Assembly: GCF_000374825.1 (NCBI RefSeq)
Contig: NZ_KB895377.1
Span: 62,001 to 126,000 of the forward strand
Length of the DNA stretch: 64,000 bases
From: Paenibacillus sanguinis 2301083 = DSM 16941
GTDB lineage: Bacteria; Bacillota; Bacilli; Paenibacillales; Paenibacillaceae
Direction of reading: 5' to 3'
Position numbers and translations under genes: made by a program. The notes under the pieces are model-generated. The model ran no database searches. It was not told where the DNA came from and worked only from the letters and a program-made list of their open reading frames with translations. This document shows positions 1 through 64,000 of the stretch, one piece after another. Position 1 is the first letter of the stretch, and each line of letters starts with the position of its first letter.

Positions 1-1
1 C

Positions 2-451
2 GCTATGGCTGCTGCCGAAGGCACACCTAAGCCGGGAGCTGCGGTTCCTTCATTCAGCCTTTCTGGAATGGACGGAAATGAGTATAAGGTTGGAGGCAAA
101 CGGGATAAGGTGCTGCTCTTAAATTTCTGGGCATCCTGGTGTGGCCCTTGCAAAGACGAGGCTCCGGATCTGGTTGCGCTTGCCGGGAAATATAAGGATT
201 CACTGGATATTTATGCGGTCAATGTGACGCAATACGATAATCTGGAGGATGCCGAGAAGTTTGTCAAAGATTATGGTCTTACCTTCCCGGTGCTGATGGA
301 CCGGGGAGAAGAGGTGTTTCAAGGTTTTGGAGGAAGAGCTTTTCCCACTAATGTTCTCGTAGATCGGGAAGGGATCATTAGAGATGTTATTCTTGGGACG
401 CTGCCCTCGAAGGATCTAGAGGCAAAGCTCAAACAGATAATGGAATCTTGA
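2..451 (+). CDS. TlpA/ResA-like thioredoxin-fold protein (5' partial)
   Basis: This is a thiol-disulfide oxidoreductase of the TlpA/ResA/AhpC-TSA type, which normally sits outside the membrane and reduces cysteines in cytochrome c maturation or sporulation proteins. The active site WCGPC is encoded at 137-151, preceded by the usual hydrophobic strand, and the cis-proline segment (AFPTNVLVDREG) follows about 70 residues later. The reading frame is open to the window edge. An ATG at 5 has no ribosome site in view and the family carries an N-terminal signal anchor, so I infer that the start and the anchor lie outside the window. The gene ends at a strong hairpin at 460-512. Family assignment is firm; the exact partner (ResA, StoA or other) cannot be decided. 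Confidence 0.85.
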   Translation, partial: AMAAAEGTPKPGAAVPSFSLSGMDGNEYKVGGKRDKVLLLNFWASWCGPCKDEAPDLVALAGKYKDSLDIYAVNVTQYDNLEDAEKFVKDYGLTFPVLMDRGEEVFQGFGGRAFPTNVLVDREGIIRDVILGTLPSKDLEAKLKQIMES

Positions 452-459
452 TTCAGAGA

Positions 460-512
460 AACAGGGATGTCCCGCCGCGTTCATAGTTAGCGCCGGACAT
501 CCCTGTTATTTA
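460..512 (+). terminator. Rho-independent terminator after the TlpA-like gene
   Basis: A perfect 13-bp stem pairs AACAGGGATGTCC (460-472) with GGACATCCCTGTT (495-507), followed by an AT-rich tail. It lies between the convergent thioredoxin-like and cimA genes. The tail is weak in T on the plus strand. Confidence 0.75.
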
Positions 513-518
513 TATTAA

Positions 519-565
519 GAGGTAGTTCAAAAAAGCCGTCTTCCCAAGACGAAGCAGTTCGAGGA
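519..565. repeat. Fragment of MITE-like repeat (left end)
   Basis: These 47 bases match the left end of the larger element at 62420-62671 over their whole length with only a few differences: both read GAGGT-GTTCAAAAA, then CGTCTTCCCA, then ACGAAG and GTTC-AGGA. The fragment runs right up to the cimA stop codon at 566-568. It looks like a decayed or partly deleted copy. Confidence 0.6.
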
Positions 566-2185
566 TTAGTGATTCATCAAGCCCCGCCCGGCGGAAGGGA
601 TTTCTTCATAATCGGCCCGTTTGGTCTGCCCTAGCAGGGCATAGCGGATACTGTCCACGAGGGCCTCCCAACTGGCCTCAATCACATTGCTCGATACGCC
701 TACGGTATTCCATGAATTCTCGGTATTCTGAGATTCAATGAGAACCCGAACCTTGGAGGCGGTGGCGTCCTTATCGTCAAGCACGCGTACCTTGTAATCG
801 GACAGATGCATATCCTTTAATCCAGGGTAATAAGTGATGAGAGCTTTGCGCAGTGCATTATCGAGTGCGTTAACCGGTCCGTTGCCCTCAGCGGCAGTGT
901 AGATACTGTTGCCATCTATGTTCAGCTTGACGAAGGCCTCGGAAACGACCGGGCGGTCTGCTGTCTTCTCCACCAGCATCTTAAAAGATTCAAATACAAA
1001 CAGCTCCTTCAATTCGCCGTTAGCTTGACGAAGCAGCAGTTCCAGAGAGGCATCGGCGCCTTCAAACTGGTAGCCCTGATGCTCCAGCTCCTTGATCTTG
1101 GAGATGACTTCGCGCGTGTTCTCGTTAGCTGGGTCAAAATGAATGCCCATGTCCTGCGCCTTGGAAAGCACATTGCTTTGCCCGGCCAGTTCGGAGACGA
1201 GCACCCGCTGGCGATTGCCCACCAACTCTGGTGCGATGTGTTCATACGTCCGCGAATCGCGCCGAATGGCAGAGACGTGAATACCGCCTTTGTGGGCAAA
1301 AGCCGCCGTGCCTACATAAGGCTGGTTGACCGGCATGTGGACATTGGCGATTTCGCTGATGTAACGTGCCGTATTGGTCAACTGCTTAAGCCCGTCTGGC
1401 TCAAGCACCTCATAGCCCAGCTTCAATTGCAGACTGGGGATGATGGAGCATAGGTTGGCATTGCCGCACCGCTCGCCGTAACCGTTCATGGTTCCCTGGA
1501 TTTGACGGGCACCCGCCCGGACGGCGCTTATCGAATTCGCTACCGCGAGTTCGCAGTCATTATGCGTATGGATGCCCAGTTCCGAAGTGGTGACGATTCC
1601 GCCAAGCACGCTTACGATATCATGTACTTCATGCGGCAGGGTGCCTCCGTTCGTATCGCACATGACCAGCCAGTCGGCTCCGGCGGCCTCAGCCTTGCGC
1701 ATCACGGCCAAGGCATATTCCGGATTATGCTTGTAGCCGTCGAAGAAGTGCTCGGCATCGAAGATGACCTCAAGCCCCTGATGCTTCAAATAAGCGATGG
1801 AATCGTATATCATGGCCAGGTTCTCTTCCAGTGTGGTTTGCAGTGCGGTATGCACATGGAAGTCCCATGATTTTCCGACTAAAGTCGCTGCTTGCACTCC
1901 GGCTTCCAGCATCCGGTTCAGGTTGGCATCATGCTCGGCCACGCTGTCTTTCCGGCGGGTACTGCCAAAGGCCGTGAGCTTGGCTTGCAAATTCAGTTCC
2001 TTGACCCGCTTGAAAAATTCTATATCTTTCCCGTTGCTGCCCGGAATTCCGCCTTCAATATAATGGACACCAAGCTGGTCCAGCTTCTTGGCGATCTTGA
2101 GCTTGTCGTTCGCCGACAGGCTGATTCCCTCGCCTTGAGTGCCGTCACGCAAGGTAGTATCGAAGATGGATAAAGCTTTTGACAT
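566..2185 (-). CDS. cimA: (R)-citramalate synthase
   Basis: The enzyme condenses pyruvate and acetyl-CoA to citramalate, the first step of threonine-independent isoleucine synthesis. The N-terminal HMGL/DRE-TIM barrel starts with IFDTTLRDGTQGEG, which carries the catalytic Arg and metal-binding Asp; later come HTHNDCELAVANS and the GNANL segment, all typical of the 2-isopropylmalate synthase superfamily. About residues 400-530 form the LeuA-type regulatory domain for feedback control by the end product. The length of about 540 residues and the sequence fit CimA better than LeuA or homocitrate synthase. An ATG at 2185 is used here; a TTG at 2191 sits closer to the AAAGGGGG ribosome site and is a real alternative. 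The gene stands alone with its own promoter at 2246-2273 and converges on the thioredoxin-like gene. Confidence 0.93.
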   Translation of the reverse strand: MSKALSIFDTTLRDGTQGEGISLSANDKLKIAKKLDQLGVHYIEGGIPGSNGKDIEFFKRVKELNLQAKLTAFGSTRRKDSVAEHDANLNRMLEAGVQAATLVGKSWDFHVHTALQTTLEENLAMIYDSIAYLKHQGLEVIFDAEHFFDGYKHNPEYALAVMRKAEAAGADWLVMCDTNGGTLPHEVHDIVSVLGGIVTTSELGIHTHNDCELAVANSISAVRAGARQIQGTMNGYGERCGNANLCSIIPSLQLKLGYEVLEPDGLKQLTNTARYISEIANVHMPVNQPYVGTAAFAHKGGIHVSAIRRDSRTYEHIAPELVGNRQRVLVSELAGQSNVLSKAQDMGIHFDPANENTREVISKIKELEHQGYQFEGADASLELLLRQANGELKELFVFESFKMLVEKTADRPVVSEAFVKLNIDGNSIYTAAEGNGPVNALDNALRKALITYYPGLKDMHLSDYKVRVLDDKDATASKVRVLIESQNTENSWNTVGVSSNVIEASWEALVDSIRYALLGQTKRADYEEIPSAGRGLMNH

Positions 2186-2245
2186 GATCAAAGCGTCCCC
2201 CTTTGGTTGTTCTCAGCACTAAAGCATCGTTTTGTATAATTTCTT

Positions 2246-2273
2246 ATTATAGCATCTGCCGCTTAAATGTCAC
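2246..2273 (-). promoter_or_regulatory. Probable sigma-A promoter of cimA
   Basis: On the minus strand a GTGACA -35 box (2268-2273) and a perfect TATAAT -10 box (2246-2251) are separated by 16 bases, about 60 bases upstream of cimA. I see no T-box leader between promoter and start. Confidence 0.6.
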
Positions 2274-2309
2274 ACGCTTTTTGAAGCGCACGCAGGGTCA
2301 GGCTGTATA

Positions 2310-2338
2310 TTGACCGGCGATGTTGAGAAAGGTATGCT
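2310..2338 (+). promoter_or_regulatory. Probable sigma-A promoter of dinB
   Basis: A TTGACC -35 box (2310-2315) and TATGCT -10 box (2333-2338) are spaced by 17 bases and lie about 40 bases ahead of the dinB start. There is no GAAC-N4-GTTC LexA box around it. Confidence 0.5.
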
Positions 2339-2376
2339 GAAGAGAACAGCAACTTATCATAAATGAGGGGAAGCCA

Positions 2377-3681
2377 TTGACAAATCCTGCGGATTATTAC
2401 CCCGCTCGGGGGAGGGTCATTCTGCATGTCGATATGAATGCTTTCTATTGCTCGGTGCATGAAGCGGAAGAACCGGCAAAGTACCGGGACCGGCCCACTG
2501 CTGTTGCTGGCAGCGTAGAACTGCGCAAAGGCGTGATCGTAACCTCTTCTTATACCGCACGAAAAATGGGAGTAACTACCGGGATGACCGTTGCCCAAGG
2601 CTTGAAGCGTTGCCCCGGACTTATCATCATTCAGCCGGACTTCCATCTATACCGTAAATATTCCCGAGCTTTCATGGATATAGCCTATGAATATACGCCC
2701 AATCTGCAAGCTGTTTCCATTGATGAATGCTACCTGGACATCACGGGCTCCAAGCAATTTGGCACTCCTCCACAAATTGCTGGCCAAATCCAGCGACGCA
2801 TACATGATGAACTGGGGTTGCCATGCTCGATCGGCATCGCCCCGAACAAGCTGCTGGCAAAGATGGCTTCTGATATGAAGAAGCCAAATGGCATTACCGT
2901 ACTGCGTATCAGGGATGTGCCGGGATTGCTCTGGGATAAGCCGTGCCAGGATTTGTTCGGTATCGGGAGAAAGACGGCCGAAAAGTTGAAAAAAATGAAA
3001 ATTTATACGATTGGCCATCTGGCTGCGGCGGACGAACGTAAACTGATCGAGCGGTTCGGGGTGGCGGGTTCCTGGATGAAGCGAGCGGCCAACGGATTGG
3101 ATGATGCTCCGGTAAGCGATCAACGGGAGAAGAATAAATCGATTGGGCACACGACAACGCTGCCCGCTGATATCAGCAAGATGGAGGACGTGCAACGCGT
3201 CATGCTGAACCTGGCGGACCAGGTTGCCCGGCGGCTCAGAAGGCAGAAGCTGATGGCCCAAACGGTACAAATCACCATCCGTACTCCCGATATGAAGACG
3301 ATTACCCGATCCCAAAGCCTGGAAACGGTAACCGAGCAAGCGGAGGATATCTACCGGGAAGCCTGCGAATTATATCGACGCCATTGGCGTGAGGACAAGC
3401 CCGTGCGTCTACTTGGAATTACTCTGCAAAATCTGGTTCCCAAAGAGGATTCCGCGCTGCAACTGGATCTATTTGACTACGAGCAGCAGCCGAAGAAGGA
3501 ATCTCTCACTCGTACCATGGATATGTTAAGAGATAAGTTTGGCGAGCACGCGGTGTTGACGGCTGGCATGCTGACGGACGATCCGTCGGCCTTGATTCGG
3601 AATCATCGTCGACGGGGAACCTCGCTGCAAACGGACTTTCTTCATGAAGGCCGGGATAAAAATGAGCAGGGGCCGGATTGA
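2377..3681 (+). CDS. dinB: DNA polymerase IV (Y-family translesion polymerase)
   Basis: This error-prone polymerase bypasses DNA lesions. The palm motifs are clear: VDMNAFYCSVHE near residue 20, holding the first catalytic Asp, and SIDECYLDIT near residue 108, holding the second Asp and Glu. The thumb helix-hairpin-helix segment (LFGIGRKTAEKLKKM) and the little-finger domain follow. QLDLF at residues 362-366 is a textbook beta-clamp binding motif, which supports DinB rather than the clamp-poor UvrX type. The start is TTG, chosen because GAGGGG lies six bases upstream and the track of similarity begins here. It is transcribed divergently from cimA. No SOS box is visible, so it may not be damage-induced. 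Confidence 0.92.
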   Translation: MTNPADYYPARGRVILHVDMNAFYCSVHEAEEPAKYRDRPTAVAGSVELRKGVIVTSSYTARKMGVTTGMTVAQGLKRCPGLIIIQPDFHLYRKYSRAFMDIAYEYTPNLQAVSIDECYLDITGSKQFGTPPQIAGQIQRRIHDELGLPCSIGIAPNKLLAKMASDMKKPNGITVLRIRDVPGLLWDKPCQDLFGIGRKTAEKLKKMKIYTIGHLAAADERKLIERFGVAGSWMKRAANGLDDAPVSDQREKNKSIGHTTTLPADISKMEDVQRVMLNLADQVARRLRRQKLMAQTVQITIRTPDMKTITRSQSLETVTEQAEDIYREACELYRRHWREDKPVRLLGITLQNLVPKEDSALQLDLFDYEQQPKKESLTRTMDMLRDKFGEHAVLTAGMLTDDPSALIRNHRRRGTSLQTDFLHEGRDKNEQGPD

Positions 3682-3716
3682 TCCAGTTTTGGAATTGGAA
3701 TAATACGGAAAGCGCA

Positions 3717-3745
3717 TTGAAATTGTAAACTATTTATATTATATT
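3717..3745 (+). promoter_or_regulatory. Probable sigma-A promoter of fer
   Basis: TTGAAA (3717-3722) and TATATT (3740-3745) are spaced by 17 bases in an AT-rich stretch just ahead of the ferredoxin gene. Confidence 0.55.
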
Positions 3746-3798
3746 GGTCATGGTGATATACGCACCGGACTCGTACCGTTTATTCAGGAGGCAGATAA

Positions 3799-4044
<246 letters not shown>

Positions 4045-4068
4045 ATCATAAGTTATGCCTGGATATAG

Positions 4069-4106
4069 AAGCCGCCCCTCACCTTGGTGTGAGGGGCGGC
4101 TTCTTT
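4069..4106 (+). terminator. Rho-independent terminator of fer
   Basis: A perfect 14-bp stem pairs AAGCCGCCCCTCAC (4069-4082) with GTGAGGGGCGGCTT (4089-4102) around a 6-base loop, followed by CTTTG. Confidence 0.9.
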
Positions 4107-4248
4107 GCGATGAATCGACGATCCCTGAAGTTAGGTCGTAAGTAGCAAAATATGCAATTCCTAGCGATTTAGGTTAGCAATGCTCCTTGCCCTGCCGATA
4201 TAATACCTAACGGAATTTATTTTACATAGCGTCATGCTGGAGGGAATT

Positions 4249-5697
4249 ATGGGCGATTCTGCTTACCTTAAGAAATACGTGGAGGACCATCCTAACAATA
4301 AAATGGCCTGGTATCTGCTAGGCAAGGAATATGAAGCAAGTGGTCAGGAAGGGAAAGCGCATTACTGCTATATTCAAGCCGGCAACATCTATGAAGCCTT
4401 TGAAGCCAGCAAGATGCCGTCGCCGGAGGAAGTGTTGCCCGGATATGAGGCGGGACTGGCGAAGGAGAAGCATCGGCGGCAGAAGCGGAGCGGATTTCTA
4501 CGCAAGCTGGGTCTTGCTCTGCTGTTATTGCTGCTGATTCAAATTCCTTCCGCTCATGCGCCGGGGGAGCAGCGGGTAGTTCAGACCCCTCTGGCTCCCC
4601 AGAAGGTAGAAACTCCAACCGACGAGCCAGAGACGGTTGTGGATTCGCCTGAAATGGACAAGCCAATTGCTCCACCGGTTGCTATTCGTGGTCCGGTATT
4701 TACTGCTGCGGGGTATGGAGGGGGAAGTGAAAAGCGGCAGCAGGCGGGATTGTCCAGCTTGCTGGCTTTGCGGCAGCAGATCGGTGCCAGCTTGCCTTAT
4801 GCGGTAGTGCTTGGCATGGAGCCCTTGGAGGATTATCTGGTATGGACCAAAAACATGCCGGTTGTCGTTGCTTTGGAAGAGGATGCGGGCAGCGGTCAGA
4901 CAACATTGCAATCCTATGACCGAGAGGCTTGTCTCTGTACGCCGCCAGACTCGTCGGAGCTGCAGGCTGCGGCGGCGGCATGGATTCCGGAGCAGGAATC
5001 ACTTGGCGTGCTAAGATCGGCTATGCTCCATTACAAGCAGGCGAAGGGGCAGTGGCCGGAAAGTCTGGAGACCTTGGCCGGTTCTTATCCCAACAACTGG
5101 ATTGCCGGTACAGATGAAGTGATGGAGCAGGCCTTTAAACCGCTGCTAGCTCAGCTTGGCCGCTCCCCTTCTGTGAAAGGGGATGCTGTAGCGGATGAAG
5201 GAGCTTCAGCCATATTGGCTAGCGGTATGGCTCCCGGGCAGCCGCCGTATTTCAGCGAACCGCTTGAAATTATAGTGGATACGGACAATTACAAATTGGC
5301 CGTCATCAGCGGCGATAAGCTGATTCGCAGCTACACGGTGGGTTTGGGTGGAGAACGTACGCCAGAGGGCACCTATGCTATTTCGGAGAAGGTGGTAAAT
5401 CCGAATGGAAGAGATAACGGGGAGTTCGGGAGCCGTGGCATGCAACTGTCGGATACCAATTATGCGATACATGGGACGAATGAGCCGGATAGCATCGGCA
5501 AGGATGAGTCGCTGGGATGCATACGAATGACCAGGAAGGATGTAGAGGAGTTATTTGATCTGGTGACGAAGGGAACGAAGGTGACGATCGGGAAGGGGAT
5601 TTTACCGACGCTGGAGAGCGTCCCGAAGGAGCGTTTCACCCTGGGGCACAGACAGGATCAGACCAATCCCCACCGTACTTACCGCTGGTTGGATTAA
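4249..5697 (+). CDS. Membrane-anchored L,D-transpeptidase (YkuD domain)
   Basis: The C-terminal catalytic domain (about residues 335-455) is a YkuD-type L,D-transpeptidase, which makes or attaches cross-links in peptidoglycan outside the cell. The active site reads HGTN (His408) then SLGCIRM with the nucleophile Cys424 and Arg426. The first 80 residues are a TPR-like helical segment that would be cytoplasmic, followed by a basic stretch and one membrane helix (about residues 83-100), then a long linker with a second helical region. The ATG at 4249 is chosen because GGAGGG lies four bases upstream; an upstream in-frame ATG at 4234 has none. The inside TPR plus outside transpeptidase layout is less usual than the simple secreted forms. 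Spore-cortex or cell-wall work are both possible. Confidence 0.85.
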   Translation: MGDSAYLKKYVEDHPNNKMAWYLLGKEYEASGQEGKAHYCYIQAGNIYEAFEASKMPSPEEVLPGYEAGLAKEKHRRQKRSGFLRKLGLALLLLLLIQIPSAHAPGEQRVVQTPLAPQKVETPTDEPETVVDSPEMDKPIAPPVAIRGPVFTAAGYGGGSEKRQQAGLSSLLALRQQIGASLPYAVVLGMEPLEDYLVWTKNMPVVVALEEDAGSGQTTLQSYDREACLCTPPDSSELQAAAAAWIPEQESLGVLRSAMLHYKQAKGQWPESLETLAGSYPNNWIAGTDEVMEQAFKPLLAQLGRSPSVKGDAVADEGASAILASGMAPGQPPYFSEPLEIIVDTDNYKLAVISGDKLIRSYTVGLGGERTPEGTYAISEKVVNPNGRDNGEFGSRGMQLSDTNYAIHGTNEPDSIGKDESLGCIRMTRKDVEELFDLVTKGTKVTIGKGILPTLESVPKERFTLGHRQDQTNPHRTYRWLD

Positions 5698-5705
5698 ACG
5701 GGAAC

Positions 5706-5837
5706 TTAGGTGACAAGCAGAAGGACGACGGTGACAACAATCAGGACGCTGATGATAGACATGGACCAGATTAGCGCCTTTTTGTTGACTTCGTCCTTTT
5801 TGTGCTGGAGTGCAGGCGGCTTACGTTTTGCAGACAT
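5706..5837 (-). CDS. 43-residue single-pass membrane miniprotein
   Basis: A short open frame on the minus strand. The first 20 residues are basic and hydrophilic (MSAKRKPP start), then one strongly hydrophobic helix (IISVLIVVTVVLLLV) runs to the end. A good GAGGGG ribosome site lies about eight bases ahead of the ATG at 5837, and no other gene covers the stretch, which is why I call it real. No family is recognised. It converges on the L,D-transpeptidase gene, whose stop is 9 bases away. Confidence 0.6.
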   Translation of the reverse strand: MSAKRKPPALQHKKDEVNKKALIWSMSIISVLIVVTVVLLLVT

Positions 5838-6038
5838 ATTGCATTCCCCTCTCTAACTCTGTGAAATCCAAATAGAGAACTCTCTCTTTACATTGTAACT
5901 GCTTTCATTTTGGAATGCCATCCCTGGGTTTGGTGATTTGCTTTGCCGGGAGGTTAAACTTTTCTTTTGAAGCAGAAACAGCTAAACTGGTAATAGTAAA
6001 ATAAGGCAAGTGCAGGGAACGGAGTTGAATGAGAAGAC

Positions 6039-7133
6039 GTGTTGTACCGCTTATTAGGAAAGCCGCTATTCTTCCGGATGGACCCGGAAAAAGCGCATCA
6101 TCTGGTTATTGATGGATTACATATTGCTGGCCGCATTCCTGGTGGAGTGTCCTTGTTGCGCGGGATGTACGGCGTGAAGGAAACGCCGGAACTGGCTATG
6201 GATTTATTTGGACTACATTTTCCTTCTCCGGTGGGCCTGGCTGCCGGTCTTGATAAAAATGCCGATGCGGTACCCGGCTTTTCAGCGATAGGGTTTGGCT
6301 TCATGGAGGTCGGAACAGTGACTCCGGTAGGTCAACCCGGCAATGAGCAGCCCCGGTTGTTCAGACTCCCGCCTGATGAGGCGTTGATCAATCGGATGGG
6401 ATTCAACAATCAGGGAGCTGAGGCGATGGCGGGACGGCTTCAAGCTCTTGGGGCGCGCCCGATTCCGATTGCTGTTAACATCGGCAAAAACAAGGTTACG
6501 CCTAATGAGCAAGCCTTTCAGGATTATGAGAAGTGTATCTCCGCTTTGTATCCTTATGCGGACTTCTTCGTCGTGAACATCAGTTCACCGAATACGCCGG
6601 ATTTGCGTAAATTGCAGCATGGCAGCGAACTGGCTTCATTGCTGGCAGCGGTGGTCCGTCAGATGGAGAGTGAAGCGAAGCGCCATGGCCGGGCGAAGGC
6701 AGTGCTGGTCAAGATTGCTCCCGATGTAAGCGACGACGAGCTGGAATTCATGATCGATACCATTCAAAGCAGCGGGGTATCCGGATTGATTGCTACGAAT
6801 ACTACGCTGTCTCGCGGAGGCATTAACCATGAGCATGCTAAAGAGACCGGAGGGCTCAGCGGCCGTCCGCTCGCGGCCAGATCTACAGAGATCATCTCCA
6901 GGGTCTATCGGCAAACAGGTGGCCATTTGCCGATCATCGGCTCCGGCGGTATCTTTACCGCTGAGGATGCCTACGAGAAAATACGTGCCGGCGCAAGCCT
7001 GGTAGAAATATATACAGCGATGATCTATGAAGGACCGGAAATTAACCGCAAGCTCCACCGCGGGCTTCAGGAGCTGCTGCGGCGGGACGGGTTCAAGCAT
7101 ATTTCGGAGGCGATTGGAGCGTCGCACCGTTAA
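6039..7133 (+). CDS. pyrD: Dihydroorotate dehydrogenase, quinone-type (class 2)
   Basis: The enzyme oxidises dihydroorotate to orotate in pyrimidine synthesis and passes electrons to membrane quinones. The 364-residue length, the N-terminal amphipathic extension (residues 1-45) and the GLAAGLDKNADAV FMN-binding segment mark class 2. The catalytic base is a Ser in NISSPNTPDL (about residue 182), where class 1B enzymes have Cys. A GTG start at 6039 is used; the ribosome site is poor (GGAG at 6021 is far), so a TTG at 6042 is possible. It stands outside any pyr operon, and no PyrK partner is next to it, as expected for class 2. Upstream and downstream genes are unrelated. Confidence 0.92.
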   Translation: MLYRLLGKPLFFRMDPEKAHHLVIDGLHIAGRIPGGVSLLRGMYGVKETPELAMDLFGLHFPSPVGLAAGLDKNADAVPGFSAIGFGFMEVGTVTPVGQPGNEQPRLFRLPPDEALINRMGFNNQGAEAMAGRLQALGARPIPIAVNIGKNKVTPNEQAFQDYEKCISALYPYADFFVVNISSPNTPDLRKLQHGSELASLLAAVVRQMESEAKRHGRAKAVLVKIAPDVSDDELEFMIDTIQSSGVSGLIATNTTLSRGGINHEHAKETGGLSGRPLAARSTEIISRVYRQTGGHLPIIGSGGIFTAEDAYEKIRAGASLVEIYTAMIYEGPEINRKLHRGLQELLRRDGFKHISEAIGASHR

Positions 7134-7174
7134 CGGGCTATTTTAGCCTTTGTATAATGACAGGAGGCACAAGG

Positions 7175-7990
7175 ATGGATAGTAGGGATTGGAAAACATT
7201 TTTGCTTCCGTACGAACAAGCCGTTGAAGAGTTGAAGGTTAAATTTAAAACGATGCGCTCCGAGTTGAAGAAACGGGAAGAGTATGCCCCCATCGAATTT
7301 GTGACCGGCAGGGTCAAGAAAATATCCAGCATTCTGGACAAGGCGAAGCGGCTGGATGTATCGCTTGATGATCTGGAGACCGGTATCGAGGATATTGCGG
7401 GAATTCGCATCATGTGCCAGTTTGTGGAGGATATCCGCCGGGTAGCGGAATATATTCGCATGCGCAAGGACCTCAACGTACTGTACGAGAAGGACTATAT
7501 TACGAATTACAAGGAGAGTGGCTATCGCAGCTTCCATATGATTGTCGAGTATCCGGTACAAACCGCGCTCGGACAAAAGGTTGTGCTGGCCGAAATCCAA
7601 ATTCGTACGTTGGCGATGAATTTCTGGGCCACCATCGAGCATTCCCTGAACTATAAGTATCGGGAGAGTCTGCCGGATGAAATGCGCAAACGGCTGAAGA
7701 AGGCGGCGGAGGCAGCCTTTGTGCTCGATAATGAAATGTCCAGCATCCGCCAGGAAATCTTGATCTCGCAGAAGAGCTTCGAGGATGATGCCAACATTGT
7801 ATCAACGCTGCTTGCAGCGATTCACCAGCTTTACTTCTATCACTTGGTCTCGGAGGCCATCGATGCCCAGCGTCGGTTCAATGAATTGTGGGAAGCGAAG
7901 GACTTTGAAGGTATCAAGGATTTGCTGGTGGGCGTCAAGGGGCTGATCAGGCAATACAAGAAGGTGGAGGAGCCCGGCGATGAGCTATGA
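7175..7990 (+). CDS. relQ: Small alarmone synthetase (RelQ/YjbM type)
   Basis: This single-domain RelA/SpoT synthetase makes (p)ppGpp from ATP and GTP or GDP. It lacks the hydrolase, TGS and ACT domains of Rel. Visible synthetase motifs are the VTGRVKKISSILDKAKR basic segment, the IEDIAGIRIMC strand, YKESGYRSFHMIVEYP and EIQIRTLAMNFWATIEHSLNYK. The last reads like RelQ rather than RelP. The ATG at 7175 follows AGGAGG by seven bases; an upstream ATG at 7157 overlaps that site and is rejected. Its stop overlaps the next gene (DUF309), so the two are co-translated. Confidence 0.92.
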   Translation: MDSRDWKTFLLPYEQAVEELKVKFKTMRSELKKREEYAPIEFVTGRVKKISSILDKAKRLDVSLDDLETGIEDIAGIRIMCQFVEDIRRVAEYIRMRKDLNVLYEKDYITNYKESGYRSFHMIVEYPVQTALGQKVVLAEIQIRTLAMNFWATIEHSLNYKYRESLPDEMRKRLKKAAEAAFVLDNEMSSIRQEILISQKSFEDDANIVSTLLAAIHQLYFYHLVSEAIDAQRRFNELWEAKDFEGIKDLLVGVKGLIRQYKKVEEPGDEL

Positions 7991-8474
7991 GCCGCTTTAT
8001 GTGGCCTATCTCGTATATTTCAATCGGGACAGGGATTATTTTGAATGCCATGAGGTGCTTGAGGAGTTATGGTTGGAACAGGGCTATGACCCATTCTATA
8101 AAGGCTTGCTTCAAGTGGCCGTTGGCTTGTTCCATGCGCGGCGAGGCAATCGGCTTGGGGGCATGAAGATGTTATCTTCTGCTCTGGAGCGGCTTGCCCC
8201 GTATCCTGAACATGCACTTGGCATCGATCTGGGGCAATTGCGCCAGGATGCGACGTTGTATGTTAAGCAGCTTGCGGATGAGGCAGGTACGCCTTTCAAG
8301 TATTATGATTTAACGATCCGGGTGCTGGATGCGGAGCTGGCAGAGGCCGTGGAGCGGACTGCAGCGCAGCTCGTTCCTAACCATCCGCAGCAACAGAAGC
8401 CCCAGCGCGGGCCTAAGCACAAGGAGCGGCTGCTTAAGCTGGAGCAGAGAAAGACAGGACCACAAAGCGAATAA
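7980..8474 (+). CDS. DUF309 family protein
   Basis: A 164-residue, mostly helical cytoplasmic protein. The motif YFECHEVLEELW near residue 20 followed by KGLLQVAVGLFHARRGN is the hallmark of DUF309 (YpuF-like), whose function is unknown. The C-terminal 35 residues are Gln/Lys-rich and probably disordered. The start overlaps the last 11 bases of relQ, with GGAGGAG just upstream inside relQ, so it is translated from the same message. The coupling with an alarmone synthetase is interesting but may be chance. A hairpin at 8481-8510 ends the unit. Confidence 0.85.
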   Translation: MSYEPLYVAYLVYFNRDRDYFECHEVLEELWLEQGYDPFYKGLLQVAVGLFHARRGNRLGGMKMLSSALERLAPYPEHALGIDLGQLRQDATLYVKQLADEAGTPFKYYDLTIRVLDAELAEAVERTAAQLVPNHPQQQKPQRGPKHKERLLKLEQRKTGPQSE

Positions 8475-8480
8475 CGGTTC

Positions 8481-8510
8481 GCCTCTCCTAACTTGGGGAG
8501 GTGTTTTTTT
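8481..8510 (+). terminator. Rho-independent terminator after the relQ-DUF309 unit
   Basis: GCCTCTCC (8481-8488) pairs with GGGGAGGT (8495-8502, one G-U pair), followed by seven T residues at 8504-8510. Confidence 0.8.
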
Positions 8511-8611
8511 CATAAAATTCGCAAATACCGGATCCGGGGGCTGCTGTGGTACAATAGCATTGCTTTTTACTGAAGATTTCTTATACACTGCACAGAATGG
8601 ATGGTACAAAC

Positions 8612-10156
8612 ATGGCGATACAACTGCCGATTGTATTTGTGGAACGGATGCGGGAGCTGCTGGGGGAGGAGTTTGCGGCCTTTCTTGCCTCTTACGAGGA
8701 GCCGCGTTATGCCGGAATACGCATGAATGCACTTAAGATTGGGGAGGCGGCGTTCCGGGAGTGGATTCCTTATGAGCTAAGACCGATTCCTTGGTGCGAA
8801 ACAGGCTATTACGTAGATGAGGGGATCAAGCCCGGGAAGCATCCTTATTACCATGCCGGACTGTATTATATACAAGAACCTAGTGCCATGGCACCTGTGG
8901 AGCTATTGCAGGTCGCAAGCGGAGATCGGGTGCTGGATTTGTGCGCGGCTCCGGGCGGGAAATCCACGCAAATCGCCGGTAAGCTGCAAGGTACAGGTGT
9001 GCTTGTAACGAATGATGTCCATGCGGAGCGAACGAAAGCGCTGGCCAAAAATATTGAGCTAAGCGGAGTGCGGAATGCGGTTGTGCTAAACGAGTCGCCA
9101 GAGCGGATTGCCAAGTTCTTTCCTCATTTCTTCGATAAAATCCTGATCGATGCCCCATGCTCGGGGGAAGGAATGTTCCGCAAGGATGAGGACATGGCTC
9201 GCTTGTGGGAACCGGATTGGACCTTGAAGTATGCCGGCATGCAGCGAGAAATTCTAAGCTCGGCGGCTGCGATGTTGGCTCCGGGTGGTCGAATTGTCTA
9301 TTCCACTTGTACGTTCGCACCGGAAGAGAACGAGATGATGATTGCTGAGTTCCTGCTGTCTCATCCGGAATTTCAAGTAATCCCTTTGGCCAGAGACAGC
9401 GGCATTGCGCCGGGACGGCCGGATTGGCTGGGCAGACAGGAGAATGGACAAGCCTTCCCGCTTGATGTGGCCAGGCAGACTGCGGGCTGCGGTCGGCTTT
9501 GGCCACATCAGGCAGCAGGGGAGGGACATTTCTTTGCGGTGCTGGAACGGATCGAAGGCAGAGAACGGCTGATCAAGGCTGAAAAGACAATCAACATCAC
9601 GGAAGAGGATGAGGTGCAGACAAGTACGCGAGGGAGAAGAACGCCCCGTCCTGTGCGCCGGTCGCGGCATGCGGCCGGCGCACAGGACGGGAGCGATCGC
9701 CACCAAGTGAATGAACAGGACGTGCTGGAGAGCTGGTACGGGTTTGCCCGGGAGCAGCTTGCGGCATCGCTAACCGGAGAACCTTTATTATATGGTGGAA
9801 ATGTGTATTTGTCCCCACTGACCAAGGAGCGCCTTAATGGGCTTAAGGTCGTCAGACCTGGCTGGTATGTCGGTACGGCCAAAAGCGGTCGCTTTATTCC
9901 GGGTCATCCGCTGGCTACAGCACTACGTATAGAAGAAGCCGTGCGGGTACTCAATCTATCGGGAGAGGCCGACGAGGCTGTGCGTTACTTGAAGGGGGAG
10001 ACACTCGCGGTGGAGGCGGAACGAATTCAATGCCGCGAAGGAGTTGGCTTGAAGGGCTATACCTTGGTTGCAGTGGACGGATACGCACTGGGTTGGAGTA
10101 AATGGCAGGACGGGTTGTTGAAGAATGAATATCCTGCCGGGTGGAGGTGGACGTAA
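8612..10156 (+). CDS. RsmF-type 16S rRNA (cytosine-5) methyltransferase, copy 1
   Basis: A SAM-dependent RNA m5C methyltransferase of the RsmB/RsmF/NOP2 family. SAM motif I is DLCAAPGGKSTQIA; the two catalytic cysteines lie in DAPCSGEGMF (Cys183) and YSTCTF (Cys233). The C-terminal 140 residues resemble the PUA-like RNA-binding end of RsmF. A ribosome site is hard to see; the ATG at 8612 is chosen because it aligns with the start of the second copy at 14377-15846, while 8597 is possible. The linker between the two parts (bases 9645-9691) contains a long GC-rich palindrome coding for basic low-complexity sequence. It is followed two bases later by a pseudouridine synthase gene, so an rRNA/tRNA-modification operon is likely. 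Confidence 0.88.
   Translation: MAIQLPIVFVERMRELLGEEFAAFLASYEEPRYAGIRMNALKIGEAAFREWIPYELRPIPWCETGYYVDEGIKPGKHPYYHAGLYYIQEPSAMAPVELLQVASGDRVLDLCAAPGGKSTQIAGKLQGTGVLVTNDVHAERTKALAKNIELSGVRNAVVLNESPERIAKFFPHFFDKILIDAPCSGEGMFRKDEDMARLWEPDWTLKYAGMQREILSSAAAMLAPGGRIVYSTCTFAPEENEMMIAEFLLSHPEFQVIPLARDSGIAPGRPDWLGRQENGQAFPLDVARQTAGCGRLWPHQAAGEGHFFAVLERIEGRERLIKAEKTINITEEDEVQTSTRGRRTPRPVRRSRHAAGAQDGSDRHQVNEQDVLESWYGFAREQLAASLTGEPLLYGGNVYLSPLTKERLNGLKVVRPGWYVGTAKSGRFIPGHPLATALRIEEAVRVLNLSGEADEAVRYLKGETLAVEAERIQCREGVGLKGYTLVAVDGYALGWSKWQDGLLKNEYPAGWRWT
9645..9691. repeat. Long GC-rich palindrome inside a coding linker
   Basis: CCCGTCCTGTGCGCCGG (9645-9661) is followed, after 13 bases, by its exact reverse complement (9675-9691); pairing continues inward with two wobbles, so almost the whole 47 bases fold into one hairpin. 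It stays in frame and encodes Arg/Pro-rich linker sequence. Confidence 0.8.
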
Positions 10157-10158
10157 GC

Positions 10159-10968
10159 ATGAGCGGCGGCAAGAAAACGCAACGATTGGATAAGATTTTG
10201 GCCCATCTTGGTTATGGTACCAGGTCGGAGCTAAAGAAGCTGATCAAGCAAGGCAGGGTCACATGTGGAGGCAAGGTAGTTAAGGATAGCGGACTGCAAT
10301 GCGACCCCCATGCGGATGTGATCGAATTGGATGGGGAACGGATTTTCTACCGTGAATTTGTTTATCTGATGCTGCACAAGCCGCCGGGAGTCATTTCGGC
10401 TACTGAGGATACTCGGGAGCGCACGGTGGTGGACTTGTTGCCGGTGGACTTTCAGGTGTTCTCCCCGTTTCCCGTCGGGCGGCTTGATAAGGACACCGAG
10501 GGATTGCTGCTGTTAACGAATGACGGGCAGTTGGCTCATGAATTGTTATCTCCCCGCAAGCATGTGCCCAAAACGTATGAGGCTCATGTGCTAGGACATG
10601 TTGGAGATTCGGAGGCAATCCGGTTTCGGCAAGGTGTTACACTGGACGATGGTTATACCACCTTGCCTGCTGAATTGGACGTATTGGAGCATAACACAGC
10701 GGGGGATGGTGTGCGGAGTTCGCGAATCCGGCTTACGATTTCAGAAGGGAAATTCCATCAGGTTAAGCGAATGTTCGAGGCGGTAGGCTCACAGGTTACC
10801 TATCTGAAGCGCTTGTCGATGGGACCGCTTGTGCTGGACGAGGCTTTGCCTCTGGGAGACTTTCGCGAATTGACCGCAGAGGAACTGGAGGCGCTGGGTA
10901 CTTACAGAAGTGTTGCCAAAAGGCAGCCACTAACGAAGGATACCCTTGCGGGAAACCGAGGGCTTTGA
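10159..10968 (+). CDS. RsuA-family rRNA pseudouridine synthase
   Basis: The enzyme turns a uridine of rRNA into pseudouridine. An S4 RNA-binding domain (about residues 5-60, RLDKILAHLGYGTRSELKKLIKQGRV) is followed by the RsuA/RluB-type catalytic core with the Asp-containing motif GRLDKDTEGLLLLTNDG and KTYEAHV. The C-terminal motif KFHQVKRMFEAVG is typical of RsuA. The ATG at 10159 is used because GGAGGT lies 10 bases upstream at 10143-10148; the in-frame GTG at 10141 contains that site. It directly follows the rRNA methyltransferase, with which it is probably co-transcribed. The target nucleotide cannot be told from sequence (16S U516 is the RsuA target). Confidence 0.9.
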   Translation: MSGGKKTQRLDKILAHLGYGTRSELKKLIKQGRVTCGGKVVKDSGLQCDPHADVIELDGERIFYREFVYLMLHKPPGVISATEDTRERTVVDLLPVDFQVFSPFPVGRLDKDTEGLLLLTNDGQLAHELLSPRKHVPKTYEAHVLGHVGDSEAIRFRQGVTLDDGYTTLPAELDVLEHNTAGDGVRSSRIRLTISEGKFHQVKRMFEAVGSQVTYLKRLSMGPLVLDEALPLGDFRELTAEELEALGTYRSVAKRQPLTKDTLAGNRGL

Positions 10969-11031
10969 TAGGGTTGTAGTAAGAATAGAGATATATAAGA
11001 TCAACCAAATACACCTAAGGAGACTGTGGAG

Positions 11032-11847
11032 ATGAAATACAAGCTGATCGCTTTGGATGTAGACGGAACGCTGATTAACGATGCTCATGAGTTATCGCCG
11101 GGTACAGTGGAGACCATACGGGCCATCGCTGCCCAAGGTACGGAGTTTGTTCTGTGCACCGGACGGGCTCCGGGAAGCTCGATTCCCTATATGGAGCAAT
11201 TGGAGCTGGACGGTTATGTCATTACGCATAATGGAGCGGCTACGGTAGATGTAAGGACCCGGGAGATCATCCATCAATTTGCTATGAATCCATTTGGACT
11301 GGAGCCTTATATGGATTATTGCCGCAAAAACAATGTACATTTTGATATCAATACGACCTTTGGCTTATTCGTTGAGAATTTGGCGGGGTTAAGTCAGGAA
11401 GCGCGGGATTTGTATCGTCAATTTATGGTCAATGCGCCGCAGGAACTGCCTCTTTGGGAGCAATTTACGGACCCTATCGTTAAATTTACGATTGCGGGAA
11501 GCATGGAGGAACTGGACCATGTATATTCGGAGTGGAGTCAGTGGACTCAGGAATTCAATATGCTGCGCAGCGGAGATTTCTTCATTGATCTGATGCATAA
11601 GGAGGCCTCCAAGGGAGCGGCGTTGCAGAAGTTAGCCGAGAAGCGGGGCATCCCTGCCGAGCAAGTGATGGCTATCGGGAATTACTATAATGATTTGACG
11701 ATGCTCACCTATGCCGGATTAGGGGTTGCTATGGACAACTCTCCGCTGGATGTGAAGGCAGCGGCCGATGTGATTACAGCTTCCAATAATGAGGAAGGCG
11801 TAAAGCTGGCATTGCAGAAGTATTGTCTGGAGAGCTGTCCGCAATAA
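11032..11847 (+). CDS. Cof-type HAD-IIB phosphatase
   Basis: A haloacid dehalogenase-like hydrolase of the Cof/YidA group, which removes phosphate from sugar phosphates or nucleotides. Motif I is ALDVDGTL (nucleophile Asp8), motif II CTGRAP, motif III Lys near residue 198 (HKEASKG) and motif IV GNYYNDLTML; the usual first Asp of motif IV is Asn here while the metal-binding ND is kept. The cap domain lies between residues about 85 and 185. The start is the ATG at 11032, nine bases after TAAGGAG. It is followed by the bidirectional terminator at 11955-12000. Substrate unknown. Confidence 0.88.
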   Translation: MKYKLIALDVDGTLINDAHELSPGTVETIRAIAAQGTEFVLCTGRAPGSSIPYMEQLELDGYVITHNGAATVDVRTREIIHQFAMNPFGLEPYMDYCRKNNVHFDINTTFGLFVENLAGLSQEARDLYRQFMVNAPQELPLWEQFTDPIVKFTIAGSMEELDHVYSEWSQWTQEFNMLRSGDFFIDLMHKEASKGAALQKLAEKRGIPAEQVMAIGNYYNDLTMLTYAGLGVAMDNSPLDVKAAADVITASNNEEGVKLALQKYCLESCPQ

Positions 11848-11954
11848 CAGACCAATATTTCTAAGTGGCTGTACACCGTGGAGTTTGGCCGGCACGCAAT
11901 GAGCATGTTTTTAGCCAAACGGCAAATTTATCGGGGAACAAGTTGATCCCTACG

Positions 11955-12000
11955 AAGGAAAAAGCTCCTGTGCGGAGTAAGGCGCAGGAGCTTTTTCCTT
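11955..12000. terminator. Bidirectional terminator
   Basis: A 19-bp stem (AAGGAAAAAGCTCCTGTGC at 11955-11973 with its complement at 11982-12000, one G-U pair) has A-rich and T-rich flanks, so it can stop transcription both from the HAD gene on the plus strand and from the MFS gene on the minus strand. The MFS stop codon lies within its edge. Confidence 0.88.
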
Positions 12001-13237
12001 ATTCTGTCGAAACTTTGCGATTATGGCGATACCAGATCAAGTACAAGCTTAATCCAAGCACGGTGACCAGTAGTCCTGCGGCAAAGCCTAAGCTTCTTGG
12101 CGACATGACTTCCAGCAGTAAGCCGCCAAAAAACATCGTGGCGCCCATAACTGCATTTTCGAGGGTAGCAAGTCCACCGAAGAACCGTCCCTGCCAGGCG
12201 GCCGGTATCAACTGCATCAGAACCGTTTCATTGCAGGCATTGCCTATACTGATAATGATAGCGGACAAGCTGAGTAGCAGCATCAACAGAAGGAATGAAG
12301 GGGTCTGGCTAATGATCGTTTGAATGATTCCTTCAAGCACCATAGCTGCAATTGCGGCCGTTCGCATATGTCCGGACATTTTGCCGGCGAGAGAGGAACC
12401 TGTTAGCATCCCCGCTCCCAGCGCTCCATAAAGCAGCCCAATACCGATGTCGCCCATTTTGAACACTTCGGAGGCATATACACTGATCAGTATATTAAAG
12501 ATGCCGCTGCCGATCGGCCAAAGGGCAAAGGCGACAAGCATAATTCGCAGGAAGAAGGATTCAGACAAAAATCGCTTGCAATCGTTCCACCTTTCGGAGC
12601 GCGAAAGAGCCGAAGCTGCAGCGGGACTGACAATTGTGTCGGGTGGAGTTGCAGCGGATAGGCCCGTATTTTTCAGGCGAATCAGCAGCAGACCGGATAT
12701 AAGAAATGACAAGGAATTGAGCACGAAGGCTGCGTCACTGCCAATTGTCGCTGCAACGATTCCTCCCGTTACAGATCCGCAGATTAGTACCAAGCCGATC
12801 ATAGCTTGTTCAAGGCTATTAACTGCCAGCAGATTGTCTCGGTGTACTAGCCGGGGAATGAGTGACATACGAGCAGGGGCGTATAGTGCTTCTCCGGCGG
12901 ATAGTGCAAACGAGCTTACATAGATGATCCAAACGTCGTCGGGTTCATGAACCAGCAGCGGGATTAAGGCGAACATACAGCGAATCAAGTCGGTAAATAT
13001 CATGACCGTTTTCTTGGGAAATCGGTCAGCGAGCAGACCGCCGAAGGGCCCGAAGATCAGGTAGGGAAATAGCCGTACAGCAAAGTTGATGCCGATAGCA
13101 AGGCCTGACCCTGTCAAGGACAGCAGCAAGCCGAGTACAGCTACCTGACTGAATCGGTCGCCGATGCCGTTGATAAGACCAGCTAACAATAGTCTGCAGT
13201 ACGGTTTTTCTTGCCGTAATATTCGCAGGGAAGACAT
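11999..13237 (-). CDS. MFS exporter (MefA/EntS-like)
   Basis: A 412-residue major facilitator with about 12 predicted membrane helices. The motif between helices 2 and 3, FGGLLADRFPKKTVMIFTDLIRC, is the conserved GxLADRxxRK loop of this superfamily, and the overall look (ILRQEKPYCRLLLAGLINGIGDRFSQVAV start) is that of the MFS_3 / macrolide-efflux and enterobactin-exporter group. A drug or small metabolite is the likely substrate. The ATG at 13237 follows AAAGGAG. The upstream ArsR-type gene shares a repeated operator with this promoter, which strongly suggests it is the dedicated regulator. Confidence 0.87.
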   Translation of the reverse strand: MSSLRILRQEKPYCRLLLAGLINGIGDRFSQVAVLGLLLSLTGSGLAIGINFAVRLFPYLIFGPFGGLLADRFPKKTVMIFTDLIRCMFALIPLLVHEPDDVWIIYVSSFALSAGEALYAPARMSLIPRLVHRDNLLAVNSLEQAMIGLVLICGSVTGGIVAATIGSDAAFVLNSLSFLISGLLLIRLKNTGLSAATPPDTIVSPAAASALSRSERWNDCKRFLSESFFLRIMLVAFALWPIGSGIFNILISVYASEVFKMGDIGIGLLYGALGAGMLTGSSLAGKMSGHMRTAAIAAMVLEGIIQTIISQTPSFLLLMLLLSLSAIIISIGNACNETVLMQLIPAAWQGRFFGGLATLENAVMGATMFFGGLLLEVMSPRSLGFAAGLLVTVLGLSLYLIWYRHNRKVSTE

Positions 13238-13272
13238 GTGAACATACTCCTTTTTATAAATATTTTATATCT

Positions 13273-13296
13273 ATCTAATTTAATGTATATCTAATT
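13273..13296. promoter_or_regulatory. Candidate operator pair in the MFS promoter
   Basis: The octamer ATCTAATT occurs at 13273-13280 and again at 13289-13296, exactly 16 bases apart, in the AT-rich promoter of the MFS gene. The same octamer in the other orientation and with the same 16-base spacing lies in the promoter of the ArsR-type gene (13969-13992). Confidence 0.6.
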
Positions 13297-13302
13297 ACTT
13301 GG

Positions 13303-13342
13303 CCAAAAAATGGACAATGGGCAGAACGCATTCCCATTGTCC
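13303..13342 (-). terminator. Rho-independent terminator after the ArsR-type gene
   Basis: GGACAATGGG (13312-13321) pairs with CCCATTGTCC (13333-13342); on the minus strand the hairpin is followed by a run of six T residues (A at 13305-13310). It separates the regulator from the MFS gene, which therefore needs its own promoter. Confidence 0.82.
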
Positions 13343-13363
13343 GGCTTGCCAAAGAGAGGCAGA

Positions 13364-13948
13364 TCAAGATAGACCTTTATCCCACATTTCCGGAGGATTC
13401 AGTTCATAAATGTTGTTTTCGCGATACATGAAATGATTCATAATCAGCTCGCGACGAAGCGTTGCAAAATCTTCATGGTAATGCAAAAGGTAGGCATTAA
13501 GCTCCTTTTCCAGATATTTGCGATGTGGCTCCAATCCCTTGACCAGATGCTCAAGCACGACCAGCTTCTTCTTCCTCTGAGCGGGCAGATGCTTTAACGC
13601 GCCATCTTTGTTGAAGAAGTTATTCAACACGGCTCCCTTCCATGAAGCCTCCGTATTTTTATCTTCGGCTGCCGGGAGCACCTTGCCGACGTTCAGAATT
13701 GCCTGGGCCTGCAGGGAGAGGCTTTTTTCGTTCAAATAGAAATAGATGGTGTTCTTGTCGCGCCGTTCATAGATTAAATCAGCTTCACGGAGCTTTGTCA
13801 TATGGTGGGTAATCGTCGGAGGTGTTACTCCAAGCTTGCCAGCCAGCGCCTGCCCGTGAAGCGGGCCTTTCTGGAGAAGTGCAATGATCCGAATACGAGT
13901 TATATCCCCTAGCGATTTGTGAAATTTCACTAACAGGTCTAATTGCAT
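13364..13948 (-). CDS. ArsR-type regulator with DUF2087 domain
   Basis: A 194-residue DNA-binding protein. Residues about 5-85 are a winged helix of the ArsR/HTH_20 type (LGDITRIRIIALLQKGPLHGQALAGKLGVTPPTITHHMTKLREADLI). The C-terminal part, from FFNKDGALKHLPAQRKKKLVVLEHL to the RRELIMNHFMYRENNIYELNP tail, is a DUF2087 domain, often found attached to such helix-turn-helix modules. The ligand is unknown. The ATG at 13948 is favoured over 13954 because AGGG lies six bases upstream of it. Repeated octamers in its own and the MFS promoter suggest autoregulation and control of the exporter. Confidence 0.87.
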   Translation of the reverse strand: MQLDLLVKFHKSLGDITRIRIIALLQKGPLHGQALAGKLGVTPPTITHHMTKLREADLIYERRDKNTIYFYLNEKSLSLQAQAILNVGKVLPAAEDKNTEASWKGAVLNNFFNKDGALKHLPAQRKKKLVVLEHLVKGLEPHRKYLEKELNAYLLHYHEDFATLRRELIMNHFMYRENNIYELNPPEMWDKGLS

Positions 13949-13968
13949 CAACATCCCTCACTCAAATT

Positions 13969-13992
13969 AATTAGATACTCATTTAATTAGAT
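13969..13992. promoter_or_regulatory. Candidate operator pair in the ArsR-type gene promoter
   Basis: AATTAGAT occurs at 13969-13976 and 13985-13992, 16 bases apart and just upstream of the regulator's ribosome site. It is the reverse complement of the pair at 13273-13296, with identical spacing. Confidence 0.6.
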
Positions 13993-14099
13993 GAGTGCAT
14001 TATTTCATGGAATTGCCCTTATTGTCAATAGGGGCAGATTATTATTTTTGATTTCAGTTTCCACTGGGGGCTTCAACTTAGGAGAGATCGTGCTGAGGA

Positions 14100-14140
14100 C
14101 AAAAAAATGAGCGGAAGAATCCCGAAGGATTCTAACCGCT
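14100..14140 (-). terminator. Rho-independent terminator of the YjcZ-type gene
   Basis: On the minus strand an imperfect hairpin pairs AGAATCC with GGATTCT, flanked by GCGG/CCGC pairs (14111-14139), followed by seven T residues (A at 14100-14107). Confidence 0.78.
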
Positions 14141-14155
14141 TTCGAAGGCAATTCT

Positions 14156-14251
14156 TTAGAGTACAAAAGCGCGGGAAATGATTACGAGCAAGATGAACAG
14201 CACCAGAATGGCTCCTGTTGAAGTGAAGCCGCCTCCATAGATTTCACCCAT
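14156..14251 (-). CDS. YjcZ-family sporulation miniprotein
   Basis: A 31-residue protein that begins MGEIYGGGF and continues as one hydrophobic helix (AILVLFILLVIISRAFVL). The Gly/Tyr-rich head followed by LVLFILLVII is the signature of the YjcZ/SscA family of small spore-associated membrane proteins in Bacillales. A strong GGGAGG ribosome site lies about nine bases ahead of the ATG at 14251, and a terminator follows. It supports the view that the host makes spores. Expected expression is late sporulation under a mother-cell sigma factor, but I do not see a clear promoter. Confidence 0.82.
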   Translation of the reverse strand: MGEIYGGGFTSTGAILVLFILLVIISRAFVL

Positions 14252-14376
14252 TGTTAATCCTCCCTTACAGCAGTATAGGGTTCCCGTATTTCACGAGATA
14301 CCGCATTGTATGTCGCCCGGCCGACCTTGGTCCGGGCTTTTGGCGGTTGGAGATAGAAACGGGCGGGACAAGTGTC

Positions 14377-15846
14377 TCATAGCTTGGCCCAGCTTGAGGC
14401 GCCGGTGAGACGAAGTCCCTTGGGCAGATGGTTCTTGAGCTGACCGCCGCTGGCTTTGCCCCAGCCAAGCGGGTAGGAGTTATCGCCGCAGGCGATGGCC
14501 ACAAGGTGCCAGCCCCGCAGGTCCGGCGGGACCTCCAGGGTTTCGCCGTGCAGAAAGGAGGTAACGGCGGGGGAGCCTTCATCCAGCGTCCACAGGCGCG
14601 GGGCGGCTTCCTGAGCGCTCAGCGCCATCGCCAGCGCGTGAGCGGGCTGAAACCGGCCCTTGCGAACGTCGCCGAGATGAAGTCCGGCGCGGGGGAGCTT
14701 CAGGCCGATGAGGTGCTCTGGCGACAGCGACAGGCTGACGCTTGCCGGCAGCAGGTAGAGCGCTTCGCCGAACAAGAGCGGGGTGCCGCTGGCCGTTTGC
14801 TCGGACTGGAAGGCGGGAAGCTCCTCCGCAGCCCAGGCATGGAAGGACTCCCAGGCTGCAGCAGTGTTCCGGCCCGCCGGGCCGTCCTCACGGATCTGGC
14901 GAGGACGTCGCCCCTTGCTGCGCCCTTGAGTGCGTTTACCCTCCTGTGCAGAACCATGGCTATCCGCTGCTTTCTGTTCATCAGCGGTGCGGGTACGCTC
15001 GAGCAAGGCGACGTAGTGTCCTTCGCCTTGTTCCAGATGCGGCCATACGCGCTTCTCCGCCAGCAGGCGCAGGCAAGAATGCTCCGCCAGCAGCCGGGCA
15101 ATCGTCTCCTCGTTCTCGCGGCGGTTGAAGGTGCAGGTCGAATAGGCCAGACGTCCTCCCGGCTTCAGCATCGCTACTGCGTCCTGCAAAATATCCCACT
15201 GACGAGCGGCGCACAATTCCACCGATGCTGGCGACCACTCGGCAATGGCCTCTGGATCTTTGCGGAACATGCCTTCCCCCGAGCAAGGGGCGTCCAGCAT
15301 GATCCGGTCAAAGGCCAGCGGGAACCGTGCCGATAAGGCCTGCGGTGCTGCCTGGGTGACAATCGTATTGCGGATACCCAGGCGCTCCACGTTCTCCGCC
15401 AGAATTTTGGCCCGCTGCGGATGAATTTCATTGCTGATCAGCAGGCCCTGTCCGGCCAGCTTGGCGGCAATCTGGGTTGTTTTCCCCCCGGGGGCAGCGG
15501 CCAGATCAAGCACGGTATCGCCTGGCCGGGGGTCCAGCAGCTCTACGGCCGACATGGCGGAGGGCTCCTGTATATAGTACAGTCCGGCGGCATGATAGGG
15601 ATGCCGTCCAGGTCTTGTCATCTCTTCATAGTAATATCCGTCAGAGCACCAGGGCACCTCGTGCAAGTCAAATAGCTCGGTAAGCTTGCGTGCTGCCTTG
15701 GACTCCGGAGCCACCTTCAATGTATTTAACCGCAGTCCATAAGTGCGGGAATCGTTATAGCTATCGAGAAAAGCCTTCGCGGACGCTGGACCAAGCATGG
15801 ACTGCACAGCTTCCTTGAAGGCCTCCGGGAGTGGGGGATGAATCAT
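14377..15846 (-). CDS. RsmF-type rRNA (cytosine-5) methyltransferase, copy 2
   Basis: A 489-residue paralogue of the methyltransferase at 8612-10156. It has the same order of parts: N-terminal RNA-binding region (about 1-95), SAM motif DLAAAPGGKTTQIA, catalytic DAPCSGEGMF (Cys188) and YSTCTF (Cys238), then a low-complexity linker and a PUA-like C-terminus ending in a GWGKASGGQLKNHLPKGLR segment that matches copy 1 (GWSKWQDGLLKNEYPAGWR). The gene is clearly richer in GC than copy 1. GGAAGGAG lies 12 bases ahead of the ATG. The two copies probably modify different nucleotides. It stands alone on the minus strand. Confidence 0.87.
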   Translation of the reverse strand: MIHPPLPEAFKEAVQSMLGPASAKAFLDSYNDSRTYGLRLNTLKVAPESKAARKLTELFDLHEVPWCSDGYYYEEMTRPGRHPYHAAGLYYIQEPSAMSAVELLDPRPGDTVLDLAAAPGGKTTQIAAKLAGQGLLISNEIHPQRAKILAENVERLGIRNTIVTQAAPQALSARFPLAFDRIMLDAPCSGEGMFRKDPEAIAEWSPASVELCAARQWDILQDAVAMLKPGGRLAYSTCTFNRRENEETIARLLAEHSCLRLLAEKRVWPHLEQGEGHYVALLERTRTADEQKAADSHGSAQEGKRTQGRSKGRRPRQIREDGPAGRNTAAAWESFHAWAAEELPAFQSEQTASGTPLLFGEALYLLPASVSLSLSPEHLIGLKLPRAGLHLGDVRKGRFQPAHALAMALSAQEAAPRLWTLDEGSPAVTSFLHGETLEVPPDLRGWHLVAIACGDNSYPLGWGKASGGQLKNHLPKGLRLTGASSWAKL

Positions 15847-16028
15847 GATTAATCAGAGCTCCTTCCAAAATAAGACGGCTACAAAAATCTACTCCAGCAG
15901 TGTACCATAATGCTTTTTATTCTCAAAAGGGGAATGGATGTTCCACCCTGGCTATGGCATAATGGAAAAAGAAGCAAATGTTGCGTATAATCTGGTTCAA
16001 TTAGAACGACAAGCAAAGGAGAACCTCT

Positions 16029-17150
16029 ATGAAATTGCTGCAGGCTTTATTTTTTCCGCCGGAACAGCCCGGGGGCGTATCTTCGATGATTCCTCATCTG
16101 CAAGACCGGTTCAAGCCTCCCCATTGGGAGATGGAATTATTCTCCTTGCCTAAGCGTATTCGCTCCAAGGGGAGTGATAATGTGAAATTTCATACCTTTG
16201 ATTGGCAGCAATACGGGGAGAGCCCCATAGTCCAGAAATACGTTCAGACGTACCGCGATTACCTCTGGTGGACGAAGCTCAGAATCAAGCAGCCTTATGA
16301 ACTGATCCACTCCCATCATCCGATTGCTGGACTGGCAATGAAGGAGGTATTCCCGGAAACCCCATTGGTGCAAAGCATTCACTCCAGTTATGAGAGGGAG
16401 TTGATTCTGAACGGACGGATCAAGGAGAACGGGCTGGAGCACCGCTTCCTGACCTCACTGTATGGGGAACTGGAGCACCGCACGGATCGCTTGTTTACTG
16501 TATCGCAGTCCTTTGCGGAGTATTTGGCCCCGTATGTGCAGCATCCCGAATCCATCGGTGTTATTCCCAACGGATTTGACGAGAAGCGATTCAAGCCCGT
16601 TCCTCACGAGAACGAGGTGGCTCAACTGGTGACAGTCTGCCGCCTGGTGCCGGCCAAAGGGTTGGATATTCTGCTGAATGCTTGTGCCGAACTGAAAGAG
16701 CGCGGTCATAACTATGTATTGCACATTATCGGGGATGGACCAATCCGCCAGGAATTGGAGCAATTGGCTCAAAAGCTAGGCATCTATGATGAGACTATTT
16801 TTTATGGATATACCTTGCATCCGGAGGAATTTATGCCTTTCTTTGATATCTTCGTGCTCCCTTCCCGGGCAGAGGCGTTCGGGTCCGTATTTGCTGAGGC
16901 GGCTCTTTGCAGTCTGGCGCTGGTCGGTACAGCGACAGGAGGAATTGCCGAGCAGATTGAGGATGGAATAAATGGCTTGCTGGTGCCGCCGGAGGACCCG
17001 TCTGCACTTGCCGTGGCCCTGGAGAAGGTCATTGTTGATCCGGACTACCGGTATCAACTGGCCCGCAGCGGGTCGGAGAAGGCAAAATCCCAATATTCAC
17101 TCAACCGTGTAGTACATGAGCTGAAGACATTATACCTGCAATTCAAATAA
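16029..17150 (+). CDS. Glycosyltransferase family 4 (CotSA-like)
   Basis: A retaining GT-B sugar transferase of 373 residues. The N-terminal half has PPEQPGGVSSMIPHL and the HSHHPIAGLAMK acceptor-side motif; the C-terminal Rossmann half has VCRLVPAKGLDILLNA, GDGPIRQELE and the donor-binding motif PSRAEAFGSVFAEAAL with the catalytic E-x7-E spacing. The length and shape fit glycosyltransferases of cell-surface or spore-coat polysaccharide (CotSA group), but the substrate cannot be read. The ATG follows AAAGGAG by eight bases. A TATAAT at 15986-15991 may be its -10 box. The next gene starts 17 bases later, on an unrelated function. Confidence 0.85.
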   Translation: MKLLQALFFPPEQPGGVSSMIPHLQDRFKPPHWEMELFSLPKRIRSKGSDNVKFHTFDWQQYGESPIVQKYVQTYRDYLWWTKLRIKQPYELIHSHHPIAGLAMKEVFPETPLVQSIHSSYERELILNGRIKENGLEHRFLTSLYGELEHRTDRLFTVSQSFAEYLAPYVQHPESIGVIPNGFDEKRFKPVPHENEVAQLVTVCRLVPAKGLDILLNACAELKERGHNYVLHIIGDGPIRQELEQLAQKLGIYDETIFYGYTLHPEEFMPFFDIFVLPSRAEAFGSVFAEAALCSLALVGTATGGIAEQIEDGINGLLVPPEDPSALAVALEKVIVDPDYRYQLARSGSEKAKSQYSLNRVVHELKTLYLQFK

Positions 17151-17167
17151 GGGAGAGGTCTTTAAGA

Positions 17168-18499
17168 ATGAACGCTTTTCGTTTTCTTCATGCGGCCGAT
17201 CTGCATCTGGACACCCCGTTCTCCGGGATGTCCGGCGTGCCGGATCGGCTGCGTGCCCATTTAAGGGAATCTACCTTTGCGGCATTTGACCGCCTGATCG
17301 GACTAGCTATTGAGGAGGAAGTTGATTTTGTCGTCATTAGCGGGGATATTTACGATGCGGCTGATTCCTCGCTGCGGGCGCAGCTCCGACTAAGAGAAGG
17401 CTGGGACAAGCTGGGGAAGCATGGTATTCCGGTCTATTTCATCCGGGGCAATCACGATCCCTTGTCCAGTCGGCGCTTGCGGCTCGCCTTGCCCCCGCAT
17501 GTCAAGGAGTTCGGTGGCCAGGTCGAGAGTACAACCGCCGTCCGCCGCAAGGACGGCCAGCCCGTGGCGATCGTGACCGGCGTCTCGTATAAGACTGCGG
17601 CGGTGAGCGATAATCTGTCCTTGCAATACCACAGACAGCCGGGCTCATCGCTGTATCATATCGCCCTCCTGCATGGAAACGTAGAGGGTCAGGAAGGGCA
17701 TGATGCTTATGCTCCTTGCTCCCTGGCTGATCTGCAGGCCTCAGGATACGACTATTGGGCGCTGGGGCATATCCACAAACGGCAGGTCTTGTGCAAGGCT
17801 CCGTGGGTGGTCTATCCGGGCAACCTTCAGGGGCGGAGTCTGAAGGAAACCGGCCCTAAAGGCTGTTATATCGTTGATGTCAAGGACAATGGGGAGGCGG
17901 AGCTGTCATTTCGGAGGCTGGAGCAGGTATTATGGCTTGAGGTACAGCTCCCGATTGAGGGGCTGGACACGGAAGAAGCGTGGAAGACGCTCGTGGAGGA
18001 ACGGTTAGATGAGCTTCGGGAAGAGGAAGCTGGCAAAATTACGGTGGTTCGCCTGGTGTTCACCGGGCGTGGATCGCTGCATGGCCTGCTGCAATCTGAA
18101 GAAGAGACGACGGAGCTATTGCAGGAATTGCGGCGTCAGGAAAGCCTCAGGCTGACAGAGCTGGAACCACACGCAGGTACATCTGCCTTGTCGGGAGGGA
18201 TTGTGTGGCCGGCGAGTCTGCGAGTAGAGACTGGAGCAGAACTGGACCGAGATCAGCTGCTGTCCGAGGATAGCTTCCTGGGCGAGTTGCTCAGGTTAGG
18301 GGACAAGGCTGCCGGCGATGCCGAATTGCTGAGCGAGATTACCGCGCAGGCCTTGGCGGACTTGGAGGGGCATCGTCAGCTTCGTCGCCACATGAAAGAG
18401 CTGGGGCTGCCGGACAAGGCGGATTTGCTGCGTCGTGCGGAGGAGATGGCTGCCACCTTGCTGGCGGAAGAAGAAGCGGAGGGGAGGCTGCCATCATGA
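17168..18499 (+). CDS. YhaO-type metallo-phosphoesterase nuclease (SbcD/Mre11-like)
   Basis: A DNA repair nuclease subunit of 443 residues. The metal-binding motifs of the Mre11 family are present in order: HAADLHLDTPF, ISGDIYDAAD, IRGNHDPLSS, LLHGNVEG and LGHIHKRQ. The C-terminal 200 residues are acidic and helical, as expected for the part that binds the ATPase partner. It is followed with a 4-base overlap by the YhaN-type ATPase, so the two form a complex of the Mre11-Rad50 kind. The homologues in B. subtilis are YhaO and YhaN; classical SbcD has a shorter C-terminal region. Start is ATG eleven bases after GGGAGAGG. Confidence 0.88.
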   Translation: MNAFRFLHAADLHLDTPFSGMSGVPDRLRAHLRESTFAAFDRLIGLAIEEEVDFVVISGDIYDAADSSLRAQLRLREGWDKLGKHGIPVYFIRGNHDPLSSRRLRLALPPHVKEFGGQVESTTAVRRKDGQPVAIVTGVSYKTAAVSDNLSLQYHRQPGSSLYHIALLHGNVEGQEGHDAYAPCSLADLQASGYDYWALGHIHKRQVLCKAPWVVYPGNLQGRSLKETGPKGCYIVDVKDNGEAELSFRRLEQVLWLEVQLPIEGLDTEEAWKTLVEERLDELREEEAGKITVVRLVFTGRGSLHGLLQSEEETTELLQELRRQESLRLTELEPHAGTSALSGGIVWPASLRVETGAELDRDQLLSEDSFLGELLRLGDKAAGDAELLSEITAQALADLEGHRQLRRHMKELGLPDKADLLRRAEEMAATLLAEEEAEGRLPS

Positions 18500-21400
18500 A
18501 GCTGGAGCGCATGCAGATCCGCGGCTTTGGCCGCCTGAACGGGCTGGAGATCGAGCTGCCGGGCCCTATCACGGTACTGCATGGTCCAAATGAAGCGGGG
18601 AAAAGCACTTTGCTTGGCTTCGTTCGGGCCATGCTGTTTGGCATCCCCTCGCGTTCACAGGCGGCGGAGCGTTACGAGCCGCTGCAAGGCGGTGTTCACG
18701 GAGGTGCGTTGACCCTTGTATCGGAAGACGGCAGCCGCTGGATGATCGAACGTTATACCCAGCCACCGGAAGGCCGGAATTTGCCAGGGACGAGGGGGGA
18801 CCGTTTGCGAATTACTCGCAGCGACGAGAATGGACAAGTCCGTGAGGTTACACAGGAACAAATGCAACGGGAATTGCTAGGCGGTATGTCCAAGGCGATG
18901 TTCAGGCAATTGTTCGCCGTGTCGCTCACGGAATTGCAGGAGGTTGGCGCGTTGCAGTCCGGGGAGCTGAGCCGCTATTTGTTCCATGCCGGAATCGGCG
19001 GGGGGGCAGCGGTGCTCCGCGGTGAGAAGAAGCTCGTTCAGGAGATGGACAAGCTGTATCGCCCGCGTGGACGGACGCAGGAGATCGCAAAGCTGCTTCA
19101 AGAGCTGGAGCGGCTGGAGCGTGAAGCGGAGGCAGCGAAAGCACTGCTGCCTCGTTACAACGATGTGCTGGAGGAACTGGAGGTTTTGGCAGGGCAGCTT
19201 GCCGATAACAAGGCTGAGCGTAAACGGTTAAGCCTGGAAACGGCAAGATGGTCCAAGGCGGTGAGCGTCCGGGCGGACTGGCTGCATAGGCAGGCCCTTC
19301 GGGCTGAGCTTGCGGCATTGCCAGAAGTTGCCCGCTTCCCCGGTCAAGGAGCTGCGCGGTGGCAAGCCCTGCAAGCGGAACGAGAGCGCCTGCAACTGGA
19401 GCAAAATGAATGGGCGCGGCGGCGGAAGACGCTGCTCGCGGAGCAGGCCCGGCATGTTCCGGATGAGCGGGTGCTGGCGCAGGAGCCTGTGCTGCGCCAA
19501 CTGGCTGCTCGTCTGCCGGGGTATGAAGCCGGGCAAGCGGAGCTGGCCAAGCTGGAGGCGGAATCCGCCCAGCTTGAGGCCCGGCTTGGTGAATGTTTGC
19601 GCAGCATTCATCCGGATTGGCGGACGCGGGACCTGCGCGGCTTCGCCGGGACGGTTGGCGAACGGGAAAGCGTTCGCCGCTTTCAATCCCGGTTCACGTC
19701 GTACGACCGGGAGATGGAGCTGCTGCGCAGCGAGCGCTACAAGCTGGAGCGGGCTGCGGCGAATGCAGAGGCTGCTCACGAGGCCGCGGCTGCGCGGCTG
19801 CGGGACAGCGCAGCGCAAGGGAGGCAGCAATTCGCGATGCTCGTGCCAGAGCAGCCCAGCGAGGTCCGCGTGTTGTGGAACGAGCTGCGTGCAGCGCTCG
19901 ACCGCTGGCGCGGGCAGGCATCAGCGCGGCAGCAGGCTCAACGCGATGCCGAGGTAGAGGCGCTCGCTCATGCGCAGGTGCGGGGGCTGAGCCGCCGCCT
20001 GCTGGCAGCCAGCTCCGCGCTGACGCTGGGCTTGCCCGCCGTGTTGTGGCTGACGGCGGATTCTCCGTGGAGCGCCGTGTTTGCCGGCGCTCTGTTGCTT
20101 GGCCTGGACGCCTATTTGGCCGTCCTGGCCTTCCGGGGCCGCCCCGCGGCGGGGCGGCCCGCTGCCAGCGGGCGCAGCGGAGGAGCAGGTCCTCGCCCGG
20201 ACGGACGCCGGCCCCGGCGACCCGGCGTGGCGGAGGACGGTGCCGAGACGAGCCTGGCCGAGCTGTTGGCCCGGCTGATTCGCCACCCGTATACCGCCGC
20301 CGGCGGGGTTGCCTCCCGCGCTGACGCGAAGCCGCCCGGCCCGGTCAATTGGGACGAGGAAGAGCGGCAGTTGCGCCGCTTGATGGAGGAATGGCTGCTG
20401 TGGGAGCAGCGGCATACGGCACTGGAGAGTGAAGCGGAGTTAACGCTTGTCAGGATGACCGCCGCTAAGGATGAACTGCAGGCCATGGAGCGTGAATTGG
20501 CCCGGCGAGAAGAAGTCTTTGGCCAGCTTGCCGGGGAATGGGAAGAGTGGCTTGCCGAGCGACGGTTGTCTGTAAGCCTGTCGCCTGAAGCAGCGCTGGA
20601 GGTGTTCCGTCTGGCCGAGCACGGCCGGGAGCTGCTTGGCCGATATGATGCCTTGACGGAGAAGTGCGCCGGGCTTCAGGAGCAGAACGAGCGGTTTGAA
20701 CAGGAATGCTGTGTTATATTCCAGTCGTCGGGAGTCGTGCAGGACGAGGAAGCTGTCCCTGATGAGCAGCAATTCCGCAAGGACGAATTACAGCCCGGGG
20801 GGCAAGGAAGTACGCCTTCCCATATCCTGCACCGGGCGCTGGAGCAATTGGAGCGGGAGCTTGTCCACAAGCGAGACCATGATCAGCTAGGAACTGCATT
20901 GCTGTCCGTCGAGGAGGAAGGACGGCGGCTGGAGGATCGTATGCAGCAGGTTTTACATTCGGAGCGGACGCTTTTAGCGGAGGCTGGGGCTCATTCCGGC
21001 GAGGAATTTCTGCGTCTCGGAGCGGCTGTGGAACGCCGCCAAGCGTTGGAACGCGAATTACGGCAATCCGAGTTGGTATTGTTCGCCGGGCTTGATGAGC
21101 GCAGGTCTGACGAACTGGAGCAATTGCTGCGAGGAGCGGATGAGACGGAATTGATACAGCAATTGGAAGGGGCCGAGCAAGCCTTGAAGCTGGCGGAGCG
21201 TAGCGGACAGGAGCTGCAAGAGAAGCGAGGCCGTCTGTTGCAGGAGCAAGAAAGCCTGGAAGTGCGCTGCCGGCAGGAGGATTTGCAGCAGCAGCTCGCC
21301 GAACAGCGGGCGTTATTTACCGAGGTGCTGGACCGGTACGCAGTCATGGCGGTGTGTCATGAATTAATTGGACGTACCCGCCGGGTGTACGAGGAGGAAC

Positions 21401-21795
21401 GCCAGCCCGCAGTGTTACAGGCAGCTTCGGAATTTTTCACCCAAATGACGGACGGGGTGTATAAGAAAATTTTCATGAAAATAGGCAGTCAGGAGCTGAT
21501 GGCCGAACATACCGTGCATGGACCGCTGGACAGTGCCTTGTTAAGCCGGGGAACAGCCGAGCAGTTATATTTGGCGATGCGGTTGGCCTTATCCGGAGCA
21601 GTTGCCGGACGGAGCAGCTTGCCGCTGTTGCTGGATGATCTGTTCGTTAACTTTGATGCCGTTCGGTTGGAAGGAGCGCTGTCCGTGTTGCGGGAGGTGG
21701 CCAATCGCCAGCAGGTTGTCATGATGACCTGCCATGAGCATGTTGTGGAGCGGATCCAAGCAACGATGCCCGCAGCGAACATCGTCAGGTTATAA
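18496..21795 (+). CDS. YhaN-type SMC/Rad50-like ATPase with membrane segment
   Basis: The ATPase partner of the preceding nuclease, 1099 residues. It has a Walker A motif GPNEAGKST near residue 35, two long coiled-coil arms (about 195-490 and 630-960), the ABC signature SRGTAEQLYLAMRLAL and the Walker B LPLLLDDLFVNFD near the end. In the middle, where Rad50 has its zinc hook, there is no CxxC; instead two hydrophobic helices (about 502-520 and 528-551) suggest the arms are joined at the membrane. A GC-rich, Arg/Gly/Pro-rich insert follows (about 552-580) and contains a perfect 10-bp palindrome at 20136-20160. ATGA overlap with the upstream gene shows translational coupling. Confidence 0.88.
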   Translation: MKLERMQIRGFGRLNGLEIELPGPITVLHGPNEAGKSTLLGFVRAMLFGIPSRSQAAERYEPLQGGVHGGALTLVSEDGSRWMIERYTQPPEGRNLPGTRGDRLRITRSDENGQVREVTQEQMQRELLGGMSKAMFRQLFAVSLTELQEVGALQSGELSRYLFHAGIGGGAAVLRGEKKLVQEMDKLYRPRGRTQEIAKLLQELERLEREAEAAKALLPRYNDVLEELEVLAGQLADNKAERKRLSLETARWSKAVSVRADWLHRQALRAELAALPEVARFPGQGAARWQALQAERERLQLEQNEWARRRKTLLAEQARHVPDERVLAQEPVLRQLAARLPGYEAGQAELAKLEAESAQLEARLGECLRSIHPDWRTRDLRGFAGTVGERESVRRFQSRFTSYDREMELLRSERYKLERAAANAEAAHEAAAARLRDSAAQGRQQFAMLVPEQPSEVRVLWNELRAALDRWRGQASARQQAQRDAEVEALAHAQVRGLSRRLLAASSALTLGLPAVLWLTADSPWSAVFAGALLLGLDAYLAVLAFRGRPAAGRPAASGRSGGAGPRPDGRRPRRPGVAEDGAETSLAELLARLIRHPYTAAGGVASRADAKPPGPVNWDEEERQLRRLMEEWLLWEQRHTALESEAELTLVRMTAAKDELQAMERELARREEVFGQLAGEWEEWLAERRLSVSLSPEAALEVFRLAEHGRELLGRYDALTEKCAGLQEQNERFEQECCVIFQSSGVVQDEEAVPDEQQFRKDELQPGGQGSTPSHILHRALEQLERELVHKRDHDQLGTALLSVEEEGRRLEDRMQQVLHSERTLLAEAGAHSGEEFLRLGAAVERRQALERELRQSELVLFAGLDERRSDELEQLLRGADETELIQQLEGAEQALKLAERSGQELQEKRGRLLQEQESLEVRCRQEDLQQQLAEQRALFTEVLDRYAVMAVCHELIGRTRRVYEEERQPAVLQAASEFFTQMTDGVYKKIFMKIGSQELMAEHTVHGPLDSALLSRGTAEQLYLAMRLALSGAVAGRSSLPLLLDDLFVNFDAVRLEGALSVLREVANRQQVVMMTCHEHVVERIQATMPAANIVRL
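20136..20160. repeat. GC palindrome in the YhaN linker
   Basis: GGGCCGCCCC (20136-20145), five bases, then its exact complement GGGGCGGCCC (20151-20160). It encodes the Arg/Pro/Ala-rich segment just behind the second membrane helix and lies in the most GC-rich part of the window. Confidence 0.7.
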
Positions 21796-21810
21796 GGAAG
21801 ATAGATCATT

Positions 21811-22857
21811 CTAAAGACGCGAAGGCTCCTTTCTCCGGTACAGGCCAAGCATCAGTGCCCAGAACAGGCTGAATAGACCGAATACGGGATACAGTACGGT
21901 GAGCAGGGAGCTGAAGCCAAATTGACTGGTCACATAGCAGATGCATAAAATCGTCACGGAGATGAGCGTTGGGGGGACCTTGATGCGTTGCTGTAATTGC
22001 AAGGTGACCCCGTATACATCGGCGACAAAGGTGCTGAATATTTCCATAAAAATCAGCAGCACATAAATAAGCTGAATGACTGTTCCAAGCTGCAGTGCAA
22101 TGGTGCCCATTGGAATTTCGTATTGAACGATCCCTGGCATATAGGCGGATAAAGCAAAATGGCCGGCCATCAGCATGAAGCCGACACCTGCACCTCCAAG
22201 CACTCCCCCAAGCACAACGACACGGCGATTCTCGGTGTGACTTCCGATGGGAACAAGCACGGCTTGGGCCATCGACAGGTTGAAGGCGGAATACATGAGC
22301 GGTGCGGCCCATGCGGCCACCAGGTTACTGTCGGTGTCCAGAGTGAGGAACCTTGTCGCTCCCGGCGATCCGATAGTATTGAGGATGATGGCAAGTGAAA
22401 GGATCAGCATCATGGGTACCACCACGGAATTAAGCTGAAGAACCCCCTGAATGCCTCTGCCCAACAGCAAGTAGGTGCAGATCAGGGTGATCCACAGGCC
22501 TGTCTGATAATGGAGCCCCAAATGCTCCATGAAGACGGAACCGGCCCCGGCCAGCATTACGCTGTTCACGCCGATCAGGACAATCAAGGTGAACAGGCTT
22601 AGCGTCCTGCCGATGCGTTCGCCAAACAGCTTGCGGTTCAAGTCCTCGTAGGATACAGCCTTGATGTCGTGAGCGAGCAGCATCATTTTGGTCCCCAACC
22701 AGATAAACAGGACCGTGGAGAGCATGATTGTCAATCCTCCCCATTTGCCGTATCTGGTGAAAAATTGCAGGATTTCTTGTCCCGTCGCAAAGCCTGCTCC
22801 AACGACGGTACCGATATAAGTGAACGCAATTTGCAGAATTTTAACGGTATTTTTCAT
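21811..22857 (-). CDS. YkvI-type membrane transporter
   Basis: A 348-residue integral membrane protein with about 10 hydrophobic helices. It begins ILQIAFTYIGTVVGAGFATGQEILQFF; the broken-helix motif GAGFATGQE is typical of YkvI, a distant relative of the APC/LeuT-fold amino acid transporters. The substrate is unknown. The ATG at 22857 follows GGGGGG; a longer open frame upstream to 22965 has no ribosome site and runs over the promoter, so it is rejected. The gene converges with YhaN with only 15 bases between them, and no clear terminator is visible there. Confidence 0.82.
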   Translation of the reverse strand: MKNTVKILQIAFTYIGTVVGAGFATGQEILQFFTRYGKWGGLTIMLSTVLFIWLGTKMMLLAHDIKAVSYEDLNRKLFGERIGRTLSLFTLIVLIGVNSVMLAGAGSVFMEHLGLHYQTGLWITLICTYLLLGRGIQGVLQLNSVVVPMMLILSLAIILNTIGSPGATRFLTLDTDSNLVAAWAAPLMYSAFNLSMAQAVLVPIGSHTENRRVVVLGGVLGGAGVGFMLMAGHFALSAYMPGIVQYEIPMGTIALQLGTVIQLIYVLLIFMEIFSTFVADVYGVTLQLQQRIKVPPTLISVTILCICYVTSQFGFSSLLTVLYPVFGLFSLFWALMLGLYRRKEPSRL

Positions 22858-22873
22858 GGTTTTCCCCCCGACT

Positions 22874-22895
22874 CTTGTGCTATATATAGTACAAG
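22874..22895. promoter_or_regulatory. Near-perfect palindrome over the YkvI-type promoter
   Basis: CTTGTGCTATA followed by TATAGTACAAG is a 22-base palindrome with one mismatch. It overlaps the TATATA-like -10 region just upstream of the ribosome site of the YkvI-type gene, a place where an operator would block transcription. Confidence 0.4.
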
Positions 22896-23034
22896 GTATG
22901 TTGTCCAGGAACGGGACATGACTTAAAACCTGTAGCGATAGCTGAACAAGCCAGCCATCCGGCATAAAGTATGGCCTGATGCCCTGACTTGTCTGAGCTT
23001 TCGCTATAGAGAAATGATCTTTGGAGGAAAAGGG

Positions 23035-23607
23035 ATGGAGTTATTAAAACAAAAGATCGCCCAGCAAGGCGTCATTGTTTCGGACCAGGTACTAAAATTG
23101 GACGGATTGATCAATCATCAGGTAGACCCTGAGCTTACGATGCAGATGGGAAAAGAGTTTGCCAAACGCTTTGCAGATGACGGAGTAACCCGGGTTATCA
23201 CAGTGGAGTCATCTGGGATCGCCGTAGCATTTGCGACAGCTTATGAAATGGGTGTGCCGCTAGTCTTTGCCCGGCGAAAGAAGACGCTGCTGGCAGAAGC
23301 GGACATGCTATGCGAGCGGGTGCCTTCATTCACCAAAGGCATTGTTACGGATATTCTGGTGTCACGAGAATTCATTGCGGAGAGCGATAAAGTGCTGTTC
23401 ATCGATGACATTATCGCCAACGGCGACGCTGCGCGTGGGCTGATCAAGATTATTAACCGTGCCGGCGCCGAGTTGGTGGGAGCAGGCATTGTTATAGAGA
23501 AATGTTTTCAGCCGGGTGCTCAGGCGATTCGGGATCAGGGAATCAGGTTGGAAACTTTGGCGCGCATTGCTTCGCTGGAGGGCGGGCAAATTACGTTTGC
23601 CGATTAA
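23035..23607 (+). CDS. xpt: Xanthine phosphoribosyltransferase
   Basis: A 190-residue purine salvage enzyme that makes XMP from xanthine and PRPP. The start MELLKQKIAQQGVIVSDQVLKLDGLINHQVDP is characteristic of Xpt, and the PRPP-binding loop reads VLFIDDIIANGDAARGL (about residue 120). The ATG at 23035 follows GGAGGAAAAGGG; the ATG at 23014 is upstream of that site and is not used. In many Bacilli xpt is preceded by a guanine riboswitch and followed by pbuX; neither is seen here. Confidence 0.93.
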   Translation: MELLKQKIAQQGVIVSDQVLKLDGLINHQVDPELTMQMGKEFAKRFADDGVTRVITVESSGIAVAFATAYEMGVPLVFARRKKTLLAEADMLCERVPSFTKGIVTDILVSREFIAESDKVLFIDDIIANGDAARGLIKIINRAGAELVGAGIVIEKCFQPGAQAIRDQGIRLETLARIASLEGGQITFAD

Positions 23608-23651
23608 GGAACAACGGGTACAGGAAAAACCGCCAATTTACGGTTAATCCT

Positions 23652-23679
23652 TTGCAGGCCTTCGTTTTTTCGCTATAAT
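23652..23679 (+). promoter_or_regulatory. Probable sigma-A promoter of the 110-residue gene
   Basis: TTGCAG (23652-23657) and a perfect TATAAT (23674-23679) are spaced by 16 bases, about 30 bases ahead of the gene. Confidence 0.6.
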
Positions 23680-23709
23680 GAGGATTACTAGGGAGAGGAG
23701 GCTTAAAGA

Positions 23710-24042
23710 ATGGGGAAAGAATTATCGGTAGACGTTGCGTTTTTTCTCACGAAATTGTCCGAGGCGAAGATTACGTTTGAACGTGCTCTGGATTGTAAAC
23801 ATACGGAGTTTGATGACCTTTATCCCTATATGCTTGAACATCCCCAGTTTTTCTGGTACAAACGCTATGTCGCATGGTCGGAATTATTAACAATTGCAGG
23901 GCTGTGCCAAGAGCTTGATGTACCCTGGAAGGAAGAGTTCAGTCCGCAACAGGTGGGGTATCTGGAGCAACGAGTGATGTCGGCCAAGGTGCTTGATTTC
24001 TGGTTTGAGACTAATGATAGCAAGGAACATGCTTCGCGGTAA
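23710..24042 (+). CDS. Conserved-looking hypothetical protein, 110 residues
   Basis: I do not recognise this gene. It encodes a soluble acidic protein rich in aromatic residues (YPYMLEHPQFFWYKRYVAWSELL in the middle), with no signal peptide or membrane helix. It has a convincing promoter at 23652-23679 and a GGGAGAGGAGG ribosome site ahead of the ATG, so it is a real gene. It forms its own unit between xpt and the terminator at 24207-24251. Confidence 0.75.
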   Translation: MGKELSVDVAFFLTKLSEAKITFERALDCKHTEFDDLYPYMLEHPQFFWYKRYVAWSELLTIAGLCQELDVPWKEEFSPQQVGYLEQRVMSAKVLDFWFETNDSKEHASR

Positions 24043-24206
24043 CCGTACTTAAGCGCAAGCTCAAAAGTCAGGTTTTCCTCACCAAGGCAAATGCCTTCGG
24101 AAGTATGTTTTTGCAAAGTGCGGATCAAGTTAGGGTGTGACCGTAGGAGTCTTTTGATGAGGCAAGTTTTTGACTGAGCCTTGTGCTATATCTAGTCAAG
24201 TGCAGC

Positions 24207-24251
24207 AGGCTGTACATGAATTCATATGATGAACTCATGTACAGCCTTTTT
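24207..24251 (+). terminator. Rho-independent terminator
   Basis: AGGCTGTACATGA (from 24207) pairs with TCATGTACAGCCT (to 24247, apart from the loop), followed by five T residues. It stops plus-strand transcription before the convergent YitT gene. The 160 bases before it contain a possible decayed copy of the MITE-like repeat. Confidence 0.8.
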
Positions 24252-24267
24252 GCGTCTTCCAACATCT

Positions 24268-24864
24268 TCAAGTCGTCCTCTCAACTGCGGGTTCAGGAGT
24301 GGTGCTGGTGAGAAAATGACTTTTGAACAAGTTGATGATAAAGGAGAGCACGATTAGCGACAGCACAGAATACAATCCGCCGATCCAGCCAGTGGAACCG
24401 AAGGAGAGGCACAGCACCAGTCCGTCAAGCACCAGCATCACCAGTCCGGGATTCCAGTTGTATCGCTGCTGCAGGAACAAGGCAAGAATATTATGGCCCC
24501 CAAGTGAAGAACCGCTGCTTAACAGCAAGGCCAGTCCACTGCCTACGACAAGCCCGCCGGCGATCGCGCCAAACCACATAGGCAGGGTGAAGGCCGGTAT
24601 TAGAGAATGAATACTTGACAGAAGGCTTAACAAGGTTACGGCTGCAATGGTAGACAATGTGAATTTCCATCCCAGCTTGACAATAGAAAGTACATAAAAA
24701 GGAAGATTGACTAAAAAATAAGTGACCGAAAACGGGCTGTGCAATAGATAAGTCAGGCTCAGGGCCAGTCCAACGGTTCCCCCGGTAGTTATAGAAGCCC
24801 GATTCAGGAGCAGTACTCCAGTACTAACCATAAGACAGCTAATCATAATACGGTAGATTTTCAT
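24268..24864 (-). CDS. YitT-family membrane protein, short form
   Basis: A 198-residue protein with five or six membrane helices of the YitT (DUF161) family; the motifs NRASITTGGTVGLALSLTYLL and SSLGGHNILALFLQQRYNWNPG are diagnostic. Most YitT proteins are about 280 residues and carry a cytoplasmic DUF2179 domain at the C-terminus; this one ends after the last helix and so belongs to the short class. Function unknown. The start ATG at 24864 follows GAGAGGGG. Confidence 0.85.
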   Translation of the reverse strand: MKIYRIMISCLMVSTGVLLLNRASITTGGTVGLALSLTYLLHSPFSVTYFLVNLPFYVLSIVKLGWKFTLSTIAAVTLLSLLSSIHSLIPAFTLPMWFGAIAGGLVVGSGLALLLSSGSSLGGHNILALFLQQRYNWNPGLVMLVLDGLVLCLSFGSTGWIGGLYSVLSLIVLSFIINLFKSHFLTSTTPEPAVERTT

Positions 24865-25425
24865 GTTTCCCCTCTCGCTATGACAGTTAAAGTTGACGAA
24901 TTGTTTATAGTATAGTGAGTAAAACCTGACATCGGCAATTATTTACGTTGAAGTCAACAAGCTTTTATGCAAGTTCGCTATGAAGCGATAAAGCATTGAA
25001 ATCCTTCGGCAAGATACCGAAAAGGCCTGATATAACAAGCTTTATTTGTATAGTAGATTAAACCATGAGCCAATAGACTTAAGGTATAAAAATAAAATGT
25101 TATAAGTAAAAATTCATATTTATCTTTTTGTTTATGTTAGGATACATAACGCAATTAAGCTTTTTTGAGTAAAAACTATTTATGAACCTTCAAAATTTAG
25201 TGTTAATCTTAAATTTTAAAAATGTTATGTTATTTTATTTGACATTCATTCAAAAAATAAGGTTGACACTCTGTTAGATACGGATGTATAACTATAAAAA
25301 AGCATTGCTGTGTTAATACGCTAAAGAGGGGGTTAGAAGGGAGAAGGCGAGGTTTACAAATTGTCATATTTTATAAGAACTAACAGAATGTTGAGTCAGA
25401 TAACAATGCTTAAGGGGGACAAACA
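24865..25425. other. AT-rich 561-bp intergenic region ahead of the opp operon
   Basis: No gene is visible. The stretch is very AT-rich compared with its neighbours. It holds the opp promoter (25263-25292) and a leader of about 130 bases in which AAGCATTG (25300-25307) and CAATGCTT (25404-25411) can pair just ahead of the oppA ribosome site. The part from 24865 to 25240 shows only AT-rich sequence with no structure I can name. Confidence 0.7.
25263..25292 (+). promoter_or_regulatory. Probable sigma-A promoter of the opp operon
   Basis: A perfect TTGACA (25263-25268) and TATAAC (25287-25292) are spaced by 18 bases. A second TTGACA-like box (TTTGACAT, about 25240) has no matching -10. Confidence 0.65.
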
Positions 25426-27081
25426 GTGAAAAAGGGCAGGGGACTACTCATTAGCTTTATTTTAATCACTGCTTTATTGGGAGGCTGCACTACGGCAAAT
25501 TCGTCAAACAACGCGGCACAGCCAGGCGGGGAGCCTGGCAATCAGGTGGAGACAGGCTCCAAAAATTTGACTTATTCCAAAAACGCGGAGCCGGGAAGTC
25601 TGGACAGCAATAAAAGCTCCGATGATTTAGGCAATGAGATCTTGTTTCATATTAGCGAAGGCCTGGTGCGCAGCTATAATAATGAAACGGTACCTGGCAT
25701 TGCGGAAAAGTGGAAAATTTCCGAGGATGGGAAGACCTACACATTCAAGCTGAGAGAATCGGTGTGGTCCGACGGCGTACCACTAACGGCTAAGGATTTC
25801 GAGTATTCGTTCAAACGATTCCTTGATCCCGCCACAGGCGCCTCCTTCGTCGAAACTATGTATCCAGTGGTCAATGCCAAGGCCTACAACACGGGAGAGC
25901 TTGCCGACGCCTCACAGGTCGGGATCAAGGCGCTCGATGATCTGACACTGGAAATCAAGCTGGAGTATCCTGTGCCTTACTTCCTGGTGACACTTGGCTC
26001 TAACGCTTATTTTTACCCGGTAAGACAGGATGTCGTTGAGAAGCATGGTGCTGCTTATGCATCCGATGAGACCAAGCTGGTTACGAACGGGCCATTCACG
26101 CTGGCGAAATGGAGTCATGAGGCCGAAATTCGTCTGGTGAAGAACGAAAGCTACTGGAACAAAGACGCCATTAAGCTGGACAGCATTACCCAACTGATCG
26201 TACCGGACAGTAATACAGCCGCCAATATGTATGATATGGGCGAGCTTGACTATCTTGGCGATATCCCGGCTGCCCTGATCTCGACATATCCGGAGGCCAA
26301 GGGCGAGCTGGCGGGCGGCATTCAAATGCTGCAGTTCAACATGGACGGAGCGACCCCTGAAACCAAGGCGGTCATGTCGAATGCCAATTTCCGCAAAGCA
26401 CTCAGCTATGCGTTGAATCGCAAAAATATTGCCGCTGCGGTAGCTCCTCCGGGAACGCAACCGGCCAATCGCTTCATTTTGCCAAGCTTTACCGATTTTG
26501 TAAAAAATCATCCGTATGAAGCTGTCCCGGTCGAGGGAGATGAGGCGAAGGCGAAGGCGTATTTGCAGAAGGCGCTTGAAGAGCTTAATACGACGGTAGA
26601 TAAGCTGCCCGCCATCAAATACGTAGGGATGGAAGGCAAGAACAAGGTATATGCAGAAGCGCTTCAGGATGCCTGGCTGAAGGTGCTGGGCCTGAATAAT
26701 ATTGAAATTCAGATTTTGCCGATTCCTCAGGCTATTGAAGCGACCATGAACCGGGAGTATGACATCTATATCCAGAGCCTGAGCGCTTCGCGCGATGTCT
26801 CCGAGGTGATGGAGTACTGGCTGGGTGACGGCAGTGTGAACTGGACCGGCTGGAATGATCCGAAGTATGAAGAGCTGTTCAATCAGGCCTCAAATCTTCT
26901 TTTGCCTGACGAACGGGACGCGGCATTTTTTGAGCTTGAACAATATTTAAGCGAGAACGGGCCGCTTGAGCCGTTTATGTATCCTGGTGTGAGCTACCTG
27001 GTTAAGGACTATGTGACCGGGGTAGTCAAGTCGCCGCTAGGCGCGCCAAATCAGTTGATTTACGCTGATATCTCCAAATAG
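25426..27081 (+). CDS. oppA: Oligopeptide ABC transporter, substrate-binding lipoprotein
   Basis: The extracytoplasmic peptide receptor of the importer that follows. A lipoprotein signal peptide ends at ALLGGC with the lipidated Cys21, then a Ser/Asn/Gly-rich linker. The family-5 solute-binding fold shows in the segment from GNEILFHISEGLVR through PGIAEKWKISEDGKTYTFKLRE to WSDGVPLTAKDFEYSFKRFLDP. The start is GTG, eight bases after AAGGGGG. It has its own promoter and a structured leader. The size of 551 residues fits OppA/DppE. The peptide specificity cannot be read, but the downstream genes suggest an unusual peptide. Confidence 0.92.
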   Translation: MKKGRGLLISFILITALLGGCTTANSSNNAAQPGGEPGNQVETGSKNLTYSKNAEPGSLDSNKSSDDLGNEILFHISEGLVRSYNNETVPGIAEKWKISEDGKTYTFKLRESVWSDGVPLTAKDFEYSFKRFLDPATGASFVETMYPVVNAKAYNTGELADASQVGIKALDDLTLEIKLEYPVPYFLVTLGSNAYFYPVRQDVVEKHGAAYASDETKLVTNGPFTLAKWSHEAEIRLVKNESYWNKDAIKLDSITQLIVPDSNTAANMYDMGELDYLGDIPAALISTYPEAKGELAGGIQMLQFNMDGATPETKAVMSNANFRKALSYALNRKNIAAAVAPPGTQPANRFILPSFTDFVKNHPYEAVPVEGDEAKAKAYLQKALEELNTTVDKLPAIKYVGMEGKNKVYAEALQDAWLKVLGLNNIEIQILPIPQAIEATMNREYDIYIQSLSASRDVSEVMEYWLGDGSVNWTGWNDPKYEELFNQASNLLLPDERDAAFFELEQYLSENGPLEPFMYPGVSYLVKDYVTGVVKSPLGAPNQLIYADISK

Positions 27082-27235
27082 ATTCCAAAATAGCATGGTT
27101 TGGCTGAGGTCTTTGCCTGTTCTGGAGGGACCAAGGCCGTTCTTTTTATAGCTGCTAACTTCTATAAGAAGAGTTGCCTTTTCTCAACAGGGCTTTATGG
27201 AAGCCCGTACTTTATAAATCATGGAGGCGACTGGT

Positions 27236-28156
27236 TTGACGAGGTATATCATCAGACGTTTGTTTATCTCACTGCTTACGATCTGGATGCTGGCCACAGT
27301 TTCATTCTTTTTACTGCGATCGTTGCCCGGCAATCCATTCCAGACCGAAACATTGCTTTCTGCCGAAGTTCAGGAGCGAATGATGTCCTATTACGGGCTC
27401 GATAAGCCGCTTTACGAGCAGTATTTCAAGTACATGGGCAACCTGCTGCAAGGCGATATGGGCTACTCGCTGAAATACACGAACCGATCGGTAAACAGTA
27501 TCATCGCCCAGTCCTTCCCGATCTCTGCGGAGCTTGGCCTGCGGGCACTGGCGCTGGCTGTGCCGCTGGGACTCCTGCTGGGGGTCATTGCTGCCCGGCG
27601 GAGGGGGAAAGCGGCGGACTACTTATGCGTGCTTATTGCAGTCATCGGTATTTCAGTGCCCAGCTTTATTGCGGGTACACTGCTGCAATACTTTTTCAGT
27701 GTCAAGCTGGGCCTCTTCCCGGTGGCGCAGTGGAAGAGCTTGCGGCATACGGTGTTGCCTTCGCTGGCAATGGGTCTGTCCCTGCTGGCTACCCTAACCC
27801 GGTTGATGCGGGCGAGCATGCTGGAGGTGACAACCCAGGACTATATCAAGACAGCCAAAGCTAAGGGGCTGGGAAGCTTCAAAATCACCTGGAGCCATCA
27901 GCTGCGCAATGCCATGCTGCCGATTGTTACGGTGCTGGGACCGCTGGTTGCGAGCGTGCTTATGGGCACCTTTGTCATTGAGCAGATCTTTGCGATTCCC
28001 GGCCTTGGCATGCACTTCGTTCAATCCGTCCAATCGCTTGACTACACGATGGCGCTGGGGCTGACCATCTTCTTCGGCGCTTTTCTGGTTGCAGCAAATT
28101 TCATTGTTGATATTGCTTACGGATTCATAGATCCCCGAATCCGGGTTGCTGATTAA
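27236..28156 (+). CDS. oppB: Peptide ABC transporter permease OppB
   Basis: Inner-membrane permease of 306 residues, with six predicted helices. It opens with TRYIIRRLFISLLTIWMLATVSFFLLRSLPGNPF, the typical OppB/DppB start, and has the cytoplasmic EAA loop around MRASMLEVTTQDYIKTAKAKGLG. The TTG at 27236 is chosen because GGAGG lies eight bases upstream; an ATG at 27221 precedes that site. A 154-base gap to oppA contains a small hairpin (GGGCTT/AAGCCC near 27189) that may lower read-through and keep the receptor in excess. Confidence 0.9.
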   Translation: MTRYIIRRLFISLLTIWMLATVSFFLLRSLPGNPFQTETLLSAEVQERMMSYYGLDKPLYEQYFKYMGNLLQGDMGYSLKYTNRSVNSIIAQSFPISAELGLRALALAVPLGLLLGVIAARRRGKAADYLCVLIAVIGISVPSFIAGTLLQYFFSVKLGLFPVAQWKSLRHTVLPSLAMGLSLLATLTRLMRASMLEVTTQDYIKTAKAKGLGSFKITWSHQLRNAMLPIVTVLGPLVASVLMGTFVIEQIFAIPGLGMHFVQSVQSLDYTMALGLTIFFGAFLVAANFIVDIAYGFIDPRIRVAD

Positions 28157-28167
28157 GGAGGCTGACC

Positions 28168-29100
28168 ATGAACCGAGACCTAAATGTAAAGCAGCCCCTG
28201 GCGCCCTTTGAGTTCACCAAGCCGGGGGAACAATCGGTACAGCAGCTTGTGCGGCCAAGCCTGTCCTTTTGGCAGGATGCTTCCTACCGGCTGTTCAAAA
28301 ACAAAATAGCGATGGCGGGATTTGGCCTTATTATACTGATGGTGCTGTTATCGATCATCGGCCCGATGCTGACTCCTTATAGCTATAATGATACCGATTT
28401 AACTCAGATTAACGGGCCGATGAGTGCGGAGCACTGGTTTGGCACAGATACGCTGGGGCGCGACCTGTGGGCAAGAGTCTGGACAGGGGCCAGGGTATCG
28501 CTGATTGTCGGTGTGATCGGAGCGATTGTTCCCAGCCTGATCGGCGTTGTCATCGGCGGGATTTCCGGCTATTTTGGCGGCAAGCTCGATATGCTGATCA
28601 TGCGCTTCATCGATATTTGCATTTGTGTTCCGCAATTGATCTATGTCATTTTGATTATGATTTATTTTGGCTCCGGACCAGGGCCGATTATCGCCGCCTT
28701 TGCGATTACCGGCTGGATGGGCTCGGCCCGCAATATTCGCGGGCTGGTGCTGCAGCTCAAGGAGCAGGAATTCGTGCTGGCTGCCAAGACGCTTGGCGCC
28801 ACGCCTGCCCGGCTGATCGCCAAGCATCTGATACCCAACACATTGGGAATTATTATTGTTGGCATTACGACTGCGGTCCCTGCTGCGATTTTCTATGAAG
28901 CCTATCTCAGCTTTATCGGCATTGGCATCAAGCCGCCAATGTCCAGCTGGGGACAATTGGTGAACGATGGGATCAAGGTGTTTCGCGTATTCCCTTCCCA
29001 ACTGTTCATCCCTTCCATTTTTATCTGTTTGACCATGCTGTCGTTTAATTTGTTCGGAGACGGTCTGAGAGATGCCTTCGATCCGAAATTGCGGCGTTAG
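28168..29100 (+). CDS. oppC: Peptide ABC transporter permease OppC
   Basis: The second permease, 310 residues. A hydrophilic N-terminal tail of about 45 residues precedes the first helix, as in OppC/DppC; GTDTLGRDLWARVWTGARVSL is the conserved periplasmic-side motif and EFVLAAKTLGATPARLIAKHLIPN is the ATPase-docking loop. It starts 11 bases after oppB with GGAGG, and is followed by oppD after 14 bases. Confidence 0.92.
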   Translation: MNRDLNVKQPLAPFEFTKPGEQSVQQLVRPSLSFWQDASYRLFKNKIAMAGFGLIILMVLLSIIGPMLTPYSYNDTDLTQINGPMSAEHWFGTDTLGRDLWARVWTGARVSLIVGVIGAIVPSLIGVVIGGISGYFGGKLDMLIMRFIDICICVPQLIYVILIMIYFGSGPGPIIAAFAITGWMGSARNIRGLVLQLKEQEFVLAAKTLGATPARLIAKHLIPNTLGIIIVGITTAVPAAIFYEAYLSFIGIGIKPPMSSWGQLVNDGIKVFRVFPSQLFIPSIFICLTMLSFNLFGDGLRDAFDPKLRR

Positions 29101-29114
29101 GAGGAGAGAGAAGC

Positions 29115-30209
29115 GTGGAACCGAGATTGGAACCGATATTGGAAGTGAACAACCTGACGGTCTCCTTTGACACTTATGCTGGCGAGGTACAGGCTGTGCG
29201 CGGGGTTTCCTTCTATTTAAATAAAGGAGAGACCCTGGCGGTGGTGGGGGAATCCGGCTCAGGCAAGAGTGTGACTGTACAGACGATTCTTGGCTTGATT
29301 CCAACGCCCCCTTCACGGCTGAAGGAAGGGCAGATTGTCTATGATGGCCAGGATTTGACCCGCTTGTCGGACAAGAAAATGGAGCGGATTCGCGGGAAGG
29401 AAATCTCGATGATCTTCCAGGACCCGATGTCTTCTTTAAATCCGACGATGCGGGTGGGGCAGCAGATTATGGAGGGCATCCGCAAGCATGAGGGGCTGAA
29501 GGCGGGTGCAGCGCGGCAGCGAGCGGCAGAGATGTTAAGGATGGTAGGAATTCCTGATCCTGAGATGAATATGGAGCGGTATCCACATCAATTCAGCGGC
29601 GGAATGCGGCAGCGCGTAATGATTGCCATTGCGCTGGCCTGTAATTCCAAAATTCTGCTGGCCGATGAGCCGACGACGGCGCTGGACGTAACGATGCAAG
29701 CCCAGATTTTGCAATTGATGAATGAGTTGAAGGAGAAGCTGGACACGGCTATCGTGCTGATTACTCATGACCTTGGCGTGGTGGCGCAGATGGCGGATCG
29801 GATTGCGGTGATGTATGCCGGAAAAATTGTAGAAACAGGCCGGGCTGAAGACATTTTTTACCGCTCCCGGCATCCGTATACCTGGGGGCTGCTGGAATCG
29901 ATTCCCGATCTGGGCAAACGCACCGGCAAGCGGCTGGATGCCATCCCCGGCTCGCCGCCGGATCTGTTCTCGCCGCCGACAGGCTGCGCCTTTGCGGCCA
30001 GATGCAAATATTGCATGAACATTTGCTTGACGGAGGACCCGGCGCTGACGACTGTAAATGAAGCGGGCGAGGATCGCGATGCGGCCGACGCATCTGTTCC
30101 GCAACAGGCAGCCTGCTGGCTGCTGGACCCCAAGGCGCCGAAGGTGACCGGGCCGCGGATTCAGACTCGTGCACGCTCGAAGGGAGGCAGCGCTGATGTC
30201 AGAGCCTAA
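29115..30209 (+). CDS. oppD: Peptide ABC transporter ATPase OppD
   Basis: The first ATP-binding subunit, 364 residues. Walker A is GESGSGKSV, the Q-loop FQDPMSSLNPTM, the signature FSGGMRQRV and Walker B ILLADEPTTALD. The C-terminal Opp_C region carries Cys residues (CAFAARCKYCMNIC and a further Cys) that bind a 4Fe-4S cluster in OppD/DppD proteins. The start is GTG after AGGAGGAG. Its last 14 bases overlap oppF. Confidence 0.93.
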   Translation: MEPRLEPILEVNNLTVSFDTYAGEVQAVRGVSFYLNKGETLAVVGESGSGKSVTVQTILGLIPTPPSRLKEGQIVYDGQDLTRLSDKKMERIRGKEISMIFQDPMSSLNPTMRVGQQIMEGIRKHEGLKAGAARQRAAEMLRMVGIPDPEMNMERYPHQFSGGMRQRVMIAIALACNSKILLADEPTTALDVTMQAQILQLMNELKEKLDTAIVLITHDLGVVAQMADRIAVMYAGKIVETGRAEDIFYRSRHPYTWGLLESIPDLGKRTGKRLDAIPGSPPDLFSPPTGCAFAARCKYCMNICLTEDPALTTVNEAGEDRDAADASVPQQAACWLLDPKAPKVTGPRIQTRARSKGGSADVRA

Positions 30210-31182
30210 TTTGCTGGTGGTGCGTGATTTGGAGAAGTATTTTCGCACTGGAGACAACGTGGTGAAGGCGATCGACAAGGTGAGCTTTGAAATTGCCCGA
30301 GGCAAAACGCTTGGCCTGGTGGGAGAGTCGGGCTGCGGAAAGACCACGATTGGCCGCACGGTCGTGCGTTTGCATCAGGCAGATGGGGGACAGGTGTTGT
30401 TCCGCGGAGCTGATGTGCATCAGGTGGATAAGAAGCAAGCGCGTCAACTGACCAAGAAGATTCAAATGATTTTTCAGGACCCCTATTCCTCGCTGAACCC
30501 GCGGATGACCGTAGGGGACATTATCGGCGAAGGGCTGGATATTCATAAGCTGTATACCGGGAAAAAGGAGCGTTACAAGCGAATCTGCGAGCTGCTGGAG
30601 CTGGTGGGTCTTAATCAGGAGCATGCCGGCCGATTCCCGCATGAATTCTCGGGAGGGCAGCGGCAGCGTGTAGGGATTGCCCGCGCGCTGGCCGTTGAGC
30701 CCGAGTTTATTGTTTGCGATGAAGCGATATCGGCACTGGATGTTTCCATTCAGGCCCAAATTATTAATTTATTGATGGATTTGCAGGAGCAGCTGGGCCT
30801 GACCTATTTGTTCATCGCTCATGATTTAAGCATGGTACGGCACATTTCTGATGATATCGCTGTGATGTATCTGGGCAATCTGCTGGAAAAGGCGGAGACG
30901 GATGAACTGTATACAAGACCGCTGCATCCTTACACCATGGGCTTGCTTGAAGCGGTACCAACACCGGACCCTCTGTATGAAAGGGAACGGGAGAAGGTGC
31001 TGCTTGGCGGCGATGTGAAGCAATATCTTGGAGAGCGCAAGGGCTGCTGCTTTGCTTCCCGCTGCCGTTATGCCAATGAGCAGTGCCGCGAGCACAGACC
31101 GGAGCTGCAAGAGATCAATCCAGGGCATTTTGTTGCCTGCCACCGGGCCTTGGAGTGGGCCGGGAAGGCGGAAAGGGGCTGA
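30196..31182 (+). CDS. oppF: Peptide ABC transporter ATPase OppF
   Basis: The second ATP-binding subunit, 328 residues. Walker A is GESGCGKTT, signature FSGGQRQRVGIARAL and Walker B FIVCDEAISALD, all of the OppF/DppF type. The C-terminal Cys motif (CCFASRCRYANEQC) matches that of OppD. The ATG at 30196 follows GGGAGG and overlaps the oppD end; a further upstream ATG at 30169 has no such site. The next gene starts 10 bases after its stop. Confidence 0.92.
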   Translation: MSEPNLLVVRDLEKYFRTGDNVVKAIDKVSFEIARGKTLGLVGESGCGKTTIGRTVVRLHQADGGQVLFRGADVHQVDKKQARQLTKKIQMIFQDPYSSLNPRMTVGDIIGEGLDIHKLYTGKKERYKRICELLELVGLNQEHAGRFPHEFSGGQRQRVGIARALAVEPEFIVCDEAISALDVSIQAQIINLLMDLQEQLGLTYLFIAHDLSMVRHISDDIAVMYLGNLLEKAETDELYTRPLHPYTMGLLEAVPTPDPLYEREREKVLLGGDVKQYLGERKGCCFASRCRYANEQCREHRPELQEINPGHFVACHRALEWAGKAERG

Positions 31183-31192
31183 ACGGAGCAAG

Positions 31193-32572
31193 ATGATAAG
31201 TAAAACGTTGATGGAAGATATATTAGGTACGGCGCTTTCGACGGGGGGCGACTATGCTGAGGTATTTGTAGAGGATACCCTTCGTCATTCGCTGATTCTG
31301 TCCGGCGGCCAGTTTGATTCGATTTTGTCAGGCAATGATTTCGGCGCTTCTGTACGGATTCTGCGAGGCACACAAAGCGTGTACGCCTATACCAATGATG
31401 TTTCGCGCGAATCGATGCTGGAGCTGGCCAGACGGGCGGCCAAGGTGCTGGGAGAGATCGGCCGCAATGAAGAGATTTCATTGACGGAACGCTACATTGC
31501 CAATTACAGCCCTACCCTGCTGGTACCCTCCTCGGTTCCCAACAGGGACAAAGGGGAACTGGTCAGACGGGCCTACAGCTCGGCCAGACAATATCATAAT
31601 TCGGTTGTTCAGGCGATTGTTTCTTATAAGGATTGCGATCAGAAGCTTACGCTGGCCACAAGTGATGGCGTGTATCTGAATGATCGGCGGATTTATACGA
31701 CGCTTGGCGTTCGCTCGATCGCCAGCCGCGGCGGGGAGAATGAAGTATGCAACAAGCGGTATGATGTGCAGGGCGGTCTGGAAATGTTTGACACCTGGTC
31801 GCCGGAATTGATCGGCGAGCAGGCGAGTCAGGTTGCCGTGATGAAGCTGGATGCCGTACCTAGTCCGGTGGGCGAGCTGCCTGTGGTGCTGTCCAGAGGC
31901 CATGGCGGTATTTTCCTGCATGAGGCCTGTGGACACTCGCTGGAATCCAGCTCAGTCGCCGGAGGGGGCTCGGTGTTCTCCGGGAAGCTTGGTCAGCGCA
32001 TTGCGACGGACAAGATTACAGTGTTTGACGATGGCACCATGCCCGGGGCCTGGGGTTCGATTAATGTGGATGACGAGGGGCTGCCGGCCCAGAAGAACCT
32101 GCTGATCGAGAACGGCATTTTGAAGGGGTATATGATCGACCGGCTGGGTGCGCGCAAGATGGGGATGAAGCCAACAGGCAGCGGACGCAAGGAGTCCTAT
32201 CGTTTTGCCCCGACCTCGCGCATGACCAATACCTACATTGTAGCGGGCGAGGATGAAGAGCAGGATATTATCGCAAGTGTGGACTACGGGGTATTCGCCA
32301 AGGAGATGGGGGGAGGAACTGCCAATCCTCAGACGAGCTCCTTCAACTTTAATGTTCAGGAGGCGTACCTGATCGAGAAGGGCAAAATCACTTCGCCAAT
32401 CAAAGGGGCGACACTGATGGGCATGGGGGTTGAGGCCATGATGAACATCGAGATGGTTGGCAATAAGCTGGATTTTGACGGCGGCTTTTGCGGCGCGTCC
32501 AGCGGGAGCTTGCCTGTATCTAACGGACAGCCGATGATTAAAATTTCCAAGCTTGTGGTAGGCGGCAAGTGA
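31193..32572 (+). CDS. tldD: TldD-type metalloprotease subunit
   Basis: The zinc-containing, catalytic half of the TldD/TldE heterodimer, which degrades unfolded or modified peptides and in Escherichia coli trims microcin B17 and the antitoxin CcdA. The zinc motif HEACGH (His243, Glu244, His248) fits HExxxH of the family, with the typical neighbours GGIFLHE and TANPQTSSFNFNVQEAY. Length 459 is normal. The ATG at 31193 is used, close behind GGAG; the longer open frame inside oppF is not. It is followed by tldE, so the functional pair is complete. TldD in an opp operon is unusual. Confidence 0.9.
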   Translation: MISKTLMEDILGTALSTGGDYAEVFVEDTLRHSLILSGGQFDSILSGNDFGASVRILRGTQSVYAYTNDVSRESMLELARRAAKVLGEIGRNEEISLTERYIANYSPTLLVPSSVPNRDKGELVRRAYSSARQYHNSVVQAIVSYKDCDQKLTLATSDGVYLNDRRIYTTLGVRSIASRGGENEVCNKRYDVQGGLEMFDTWSPELIGEQASQVAVMKLDAVPSPVGELPVVLSRGHGGIFLHEACGHSLESSSVAGGGSVFSGKLGQRIATDKITVFDDGTMPGAWGSINVDDEGLPAQKNLLIENGILKGYMIDRLGARKMGMKPTGSGRKESYRFAPTSRMTNTYIVAGEDEEQDIIASVDYGVFAKEMGGGTANPQTSSFNFNVQEAYLIEKGKITSPIKGATLMGMGVEAMMNIEMVGNKLDFDGGFCGASSGSLPVSNGQPMIKISKLVVGGK

Positions 32573-32610
32573 GCTTGAGCCGATCCCGGATGGAAGAGGA
32601 GGTTGATAGT

Positions 32611-33972
32611 ATGGATTTTGAAGCATTCAAGGAGGTTGTATTCGCCAAGGCCAAGGAATACGGCTTTGATCAGACAGAGCTATATTATGCAGAGGGCTCG
32701 GGCATCCAGCTCTCGCTGCCTCAGGGAGAGCAGTACAATATCAAGCGGGGCGTTTCGTTCCGCGGCTCGATTGAAGGAGGCACAGCCTCCGCGTATGCCG
32801 AGCAGCTCTCGGAGGAATCCGCTCATTTTCTCATCGAAACGGTTGCAGAGAATGTAAAGCTTACTGGCGGAGGGGGCCAGGCGTATTTCCACGATGGCTC
32901 GGGGACGTATCCAGAGCTGCCTTCTGCCGATGCCGAGCTGGAGGACCCCGTCAAGGTGGCTGCCTTGCGCGATCAGGTATGGCGGGAAATCGAGGCCTGC
33001 GGCAATTTGTCCAAGACCAAGGGGGTTGTCCATGCCGAGAGCCGGGTGATCCGGATGGTCAACAACCTGGGGCTCGACGTTTCTTGTAAATCAAATACGA
33101 TCTATTGCATCCTCTACCTGGTAGCGGAGCAGAACGGGACGCTTAAGAATTCGCTATTGTATCGCGGCGGGACTTGTCTGGCGGATATTGATCCACGCGA
33201 CCTGGTGCAGTCCGGACACCGCAAAGCAAACGGCTATTTTGGCGCTGAGCAGGTCGAGAGCGGAACGTATAACATTGTATTCCCCAATGACACAGCCAGC
33301 CTGCTGGTGCAGGGATTTTCCGTATTTTTCTCCGCCCAGTCGGTGCTGAGCGGAACCTCCCGCTTGCAGGGCAAGCTGGGCGAGCAGGTTGCGGGCTCTG
33401 CGATCACCCTTGTGGATGATCCGTTAGATCCGCGCGGCGTATTCTGTCGGCCGTTTGATGCCGAGGGGCAGCCTTCCGCGGCTCGCACGCTGGTGGAGAA
33501 CGGGGTGCTGAAATCGGTTCTGCACAATACCCGAACCGCGGAGCAGTTTGGCGATGCTATGCCTGGCAGTTATCATCGGCTGGATTACAATTATTCACCC
33601 GCTATTTATCCATCCAATTTCTATGTTGCTCCCGGAGAGAAAAGTCTGGAGCAATTGATTGAGGAATTGGGCGACGGGCTTTATGTAACCGATGTAACGG
33701 CGTATTTTCACGGGGCAGGTATTAATGCGGCCTCTGGCGAATATTCCATTCCAGCTACAGGCTACGTAGTGAAGAACGGCAAGATTGACCGTCCCTTCGA
33801 CGGGATTACGATTGCTGGCAGCCTGTATGATTTTATGAAAAATCTATCGGATATCGGCAGTGATTTGCTGTTTGGTCTGCCGACGAGCTTCCGTCCGGGC
33901 GCGCCGATGGCCCACGGATGCTACGGCGCTCCTTCCCTTCGCGTGGACGGGATCACGGTGTCCGGTAAATAA
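32611..33972 (+). CDS. TldE/PmbA-type protease subunit
   Basis: The non-catalytic partner of TldD, 453 residues. It has the same fold but lacks the HExxxH zinc motif at the equivalent place. The C-terminal stretch INAASGEYSIPATGYVVKNGKI is characteristic of PmbA/TldE. The ATG at 32611 follows GAGGAGG by eight bases; a GTG at 32569 overlapping tldD is less likely. The pair would form a cavity open only to short unfolded peptides. Confidence 0.88.
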   Translation: MDFEAFKEVVFAKAKEYGFDQTELYYAEGSGIQLSLPQGEQYNIKRGVSFRGSIEGGTASAYAEQLSEESAHFLIETVAENVKLTGGGGQAYFHDGSGTYPELPSADAELEDPVKVAALRDQVWREIEACGNLSKTKGVVHAESRVIRMVNNLGLDVSCKSNTIYCILYLVAEQNGTLKNSLLYRGGTCLADIDPRDLVQSGHRKANGYFGAEQVESGTYNIVFPNDTASLLVQGFSVFFSAQSVLSGTSRLQGKLGEQVAGSAITLVDDPLDPRGVFCRPFDAEGQPSAARTLVENGVLKSVLHNTRTAEQFGDAMPGSYHRLDYNYSPAIYPSNFYVAPGEKSLEQLIEELGDGLYVTDVTAYFHGAGINAASGEYSIPATGYVVKNGKIDRPFDGITIAGSLYDFMKNLSDIGSDLLFGLPTSFRPGAPMAHGCYGAPSLRVDGITVSGK

Positions 33973-33993
33973 ATCTGAACAGGGGTTGTTGCT

Positions 33994-34644
33994 GTGAATA
34001 AAGAACAAGCTTTTGATTTCCTGAATCGGCTGGCCAAGGGCATTGCCCTGACCTTCGGCAAATCCTGTGAAACTCTGATCCATGACATGAGTGTGAAGGG
34101 CCACCCCATTCTGGCTATCTATAACGGACATGTTACCGGCCGCGAGCCTGGCTCTATTGTCGATGTGCTAGGCTCTACCAAGGATTTGGATGAACTGGTT
34201 TCCGGGGTGGATTTTGTGAACCATCTGGCTGTAACACCGGAGGGTCGGCAAATCAAGAGCTCTACCTTTCAGATGTTCGGAGAAGGCTATCGGTTGGCGT
34301 TAGGCATTAATTTTGATTTTACGGAACTGGTTGGCGCCAACCAGTTGCTGCTGGGGCTGATGAATGTGGGGGGAGACCTGCAGAGCGCGATCTGGCAGGC
34401 CGGAGAAGGCATGCTTAGCGAAATATTCGAGGAAGCGCTGAAAATTGTCGGCAAGCCGATCGCTGATATGAACAAGAAGGATCGGCTCAAGCTGATCAAA
34501 TTACTCAAGGACAAGCATGTGTTCGATATTCAGAAGTCCGTCCCTTTTGTTTCGGAGAAGCTGAGCGTCTCGCGATTTACTGTATATAATTACTTGAATG
34601 AGCTGGATAAGCAAGAGCAGGAGGATCATATCGATGGAGATTGA
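33994..34644 (+). CDS. YheO/DauR-type transcriptional regulator
   Basis: A 216-residue DNA-binding protein. The first 120 residues form the YheO-type PAS-like sensor domain (GKSCETLIHDMSVKGHPILAIYNGHVTGREPGS), and the last 60 hold a helix-turn-helix (KHVFDIQKSVPFVSEKLSVSRFTVYNYLNEL). DauR, a named member, controls D-arginine catabolism; others govern amino acid or sulfur metabolism. The start is GTG, behind a weak AGGGG site. It lies in the middle of the operon, so it probably controls the operon itself in response to a product. Its end overlaps ridA by 11 bases. Confidence 0.85.
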   Translation: MNKEQAFDFLNRLAKGIALTFGKSCETLIHDMSVKGHPILAIYNGHVTGREPGSIVDVLGSTKDLDELVSGVDFVNHLAVTPEGRQIKSSTFQMFGEGYRLALGINFDFTELVGANQLLLGLMNVGGDLQSAIWQAGEGMLSEIFEEALKIVGKPIADMNKKDRLKLIKLLKDKHVFDIQKSVPFVSEKLSVSRFTVYNYLNELDKQEQEDHIDGD

Positions 34645-35101
34645 ACAAAGGATTTCTGAACTTGGCATCACGTTGCCAGCCCCTGCCGGTCCGGGGGCTT
34701 TATATGTTCCGGTCAAGCGGCTGGGTCAGGGCCTGTATGTATCCGGCCATATTCCCATGCGGGACGGAAAGCCCGTCTATACCGGCAAGGCCGGGAGCGA
34801 GCGCAGTCTGGAGTATGCCCAGGAGGCAGCTCGTTTGTGCGTAATCAATATGCTTGCCTCCTTAAAGGCTTATGCCGGCAATCTGGATCAGGTCAAGGGC
34901 GTGGTCAAGCTGCTTGCCTTTGTGAACAGTGAGGTCGGTTTTGACCGCCAGCATCTGGTGGTGAATGCGGCTTCTCGTTTGCTGATGGACATTTTTGGCG
35001 AAGCAGAGGGGGCGCACGCCCGCTCGGCAGTAGGGACCAACCAGCTTCCGATGGACGTTACGGTGGAAATCGAAGGCATATTTGAATTAAGGGAGCTGTA
35101 G
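34634..35101 (+). CDS. RidA-family enamine/imine deaminase
   Basis: A 155-residue YjgF/YER057c/UK114 protein. RidA hydrolyses reactive enamines such as 2-aminoacrylate, which PLP beta-lyases release. The motifs GLYVSGHIPMRDGKPVYTGKAG, AAGRLCVINMLASLKAYAG-like middle and HARSAVGTNQLPMDVTVEIE fit, with the conserved Arg near the C-terminus (HARSAVG). It belongs to the larger subgroup (about 150 residues) rather than the 125-residue RidA proper. The ATG at 34634 follows AGGAGG. The next gene, four bases on, encodes such a PLP lyase, which gives RidA an obvious role here. Confidence 0.88.
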   Translation: MEIEQRISELGITLPAPAGPGALYVPVKRLGQGLYVSGHIPMRDGKPVYTGKAGSERSLEYAQEAARLCVINMLASLKAYAGNLDQVKGVVKLLAFVNSEVGFDRQHLVVNAASRLLMDIFGEAEGAHARSAVGTNQLPMDVTVEIEGIFELREL

Positions 35102-35105
35102 TCCC

Positions 35106-36314
35106 ATGAAGTACGATTTTGACACATTGGTCAACAGGCAAAATAGCGGGAATATGAAATACATCGACACCCCCGAGGAAGTGCTCCAGGCTGGGGGGAT
35201 TTCATACAGCGGAGCGGAGATGGACTTCAAGACGGCGCCGGTGATTATGGAAGCGCTGGCTGCGAAAGCGCGCAATGGCTTGTACGGGTACACGATTACC
35301 GATGACGAATACATTAATGCTATTATGCACTGGATGAAGACGCGCCGCGATTTTGAAATTCAGCGGGAATGGATTGTCCCGACCTATGGCACCTTGCAGG
35401 CGATGGCGGCGGCAATACGCGCCTTCTCAAGCGAAGGCGAGGGTGTTGTGATTCAGCCTCCCGTCTATTTGCTGTACCGCAAGGTGATCGAGCACAATCA
35501 CCGCCAGGTGGTGGAAAGCCCTCTGATTTATGAGGGCGGCGAATACCGGATGGATTTCACCAGCCTGGAGCAGGTATTTGCCAGGAAGGATACGAAGCTG
35601 ATGATTTTGTGCAACCCGCATAATCCGATCGGCAAGGTTTGGGAGCAGGATGTGCTGGCCCGGGTTGCGGAGTTGGCAGCGCGTTACGGCGTATTGGTCA
35701 TCATTGATGAAATTTTTGCCGAGGTGGTCTTTAACGGGCATTATACGGTACCCTATCTGCAAATTCCCGGCACTGAAGGACATGCGATTGTCACCACCTC
35801 GTTAGGAAAGGTGTTTAATTTTACGGGCTTCAGTCATGCTAATGTGCTGATTGCTTCCGAGTCTTTGCGCGAGAGCTTTCTGCGGCAAAGGGAGATCGAC
35901 CATTATGGAAGCATCAATCCGTTTATGCGTGAGGCGCTCATTGCCGGGTACAGGCATGGGGGCGAATGGGTGGATGAGATGCTGGATTATGTGCAGGAGA
36001 ATATCAGGCTGGTGTGCGATTTTTTCCAGAAGTATCTTCCCCAGATCACCATCTCCGAAACGCAAGGCACGTTTCTCGTCTGGATGGACTGGAATAGACT
36101 GGGGCTTAGCGAGGAGGAGCTTCATGTCTTTCTGCAGAAGGAGGCTGCATTGGATCTGGATTGCGGCAGCTGGTTCGGGACGGGGGGTTACGGGTTCACG
36201 CGGATGAATCTGGCCACGCCGCGCAAGCCGCTGGAGCAAGCGTTGGAGCGGTTGAAAGCAGCCTCGGAGAAGCGGGGCTATACCACAATGATCAAGGGGG
36301 TTCGTCAGGGATGA
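35106..36314 (+). CDS. PatB/MalY-type PLP aminotransferase or C-S lyase
   Basis: A fold-type I PLP enzyme of 402 residues from the MalY/PatB group, whose members split cystathionine-like C-S bonds by beta-elimination, giving pyruvate and ammonia through 2-aminoacrylate. The start from YDFDTLVNRQNSGNMKY on is typical. The substrate region VYLLYRKVIEHN and CNPHNPIGKVW are present. The Schiff-base Lys is predicted at 235 in TSLGKVFNFTGFSH; the usual S-x-S-K has Gly before Lys here. Coupled to RidA upstream and overlapping the next gene by four bases. Cystathionine, lanthionine-like or other thioether peptides are candidate substrates, which is inference. Confidence 0.86.
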   Translation: MKYDFDTLVNRQNSGNMKYIDTPEEVLQAGGISYSGAEMDFKTAPVIMEALAAKARNGLYGYTITDDEYINAIMHWMKTRRDFEIQREWIVPTYGTLQAMAAAIRAFSSEGEGVVIQPPVYLLYRKVIEHNHRQVVESPLIYEGGEYRMDFTSLEQVFARKDTKLMILCNPHNPIGKVWEQDVLARVAELAARYGVLVIIDEIFAEVVFNGHYTVPYLQIPGTEGHAIVTTSLGKVFNFTGFSHANVLIASESLRESFLRQREIDHYGSINPFMREALIAGYRHGGEWVDEMLDYVQENIRLVCDFFQKYLPQITISETQGTFLVWMDWNRLGLSEEELHVFLQKEAALDLDCGSWFGTGGYGFTRMNLATPRKPLEQALERLKAASEKRGYTTMIKGVRQG

Positions 36315-37732
36315 AAGCAGCTATTGATGCCTATTTTGATCGAGTTCGGAATACGTTGATCAAGAACCTGCAGCAGCTGGTTGCCATACGAAGTGTCAAG
36401 GCAGACCCGCAGCCGGGGATGCCGTTTGGGCCGGAGGTGGCGCAGTCGCTTGAGGAGGTATTGAGACAGGCTCGGGAGCTGGGACTGATCACGCACAACC
36501 ATGAGGGGTATGTGGGGACGGTTGATATTAATGAACTGGAGCCCTCGTTGGGCATTCTGGTGCATCTCGATGTCGTCGCCGAGGGCGACGGCTGGACCAA
36601 GGAGCCTTTCGGCGGCACGATCGAGGACGGACGGCTCTATGCGCGGGGGGCGACGGATGATAAAGGCCCGGCGATTGCCGCCTTGTTTGCATTGGCTGCG
36701 GTGAAGGAGCTGGGCGTGCCGTTAACCTCCGGCGCGCGGCTTATTCTGGGAACTGATGAGGAAAGCGGGAGCAGTGACATTAAATATTATTTCGCCAAGG
36801 AGCGCCCGCCGCGGCATGTCTTTTCGCCAGACGGCGCCTTTCCCGTTATCAATACGGAAAAAGGGGGACTGCGCACCAGCTTTGAAGGCCTGTTCCAGGA
36901 GGAAGCCGCCTTGCCGCGTGTGCTGTCCGCTTCCGGAGGCTATCGCGTAAACGTTGTTCCTCCTGTAGCGGAGGCGACGGTGGAGGGGCTGTCATTAGCC
37001 GAGGTTCAGGCCTGTGCGCTGGCGGTCTCCGCTCGCACCGGTGCGGAATTTGTCTGTACGGCTTTGCCTGCTGAAGGCTCTGTTCCCCGGGTTCGAATTC
37101 AGGTGCAAGGCACAGGCGGCCATGCTTCACTGCCGGAGCAGGGCGTCAATGCTGTGACTGCGCTGCTGGATGGTCTGGTTGCCCTGCCACTGGCGGACAC
37201 GCCTATTCACCAAGCGCTGCGGGGAGTCTATGAGACCTTCCCGCATGGCGATTATTATGGAGAAGCGGCGGGACTCAAGATGGAGGATGAGCTGTCGGGG
37301 CCGCTGACGATCAATTTCTCCATTCTGGAGATTGAGCCGACGCGGATTTATGGTTTTTTTGACAGCCGGACCCCGCTGTGTGCTACGGAGAGCAATACGA
37401 TGGATGTGCTGGAGCGCAAGCTGGCTGTCTATGGGGTGCAGTTGAAGCGTTCGGGCTTTTCTCCGCCTCATCATACACCTGCCGATTCTCCGTTTGTCCA
37501 GACGCTGTTAAGCTGCTATGAGCAGTATACCGGGCAGAAGGGAAGCTGCAACTACAGCGGCGGGGGGACCTATGTACATGGCATTGAGGGCGGCGTTGCT
37601 TTCGGCTGTACGATGCCGGGGGTTGATCCGCGCCCGCATGGTGCCGATGAGTTTGTCATTTTGGATGATCTGTTGACCTCGGCTAGCATGTTCACCCAGG
37701 TCATTATTGATATTTGTGGAAAGAAGGCTTGA
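36311..37732 (+). CDS. M20 family dipeptidase (PepV-like)
   Basis: A zinc dipeptidase of 473 residues. The metal-ligand motifs of clan MH peptidases are in place: VHLDVVAEGDGW (His and Asp), GATDDKGPA (bridging Asp), GTDEESGSSD (Glu-Glu), and the C-terminal His in PHGADEF. PepV enzymes cut dipeptides including beta-alanyl and D-amino acid ones. The ATG overlaps the lyase stop (ATGA). Ends where the next gene begins (TGATG). Confidence 0.9.
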   Translation: MKAAIDAYFDRVRNTLIKNLQQLVAIRSVKADPQPGMPFGPEVAQSLEEVLRQARELGLITHNHEGYVGTVDINELEPSLGILVHLDVVAEGDGWTKEPFGGTIEDGRLYARGATDDKGPAIAALFALAAVKELGVPLTSGARLILGTDEESGSSDIKYYFAKERPPRHVFSPDGAFPVINTEKGGLRTSFEGLFQEEAALPRVLSASGGYRVNVVPPVAEATVEGLSLAEVQACALAVSARTGAEFVCTALPAEGSVPRVRIQVQGTGGHASLPEQGVNAVTALLDGLVALPLADTPIHQALRGVYETFPHGDYYGEAAGLKMEDELSGPLTINFSILEIEPTRIYGFFDSRTPLCATESNTMDVLERKLAVYGVQLKRSGFSPPHHTPADSPFVQTLLSCYEQYTGQKGSCNYSGGGTYVHGIEGGVAFGCTMPGVDPRPHGADEFVILDDLLTSASMFTQVIIDICGKKA

Positions 37733-39003
37733 TGGCCATGCACATGCTTAAGGACAAGTTAATTTCCAGATTTATTGCTTATGCGCAGGTCAATACGCAG
37801 TCTAATGGGGCCAGCGCTAGCTGTCCTTCTACGCCGGGGCAGCTTGTGCTGGCCCGGATGCTGGCGGACGAGCTGCGCAGCCTGGGGCTTGCGGAGGTTG
37901 TCGTGGACGAGAACGGTTATGTCATGGCCACGTTGCCCTCCAATCTGCCTGCCGGACAAGCAGTGCCGGTGGTCGGGCTGATCGCTCACCTGGATACGGC
38001 GACTGAAATCACCGGCGAAGGGGTGCGCCCGCGGGTGATTGAGACCTATGAGGGCGGCGACATCCAGCTTGATGAGGCGGGAGCGGTGGTGCTCAAGCCC
38101 GCGGAGTTTCCCGAGCTGGATGGCTATATCGGTCAGACACTCATTGTTACGGATGGCAGCACGCTGCTGGGTGCGGACGATAAAGCGGGCATTGCCGAAA
38201 TTATGACCGCGTTGGAGGTGCTGATGGCTCATCCTGAAATCCCTCACGGCAAGGTTCGGATTGCCGTCACGCCCGACGAGGAAATTGGCAGAGGGGCCGA
38301 CAAGTTCGATGTAAAAGCCTTCGGTGCTGACTTCGCCTACACGATCGATGGCGGACCGCTGGGGGAATTGCAGTATGAAAACTTTAACGCAGCGACTGTG
38401 CGAGTCGTGATCCACGGCAGAAATGCTCATCCGGGCAGCGCCAAGGGTAAAATGGTGAATTCCGTGAAGCTGGCGATGGAGTTTAACCGCTATCTGCCGG
38501 AGGCAGAAGCCCCGGAGTATACCGATGGACGGGACGGGTTCTTTCATTTGCACGCTTGCCGCGGGGAGGCGGAGCGCACCGAGCTGGTGTACCTGATTCG
38601 GGAATTTGATCGCGTTCAATACGAGGAGCGCAAGGAGTTGCTATTGTCTGCGGCCGCGGATTTCCGCTCCAAATATGGCGAGTCTGTGTTAACTATGCAG
38701 ATTCGGGACAGCTACGCCAATATGCTGGAAGCGATCCAGCCTGTATTTGGCATTGTAGAGCTGGCTCGCAAGGCGATGGAGCAGACTGGAATTCAGCCGC
38801 GGATTCAGCCGATTCGCGGCGGAACAGATGGCGCGCGGCTGTCCTTTATGGGGCTGCCAACCCCGAACCTGTTCGCCGGGGGCGAAAATATGCACAGCCG
38901 CTATGAGTATGTCTCTGCCGATGTGATGGTGAAGGCAGTGGAAATGCTGATTGAACTGGTTCAATTAAGTGTGACCGAGGACTTGCGTGCTCAAGCAAAG
39001 TAA
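37732..39003 (+). CDS. M20 family tripeptidase (PepT-like)
   Basis: A zinc aminotripeptidase of 423 residues related to peptidase T. The order of motifs is IAHLDTATEITG, LLGADDKAGIAEIM, TPDEEIGRGADKF, TIDGGPLGELQYENFNAA, GGTDGARLSFMG and the C-terminal NMHSRYEYVS, which is standard PepT. The start is the ATG that overlaps the previous stop. It closes the operon by providing the third peptidase activity after TldD/E and PepV. No terminator is visible directly behind it. Confidence 0.92.
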   Translation: MAMHMLKDKLISRFIAYAQVNTQSNGASASCPSTPGQLVLARMLADELRSLGLAEVVVDENGYVMATLPSNLPAGQAVPVVGLIAHLDTATEITGEGVRPRVIETYEGGDIQLDEAGAVVLKPAEFPELDGYIGQTLIVTDGSTLLGADDKAGIAEIMTALEVLMAHPEIPHGKVRIAVTPDEEIGRGADKFDVKAFGADFAYTIDGGPLGELQYENFNAATVRVVIHGRNAHPGSAKGKMVNSVKLAMEFNRYLPEAEAPEYTDGRDGFFHLHACRGEAERTELVYLIREFDRVQYEERKELLLSAAADFRSKYGESVLTMQIRDSYANMLEAIQPVFGIVELARKAMEQTGIQPRIQPIRGGTDGARLSFMGLPTPNLFAGGENMHSRYEYVSADVMVKAVEMLIELVQLSVTEDLRAQAK

Positions 39004-39110
39004 TACGTAAAATGGCACGGAGAGAAGCGCAAACTCACGCCCTGCTGCATCGCTTGATTGGAGATGGCGAATATTTGTTATATAATTTGCCTCAGGGAGG
39101 TGAGCGTTTC

Positions 39111-39335
39111 ATGATTTCGGACGAGCAGTTGAATCAGTATCGGTTGTCCGGTGAAAAGGTGCGGGTGGTGCGTGATGGCATCGAGAGCAATGATGTTCGG
39201 GGCGTTGTCGTGGCCTGGGATGATACGCATGTGCTGATTCGCAAGCCCAACCGCAATGTAGTCAAGCTGGACCGTAATTATATTTACCAGCCCTCTCGGG
39301 AGCCACGGGCTTCTCTGGATGGTCTGAACGAATAA
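39111..39335 (+). CDS. Hypothetical small protein, 74 residues
   Basis: I do not recognise it. The sequence begins MISDEQLNQYRLSGEKVRVVRDG and then has beta-rich, basic stretches (GVVVAWDDTHVLIRKPNRNVVKLDRNYIYQ), which could form a small SH3- or Sm-like barrel. The ribosome site GGGAGGTGA seven bases ahead of the ATG at 39111 is excellent. TATAAT at 39081-39086 may be its own -10 box, so it need not belong to the opp operon. It ends at the terminator at 39365-39395. Confidence 0.75.
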   Translation: MISDEQLNQYRLSGEKVRVVRDGIESNDVRGVVVAWDDTHVLIRKPNRNVVKLDRNYIYQPSREPRASLDGLNE

Positions 39336-39364
39336 ATTGGCGGTAACAGGATGCCGAATTTGCA

Positions 39365-39395
39365 GGGAGTCTCCGATATGGAGGCTCCCCTTTGC
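39365..39395 (+). terminator. Rho-independent terminator
   Basis: GGGAGTCTCC (39365-39374) pairs with GGAGGCTCCC (39380-39389, one G-U pair), followed by CTTTG. It closes the opp-side transcription. Confidence 0.7.
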
Positions 39396-39428
39396 TAGTT
39401 ATGCCTATTAATATTTGTATGTCAGATG

Positions 39429-40418
39429 CTAGTCTATAGCAATGGCGATATTGCCTAGTTGCTCACTCCGCTCCATACGCCCGAAGGCAAGTGCCGTTTC
39501 TTTTAAAGGATAGATCGTGTCGATCACAGGATGCAGAGCATGCCGCTCCATGAATTGCAGCATCGCTATAAATTCTTCCCTGCTCCCCATAGAAGTGCCA
39601 ATAATGTGGAGCTGAGGGAAAAATACCGCCCTAGCGGGAATGGTAATTTCATCTCCGGAGCTTGCCCCGAACATAATGATTTTTCCATTAGGCTTGATGA
39701 CATCAAAGTATTGGCCGTAGGCGACGGGGCCAACACTATCCAGGATTAAGTCCACAGCTTTACCTTTTAGCTGGTCTTTCCAGCTCTCATGAGTATTCAA
39801 TGCTTGAGCTATCGGCAGTTGCAGCGCAGCTTGGCGTTTGACCTCGCTTCTTGAAGTGACGGTTACCTCCGCCCCGATTGCAGCAGCCATTAGCGCCGCA
39901 AAGGTTGCCACCCCGCCGCCGATCCCTGGAATAAGTACATGCTGGCCTTTCTGCAAATTCCCTCTAGTAAATAACGCCCGATAGGCGGTGAGGGCCGACA
40001 GGGATAGTGTCCCTGCTTCTTCCCAGGTTAAATAGGCAGGCTTAGGGACAACATTTTGTTGGGGAACGATGACAGATTCTGCGAAAGTCCCGTCTGAAGG
40101 ACCGCCTAGTATGACAGGCACAATCGGGACCTGCTCTGTCTTTTCCCACCCTATGCATGGATTGATAATGACCTCCGCACCTGGTGTCAGAGGAGTTGCC
40201 TCGTCGCCGACGGCTTCAATAATTCCAGCCCCATCCGAGCCAGGAATGAAGGGAGCATCCTGATTCGTTCGGTCAGCCATCAGAAATAAGTCTCGATGAT
40301 TCAACCCGGCAGTTTTTAAGCGTACCTTTACCTCGCCTTTTCCCGGCAGCTTGTCTTGTTGCTCTGTGTATTGCAATCCTCGTATTCCTGGCATTCCCGC
40401 ATGTATAATCGCCTTCAT
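39429..40418 (-). CDS. MDR-family oxidoreductase (quinone reductase/zinc-binding dehydrogenase type)
   Basis: A 329-residue medium-chain dehydrogenase/reductase. The N-terminal catalytic domain has GLNHRDLFLM and GSDGAGIIEAVG; the NADPH-binding Rossmann fold has the motif GIGGGVATFAALMAAAIGAEVTVTSRS. The structural zinc Cys cluster of alcohol dehydrogenases is absent, so a quinone oxidoreductase or enoyl-reductase-like activity is more likely than alcohol oxidation. The ATG at 40418 follows AGGAGG; the longer frame to 40523 lacks a ribosome site. A LysR regulator is transcribed divergently and probably controls it. Confidence 0.85.
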   Translation of the reverse strand: MKAIIHAGMPGIRGLQYTEQQDKLPGKGEVKVRLKTAGLNHRDLFLMADRTNQDAPFIPGSDGAGIIEAVGDEATPLTPGAEVIINPCIGWEKTEQVPIVPVILGGPSDGTFAESVIVPQQNVVPKPAYLTWEEAGTLSLSALTAYRALFTRGNLQKGQHVLIPGIGGGVATFAALMAAAIGAEVTVTSRSEVKRQAALQLPIAQALNTHESWKDQLKGKAVDLILDSVGPVAYGQYFDVIKPNGKIIMFGASSGDEITIPARAVFFPQLHIIGTSMGSREEFIAMLQFMERHALHPVIDTIYPLKETALAFGRMERSEQLGNIAIAID

Positions 40419-40552
40419 TTGTATCCTCCTGTTGCTGTAGTTTAGGTTGACCTTCCATGTCACTCCCATTGTACACAGCTCAACCTGGTTGATAAAATGA
40501 ATAAAACTGAACGTGAGTATCATAAATAATCATGGCTGGGAGGTGAGCAGAA

Positions 40553-41422
40553 TTGGAAAGCAACGATTTGAAGATATTTCAGGCTGTTGCCAGAGAAGGA
40601 AGTATTACCAAAGCCGCGCAGGCGTTAAACTATGTCCAGTCCAATGTGACAGCCCGGATTCAATTTTTGGAGGCTGAACTAAAGCTCCCGCTTTTTCGGC
40701 GAACGAATCGAGGGATGATTTTGACCGCTGCAGGAGAAAATTTGCTTCATTACGCTGATCAAATTATAGACCTGCTGGCAGAAGCGCTCCGGACTACACA
40801 AGGTTCAGATGTCCCTGCGGGCGCTTTGCGCATAGGGTGTATTGAAACGGCTGCTGCCTATGACTTACTTCCGGTGATTAAAAAATATCAATCCCATTAT
40901 CCGGAGGTTCAATTTCTGCTGCAAACGGGCGAAACCCATCATCTTTTGCAAAAGGTGTTGACCGGTGAAGTGGACGGAGCTTTTGTTTATGGTCCGATTC
41001 ATGAATCGCACATTGAATATCTGCCTATATTTGAAGATGAGCTTGTTTTGATTTCCGAACGTAACAGAGCAGAGGCAAACATAGAAGAACTGCTTGCCCT
41101 ACCCATGCTGTTTTTTGATGTTGGCTGTACCCACAGGGCCAGGGCCGAGCTTATATTGAAGGAAAAGGGGATTTCTTCTTATGAAGTCAGGGAATTTGGC
41201 ACGATGGAAGTGATCATAAATGGCGTTTCCGCCGGGTTAGGCGTATCTTTGTTGCCGCGATCCTCAGTCTTAAATGCGGAAAAGGCAGGAAAAATCGCCA
41301 GTTACGCATTGCCGGAGCAATATCGCAGGCTGGAGGTAGGATTTATATATCGAGCGGGACAGATTTACTCTGCTGCATTAGCTGCATTATTAGAGCTGGT
41401 ACAACCGTTGCATAGAAGCTGA
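40553..41422 (+). CDS. LysR-family transcriptional regulator
   Basis: A 289-residue LysR protein. The winged helix is residues 2-60 (DLKIFQAVAREGSITKAAQALNYVQSNVTARIQFLEAELKLPLFRR); the rest is the substrate-binding-like effector domain. The start is TTG, six bases after GGGAGGTGA. The 134-base spacer to the divergent MDR gene would hold the shared operator; I could not pick out a clear T-N11-A box. Its target is most likely the divergent gene. Confidence 0.9.
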   Translation: MESNDLKIFQAVAREGSITKAAQALNYVQSNVTARIQFLEAELKLPLFRRTNRGMILTAAGENLLHYADQIIDLLAEALRTTQGSDVPAGALRIGCIETAAAYDLLPVIKKYQSHYPEVQFLLQTGETHHLLQKVLTGEVDGAFVYGPIHESHIEYLPIFEDELVLISERNRAEANIEELLALPMLFFDVGCTHRARAELILKEKGISSYEVREFGTMEVIINGVSAGLGVSLLPRSSVLNAEKAGKIASYALPEQYRRLEVGFIYRAGQIYSAALAALLELVQPLHRS

Positions 41423-41465
41423 AATGCCATCATATGCTTGGAACAGTGCTCGATCGGGAGATCGG

Positions 41466-41894
41466 CTACTCAACTAATGCGGTAGCCTCTTGCCCGATTG
41501 TGCGCCCTGAGCTTGAAGCGGAGCTGGCCTCTCCGTTGCCGCTCAGGTAAGCACGCATACGCTTCGATACCTCCTGCTGAAGTGCAGACCAGAAAATGTT
41601 CATCTTGCCGTGGAAGCCTCGGTAGCGGTATTCGGCGCGAATCCCGTTCTCATCTTGGCTAATTCGGTAAATCTCGATGTTCCGCTGCCGGAATTGATCG
41701 TGAATTTCTGCCAGTACAACGGATGCCCGGCTCTCGCCGTGGCGGATAAAATCGACATAAACCTCAGGACTCTTCAAGACTCCGCTCTGCTCCAGCACCC
41801 GGGCATCCCGCTGAAATATACGCTGCAAGCACTCCAGCAGCAATGCACTCTTGATCAAGGCCAAATCATCTTCGCTTAGACCGGGAACGGCCAT
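41466..41894 (-). CDS. Hypothetical protein under a LexA box
   Basis: I do not recognise this 142-residue soluble protein. It starts MAVPGLSEDDLALIKSALLL, is mostly helical at the N-terminus, has a beta-rich middle (EIYRISQDENGIRAEYRYRGFHGKMNIFW) and a Ser-rich tail. AAGGGGTG lies ahead of the ATG at 41894. The promoter is unusually clear (TTGATA, 18 bases, TATAAT at 41931-41960), and a perfect GAAC-N4-GTTC palindrome sits at 41916-41929 between the -10 box and the gene, so repression by LexA and induction by DNA damage are likely. Confidence 0.75.
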   Translation of the reverse strand: MAVPGLSEDDLALIKSALLLECLQRIFQRDARVLEQSGVLKSPEVYVDFIRHGESRASVVLAEIHDQFRQRNIEIYRISQDENGIRAEYRYRGFHGKMNIFWSALQQEVSKRMRAYLSGNGEASSASSSGRTIGQEATALVE

Positions 41895-41915
41895 ATATCA
41901 ACACCCCTTTAAATG

Positions 41916-41929
41916 AGAACTTATGTTCT
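41916..41929. promoter_or_regulatory. LexA (SOS) box
   Basis: AGAACTTATGTTCT is a perfect 14-base palindrome around GAAC-N4-GTTC, the core of the Bacillus LexA/DinR consensus CGAAC-N4-GTTCG. It lies just downstream of the -10 box on the minus strand, where a bound repressor would block transcription. Confidence 0.75.
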
Positions 41930-41930
41930 T

Positions 41931-41960
41931 ATTATACTCTAATTTCTCCTTATTTATCAA
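41931..41960 (-). promoter_or_regulatory. Sigma-A promoter of the LexA-box gene
   Basis: On the minus strand TTGATA (41955-41960) and a perfect TATAAT (41931-41936) are spaced by 18 bases. Confidence 0.75.
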
Positions 41961-42006
41961 GGGGATTGCTTCTGGAATAAGCTGGTTGCAGCAGCCTGGG
42001 AAGCGG

Positions 42007-42897
42007 TCAATGCTTGCGGATAAATTTGTTGCGGAAGCCGGTTGGAGATAACCCTTCCTTCTGCGAAAAGCAGGAAGAGAAGTGGGAGACATGACGGAAG
42101 CCCACCTCGTCGGCAATGCGAGCCACAGACCAGGAGGTTTGCAGCAGCAGCCGCTTGGCCTGTTCGATCCGATAATTTTGCAGGTAAGCGATCGGTGTCA
42201 TTCCATAGGCTTTAAGCATGCTTTTGGCCAAATAATTCGGGTGGTAGTTCAGTTCGTCTCTAAGTACGGAGTTGGTGATGTTGCGAGTGTAGTTATGACG
42301 GATGAAGAGCTCGATTTGTTCAGCCAATTGAATGGCGGTGGCATCCGAAGGAGAGGCCAGGTCACGGTCGAGATGCTGAAGGAAGCGCTGAAAGGAGGCC
42401 TGCCTGTTCCAGTTGCGCAAGGATTGCGGTTCATGCTCCTGGGCGAAGAACAGGTCCAGTACTTCCATGGCTTTGGGGGCGATTTTTCTGTGCTTGGGAA
42501 GGAAAATGGAGCAGACATCCGCATGATTAACGAAGGCTTTCTGTTTATGGTTCTGAATCAATTGAGTTTGCCCTTCAAGGCAATCGTCCATCGAGGCACA
42601 CTCGATCCAACTGCCAAAGGTCTGAAAATGAATCCAGATAATCTTTGTTTCCTCCCGGCAGGGAGCATTGCCATAATGATGCCCGTCAGGACACAGGATG
42701 AGAAATTCTCCTTCACGCACCTCCCAGGATCTGTCGTTCTCCGCTACGGGAAGCATTCCCTTGAGGACAACGATCAGGTCAAACACACCGATGCAATTAC
42801 GGTTGATATGATAATCGCCTTCGTCGTAAGAAGCGTGCCCGCAATCCACAAAATAGGGAATGGGCGGCGAGATGAAATGCAAGATGGATGAGTTCAT
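42007..42897 (-). CDS. AraC-family regulator, likely for the adjacent sugar importer
   Basis: A 296-residue regulator. The N-terminal cupin-like domain (about 1-150) should sense a sugar (VVLKGMLPVAENDRSWEVREGEFLILCPDGHHYG); the C-terminal two helix-turn-helix motifs are seen in ITNSVLRDELNYHPNYLAKSMLKAYGMTPIAYLQNYRIEQAKRLLLQTSWSVARIADEVGFRHVSHFSSCFSQKEG. GGAGGG lies six bases ahead of the ATG. It is divergent from the ABC importer, and their 160-base spacer has a CcpA-like site, so it most likely activates that importer. Confidence 0.88.
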   Translation of the reverse strand: MNSSILHFISPPIPYFVDCGHASYDEGDYHINRNCIGVFDLIVVLKGMLPVAENDRSWEVREGEFLILCPDGHHYGNAPCREETKIIWIHFQTFGSWIECASMDDCLEGQTQLIQNHKQKAFVNHADVCSIFLPKHRKIAPKAMEVLDLFFAQEHEPQSLRNWNRQASFQRFLQHLDRDLASPSDATAIQLAEQIELFIRHNYTRNITNSVLRDELNYHPNYLAKSMLKAYGMTPIAYLQNYRIEQAKRLLLQTSWSVARIADEVGFRHVSHFSSCFSQKEGLSPTGFRNKFIRKH

Positions 42898-42983
42898 TGG
42901 TTACCCTCCAAGTAGGTTGAAATTATTAAAAATAAGGTTGTAAACCTCCGTTTTTTATTAGAATACAACATGCTTTAATATAA

Positions 42984-42997
42984 TTAAAGCGCTTACC
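42984..42997. promoter_or_regulatory. CcpA-type cre candidate ahead of the sugar importer
   Basis: TTAAAGCGCTTACC keeps the AAGCGCTT centre of the cre consensus (TGWAANCGNTWNCA type) and has a palindromic look. It lies about 60 bases upstream of the binding-protein gene. Confidence 0.45.
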
Positions 42998-43058
42998 CCG
43001 ATGTTGAAAAAATATAATTCGGGGAACGCGGTATTTAGAAGTCAAGGAGGAGAACTTG

Positions 43059-44417
43059 ATGAAGAAGACTTTGATGGGTGCAATGGTTCTGATGCTGATC
43101 ATGGTCATGGGGCTCAGCGGCTGTGGAGGAGCAAATACAGATCATCCATCCTCAGCGGGGACGGATCCGAAGCAAAATGAAGGCAATGTCAAGCAGGCAG
43201 ACGGCAATGGCAATGCCGCGGGAAGCGAAGCACAGAAGGTAGTCTTCTGGACGTTTGTGGATGCGCACCAGCGGTTCTATGAGAGCATGGCGGACAGTTG
43301 GAATGCGGCTAATCCAGATAAGGCAATCGAGCTTGAGGCGACAACGATTCCCTATGATGATATGCATACCAAGCTTCTGGTTGCCTTGCAGTCGGGTGTA
43401 GGAGCGCCTGACCTGGTGGATATCGAGCAAAACAAGTTTCCCAACTTTATGAAAGGCACACCACAGCTTGTTTCTCTGAATGACATTGTAGAGCCTGAGC
43501 TAGACAATATCGTAAAATCCCGAGTGGAGATTTATAGCAAAGGGGATACGTTCTACGGCATCGACTATCATGTCGGAGCTACGGTGATGTATTACAATAA
43601 GGAAATTCTTGATTTGGCCGGAGTTAACCCGGATGATATCACAACGTGGGCTGATTTTGAGAGTGCCGGGAAGCAGGTGCTGGAGAAGACTGGCAAGCCG
43701 ATGATTACGTTTGAAGGCAACGGGAACTGGTCCTGGTGGCCGGCGATTAGCCAGCAAGGCTCTGATCAGGTGGATGCCGACGGGAATGTAACGATTGATA
43801 CCCCTGTGAATATCAAGACGATGGAATTTTTTCAGAAGCTGGTCAAGGAAGGGGTTGCCGCTGTAGCTCCCGGAGCCGGCCATGATACGGAGGAATATTT
43901 CGGTTACATGAATTCCGGCAGTGCAGCCTCCGTCTTCATGCCGTTCTGGTTCATGAATCGCTTCACCGATCATATCCCTGACTTGTCAGGCAAAATCATG
44001 ATTCGTCCTATGCCTGCCTGGGAGGAAGGCGGCAACCGTTCGGCAGGGATGGGCGGTACGGCCACGTCGATTACGAATCAAGCCAAGAATCCGGAATTGA
44101 TTAAGGAATTCCTGACCTATGCCAAGCTGTCCAAGGAAGGCAATCTGCAAATATGGAAGCAGCTTGGATTCGATCCGATTCGTACTGATGTATGGAGCGA
44201 CCCGGCGATGAAGGAATCAAATAAATTTACGGATTATTTCGGAGATGACATCTTTGATACACTGCTTAGCGTAAAGGATGAAATTGCCCCGGTGAATATC
44301 CGCGAGAATACACCAGAGGTATTTGATGCGATTCGCAACAAGGCGATGCCGGAAATCTTTATTAATTTGAAGGAGCCGGCTCAAGTATTGAAGGATGTTC
44401 AAAACAGCTTGAAGTAG
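43059..44417 (+). CDS. Sugar ABC transporter substrate-binding lipoprotein
   Basis: A 452-residue family-1 sugar-binding protein. The lipoprotein signal ends in GLSGC with lipidated Cys22. The segment from VVFWTFVDAHQRFYESMADSWNAAN to IPYDDMHTKLLVALQSGVGAPDLVDIEQNKFPNF is typical of carbohydrate (MalE/MsmE-like) receptors. The ATG at 43059 follows AAGGAGG by eight bases. The two permeases follow, but no ATPase gene is in the cluster, as common in Paenibacillus where a shared MsmX/MsmK-type ATPase serves. The sugar is unknown; the nearby glycosidases suggest an oligosaccharide. Confidence 0.88.
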   Translation: MKKTLMGAMVLMLIMVMGLSGCGGANTDHPSSAGTDPKQNEGNVKQADGNGNAAGSEAQKVVFWTFVDAHQRFYESMADSWNAANPDKAIELEATTIPYDDMHTKLLVALQSGVGAPDLVDIEQNKFPNFMKGTPQLVSLNDIVEPELDNIVKSRVEIYSKGDTFYGIDYHVGATVMYYNKEILDLAGVNPDDITTWADFESAGKQVLEKTGKPMITFEGNGNWSWWPAISQQGSDQVDADGNVTIDTPVNIKTMEFFQKLVKEGVAAVAPGAGHDTEEYFGYMNSGSAASVFMPFWFMNRFTDHIPDLSGKIMIRPMPAWEEGGNRSAGMGGTATSITNQAKNPELIKEFLTYAKLSKEGNLQIWKQLGFDPIRTDVWSDPAMKESNKFTDYFGDDIFDTLLSVKDEIAPVNIRENTPEVFDAIRNKAMPEIFINLKEPAQVLKDVQNSLK

Positions 44418-44436
44418 AGAGAGCAGGAGGCGGATC

Positions 44437-45369
44437 ATGCAGCTGGAAAGAGAGTTGAATCCGGGGAAGATACGGAAGGAGCCGCGTAAAAGATGGGGCA
44501 ATTCACAAAAGATTGCCCCTTACGTATTTGTATCTCCGTTTCTTTTATCGTTTGTGCTGTTTTTTGCCTATCCGCTGGTTAGCAGCGGGGTGATGAGCTT
44601 TCAGGAGGTGCTGCCCGGAGAGGTTTCATTTGTGGGACTGGACAATTACCGGGCTTTGTGGAACGAGGATTTTGGAGCCGCATTATACAATAGCAGCCGC
44701 TATACCTTGTGGACATTGCTGCTGCTGATTCCCGTACCTATGCTGCTGGCTGTGCTGTTAAATTCCAAGAAAATGGTGTTCAGCAACTTTTTCAGATCCA
44801 CACTGTTTATTCCGGCCTTAACCTCGGTGGTTGTGGCGGGTGTCGTCTTCCGGTTGATTTTCGGAGAATTGGATGGGGCTTTGTTGAATACGATCCTCCA
44901 TTGGTTTGGCCTTCCCAGCCAGAAATGGCTCTATAGCTCAAGCTTGAGTATGGTGGCGCTGGTAGTGTTGGCTGGCTGGAGATGGATAGGCATCAATGTG
45001 CTATATTTCCTCTCTGCCTTGCAGAGTATTCCCGGCGAATTGTATGAGGCGGCCCAGATTGACGGAGCGGGCAAGCTGAGAAGATTATGGAGCATCACGG
45101 TCCCCCTGTTAAGACCCATCACTATTTATGTGGTGACGATCACCATCTATGGCGGCTATGCCATGTTTACTGAAAGCTATATGCTATGGGCAGGGAAGCC
45201 ATCGCCGCAAAATATCGGTTTGACGATGGTTGGTTATATTTATCAGCAGGGATTTCAGTATTTTAATCTGGGCTTCGGCTCTGCCGTTGGCCTGACCCTG
45301 TTAGCTATTACCCTCATCGTCAGCATGCTGCAACTGGCTTTGACCGGCATGTTCAGGAAGGAGGAGTAA
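44437..45369 (+). CDS. Sugar ABC transporter permease (MalF-like)
   Basis: A 310-residue permease with six membrane helices; a basic N-terminal tail precedes the first. The ATPase-docking EAA loop is ELYEAAQIDGAGKLRRLWSITVPLLRP. GGAGG lies upstream of the ATG. It is co-transcribed with the binding protein (19-base gap) and the second permease (5-base gap). Confidence 0.9.
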   Translation: MQLERELNPGKIRKEPRKRWGNSQKIAPYVFVSPFLLSFVLFFAYPLVSSGVMSFQEVLPGEVSFVGLDNYRALWNEDFGAALYNSSRYTLWTLLLLIPVPMLLAVLLNSKKMVFSNFFRSTLFIPALTSVVVAGVVFRLIFGELDGALLNTILHWFGLPSQKWLYSSSLSMVALVVLAGWRWIGINVLYFLSALQSIPGELYEAAQIDGAGKLRRLWSITVPLLRPITIYVVTITIYGGYAMFTESYMLWAGKPSPQNIGLTMVGYIYQQGFQYFNLGFGSAVGLTLLAITLIVSMLQLALTGMFRKEE

Positions 45370-45374
45370 AGGCT

Positions 45375-46238
45375 ATGCAGTTACGGGTTGGTAAAAAACG
45401 CCGAATCACGCCATCTTCAGTGGTCATGCTGCTGTTATTTGTCCTGTTAGCGATCCTGATGCTTTTCCCGCTCTATGCGTTATTTCTGGCTTCGCTTAAG
45501 CCGGCAACTGAGTTGTTCAGATATGGCCTGAACGTGCGGCTGGATATCCATTTAATGAGCTTGAATAATTACAAAACGATCTTTACAGGCGAAGGGGCAG
45601 CGGCAAACTATTTTGGTTGGTATAAGAACAGTCTGATTATTACTTTACTATTCACCTTACTGAGCCTTCTGTTATCCTCTATGGTTGGCTATGGGCTTGG
45701 CATGTATCGTTTCAAAGGGCGGACATTGATCTTCACCCTGGTTCTGGTCGTCATGATGATTCCTGTGGAAATCATTTTGCTGCCGCTGTACAAGCTGACG
45801 ATTTCGCTCAAGCTGATCAATACGATCTGGGGAGTAATATTACCCTTTGTGGTAGCTCCGTTGCCGATTTTTTTCTTTCGTCAGTTTGTGCTTGGCTTGC
45901 CCAAGGATTTTATGGATGCGGGAAGAATTGATGGCTGCTCGGAGTATGGAATCTATTTTCGCATCATGGTGCCGCTGATGGCGCCAGCCTTTGGTGCTAT
46001 TACGATTCTGCAGGCCATGAATAGCTGGAACAATTTTCTGTGGCCGTTAATTGTCTTGCGAACGACGGAGCAATTTACGCTTCCCATCGGGCTGGCTTCC
46101 TTCGTATCGCCGCTAGGGAATAATTATGAAGCGTTAATCTCGGGAGCTGTGCTGGCAATTTTGCCTATTCTGGTGCTGTTTCTGTTCTTTCAGCGGTATT
46201 TTATTGAGGGCTTGACGGTTGGCGGGGTAAAGGGGTGA
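45375..46238 (+). CDS. Sugar ABC transporter permease (MalG-like)
   Basis: A 287-residue permease with six helices. The EAA loop reads DFMDAGRIDGCSEYGIYFRIMVPLMAP and the C-terminus ends in FQRYFIEGLTVGGVKG, the usual MalG-type end. GGAGG precedes the ATG. It closes the importer operon; the tRNA gene begins about 95 bases later on its own promoter. Confidence 0.9.
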   Translation: MQLRVGKKRRITPSSVVMLLLFVLLAILMLFPLYALFLASLKPATELFRYGLNVRLDIHLMSLNNYKTIFTGEGAAANYFGWYKNSLIITLLFTLLSLLLSSMVGYGLGMYRFKGRTLIFTLVLVVMMIPVEIILLPLYKLTISLKLINTIWGVILPFVVAPLPIFFFRQFVLGLPKDFMDAGRIDGCSEYGIYFRIMVPLMAPAFGAITILQAMNSWNNFLWPLIVLRTTEQFTLPIGLASFVSPLGNNYEALISGAVLAILPILVLFLFFQRYFIEGLTVGGVKG

Positions 46239-46261
46239 TGTGCCCCGAAATTAATTTCTAG

Positions 46262-46290
46262 TTGTACTTTCCTGAAATTTATGGTAAAGT
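46262..46290 (+). promoter_or_regulatory. Promoter of the tRNA-Leu gene
   Basis: TTGTAC (46262-46267), 17 bases, then TAAAGT (46285-46290), ending 43 bases ahead of the tRNA. Confidence 0.55.
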
Positions 46291-46333
46291 ATATTTCGTT
46301 GCCGCATTCTTGATGATGGCGACAACGAGATAT

Positions 46334-46418
<85 letters not shown>

Positions 46419-46433
46419 TTATACCTAACATTT

Positions 46434-46478
46434 ACAGATTCCTGTTTTGGCGCTGGTGCCAACAAGGAATCTGTTTTT
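46434..46478 (+). terminator. Rho-independent terminator of tRNA-Leu
   Basis: ACAGATTCC (46434-46442) pairs with GGAATCTGT (46466-46474), with further pairing around TGGCGC/GGTGCCA inside, followed by five T residues. Confidence 0.85.
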
Positions 46479-46552
46479 GTATCCGCAGACCTGGTTGAAT
46501 CATTTTAATAGTAATATTAATAGTACAATTTCGAGTATGTGATCATGGATAA

Positions 46553-46738
46553 ATGAAATGCAGAGACCCACCTTTGTTTATTGTAAAAAAGGTACTTTTT
46601 GAATTACCTCTTAAAAATGATGCACATGTCCCTAAAAAAACTGCATTCCGATCAAAGAACACACATGCTACTCTTGAATTAACGAAGCGACTTCATAAAA
46701 ACGGTGATACGGGACGATCTGACTTGTTACCGATTTAA
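46553..46738 (+). other. Doubtful 61-codon open frame in an AT-rich spacer
   Basis: The 400 bases between the tRNA and the GH88 gene are AT-rich. An open frame runs from 46553 with the translation MKCRDPPLFIVKKVLFELPL and a Lys/His/Asn-rich remainder, but it has no ribosome site and matches no family I know. It could be the remnant of a foreign gene inserted behind the tRNA, or a chance frame. The rest of the spacer holds only the operator at 46773-46786. Confidence 0.25.
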
Positions 46739-46772
46739 AATCAGATGTCTTGCTTCTGGAGCAACGAAGAGA

Positions 46773-46786
46773 TGAGAACGTTCTCA
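46773..46786. promoter_or_regulatory. CcpA/LacI-type operator ahead of the GH88 gene
   Basis: TGAGAACGTTCTCA is a perfect 14-base palindrome that fits the cre consensus TGWNANCGNTNWCA at every position. It is 31 bases upstream of the GH88 start, so it could give catabolite repression or be the operator of a LacI-type regulator. Confidence 0.65.
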
Positions 46787-46817
46787 CTTAATTCAGGATG
46801 AAAGGCTGTGAACCTCT

Positions 46818-47972
46818 TTGTTAAATGCTACACAGCAGCAATGGTTAAACGATGTGATCACCAGGCTAACAGCCAAGATGGAGCAGGTCAGCGAGCGCTC
46901 CCGGGACAAAATCCCTTATACCACGGTGAATGGCGTACACGATGATCGGGCGAAAGTGAACCCGTCAGGCGATGTAGCCGACGGCATTTGCTGGTGGACG
47001 AACGGTTTCTGGGGAGGCATGTTATGGTTGATGTATCATGCCACCGGGCATGAGAAATACAAGGAGTTTGCGGAAGTCTCGGAAGCCAAGCTGGATCAAT
47101 GCTTTAAGGCATATTACGGTCTCCACCATGACGTTGGCTTTATGTGGCTTCCTACCAGCGTAGCTAACTACAAAGTTACCGGGAATACGGAATCCCGTAA
47201 GCGGGCATTGCATGCTGCAAACTTACTGGCTGGACGGTTCAACGTGGCGGGCAGCTTTATTCGTGCCTGGAACGATCTGGCTGGCAAGGATACCAGGGGC
47301 TGGGCCATCATCGACTGTATGCTTAATATTCCGCTATTATACTGGGCGACGGAAGAAACAGGCGATCCCCGTTACAGGCAGATTGCGATGAAGCACGCCG
47401 ATACTTCAATGACAGCCTTCGTTCGGCCGGATGGCTCAGTACATCATGTGGTCGAGTTTGATCCATTTAACGGAGGGGTGATTCGTGCACATGGCGGGCA
47501 AGGCTTCGGGGAGGGGTCTTCCTGGACTCGTGGTCAAGCCTGGGCTCTCTATGGCTTCATGATGAGCTATCTTCATACCGAGAAAAATGACTATTTACAG
47601 ACAGCTAAGCGGGTTGCTCATTATTTTATGGCGAATATTCCTGACGACGGGGTTATCCCTGTTGATTTTCGACAGCCTGAAGAGCCAGCTCTGGCAGATG
47701 ATACAGCCGCAGCTATCGCAGCCTGTGGACTGATTGAGATTGCCAAGGCCGTAGGCGGGTATGAAAGCCGATCATATATTTCCGCAGCGCTGAAGCTATT
47801 GGGCATGCTGGACCAATCACGCATCGACTGGTCACCGGAGACCGACCATTTTCTCCTGTACGGGACGGAAGCTTATCATTCTTCTAATCATCATCATGCC
47901 ATTATCTACGGTGACTATTATTTTATGGAAGCCATCTTCAAATTAAAGGGCAACGATCTTTATTTATGGTAA
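46818..47972 (+). CDS. GH88 unsaturated glucuronyl hydrolase
   Basis: A cytoplasmic 384-residue (alpha/alpha)6-barrel enzyme that removes the unsaturated uronic acid left by polysaccharide lyases. The two conserved catalytic Asp are predicted as Asp105 in HHDVGFMWLPTS and Asp166 in GWAIIDCMLNIPLLYWA, as in the Bacillus UGL. No signal peptide is present, so the substrate must be an imported oligosaccharide. A TTG start is used; the ribosome site (GAAAGG) is weak and a later start cannot be excluded. It forms an operon with the GH43 gene, 20 bases on. Rhamnogalacturonan-type (GH105) is the main alternative, but the match to UGL is better. Confidence 0.86.
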   Translation: MLNATQQQWLNDVITRLTAKMEQVSERSRDKIPYTTVNGVHDDRAKVNPSGDVADGICWWTNGFWGGMLWLMYHATGHEKYKEFAEVSEAKLDQCFKAYYGLHHDVGFMWLPTSVANYKVTGNTESRKRALHAANLLAGRFNVAGSFIRAWNDLAGKDTRGWAIIDCMLNIPLLYWATEETGDPRYRQIAMKHADTSMTAFVRPDGSVHHVVEFDPFNGGVIRAHGGQGFGEGSSWTRGQAWALYGFMMSYLHTEKNDYLQTAKRVAHYFMANIPDDGVIPVDFRQPEEPALADDTAAAIAACGLIEIAKAVGGYESRSYISAALKLLGMLDQSRIDWSPETDHFLLYGTEAYHSSNHHHAIIYGDYYFMEAIFKLKGNDLYLW

Positions 47973-47992
47973 AAAACATTGAAGGAGACCTC

Positions 47993-49597
47993 ATGTTGAA
48001 TATCATTAAGAATCCGATTCTAAGAGGCTTTAATCCAGATCCGTCCATCATCCGCGTGGAGGATGATTATTATATTGCCACTTCAACCTTTGAATGGTTC
48101 CCTGGAGTGCAAATTCATCATTCGAGGGACCTGGTCCACTGGGAGCTGATAACCCGCCCGTTAACCCGGCTGTCCCAATTGGATCTTCGTGGTGTCGGAG
48201 CTTCACAGGGAGTTTGGGCGCCATGCTTGACCTTCCATGACGGCATCTACTATTTACTTTATACGGTTGTAAATTCGTTTTATGTCAACATGTACGATAC
48301 GCCCAACTTCCTGGTCACGGCGACGGATATTCGCGGCGAATGGTCAGAACCGATATATCTGCATAGCTACGGCTTTGACCCATCCTTATTCCATGATGAT
48401 GACGGTCGTATGTATATCGTCAGTATGGTTACGGATCATCGGCCCCGGAAGCGGTACAAGGGGCATCTCGTCCTGCAGGAGTATTCGCGGCAGGAGCAGT
48501 GCATCATCGGCGAGCCTGTCACTATTTATGCCAGCAACGATATTTATCTGGAGGGGCCTCATCTTTATAAACGCAACGGATATTATTACTTGTTCGCAGC
48601 AGACACCGGGACAGGGGAGGGCCATGGACAATCCATCTTGAGGTCAAAGGATTTATTTGGCCCTTATGAAGCTTACTCGGGTAATTCGCTAATGACATCC
48701 AGAGATCACCCTGACCTGCTTTTGCAAAAATCCGGGCATGGTGACCTCGTAGAAACACAAACGGGTGAATGGTATATGGTCCATCTCTGTGGACGGGCAC
48801 TGGAGAATCGGACGGAAAAGGGGGAGCGAAAGTATACCCTGGGACGGGAAACAGCTCTGCAAAAAGTGGAATGGACCGCAGATGGCTGGCTTCGCTTGAC
48901 GAACGGCACCGTATTGCCGGAGGTAGAGGTAGAAGCTCCGGGGCTTCCGCTCCATCCTTTTCCCAAACGTCCGGATCGAGATGACTTCGATAGTGAACTA
49001 TTGGATATACAGTTCCAGTCTCTGCGTGTGCCGCTGGATGCTACATTTTATTCATTAACCGAGCGGAAGGGCTATCTGCGACTTTATGGGAGGGAAGGAC
49101 TTGGCTCCAAATACAGACAAAGCCTAGTGGCCCGGCGTTGGCAGGAGTTCAAATTCACAGCTACCACCTGTCTGGAATTCATGCCGACGAGCTTCAAACA
49201 TCTGGCTGGTCTGATCTGCCTTTACGATACACAAAATTATTATTATTTACACGTGACTCACGACGAAGAAATCGGTCGCTGTATCAGTATCCTGTCTGCA
49301 GTCAATAACAAGTATAACGCGCCTGTTGGCTACATGGCCTTGCCTGACGATGTCCAGCGGATCTGGCTGCGTGTAGAGGTGGACCATGATCAGCTTCAAT
49401 TTACTTACTCCACAGAAGGCGAGCAGGCATTCAAGCCGATCGGACCTGTTCTGGATGCCAGCACCTTGTCTGATGAAGCCTGCCACGAAGGGTGGTTCAC
49501 CGGTGCCTTCGTCGGATTATGCTGCCAGGATCTGACTGGCTTCCGCAAGTCGGCTGACTTTGATTATTTTGAGTATATTGAAGCGCCATGTCTATAA
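47993..49597 (+). CDS. GH43 glycosidase (beta-xylosidase/arabinofuranosidase type)
   Basis: A 534-residue, cytoplasmic two-domain enzyme. The five-bladed propeller (about 1-320) has the base Asp16 in GFNPDPSII, Asp129 in SYGFDPSLF and the general acid Glu187 in YLEGPHLYK; the C-terminal beta-sandwich (about 335-534) is the XynB-type lectin-like domain. This layout is that of GH43 subfamily 11 beta-xylosidases. The ATG at 47993 follows GAAGGAG by four bases; a GTG-like start at 47966 overlapping GH88 is not needed. Together with GH88 it should trim uronic acid-decorated xylan or a similar oligosaccharide. Confidence 0.88.
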   Translation: MLNIIKNPILRGFNPDPSIIRVEDDYYIATSTFEWFPGVQIHHSRDLVHWELITRPLTRLSQLDLRGVGASQGVWAPCLTFHDGIYYLLYTVVNSFYVNMYDTPNFLVTATDIRGEWSEPIYLHSYGFDPSLFHDDDGRMYIVSMVTDHRPRKRYKGHLVLQEYSRQEQCIIGEPVTIYASNDIYLEGPHLYKRNGYYYLFAADTGTGEGHGQSILRSKDLFGPYEAYSGNSLMTSRDHPDLLLQKSGHGDLVETQTGEWYMVHLCGRALENRTEKGERKYTLGRETALQKVEWTADGWLRLTNGTVLPEVEVEAPGLPLHPFPKRPDRDDFDSELLDIQFQSLRVPLDATFYSLTERKGYLRLYGREGLGSKYRQSLVARRWQEFKFTATTCLEFMPTSFKHLAGLICLYDTQNYYYLHVTHDEEIGRCISILSAVNNKYNAPVGYMALPDDVQRIWLRVEVDHDQLQFTYSTEGEQAFKPIGPVLDASTLSDEACHEGWFTGAFVGLCCQDLTGFRKSADFDYFEYIEAPCL

Positions 49598-49606
49598 ATT
49601 TAGAAG

Positions 49607-49650
49607 AGCTCTTGAGCTTCCTATTGTGGAAGAACTCAAGAGCTTTTTTG
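49607..49650 (+). terminator. Rho-independent terminator of the GH88-GH43 operon
   Basis: AGCTCTTGAG (49607-49616) pairs with CTCAAGAGCT (49635-49644), followed by seven T residues. Confidence 0.9.
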
Positions 49651-49802
49651 TGTGGACGGATGTTTTTTCCGAGCCTGAGGTCTGTACCTTGCTGAAATTT
49701 TATTGGATGATGATTGGTTAGAAGGAGAAGGACAATATTTTGCAGGTCGAGAATAAATAATAGATCCTTAAGAAATAGAATGGGAAAAGGAGAGATGACA
49801 GC

Positions 49803-50687
49803 GTGGCGTTCATACCTGGAAAATCAGCGATAGGTTTTATCGGAATCGGTGTTATGGGCAAAAGCATGGCAAGGCATATTCAGCAGGCGGGTTATTCGCT
49901 GCATGTGTATACACGCACTTACGCCAAAGCAGAGGAATTGTTGAGAGAAGGGGCGGTATGGCATGAGTCGCCGGGGGAACTGGCAGCAGCCTGTGAAGCG
50001 GTCATAACGATGGTTGGCTATCCGCAGGATGTGGAGGAAGTGTATCTTGGACGGGACGGGCTGGTGGCTCAGGCGAAAGAAGGAGCCTATTTGCTGGATA
50101 TGACGACCTCCAGTCCACGCCTTGCGGGACGAATTTTCGAGGCTTGTGCGGCAAAAGGATTGCATGCGCTTGATGCGCCTGTATCCGGTGGAGATATCGG
50201 TGCGCGGGATGCCAGGCTCTCCATCATGGTGGGCGGTGAACAAGCGGACTACGAGGCTGTGCTGCCCTTGTTAAGGCTGCTGGGCAGCAACATTGTATAT
50301 CAGGGCAAGGCCGGGGCTGGCCAGCATACCAAAATGTGCAATCAGATCGCCATCGCCTCGGGGATGATGGGGGTATGCGAGGCATTGGCATATGCCCGGA
50401 ATGCCGGGCTTGAAGCCGATACGGTGCTTAAGAGCATTGAGAGCGGGGCTGCGGGAAGTTGGTCGCTCAGCAATCTTGGACCGCGGATGCTGGCCGGCAA
50501 CTTTGAGCCTGGCTTTTATGTGAAGCATTTTATCAAGGATATGAGGATTGCGCTGGAGTCGGCTAAGGAAATGGGACTGAATACGCCGGGATTGGAACTG
50601 GCGGAATCGCTTTACCGGCAAATTGCCGAAAAAGGCTATGAAGACAAGGGGACACAAGTGCTGTTCAAATATTATTTGGGTTTGTAG
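49803..50687 (+). CDS. NAD(P)-dependent beta-hydroxyacid dehydrogenase (GarR/3-hydroxyisobutyrate type)
   Basis: A 294-residue oxidoreductase. It has the nucleotide-binding motif GFIGIGVMGKSMARHI, the substrate-binding DAPVSGGDIGARDARLSIMVGG and the catalytic Lys in GAGQHTKMCNQIA. Family members reduce tartronate semialdehyde or oxidise 3-hydroxyisobutyrate and related acids. In this sugar-acid region tartronate semialdehyde reduction is plausible but not proven. The start is GTG, eight bases after AAAGGAGAG. It stands alone between terminators. Confidence 0.88.
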   Translation: MAFIPGKSAIGFIGIGVMGKSMARHIQQAGYSLHVYTRTYAKAEELLREGAVWHESPGELAAACEAVITMVGYPQDVEEVYLGRDGLVAQAKEGAYLLDMTTSSPRLAGRIFEACAAKGLHALDAPVSGGDIGARDARLSIMVGGEQADYEAVLPLLRLLGSNIVYQGKAGAGQHTKMCNQIAIASGMMGVCEALAYARNAGLEADTVLKSIESGAAGSWSLSNLGPRMLAGNFEPGFYVKHFIKDMRIALESAKEMGLNTPGLELAESLYRQIAEKGYEDKGTQVLFKYYLGL

Positions 50688-50741
50688 AGCTAGTGCAGAG
50701 CATTTGTAGGAATCACTGACAGTAAACCGGGCTCTAAAGAT

Positions 50742-50788
50742 AGAGGGTGCTGCAAAAGTTACGATAACTTTTGCAACACCCTCTTTAT
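50742..50788. terminator. Bidirectional terminator
   Basis: AGAGGGTGCTGCAAAAGTTA (50742-50761) pairs with its complement at 50765-50784 (one G-U pair), a 20-bp stem with a 3-base loop. T-rich flanks on both strands serve the convergent dehydrogenase and GH92 genes. Confidence 0.9.
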
Positions 50789-50813
50789 CGATCAGCCATG
50801 GAAAATTTCCTTT

Positions 50814-53012
50814 TTAGCTGCGACGCTTGGAGATGGAGAAGGGCAGCTCTTCCGCCTGATACTGGCGATAGCTTGGAGCAAGACCAAGCCGGAATTCCAG
50901 CGTTTTCCCTTCCAGGATGTCTTCATGAGTGATGTATAGCTTGTTATACGCTTCGCCGCCCAAGCTGACCTCAGCAACAAAGTTGGATTGCGGGTTATTA
51001 TTGTCAGTCTGGATATTCATTTGCTTACCGTTTGGCAACTCCATCGTGACCGAGTCAAAGAGTGGAATACCCAGCACGTATTCATTGCTGCCCGGACATA
51101 CCGGATAGAAGCCAAGCGAGCTGAACACGAACCAGCCGGACATGCTGCCATTATCCTCGTCGCCAGGATACCCCTCAAAGCCACTGTTGAACAGATGGGT
51201 CAAAATTTGCTTGATGACTACCTGGGAGGAAGCCGGCTGTCCGGTGTAATTGAACAGATAAGGGATATGGAAGCTTGGCTGGTTGGAGATGGCCAATTGT
51301 CCATAATCCACGGCCGCCATTTCACTCATCTCGTGAATCTCAAAGCCATAGCCGCGCACATCATAATCAGGGGCCTTGTTGCATAGCTCGGTGAGCTTCT
51401 GGGAGAAGCGTTCTTCCGAGCCAAAAGCGTTAATTAGACCCTGGATATCCTGGAATACAGCGAAGCTGCTCTGCCAGGCGCTACCCTCGGCATAGTCCAG
51501 TCCCCAGCTTGTATCATTAAAATCCGGACGGAACTGTCCCTTCTCGTCCTTGGCTCTCATAAATCCAGTTGCGGAATCAAAGATGTTGCGATAGTTCAAA
51601 GCGCTTTCCCGATAGCGCTCGGCAAGTTCCGTCTGGCCCAGCATCTCGGCAACACGGCTGATGCAATAATCGCTATAGGCATAGTCCAGTGTATGGTTCA
51701 CGCTTTCCGTATAGCTGCTCGGTACGTAACCATATTTCATATAATCATGTGTCCCCTGACGGCCATAACAGGACTTGTCGCTTTGCGTCGTGGCGGCCGT
51801 AACCATCGCCTCCAGCAGCTCGGGCATCAGCTTCTGTCCAATCCCCTTCGCTGCGGCATCTGCGATAACCGCATCGATTAGCGTTCCTGGCATCAACCCG
51901 CGCTCATCCGGCGAAAGCCACTTCGGCAAAAATCCCGTTTCCCGGTAGCTGTTCAGATAACCTTCCAGCATCTCTTCGTATTCCTTAGGGGCAATGATGG
52001 AATACAGCGGATAGACCGTTTTGTAGGTATCCCAAAATCCGTTATTTGTGTACATTACCCCCTTCTTCACCGCCTTGGCCGTTGTATCATAATGAACAGG
52101 CTGCATATCGGCATCAAGCTCATAGAACTTCTGTGGGAACAGGAACATGCGGTACAAGCAGCCATAGAAAGTGCGTAGATATTCTTCATGGCTATGCGTG
52201 ACCTGAATTTTATGCAGATAATGGTTCCAGGCCTCAGTTGCCTGCTCCTTTAACAGGTCCTGTGAGGTATCCACTTCTCGCTTCAGGTTCAACTCAGCTT
52301 GCTCCGGGCTAATGAATGAGGTAGCAAGTCTGACTTGCAGGATGCCTTGCTCGCAATGTTTAAAACGGACAACGACATGCTGGTCTGTTCCGCACAGATC
52401 CGTTGCATTGCACAATTGTCCATCCGCATCATAATAACCTGACGTGCTCAAATCGATGTCTTGATCAAATTGCATGGACACGTACATGCGGAATTGGTCG
52501 TCATGGCACCCGGCGAAGTTACTCACATAGCCAGTGATAAGGCGGTTCGGCATATCCAGATGGAATTCGCTGATATTCCTGGCGTTCAGCACCAGTCCGG
52601 CCTGCTGCCTGGAATTATATTTAATTCGCAGGGCAGCTCCATAGCAGGTTGGAACAAGCTCGGTGATGATATTGTAGCGCTGTTGCTTCACTTTGAGGAA
52701 GTGAGGCTTAAAAACAGCTTCCTCGGGCCGATAAGAGCTTTGGCAAGAGAAGGGCGAACCCTTGATCTTGTCATCGGCAATTGGCGTCATCAGAAAGGTG
52801 CTGAAGTCACCCATCCATGGACTTGGCTGATGAGTCAGGCGGATGCCTTGAAAGACGCGATCGCGAGGGTGGAAAAACCAATTGCCGTCTTCGGCCGTTT
52901 GCACGACAAAATGATTCATAGCGAAGGGAACGGCTGTCACCGGCAGCGTGTTTCCGTTGGAGTATACATATTTGTTGCCGGTGCCTTGTCGTGTATCAAT
53001 ATAATGCAGCAT
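50814..53012 (-). CDS. GH92 family glycosidase (alpha-mannosidase type)
   Basis: A 732-residue calcium-dependent exo-alpha-mannosidase-like enzyme. The N-terminal beta-sandwich starts YIDTRQGTGNKYVYSNGNTLPVTAVPFAMNHF; the (alpha/alpha)6 barrel has NGFWDTYKTVYPLYS and the C-terminal catalytic stretch GYPGDEDNGSMSGWFVFSSLGFYPVCPGS, in which the Asp-Glu-Asp-Asn replaces the more common Asn-Asp-Asp. There is no signal peptide, unlike most GH92 enzymes, which are secreted. The ATG at 53012 follows GGGAGG; the longer frame to 53144 is not used. A divergent AraC regulator lies upstream. Confidence 0.88.
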   Translation of the reverse strand: MLHYIDTRQGTGNKYVYSNGNTLPVTAVPFAMNHFVVQTAEDGNWFFHPRDRVFQGIRLTHQPSPWMGDFSTFLMTPIADDKIKGSPFSCQSSYRPEEAVFKPHFLKVKQQRYNIITELVPTCYGAALRIKYNSRQQAGLVLNARNISEFHLDMPNRLITGYVSNFAGCHDDQFRMYVSMQFDQDIDLSTSGYYDADGQLCNATDLCGTDQHVVVRFKHCEQGILQVRLATSFISPEQAELNLKREVDTSQDLLKEQATEAWNHYLHKIQVTHSHEEYLRTFYGCLYRMFLFPQKFYELDADMQPVHYDTTAKAVKKGVMYTNNGFWDTYKTVYPLYSIIAPKEYEEMLEGYLNSYRETGFLPKWLSPDERGLMPGTLIDAVIADAAAKGIGQKLMPELLEAMVTAATTQSDKSCYGRQGTHDYMKYGYVPSSYTESVNHTLDYAYSDYCISRVAEMLGQTELAERYRESALNYRNIFDSATGFMRAKDEKGQFRPDFNDTSWGLDYAEGSAWQSSFAVFQDIQGLINAFGSEERFSQKLTELCNKAPDYDVRGYGFEIHEMSEMAAVDYGQLAISNQPSFHIPYLFNYTGQPASSQVVIKQILTHLFNSGFEGYPGDEDNGSMSGWFVFSSLGFYPVCPGSNEYVLGIPLFDSVTMELPNGKQMNIQTDNNNPQSNFVAEVSLGGEAYNKLYITHEDILEGKTLEFRLGLAPSYRQYQAEELPFSISKRRS

Positions 53013-53042
53013 GAAGAACCTCCCGAAATGGTTGTTTTTAAT

Positions 53043-53067
53043 AGTGCGTGTGAACAACCTCTTATAG
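53043..53067. repeat. Short fragment of the MITE-like repeat
   Basis: GTGCGTGTGAACAACCTC followed by TTATA matches the joined outer ends of the element at 62420-62671 in reverse orientation: TGAACAACCTCTTATA is the complement of its left end and GTGCGTG is the complement of its right end. Confidence 0.45.
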
Positions 53068-53282
53068 TCTCTTAACCGTCTGCCGTCCAATGAATGGAAC
53101 CGGGGCGACAACCTGCTGTTGAGGCAGATGGTCCGAGCTTTCAATCCTCAGTTATTTAATATAACAAAATTAGAGGCCGACTGCATGATTTGTCTAGTGA
53201 AATACTACTTGAATGCCGAAAAGACCTATAGTAACGTATGAAGTTGAAAGCAGCTTATCTAACTTACAGGAGTCAGTGGCGT

Positions 53283-54149
53283 ATGAGCAATTATTTGGAG
53301 ATTCCGGGTTTCGAGGATTTACTCCCGTTCAGAACGTTTCTGAATGACGGGATGACGATTGTGTACCCCCATTGGCATAAGGAAGTCGAAATTATCTATT
53401 CGCGCAAAGGGAAGGTCAATATCGGGGTTGATGAGGACATCGTTCAGCTTGAAGAAGGGGAGATCTATATCTTCCCCAGCGGTGAAGCTCATTATTTTCT
53501 GGCTTCTCCTGACAGTGAGCGTTATGTTTTTCAATTCAATTTGAAGCTGTTTGATGAAAAAGTTTTGCGGACCTCGGAGGATTCCCTGCTGAGCTTGTTT
53601 GAATACGGGGAGCCACTTAGTCGCAATTGGCCGGAGACGCTTGTCCGGAGAGCCACAGAGCTATTGATTGACTTGTATAAATTAGAAGAAAGCAAGCCTG
53701 CCGGCATGAATTACTTAACTTTGGGATACCTCTACCAGCTCATTGGTGAATTTTACTTGAATTTGCCCCGTCGCAAGGAGAAAAAGAACAAGACTAAACG
53801 CTCCACCATTCAGCATAAGGAAACACTGGATTTGCTAAATCAGGTGTTTGAATACGTAGAGAACCGCTATCAGGAAGTGATTACGGTCGAGGATATCGCT
53901 AAATTCATTGGCTTTAGCCCCTACTATTTTACGCGTTTCTTCAAAACGAACACCGGTCAGACATTCATGCAATTCTTGACGGAATACCGTATCAATCAAG
54001 CCAAATTTATTTTGGCTAACGAGAAAATTCCGATGGTCGAGGTGGCTGAAAAGGCGGGGTTCGCCAGTGTAAAGACGTTTCATCATGTATTCAAGGAAGC
54101 GGTGGGCCAATCTCCCCTGCAATACCAGAAGAGTTTGAACAGTCATTAA
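53283..54149 (+). CDS. AraC-family regulator, divergent from GH92
   Basis: A 288-residue regulator. The N-terminal cupin domain has the motif YPHWHKEVEIIYSRKGKVNIG and EEGEIYIFPSGEAHYF; the C-terminal domain holds two helix-turn-helix units (ITVEDIAKFIGFSPYYFTRFFKTNTGQTFMQFLTEYRINQAKFILANEKIPMVEVAEKAGF). The ATG at 53283 follows AGGAG by ten bases; the frame from 53238 has no site. It should control GH92 on one side and perhaps the Gfo/Idh operon on the other. The 270-base spacer to GH92 holds no other gene. Confidence 0.85.
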   Translation: MSNYLEIPGFEDLLPFRTFLNDGMTIVYPHWHKEVEIIYSRKGKVNIGVDEDIVQLEEGEIYIFPSGEAHYFLASPDSERYVFQFNLKLFDEKVLRTSEDSLLSLFEYGEPLSRNWPETLVRRATELLIDLYKLEESKPAGMNYLTLGYLYQLIGEFYLNLPRRKEKKNKTKRSTIQHKETLDLLNQVFEYVENRYQEVITVEDIAKFIGFSPYYFTRFFKTNTGQTFMQFLTEYRINQAKFILANEKIPMVEVAEKAGFASVKTFHHVFKEAVGQSPLQYQKSLNSH

Positions 54150-54208
54150 TAGAGGTTGCTCACCTGTAAACCCGACTTTTTGAATACCCACTATTTGAAT
54201 ACCCACTA
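54149..54208. repeat. Deleted MITE-like copy with a 15-base tandem repeat
   Basis: TAGAGGTTGCTC, like the left end of the element at 62420, is joined after a few bases to CCCGACTTTTTGAA, like its right end, so the middle is missing. The right part then carries TTTGAATACCCACTA twice in tandem (54179-54193 and 54194-54208). Confidence 0.55.
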
Positions 54209-54217
54209 ATGGTAAAG

Positions 54218-54252
54218 GACCTGGACAAGGCGAGCTTGTTCGGGTCTTTTTG
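54218..54252 (+). terminator. Rho-independent terminator of the AraC gene
   Basis: GACCTGGACAAG (54218-54229) pairs with CTTGTTCGGGTC (54235-54246, two G-U pairs), followed by five T residues. Confidence 0.75.
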
Positions 54253-54346
54253 TCTTATTGGAGCATGAAGGCGCAATATCCGGGAATTTTTGAGAGGAAA
54301 GTGGGAAGAAAGAGTCTTAGGGTTTGGCTATAATAAAGTCATTCAT

Positions 54347-54360
54347 TAAAAACGTTTTCA
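54347..54360. promoter_or_regulatory. cre-like operator of the Gfo/Idh-ThuA operon
   Basis: TAAAAACGTTTTCA fits the TGWNANCGNTNWCA consensus at 13 of 14 positions. It lies 12 bases behind a TATAAT (54329-54334) and directly ahead of the ribosome site, a typical place for catabolite repression. Confidence 0.55.
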
Positions 54361-54371
54361 GGAGGATGATT

Positions 54372-55445
54372 ATGACATTAAAGGTTGGAATCATTGGATG
54401 CGGCGGAATTGCTAACGGTAAGCATATGCCAGCGTTGTCTCAGGTGGAAGAAGTAGAACTGGTAGCTTTCTGCGATATTATCGTAGAACGTGCCGAAGAA
54501 GCTAAGGAAAAATTTGGTACGGAAAATGCTCAGGTCTTTGATGATTACAAGAAAATGCTGGCTAATACAGAATTGGATGTTGTCCATGTGTGCACGCCTA
54601 ACTCTTCCCACGCAGAGTTGTCTATTGCAGCTCTGGAAGCAGATTGCCACGTGATGTGCGAGAAGCCGATGGCGAAGACGGGCGAAGAAGCGAGAAGCAT
54701 GATTGAAGCGGCCAAGCGCACTGGCAAGAAGCTGACCATTGGTTATCAGAACCGCTTTCGCACCGACTCCAGATACCTGCAACAGTTCTGCGAGGAAGGC
54801 GGACTGGGAGATATTTATTTCGGCAAGGCCCATGCGATTCGCCGTCGTGCTGTACCAACCTGGGGCGTGTTCCTTGATGAAGAGGCTCAAGGCGGAGGTC
54901 CGTTGATCGATATCGGCACCCATGCTCTTGATCTGACGCTCTGGATGATGAACAATTACAAGCCTAAATATGTGGTGGGCAAAACCTATCATGCCTTGTC
55001 CCAGACGAAAAATGCGGCCAACGCTTGGGGACCTTGGGACCCTGAGAAATTCACCGTCGAAGATTCCGCCTTCGGATTCATTGTCATGGAGAACGGGGCG
55101 ACCATCTTCCTGGAATCCAGTTGGGCATTGAATAGCCTGGATGTGAAGGAAGCGAAGACAACGCTCTGCGGAACCAAAGCGGGCGCTGACATGAACAACG
55201 GTTTGACCATCAACGGTGAAGATCACAGCTTGCTTTATGAGAAGAAGATCGAACTGGAAACAGGCGGCGTTGCGTTCTACGATGGCGCGGGCGATAAGCC
55301 GGAAGTGCTTGAAGCCAAGTCATGGGTGAATGCTATTCTTAACGATACGGAGCCTGTGGTCAAGCCTGAGCAAGCTCTGGTCGTAACCGAGATTCTGGAG
55401 GCACTCTACAAATCATCGAAAACCGGCGAACCCGTCTATCTATAA
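54372..55445 (+). CDS. Gfo/Idh/MocA oxidoreductase, first gene of a glycoside operon
   Basis: An NAD(P)-dependent sugar dehydrogenase of 357 residues. The Rossmann motif is GIIGCGGIANGKHMPAL and the catalytic EKP motif appears in HVMCEKPMAKTGEEA; the C-terminal beta-sandwich includes DIGTHALDLTLWMM. Family members oxidise a secondary hydroxyl, for example C3 of glucosides. The ATG at 54372 follows AGGAGG by six bases. It heads a five-gene operon ending at 58950; the second Gfo protein (57913-58950) differs clearly, so two different redox steps are expected. Confidence 0.88.
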   Translation: MTLKVGIIGCGGIANGKHMPALSQVEEVELVAFCDIIVERAEEAKEKFGTENAQVFDDYKKMLANTELDVVHVCTPNSSHAELSIAALEADCHVMCEKPMAKTGEEARSMIEAAKRTGKKLTIGYQNRFRTDSRYLQQFCEEGGLGDIYFGKAHAIRRRAVPTWGVFLDEEAQGGGPLIDIGTHALDLTLWMMNNYKPKYVVGKTYHALSQTKNAANAWGPWDPEKFTVEDSAFGFIVMENGATIFLESSWALNSLDVKEAKTTLCGTKAGADMNNGLTINGEDHSLLYEKKIELETGGVAFYDGAGDKPEVLEAKSWVNAILNDTEPVVKPEQALVVTEILEALYKSSKTGEPVYL

Positions 55446-55458
55446 GGAGGCAATTGAT

Positions 55459-56208
55459 ATGAAACCAAAAATTGCTTTGCAGTTATGGAGCATTAAGGAA
55501 GCTTGTGAAGCAAATTTTCATGAGGCCTTGAAAGAGGTTAAGCAAAGTGGCTTTGATGGTGTTGAATTTGCTGGCTATTATGGCAAGAGCCCTGCCGAAG
55601 TCAAGGGTTATCTGGACGAATGCGGATTGGAAGTCGCTGCTTCTCATATCTCCTATGAGAAGTTAAGAGCAAATCTGGAAGAGGTCGTGGCCTTCGAGAA
55701 GGCCATCGGAAATAAACGCATCGTAGTGCCTCATGCTACCTTCAGCACCTTTGAGGAATGGCAAGCCTTCATCGCGGAGATGGAGGAGATGGCCGTGAAG
55801 GTGGCCGAGGAAGGAATGGAATTCTACTATCATAACCATGCCCATGAGTTTGCGGAAATTCCGGGTCAGGATATCATTGATTGCATCTACAAGGATGCGA
55901 AGCATATCCATTTGGAGATGGACCTGTACTGGCTGGCTTATTCCGGAACAGATGTATTCGCTTGGCTGGAGGCGCATAAGGATCGGATCGGGCTTTTCCA
56001 TATGAAGGACATGCAAGAGTCTCCCAAGGAGAGCACCGAGATCGGTTCAGGCATTTTGCCGATGAAAGAGTACGTTGAACTGGCTAAGCAGCTGGCCTTG
56101 CCTTGGCTGATTGTGGAGCAGGAAGCCTTTCAGAAATATCAGCCCTTGGAAGCAACCTCAATTGGTTATCGGCAATTGAAAGCCCTGGTTGATGAGGTAT
56201 ATGCATGA
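55459..56208 (+). CDS. TIM-barrel sugar isomerase/epimerase, copy 1
   Basis: A 249-residue xylose-isomerase-like TIM barrel (IolE/YcjR group). The metal-site stretch [12 protein letters not shown], the Glu in [13 protein letters not shown] and [12 protein letters not shown] are the visible ligands and barrel motifs. Family members isomerise or epimerise sugars, keto-sugars or inositols. AAGGAGG lies ahead of the ATG. It overlaps thuA by four bases (ATGA). Confidence 0.88.
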
Positions 56209-56915
56209 TTCAGGTCACGGTATGGAATGAATACCGTCATGAGAAGACGGACAAGGCTGTTCAGGAGATGTACCCGGAGGGCATTCATGGACAACTGGCC
56301 AAGTTCTTGGCCGAAGATCAATTTACGGTCAGAACGGCCATTTTGGATGAGCCGGAGCATGGCTTGACGGAAGAGGTTCTGGAGGAAACGGATGTCCTGA
56401 TCTGGTGGGGACATATGGCCCACGGCGAGGTTCAGGATGAAATTGTGGACCGCGTGCATAAGCGCATCCTGGAAGGAATGGGGCTGATCGTGCTGCATTC
56501 AGCCCATTTCTCCAAAATCTTCAAAAAGCTGATGGGCACATCCTGTGATTTGAAATGGCGGGAGGACGGGGGCAATTGCCGTATCTGGAACGTCAATCCA
56601 AGTCATCCTATTGTGGAGGGCATTGGCGAATTCATCGAGCTGGAGAAAGAAGAGATGTATGGTGAACACTTTGATATTCCGGCACCGGACGAACTGATCT
56701 TCGTCAGTTGGTTCCCGGGTGGAGAGGTGTTCCGCAGCGGCTGTACTTACCGCCGGGGCAACGGGAAGATCTTCTACTTCCAGCCGGGACATGAAACCTA
56801 TCCGAGCTATTACAATGAAAAGGTACAAAAGGTGATCAAAAACGGGATTCGATGGTGTGCCCCGACTCAAAATGTATATCCGGCTTACGGCCACTATGAA
56901 CCACGTCAAAAATAG
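56205..56915 (+). CDS. ThuA-family protein
   Basis: A 236-residue protein related to ThuA of the Sinorhizobium trehalose-utilisation cluster, where it works with a Gfo-type dehydrogenase to handle 3-keto-disaccharides. It has the flavodoxin-like/glutamine amidotransferase-like fold with [26 protein letters not shown] and the C-terminal [18 protein letters not shown]. The catalytic Cys of amidotransferases is not evident; the role is not firmly established. It overlaps the first isomerase and sits between two isomerase genes. Confidence 0.87.
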
Positions 56916-56930
56916 AAGGAGTGATTGTTA

Positions 56931-57899
56931 ATGAAGCTGGGTGTATTTACTCCGTTGTTCAACAATCTGAGCTTTGAAGAGATGATTGAGGAGGTTGCCC
57001 GCAAAGGCTTGCAAACCGTTGAGATCGGCACGGGAGGTTATCCCGGCAACGCTCATCTCGATATCGACCATTTGCTCGCTAGCAGTGAGACGAGACAAGA
57101 ATATTTGGCCAAGCTTGCAGATAAGGGATTGGAAATCTCTGCGCTTAGCTGTCACAATAATCCGATCTCACCCGTGAAGGAAGTGGCGGCCGAGGCGGAT
57201 GAACTGCTGCGCAAGACGATCAAGCTGGCAAGTCTGCTGAATGTTCCTGTCGTTAACGGGTTTTCTGGCGTGTCGGGCGGGAATGCGACGGATAGCCAGG
57301 TGAACTGGCCTGTCTTGCCGTGGCCAACCGAATATGAGGATAGCTATACTTACCAGTGGGAGCACAAGTTGATTCCTTACTGGAAGGGGATCAACACGGA
57401 AGCGGAAGCGGCAGGCGTGAAGATTGGCATAGAGCTTCATGGCGGGTTCCTGGCCCATACTCCATATACTATGCTGAAGCTCCGGGAAGCAACGGGCAAG
57501 GCGATCGGCTGTAACCTGGACCCAAGTCATCTGTGGTGGCAAGGCATCGATCCGGTTGCTGCGGTCAAGATTCTTGGCGAAGCGGGTGCAATCCACCATT
57601 TCCATGCCAAAGATACCTATCTGGATCAAGACAACATTAACATGCATGGACTAACTGATATGCAGCCTTACAGCAATGTAAAGACTCGGGCCTGGACATT
57701 CCGTTCGGTGGGCTGCGGCCATGACCTCAAGGTATGGTCGGACATCATTTCCGCATTGCGTGTCTATAATTATGATTACGTCCTGAGCATTGAGCATGAG
57801 GACCCGATTATGTCTATTGATGAAGGTTTGACCCGTGCTGTTACCAATTTGAAATCCATCATGATTCATGAGCAACCATCAGCGATGTGGTGGGCATAA
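56931..57899 (+). CDS. TIM-barrel sugar isomerase/epimerase, copy 2
   Basis: A larger TIM barrel, 322 residues, of the same superfamily as copy 1 but only distantly similar. Seen are EIGTGGYPGNAHLDID, GIELHGGFLAHT with the metal Glu, GCNLDPSHLWWQGIDP, HFHAKDTYLDQDN and SIEHEDPIMSIDEGL, together a normal set of metal-site residues. The ATG at 56931 follows AAGGAG; two residues upstream a TTG at 56925 is less likely. The last bases lie 13 bases before the second dehydrogenase. Confidence 0.87.
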   Translation: MKLGVFTPLFNNLSFEEMIEEVARKGLQTVEIGTGGYPGNAHLDIDHLLASSETRQEYLAKLADKGLEISALSCHNNPISPVKEVAAEADELLRKTIKLASLLNVPVVNGFSGVSGGNATDSQVNWPVLPWPTEYEDSYTYQWEHKLIPYWKGINTEAEAAGVKIGIELHGGFLAHTPYTMLKLREATGKAIGCNLDPSHLWWQGIDPVAAVKILGEAGAIHHFHAKDTYLDQDNINMHGLTDMQPYSNVKTRAWTFRSVGCGHDLKVWSDIISALRVYNYDYVLSIEHEDPIMSIDEGLTRAVTNLKSIMIHEQPSAMWWA

Positions 57900-57912
57900 A
57901 GGAGCAATAAGT

Positions 57913-58950
57913 ATGTCAATCATCAACTTTGCCGTAATTGGGTATGGCGGGATGGGTTCTTATCATACCCACCATTTAATGCCTATAGAGCAGGACCGTG
58001 TTCGGGTTGTAGGAACCTATGATATCTCCGGAGAAAGACGGCAAATTTCCAAGGATAAAGGCCTGCAGGCTTATGAAAGCCTTGAAGATGTGTTAAAAGA
58101 CGATAACATTGAGGCAATTCTCATAGCTACGCCCAATGATTCCCACAAGGAAATAGCGATTCAAGCTTTGCGCGCCGGCAAGCATGTGGTGTGTGAGAAG
58201 CCGGTGGCTATGAGCACTCAGGAGCTTGATGACATTCTGGCGGTTGCCGAGGAGACAGGAAAAGTCTTCATGGTACATCAAAATCGTCGCTGGGACCCTG
58301 ATTTCCTCATAATTCGCGAGTTGTATCAAAAGAAAATCATCGGCAGTGTGTTCCAAATTGAATCCCGTGTGCAGGGAGCCAACGGAATTCCAGGCGACTG
58401 GCGCCATTTGCAGCAGCATGGCGGCGGCATGCTGCTGGACTGGGGCGTCCATCTGCTGGATCAATTGTTATGGCTGGTAGATAGCCCAATCAAGAGCGTG
58501 CAGGCAGACTTAAGCTTCATCCTGGGCGATGAGGTGGATGATGGCTTTATGAGCTATATTACCTTTGAAAATGGCGTTAGGGCCTTGGTGGAAGTTGGAA
58601 CGACGAACTACACCAAGCTGCCTCGCTGGTATGTGAAAGGCCTGGAAGGAACGGCCAAGATCGATGATTGGGATCTGTCAGGCGAAATCATTGCCGCTAC
58701 GGGTCGCAAGGATGTTCAAGCCCCGGCGCCAATTCAAGCTGGCGTAGGCTTGACCAAGACGATGGCGCCGCCATCCGAGGAGGCTACCGAGAAGCTCAGC
58801 TTCCCGGCACCCAAAGCGGATTACTCCCCTTTTTACCAGAATTTCTATGAGGTCGTTCGTGAAGGTGCAGAGCCGATTGTGAAGAATCAGGAAGTTCGTA
58901 AGGTCATGCAGCTTATCGAACAGATCTTCAGTATCACTCAAAAGGGATAG
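57913..58950 (+). CDS. Gfo/Idh/MocA oxidoreductase, last gene of the operon
   Basis: A 345-residue dehydrogenase. The Rossmann motif is VIGYGGMGSYHTHHLM, the EKP motif is in VVCEKPVAMSTQELD, and HQNRRWDPDF and DWGVHLLDQLLWLVDSP follow. Sequence differs strongly from the first Gfo protein. The ATG at 57913 follows AAAGGAG. Its stop is 8 bases ahead of the terminator. Confidence 0.88.
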   Translation: MSIINFAVIGYGGMGSYHTHHLMPIEQDRVRVVGTYDISGERRQISKDKGLQAYESLEDVLKDDNIEAILIATPNDSHKEIAIQALRAGKHVVCEKPVAMSTQELDDILAVAEETGKVFMVHQNRRWDPDFLIIRELYQKKIIGSVFQIESRVQGANGIPGDWRHLQQHGGGMLLDWGVHLLDQLLWLVDSPIKSVQADLSFILGDEVDDGFMSYITFENGVRALVEVGTTNYTKLPRWYVKGLEGTAKIDDWDLSGEIIAATGRKDVQAPAPIQAGVGLTKTMAPPSEEATEKLSFPAPKADYSPFYQNFYEVVREGAEPIVKNQEVRKVMQLIEQIFSITQKG

Positions 58951-58957
58951 GCGATCT

Positions 58958-58996
58958 GCTTATCGTTGCCTTGTTGTCGACGATAAGCTTTTCTTT
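58958..58996 (+). terminator. Rho-independent terminator of the Gfo-ThuA operon
   Basis: GCTTATCGT (58958-58966) pairs with ACGATAAGC (58980-58988), then TTTTCTTT. A second, weaker hairpin (CCGGTGCGGG with CCTGCATCGG, about 59000-59027) followed by TTTTATTTT lies right behind it. Confidence 0.85.
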
Positions 58997-59215
58997 AGCC
59001 GGTGCGGGTATGACTCCTGCATCGGTTTTATTTTGCAGTGAAAATCAGGGGCAATCTGTTTCTGTGACAGGTGATAAGAATTTATGGAATCAAAGAAATC
59101 GATGAGCAACAGCGATCGTAAGAACATTTTCTCGTCTGCTTCTTTGCCTTATCATAAGTTCGACTTATATAACTATATAGTTCAAAATAGTTCAAAACAA
59201 GAAAGGAAGAATGAG

Positions 59216-59827
59216 ATGAACCAGAAGGAAAGAATGCTTGCCGGATTGCCTTATAAAGCCTGGCTGGATGGATTAAGCGAAGCACGCATGGAGAACAAAC
59301 TGAAGCTGTGGGAGTACAATTCCATGCGTCCGGATGAGCGAGAGAAGAAGGATGGGCTGATACGCAGCATCCTTGGCGAGGTTGGTGAGCAGGTGCATAT
59401 TGAAGCGCCCTTCCACTGTGATTATGGCAAGAACATCACGATAGGGAAAAATTTCTACGCCAATTTCAATTGTATTATCCTTGATGTTGGCAAGGTGGTC
59501 ATCGGCGATAACGTCTTGTTTGCTCCTAATGTAGCAATTTATACGGCTGGGCATCCGATTCATCCCGAGTCCAGAAATTCCGGCTATGAATACGGGATTG
59601 GCATTACGATCGGTGACAATGTGTGGGTTGGAGGCAACGTGGTCGTGAATCCCGGTGTGACGATTGGCAACAACGTCGTGATCGGCTCAGGCAGTGTAGT
59701 GACGAAGGATCTGCCTGACAATGTCATTGCCGTCGGGAATCCGTGCCGGGTTATTCGCGAAATTACGGAGGAGGACCGAAAGTACTATTTTCGAGATCAA
59801 GTATTTGATGTAGAGGACTATATCTGA
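59216..59827 (+). CDS. Hexapeptide-repeat O-acetyltransferase (maltose/galactoside type)
   Basis: A 203-residue acetyl-CoA-dependent sugar acetyltransferase. The N-terminal mac domain (MLAGLPYKAWLDGLSEARMENKLKLWEYN) is followed by a left-handed beta-helix built of repeats such as GKNITIGKNFYANFNC and GITIGDNVWVGGNVVVNPGVTIGNNVVIGSGSVV; the catalytic His is in YTAGHPIH. The ATG at 59216 follows AAAGGAAG; the frame from 59084 has no site. It lies on its own behind two terminators. Such enzymes detoxify non-metabolisable sugars. Confidence 0.9.
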   Translation: MNQKERMLAGLPYKAWLDGLSEARMENKLKLWEYNSMRPDEREKKDGLIRSILGEVGEQVHIEAPFHCDYGKNITIGKNFYANFNCIILDVGKVVIGDNVLFAPNVAIYTAGHPIHPESRNSGYEYGIGITIGDNVWVGGNVVVNPGVTIGNNVVIGSGSVVTKDLPDNVIAVGNPCRVIREITEEDRKYYFRDQVFDVEDYI

Positions 59828-59978
59828 CATATTCATGATATATCCTGCCAGCGAACTAATTCTCTCAAGTAAATTTGAATTCCCGTTTGTTTCTGGTAAA
59901 ATCTTTACGTGTCGTTGGTTGAAGTACCGCCAAACGTACAGGGAATTCTTCAGGGAAGAATTCAAGGGGAGGGACATC

Positions 59979-62228
59979 ATGAGAAAATTGGGTGGGTTAG
60001 TCTTTTTGCTTCCTGTGATTTTGTTGAGTATTTTTTTGTGGAGAGATTATACAGGGGAAATTAATGAACTTAACGACAATCCACCGGAACTGGAAGAAAT
60101 TTATTATTTTGATGACGGACAAAAGGCAGTATCGGTAAGCTACAAGGAATTCAGACAAAATATGCTGCTGCAAATGTTTGATACGGGTAGTGGACAAATA
60201 TTGAAGGAAGCCGAGATCATCTCCGATATTCATGGGCAATTGGTAGCTTCGTATCAGAAGAATTCGCTCGTCATCAGTTCCCATGATCAAAGCAGAGGTT
60301 TGCAAGTGAACGTGCTGAATGCCTCCGGAAATTTGCAGGAGTTGGTTCAAAGCACCCTTGATATTCCTACATTCCTGAGCTCGGATATGAAGCCGTGGCG
60401 AGGCCGCCTGATTGTGGCCGGGGAGACCACGGGAGATACGTTATATGTGGCGCAGATTCGGGATGGCACTCTGGAGAAGGTGAACCTGAATACTGAGGGG
60501 TTGTTCCCTGCTCGACCAGAACGCATGGCTGCGGTGTCCAGCAGCTTTGAACAAGGAATGGCTGTTCCTATGTACAAGGTGGATCTGGTGAATGACAGAA
60601 CAGCATATATCAGTGGTATTCTGGATCAGAACAAGCAGCCTGTGGTGGTGATGCAGCCGGAAGAGGGTTCTTCCTTTGAGGCAGAGGAACAGGCGGCTGC
60701 ACAATTTGCCAAGCACTTTGCTCTGGACGATACCAAGCTGGTCAGGGTCAATAGCAGCTTCCCGGAGCAAGCTCATTACTATAATGCCTCCACGGGCGAT
60801 TGGGGAAGCGTTGTTCCCACGCCTCAGCCGGTATATCAAGCCAGAGTATATACACTAAACAGCGAGGAAGTCTTGATTGCCGGTTCGTCCACAGAGGATG
60901 AGCGGGATGGGCAAGTGATCGGTTATCTGCTGCATGAGGAGACTGGACAATTCACAGATGTGTCTTCGCTTGTAGGGCAGCTTGGCTATGAGGAACTGAT
61001 GCAAGCCGAGACGGCATTCTACAAGGAAAGCGGCAGCTCAAAGCTGTATTATTCGGCTCAAGGGAAGTCTGCCGGAATGATGGATGTGGCTAATCAAGCC
61101 GTGCAGCACCTCACGGAGGAGCAAGTGCAGCAATGGAGATTTGCCGATCAAAGTAAAATCTCCTTGCAAAGCTTCTGGGTTTATCTGCGTGAAGGAGGAG
61201 CACTGGTCATTAACTGGCTGGTCTGGGTAGTCATTAGCTTGTTTACGTTTATTTCGCTTATATTTGCTCCTAAAATTGCCAACAGGGTGAACAAATCTGC
61301 CATAGCCAATGGCGAAATTCGGCAAGGTACGATTGTGGGGATGAGGGAGACCGGCTTGTACGTTAATGAACGTCCTCAGGTTGAATTCATGGTCCGCTTC
61401 GAGGATGGGGGGCAGATGAGAGAGGTAGCGATTAAGAAGGTCATTTCTTTCCTTGAGGGAATCAGGGAAGGCGATACGGTCATGATCTCCTATCATCGCA
61501 AGCGTAACAAGGCCATCTTCCTGACCGGCGACCAAGCGGTGAATCATGCCCCGCCAGACGGGCAGCAGCGGATTGAACGCGCAGTGCTGGAGCGGATTGA
61601 CCCTTATGGGGCTGTAGGGAGAGGTCAGGCGCTTCTGCTTCACTTCAAGGCCGGAACGGATCGTTACAGTGTTCCCGTCGTGCAAGCGGCCGGATTCGAG
61701 TATCAAATCGGTGAACGCGCCAACCTGATGGTGGTGGGTGGTGTAACACGCATTCTTGGCTATGGGCCATCCATGCGCTCAATTGATGAGAACATGCTTA
61801 CTCTGCAAGGCAAAATCGTGCATATTAAGAAGGAGTCGGTCACGATTCAAAATCGCAGGCTGATGGTCATCGATGTTGTTGTTACCGAGGGCGCTGAGCA
61901 GCTAAGAAAAAGCAACAGCTTGTTCGTGCCTGAAAATATGCCTATTCAGGAAGGCGTCACCCTGCCGATATCGATACGGAAGGACGACCTCGACAAAGAG
62001 CGTCGTTTGTTAAGAGGGAAGCAAGGAAGTGCCAGAATCGTATCGGCGTCTTATCTGGGAACGGTGGGCGAACGTCCGGTGGCTCGAATTACAGTCGAGC
62101 GGGCAGGAACACACTATAACATCGAGCAATCCATTGAGCCGCTGTATGGCGTACAGGAGGGCGACGAGCTGTGGATTGCTTATGATGAATCCACCCGAGA
62201 AGCCTTGATATTGAATTATACGTCTTAA
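59979..62228 (+). CDS. Unrecognised large membrane protein, 749 residues
   Basis: I do not recognise this protein. An N-terminal helix (LVFLLPVILLSIFLW, residues about 5-20) anchors it, followed by some 380 residues that should be outside and read as a beta-rich, propeller-like domain (repeated YVAQIRDGTLEKV-, YKVDLVNDRTAYIS-like strands). A second membrane helix lies at about residues 406-430 (VINWLVWVVISLFTFISLIF). The C-terminal 320 residues should be cytoplasmic and contain three similar SH3-like beta units (for example QVEFMVRFEDGGQMREVAIKK and GDTVMISYHRKRNKAIF), reminiscent of DUF3592. The ATG at 59979 follows AGGGGAGGG. It ends at a terminator at 62242-62280. Confidence 0.75.
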   Translation: MRKLGGLVFLLPVILLSIFLWRDYTGEINELNDNPPELEEIYYFDDGQKAVSVSYKEFRQNMLLQMFDTGSGQILKEAEIISDIHGQLVASYQKNSLVISSHDQSRGLQVNVLNASGNLQELVQSTLDIPTFLSSDMKPWRGRLIVAGETTGDTLYVAQIRDGTLEKVNLNTEGLFPARPERMAAVSSSFEQGMAVPMYKVDLVNDRTAYISGILDQNKQPVVVMQPEEGSSFEAEEQAAAQFAKHFALDDTKLVRVNSSFPEQAHYYNASTGDWGSVVPTPQPVYQARVYTLNSEEVLIAGSSTEDERDGQVIGYLLHEETGQFTDVSSLVGQLGYEELMQAETAFYKESGSSKLYYSAQGKSAGMMDVANQAVQHLTEEQVQQWRFADQSKISLQSFWVYLREGGALVINWLVWVVISLFTFISLIFAPKIANRVNKSAIANGEIRQGTIVGMRETGLYVNERPQVEFMVRFEDGGQMREVAIKKVISFLEGIREGDTVMISYHRKRNKAIFLTGDQAVNHAPPDGQQRIERAVLERIDPYGAVGRGQALLLHFKAGTDRYSVPVVQAAGFEYQIGERANLMVVGGVTRILGYGPSMRSIDENMLTLQGKIVHIKKESVTIQNRRLMVIDVVVTEGAEQLRKSNSLFVPENMPIQEGVTLPISIRKDDLDKERRLLRGKQGSARIVSASYLGTVGERPVARITVERAGTHYNIEQSIEPLYGVQEGDELWIAYDESTREALILNYTS

Positions 62229-62241
62229 GCTTTAGCAAATT

Positions 62242-62280
62242 AGCCTCCATTCTATTTCGGTGATGGAGGCTTTTCCTTTT
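62242..62280 (+). terminator. Rho-independent terminator
   Basis: AGCCTCCAT (62242-62250) pairs with ATGGAGGCT (62263-62271), followed by TTTTCCTTTT. Confidence 0.85.
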
Positions 62281-62350
62281 CTTCTATTAAGGCTCAATCT
62301 AAAGATGGTTAGCAAGACTTGTGAGACAAATTGCACGTATCCCAAGAATT

Positions 62351-62390
62351 CGCTGAATACCGCTGAATACCGCCGGATACCGCTGGTTCC
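62351..62390. repeat. Tandem 10-base repeat
   Basis: CGCTGAATAC occurs twice exactly (62351-62370), then as CGCCGGATAC (62371-62380) and CGCTGGTTCC (62381-62390). It is in a gene-free stretch. Confidence 0.8.
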
Positions 62391-62419
62391 CAGGTTCTAT
62401 TCGGGGATTCCTCTTCTTA

Positions 62420-62671
62420 TTATAGAGGTTGTTCAAAAAGTCGTCTTCCCAGAACGAAGTTGTTCAAGGAGTGAGTTCGACATCGAATCTTGAATTCAGC
62501 CGGCCTAGCAGATGCTTCCGTAGTATGTTTCTTTCAGAAACATTTGAGTTGCTCACGTACCCATGCTTCCGAAGTCGTTTTCTGCGAAAACGTGTAGCTC
62601 CGCTACTCAGTCCCTGGCTTCATCCAACCTTCTCGGTCCTGAAAATTCGACTTTTTGAACACGCACTTATA
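62420..62671. mobile_element. MITE-like repeat with imperfect terminal inverted repeats
   Basis: About 252 bases without a transposase. The left end reads TATAGAGGTTGTTCAAAAAG and continues TCG, the right end CGACTTTTTGAACACG and then CACTTATA; the inner GTTCAAAAAGTCG parts are exact inverted repeats and the outer parts are similar. Internal inverted repeats surround GAAGTCGTTTTCTGCGAAAACG. Fragments of the same family lie at 519-565, 53043-53067 and 54149-54208, and perhaps a diverged one near 24058-24180. An open frame inside it is not a gene. Small non-autonomous elements of this kind are moved by a transposase elsewhere in the genome, which is inference. Confidence 0.65.
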
Positions 62672-62945
62672 GGGAAAAACTCCCGTTAAATGGCTCAAAT
62701 CGCCAGAAATCGGGGATTTATATGGATTTCCTCCTGCTAATCATTATGAAATGGCCGATTTTTAGGAAAAAGCCCATAATTAACATGATAATTTCCTGTT
62801 ATATGTTATATTTGGTGAAATATAGGTAAATTAACATCAGGATTTCCCGTTAGAGGTATATTCGTTTTTGATTTGCTCCCGAATGGATCATGTCAACCTC
62901 TGGTTGTTGTTTTGATTCTGAAATTTTGCACCTTTATTTGCTAAA
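62672..62945. other. AT-rich gene-free stretch with a 24-base direct repeat
   Basis: No gene is visible. Two imperfect copies (20 of 24 bases) of a unit that starts AATTAACAT and ends TTTCC-GTTA lie at 62778-62801 and 62829-62852, and a shorter relative with CCCGTTAAA is at 62682-62690. The stretch directly follows the MITE-like element. Confidence 0.55.
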
Positions 62946-62990
62946 ACCAAGCGGCTGCTTTGAAAAATTCAAAGCAGCCGCTTGGTAAAT
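62946..62990 (-). terminator. Rho-independent terminator of the LUD gene
   Basis: A perfect 18-bp stem pairs ACCAAGCGGCTGCTTTGA (62946-62963) with its complement at 62969-62986 around a 5-base loop. The minus-strand tail is TTTTAG. Confidence 0.85.
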
Positions 62991-63012
62991 CTCTCAATTT
63001 GGTCACAAATCA

Positions 63013-63690
63013 TTAAAATCCCAAAGATTCACCAACGAGGATAACCTTTATTCTCCCTGCTGTTTTACACATTCTTGTTTGGACGATGTAAGAACAGATA
63101 CAATCATCTGTTTTACAATATCCGCAAGCACCATGGATCAGGCAGGGCGTTTTTTGCGGTGAATGTAAGAATGGGCTGGACGAGCACGAACAGCGGTATG
63201 CATTAATGGGGGCCGCATATGTTCTGGCTCTTATAACTGCGTCTTCAGCGGTCTTGCAAACCTTATTCATCCCGACGACAGCAACAACACTTTTCGGTCC
63301 AAAGGTAATCGCCGCTGTTCGATTGCCCACACTGTCTATATTGACCAATATGCCATCTTCACTAACGGCGTTAAAGCTCGTTAAATAGGTGTCGCACAAA
63401 AGAGATTGGCGCATGAGGTCATAACGTTCCTCCATTGTTTGCGCTGTATCACGATCAATGATTGTATAGCTGCCTTGACGTACTCGATTAAGAAGCCCGA
63501 TTTCCTCAAGCGTGACAGACCCACCCCATGATATCAAAGAACGTTCCGGAATTAATGATAGTGCCTTTTCTGCAGCGTCTATGGCGTTATCACAGTAATA
63601 AGCCTCAAACTTTCTGCTTTGCAGATTTTTAATAATCTTTGAGGCTAAAAGTCGATTTCTCGCTTTTATTGCATCTTCTTTCTCTTGCAT
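63013..63690 (-). CDS. LUD-domain protein with a Cys-rich C-terminus
   Basis: A 225-residue protein of the LUD (DUF162, lactate-utilisation LutB/LutC-like) family. Diagnostic are SLISWGGSVTLEEIGLLNRV, YLTSFNAVSEDGILVNIDSVGNR and GPKSVVAVVGMNKVCKTAEDAVIRAR. The last 60 residues hold eight Cys, in RCSC, PCLIHGACGYCKTDDCIC and RMC, enough to bind an iron-sulfur or zinc centre; plain LutC lacks these. A fused redox site is plausible but the substrate is unknown. The ATG follows GGAGG. It is divergent from a Crp/Fnr-type regulator with 112 bases between the two starts. Confidence 0.85.
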   Translation of the reverse strand: MQEKEDAIKARNRLLASKIIKNLQSRKFEAYYCDNAIDAAEKALSLIPERSLISWGGSVTLEEIGLLNRVRQGSYTIIDRDTAQTMEERYDLMRQSLLCDTYLTSFNAVSEDGILVNIDSVGNRTAAITFGPKSVVAVVGMNKVCKTAEDAVIRARTYAAPINAYRCSCSSSPFLHSPQKTPCLIHGACGYCKTDDCICSYIVQTRMCKTAGRIKVILVGESLGF

Positions 63691-63776
63691 TGTTTTTCCT
63701 CCATTTTGACGTTAGAAAAGCCGACTGACTTCTTGTGTATTAAGATTAATATAGTATAGTAAAAAGAAAAAAGTAT

Positions 63777-63790
63777 GTTGCACATGCAAC
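63777..63790. promoter_or_regulatory. Palindrome ahead of the Crp/Fnr gene
   Basis: GTTGCA-CA-TGCAAC, six-base arms with a two-base gap, lies 12 bases upstream of the Crp/Fnr start and just behind its putative -10 (TAGTAT/AGTAAA region). It could be the regulator's own binding site; it does not match the FNR consensus TTGAT-N4-ATCAA. Confidence 0.4.
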
Positions 63791-63802
63791 GAGGTGTCTC
63801 TC

Positions 63803-64000
63803 ATGAACAACCTAGATTCCCTATATCAATCACGTTTATTTTCGGGGATTTCCCAAAATGATATTCCCCAAATGCTTAATTACCTGTCAGCCACGCGGAA
63901 AGCATATGCAAAAGATGAGATGGTTGTCCGTGAGGGCGATTTAGTTGATGATGTTGGCATCATATTGCAGGGCAGTGCCCAAAGTACAAAATTGAGCGTC
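63803..64000 (+). CDS. Crp/Fnr-family regulator (3' partial)
   Basis: The first 66 codons of a Crp/Fnr protein: LYQSRLFSGISQNDIPQMLNYLSATRKAYAKDEMVVREGDLVDDVGIILQGSA, the usual start of a cyclic-nucleotide-binding-like beta barrel (EGD followed by a strand and G). The ATG at 63803 follows GAGGTG. No Cys for an FNR-type cluster is seen in this part. The DNA-binding domain is outside the window. Divergence from the LUD gene suggests it controls that gene. Confidence 0.85.
   Translation, partial: MNNLDSLYQSRLFSGISQNDIPQMLNYLSATRKAYAKDEMVVREGDLVDDVGIILQGSAQSTKLSV

Follow-up and report, generated by a model that had tools for sequence, protein, structure and literature searches.

The window, which is the whole stretch of 64,000 nucleotides of Paenibacillus sanguinis DNA analysed here, holds on its minus strand an ORF (41894..41466 in the ORF list) that starts with ATG and encodes 142 residues. 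The feature at 41466..41894 is assigned to the family of PHROG 34234, called YhjD-like in what follows, on the basis of the ORF, a PHROG match, 20 close orthologues and an AlphaFold2 model. In front of the gene, and on the same strand, there is a promoter of the form TTGATA-18-TATAAT (41960..41931) with 11 of 12 matches to the consensus. Its -35 hexamer, TTGATA, occupies 41955..41960, and 16 of the 20 aligned orthologues have TTGAT; the -10 hexamer, TATAAT, lies at 41931..41936 after a spacer of 18, and TA..AT stands at the same place in 20 orthologue promoters. One base past the -10 hexamer comes a LexA-type operator, AGAACATAAGTTCT (41916..41929, minus strand), which reads AGAACTTATGTTCT on the plus strand. 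The initial annotation had reported a perfect AGAAC-N4-GTTCT palindrome between a near-consensus promoter and the gene, and this is what is present at these positions. The gap from the box to the ATG is 21 bases, and a Shine-Dalgarno-like stretch read by eye, AAAGGGGTG (41902..41910, minus strand), is placed 7 bases 5' of the start codon. With a single base between the -10 hexamer and the box, bound LexA would cover the likely transcription start. Judging from the neighbouring ORFs, the upstream one, on the same strand, ending at 42007 and the convergent one at 41422, the gene seems to form a transcription unit by itself, with a promoter of its own. Genes resembling LysR- and AraC-type regulators (named by eye) are its neighbours in the window.

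Two other stretches of the window may be mentioned here. A 107-residue ORF at 39012-39335, without a Pfam family, follows a peptidase T-like gene; the end of an apparent homologue can be read by eye beside two of the orthologue loci (L008 and L011), and this ORF may thus be a conserved neighbour of the 142-residue gene. At 17168-21795, after a glycosyltransferase-like gene at 16029, there are an SbcD/YhaO-like gene and a long SMC-like ATPase gene (all named by eye), upstream of which we found only a site with one mismatch, GAATGGATGTTC (15932), as expected by chance.

Conservation of the box

Taken alone, one such box is weak evidence, because the genome contains 60 perfect GAACNNNNGTTC sites and shows no excess over a reversed control pattern, which occurs 142 times; moreover, 15 of the 23 other placed genome sites fall within mechanically called ORFs. 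The window has two perfect sites, the second of which (6575) lies within a coding ORF, and 25 sites with at most one mismatch compared to 18.6 +/- 4.1 in shuffled sequences, a number that 6 of 100 shuffles reach. The initial annotation had noted that dinB, in the same window, has no box, and the 226 bases that precede the ORF at 2377 indeed contain no site with zero or one mismatch. A further copy of the site in this genome, GAACATAAGTTC (contig C4:224204-224215, locus L049:2705-2716), has a TlyA-like gene on one side and, on the other, an unknown ORF of 198 residues followed by an ArgR-like gene (genes identified by eye); this TlyA-like/ArgR-like operon may contain an internal LexA promoter.

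A search of 59 genomes (E at most 4.2e-29) gave 20 close orthologues, the copy of the window included. They come from 20 of 36 genomes of the same genus, the other 16 being without one so close. All 20 have a perfect GAAC-N4-GTTC box upstream, the GAAC beginning at a distance of 32 to 59 bases from the matched start, and the consensus is GAAC-(A/G)TAA-GTTC, the core being ATAA in 19 cases and GTAA in one. When the upstream regions are aligned on the box, GAAC.TAAGTTC and parts of the -10 hexamer are identical in all 20 while most neighbouring columns vary; the rows of this alignment were picked by a motif that presumes the box, and the count of 20 out of 20 comes from a separate upstream scan. 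Among three named loci, Paenibacillus senegalimassiliensis is the nearest (89% identity over residues 1-132); P. macerans is new and provides an additional orthologue with the box, beyond the 20, and the other two loci appear to belong to genomes already counted.

The box is also found far outside the genus. The family profile matched 115 of 299 sampled genomes of the class, from 57 of 118 genera, and we picked by hand, hence not at random, 40 remote homologues from the 88 matching genomes of other families. A perfect box lies within 150 bp upstream of 25 of these 40 genes and of none of 177 control ORFs (Fisher 1e-22); with one mismatch allowed the numbers are 35 of 40 and 13 of 177 (Fisher 3e-24), and with two, 36 of 40 and 84 of 177. 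The control ORFs were taken from the same loci mechanically, with starts set at the first start codon, so that some of their upstream stretches lie inside other genes. In shuffled upstream regions of the family, perfect boxes have a frequency of 0.14% and boxes within one mismatch of 3.5%. Five remote homologues have no box at this level (L099, L111, L113, L124 and L133), and three of them, L099, L113 and L133, are located downstream in polymerase operons, a position in which a gene would not be expected to have its own box. For seven of ten diverged homologues (L021-L030), there is a site with no more than one mismatch within 250 bp; none was found in that interval for L021, L022 and L028.

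The family was also detected in 29 of 31 viral loci, L139 (a weak, partial match) and L165 (a fragment) being left out. In 17 of the 29, a site with at most one mismatch lies within 150 bp of the family gene. Of the 12 others, seven (L154-L158, L162 and L163) have a site at yolD, one (L161) is on a contig that begins at the yolD-yhjD pair, and four (L164, L166, L167 and L169) have no site by the family gene. When prophage yolD-yhjD pairs are considered, seven of the eight examined, the eighth being L161, carry their site or sites at yolD, the leading gene, which suggests that the box tends to follow the leading gene of the unit. In these eight prophage contigs there is no polymerase gene within 700 bp of the pair, several pairs stand near a contig end, and, among the matches listed, the two genes are 2 bases apart or overlap by 8 bases; in L154-L158, yolD is preceded by a pair of box-like sites spaced by about 30 bases.

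The question of a mere coincidence can be answered from these figures. What could be said for a chance match is the number of perfect sites in the genome, their lack of excess over the reversed pattern and the frequent location of other sites inside ORFs. But all close orthologues keep the box, and 35 of 40 remote homologues have one that deviates at a single position at most, which makes such a reading untenable, with a probability that we consider negligible. The initial annotation had raised the possibility that the box overlaps the promoter fortuitously; its place and its conservation are beyond chance.

Probable control by LexA

The genome encodes one LexA (over the cut-off), with two perfect boxes before lexA (contig C10:79811 and 79863), and its recA carries CGAATATATGTTCG, a box with one mismatch. 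Together with the box conserved before the homologues, these sites make it very likely that the 142-residue gene is under LexA/SOS control, and the corresponding proposal of the initial annotation is thereby strongly supported; the search for the box before homologues in related genomes, which it had suggested as a check, gave the 20 of 20 and 35 of 40 reported above. The palindrome could instead be the operator of another repressor, a view to which the asymmetric and, within the genus, nearly invariant core lends something (ATAA in 19 of 20). Remote homologues, however, keep the GAAC and GTTC halves around varied cores, and these halves are the LexA consensus of B. subtilis according to PMC4234289; furthermore, lexA and recA of this genome bear the same kind of site. 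We therefore regard another repressor as very improbable. From the conserved sites, regulation would proceed as follows: by occupying 41916-41929, immediately behind the -10 hexamer, LexA would block the gene's own promoter, and, upon DNA damage, RecA filaments would induce self-cleavage of LexA, the promoter would be released and the protein would be made.

The protein family and its predicted fold

The initial annotation had recognized no family for the product. This holds for Pfam and NCBIfam, in which the protein has sub-threshold matches only (and five other family members have no NCBIfam match), but not overall: PHROG 34234, of unknown function, matches residues 4-119 with an E-value of 5e-21 (positions 19-132 of the 150 of the profile), and relatives exist in the 115 genomes of the class already mentioned. 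The idea of a familyless protein is rejected by these matches and by the close orthologues. The YolD family, PF08863, gives no match to the window protein at E-values up to 1. With PADLOC there was no hit for the window protein, and one of 29 family members had a weak Cas2 match (E 0.006). The PHROG entry itself carries neither function nor regulation. One plasmid record contains the window protein and twelve contain that of locus L098, annotated as 'hypothetical protein' or without a feature; no phage record contains the latter, and seven records, all of Paenibacillus larvae phages, contain relatives 34% identical to a paralogue from this genome.

Eight residues are invariant in an alignment of 16 members (R29, D30, K41, Y46, Y89, R92, E108 and Y116), three of which, D30, Y46 and Y116, are still so among 29 more diverse members. 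The AlphaFold2 model, computed from 29 sequences, has a mean pLDDT of 84.2; 105 of the 142 residues reach at least 90, and residues 122-142 stay under 50. It predicts a helix-helix-strand-strand-strand-helix fold, the first two helices being long. Solved structures yielded no relative by sequence (best E 0.41), nor did Foldseek find a match with E <= 0.001 in the PDB or BFVD. The best Z obtained with VIA-align was 6.7, for the segment 16-111 of a seryl-tRNA synthetase (78 aligned, rmsd 2.8), in a range that the tool calls common. The weakness of these matches does not show that the predicted fold is new.

Polymerase and YolD neighbourhoods

The same genome has, on another contig (C19, locus L031:6154-9488), two tandem paralogues of the gene, each directly before a Y-family polymerase gene, with a PF08863 YolD gene after the second paralogue-polymerase unit and a perfect box 74 bases before the first paralogue. 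The first polymerase ORF looks truncated, since it has 289 residues compared to 414 for the second. In four relatives (L032, L034, L035 and L037) a paralogue also directly precedes a Y-family polymerase gene; YolD is found behind the polymerase in L032 and L035, and the ORF lists of L034 and L037 are without it. Other gene orders are PolY-YolD-YhjD (L113) and PolY-YhjD-YolD (L133), and in at least five genomes (G145, G178, G252, G270 and G279) YolD lies 74-81 bases downstream of YhjD. YolD adjoins the family gene in 13 of the 29 viral loci; six of 13 loci with YolD hits, viral or not (L142, L156, L157, L158, L166 and L167), had supplied seeds for the YolD profile that we built, and PF08863 confirms the assignment in L142 and L156. 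The locus groups of this survey overlap, and its counts are therefore not additive. At the level of whole genomes, YolD is present in 114 of the 115 YhjD-positive ones and in 127 of the 184 others, a difference inflated by shared ancestry.

A different arrangement is found in locus L099. There, an ORF directly behind a polymerase gene aligns to our YolD profile with its residues 5-44 and to the YhjD profile with its residues 35-147. Its first 45 residues alone score 24.1 bits against the YolD profile, a value that none of 2000 shuffles reaches (best 10.4); the Pfam YolD model did not report this arm, which thus rests on the profile made here.

In spite of these cases, stand-alone copies dominate. 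Within 700 bp, none of the 20 close orthologues has a polymerase or a YolD gene for a neighbour, and a polymerase gene lies at that distance from only 3 of the 40 remote homologues, the other 37 standing apart from polymerases.

Relation to known systems

B. subtilis YhjD, which is small and has no assigned function, is listed as an SOS protein. Its gene is reportedly listed as a LexA target by Au et al. in 2005. The present family may well include it, as suggested by the PHROG 34234 profile, which among 14 control genomes matches in Bacillus subtilis alone, and by the name used in a 2026 paper (PMC12926913). That paper models a 'Cohnella abietis YhjD' as a polymerase subunit, with an arm inserted in the polymerase. 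The ORF of L099 resembles this protein, as described in the paper, in having a YolD/YqjX-like N-terminal arm joined to another domain and in lying behind a Y-family polymerase gene, and its second domain gives a match to the window protein's family; from this architecture, rather than from sequence, we infer that both probably belong to one family. The window protein differs from the Cohnella variant in being arm-less and stand-alone, with a LexA-type promoter of its own, and the accessible text of PMC12926913 mentions neither LexA boxes nor solitary copies. As one arm-bearing member is named in that paper, the YhjD-like family is not new. The initial annotation had suggested a new SOS gene, and this is only partly sustained: the literature searched yielded nothing on this gene, yet a B. 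subtilis gene that is reportedly a LexA target may well be a member of the family. Searches on yhjD with LexA, SOS or Bacillus subtilis returned PMC12926913 as the sole relevant paper, and we found no published account of a stand-alone YhjD branch with LexA-type boxes across Bacilli, or of prophage yolD-yhjD pairs.

YolD/YqjX proteins, neighbours of the YhjD-like family in several loci, are small SOS proteins paired with UvrX/YqjW polymerases, and this family (PF08863) is proposed in PMC6511836 as the counterpart of UmuD. The window protein is unlike YolD, having no PF08863 match and a predicted fold that differs from the SH3-like core described for YolD.

Possible function

We favour, as the reasonably probable interpretation, that the gene encodes an arm-less, stand-alone accessory protein of a YolD/polymerase complex, repressed by LexA and induced in the SOS response. 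The protein may help an error-prone polymerase to copy damaged DNA. It would join an error-prone translesion complex as a small accessory subunit, acting with YolD, the UmuD-like partner whose N-terminal arm published models place inside the polymerase, and with a UvrX/YqjW-type Y-family polymerase that is encoded elsewhere in the genome. Physical contact with this complex is suggested by the neighbourhoods and by the arm-YhjD fusion. Lacking the arm, the window protein cannot dock in the way that YolD is modelled to; at a guess, it would bind YolD or the polymerase by a helical face. At damaged forks it would shape the access or the activity of the polymerase, with a presumed effect on mutagenesis.

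Several facts count against a polymerase subunit. The main one is that all 20 close orthologues stand apart from polymerase and YolD genes, as do 37 of the 40 remote homologues from polymerases. The absence of a close orthologue from 16 of 36 genomes of the genus, of a YolD match in the window protein and of a confident structural match also weighs against it. In addition, the parent polymerase-YqjX model, on which the subunit reading is built, is itself put in doubt by the results given in PMC13335488: no PolY2-YqjX contact was detected, loss of YqjX had no significant effect in B. subtilis, and the proposed polymerase-YqjX-RecA complex is without experimental support. The chief rival is that the gene belongs to the SOS response but has a different task (checkpoint, recombination or fork protection) and no contact with a polymerase, its neighbours being merely co-regulated. 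The rarity of polymerase adjacency (0 of 20 close and 3 of 40 remote homologues) and the absence of a fold match that hints at a function speak for this, and we give it a lesser but appreciable chance. Nevertheless, adjacency to YolD or a polymerase recurs in different orders, and an arm-YhjD fusion placed behind a polymerase is more specific than shared regulation. A prophage-derived function is improbable, in which the gene would serve phages at induction and the chromosomal copies would be domesticated: homologues do exist on viral contigs, several of them near contig ends beside lysis-like genes, and the paralogue of this genome has relatives in the P. larvae phage records cited above, but 20 of 36 genomes in the genus retain the stand-alone orthologue, with a single promoter design, and its regulator-like neighbours in the window (identified by eye) also argue against this origin.

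Returning to the accessory-protein interpretation, one may extend it beyond this genus, in a form that we put forward as a speculation and would ourselves rate as rather unlikely. Arm-less YhjD would serve the translesion complexes of Gram-positive bacteria throughout the Bacilli as a general subunit induced by SOS. A LexA promoter of its own would provide it in trans, and it would be interchangeable among stand-alone, operon, fusion and prophage forms. It might also be the missing factor that explains why yqjX deletions have a weak phenotype, and the polymerase-less yolD-yhjD pairs of prophages may redirect a host polymerase.

With LexA-type boxes occurring widely before its genes in Bacilli, YolD and polymerase neighbours in several orders and a YolD-like arm in one member, the YhjD-like protein makes a specific candidate for a component still lacking from the picture of how Bacillus-type bacteria manage damage-induced mutation.
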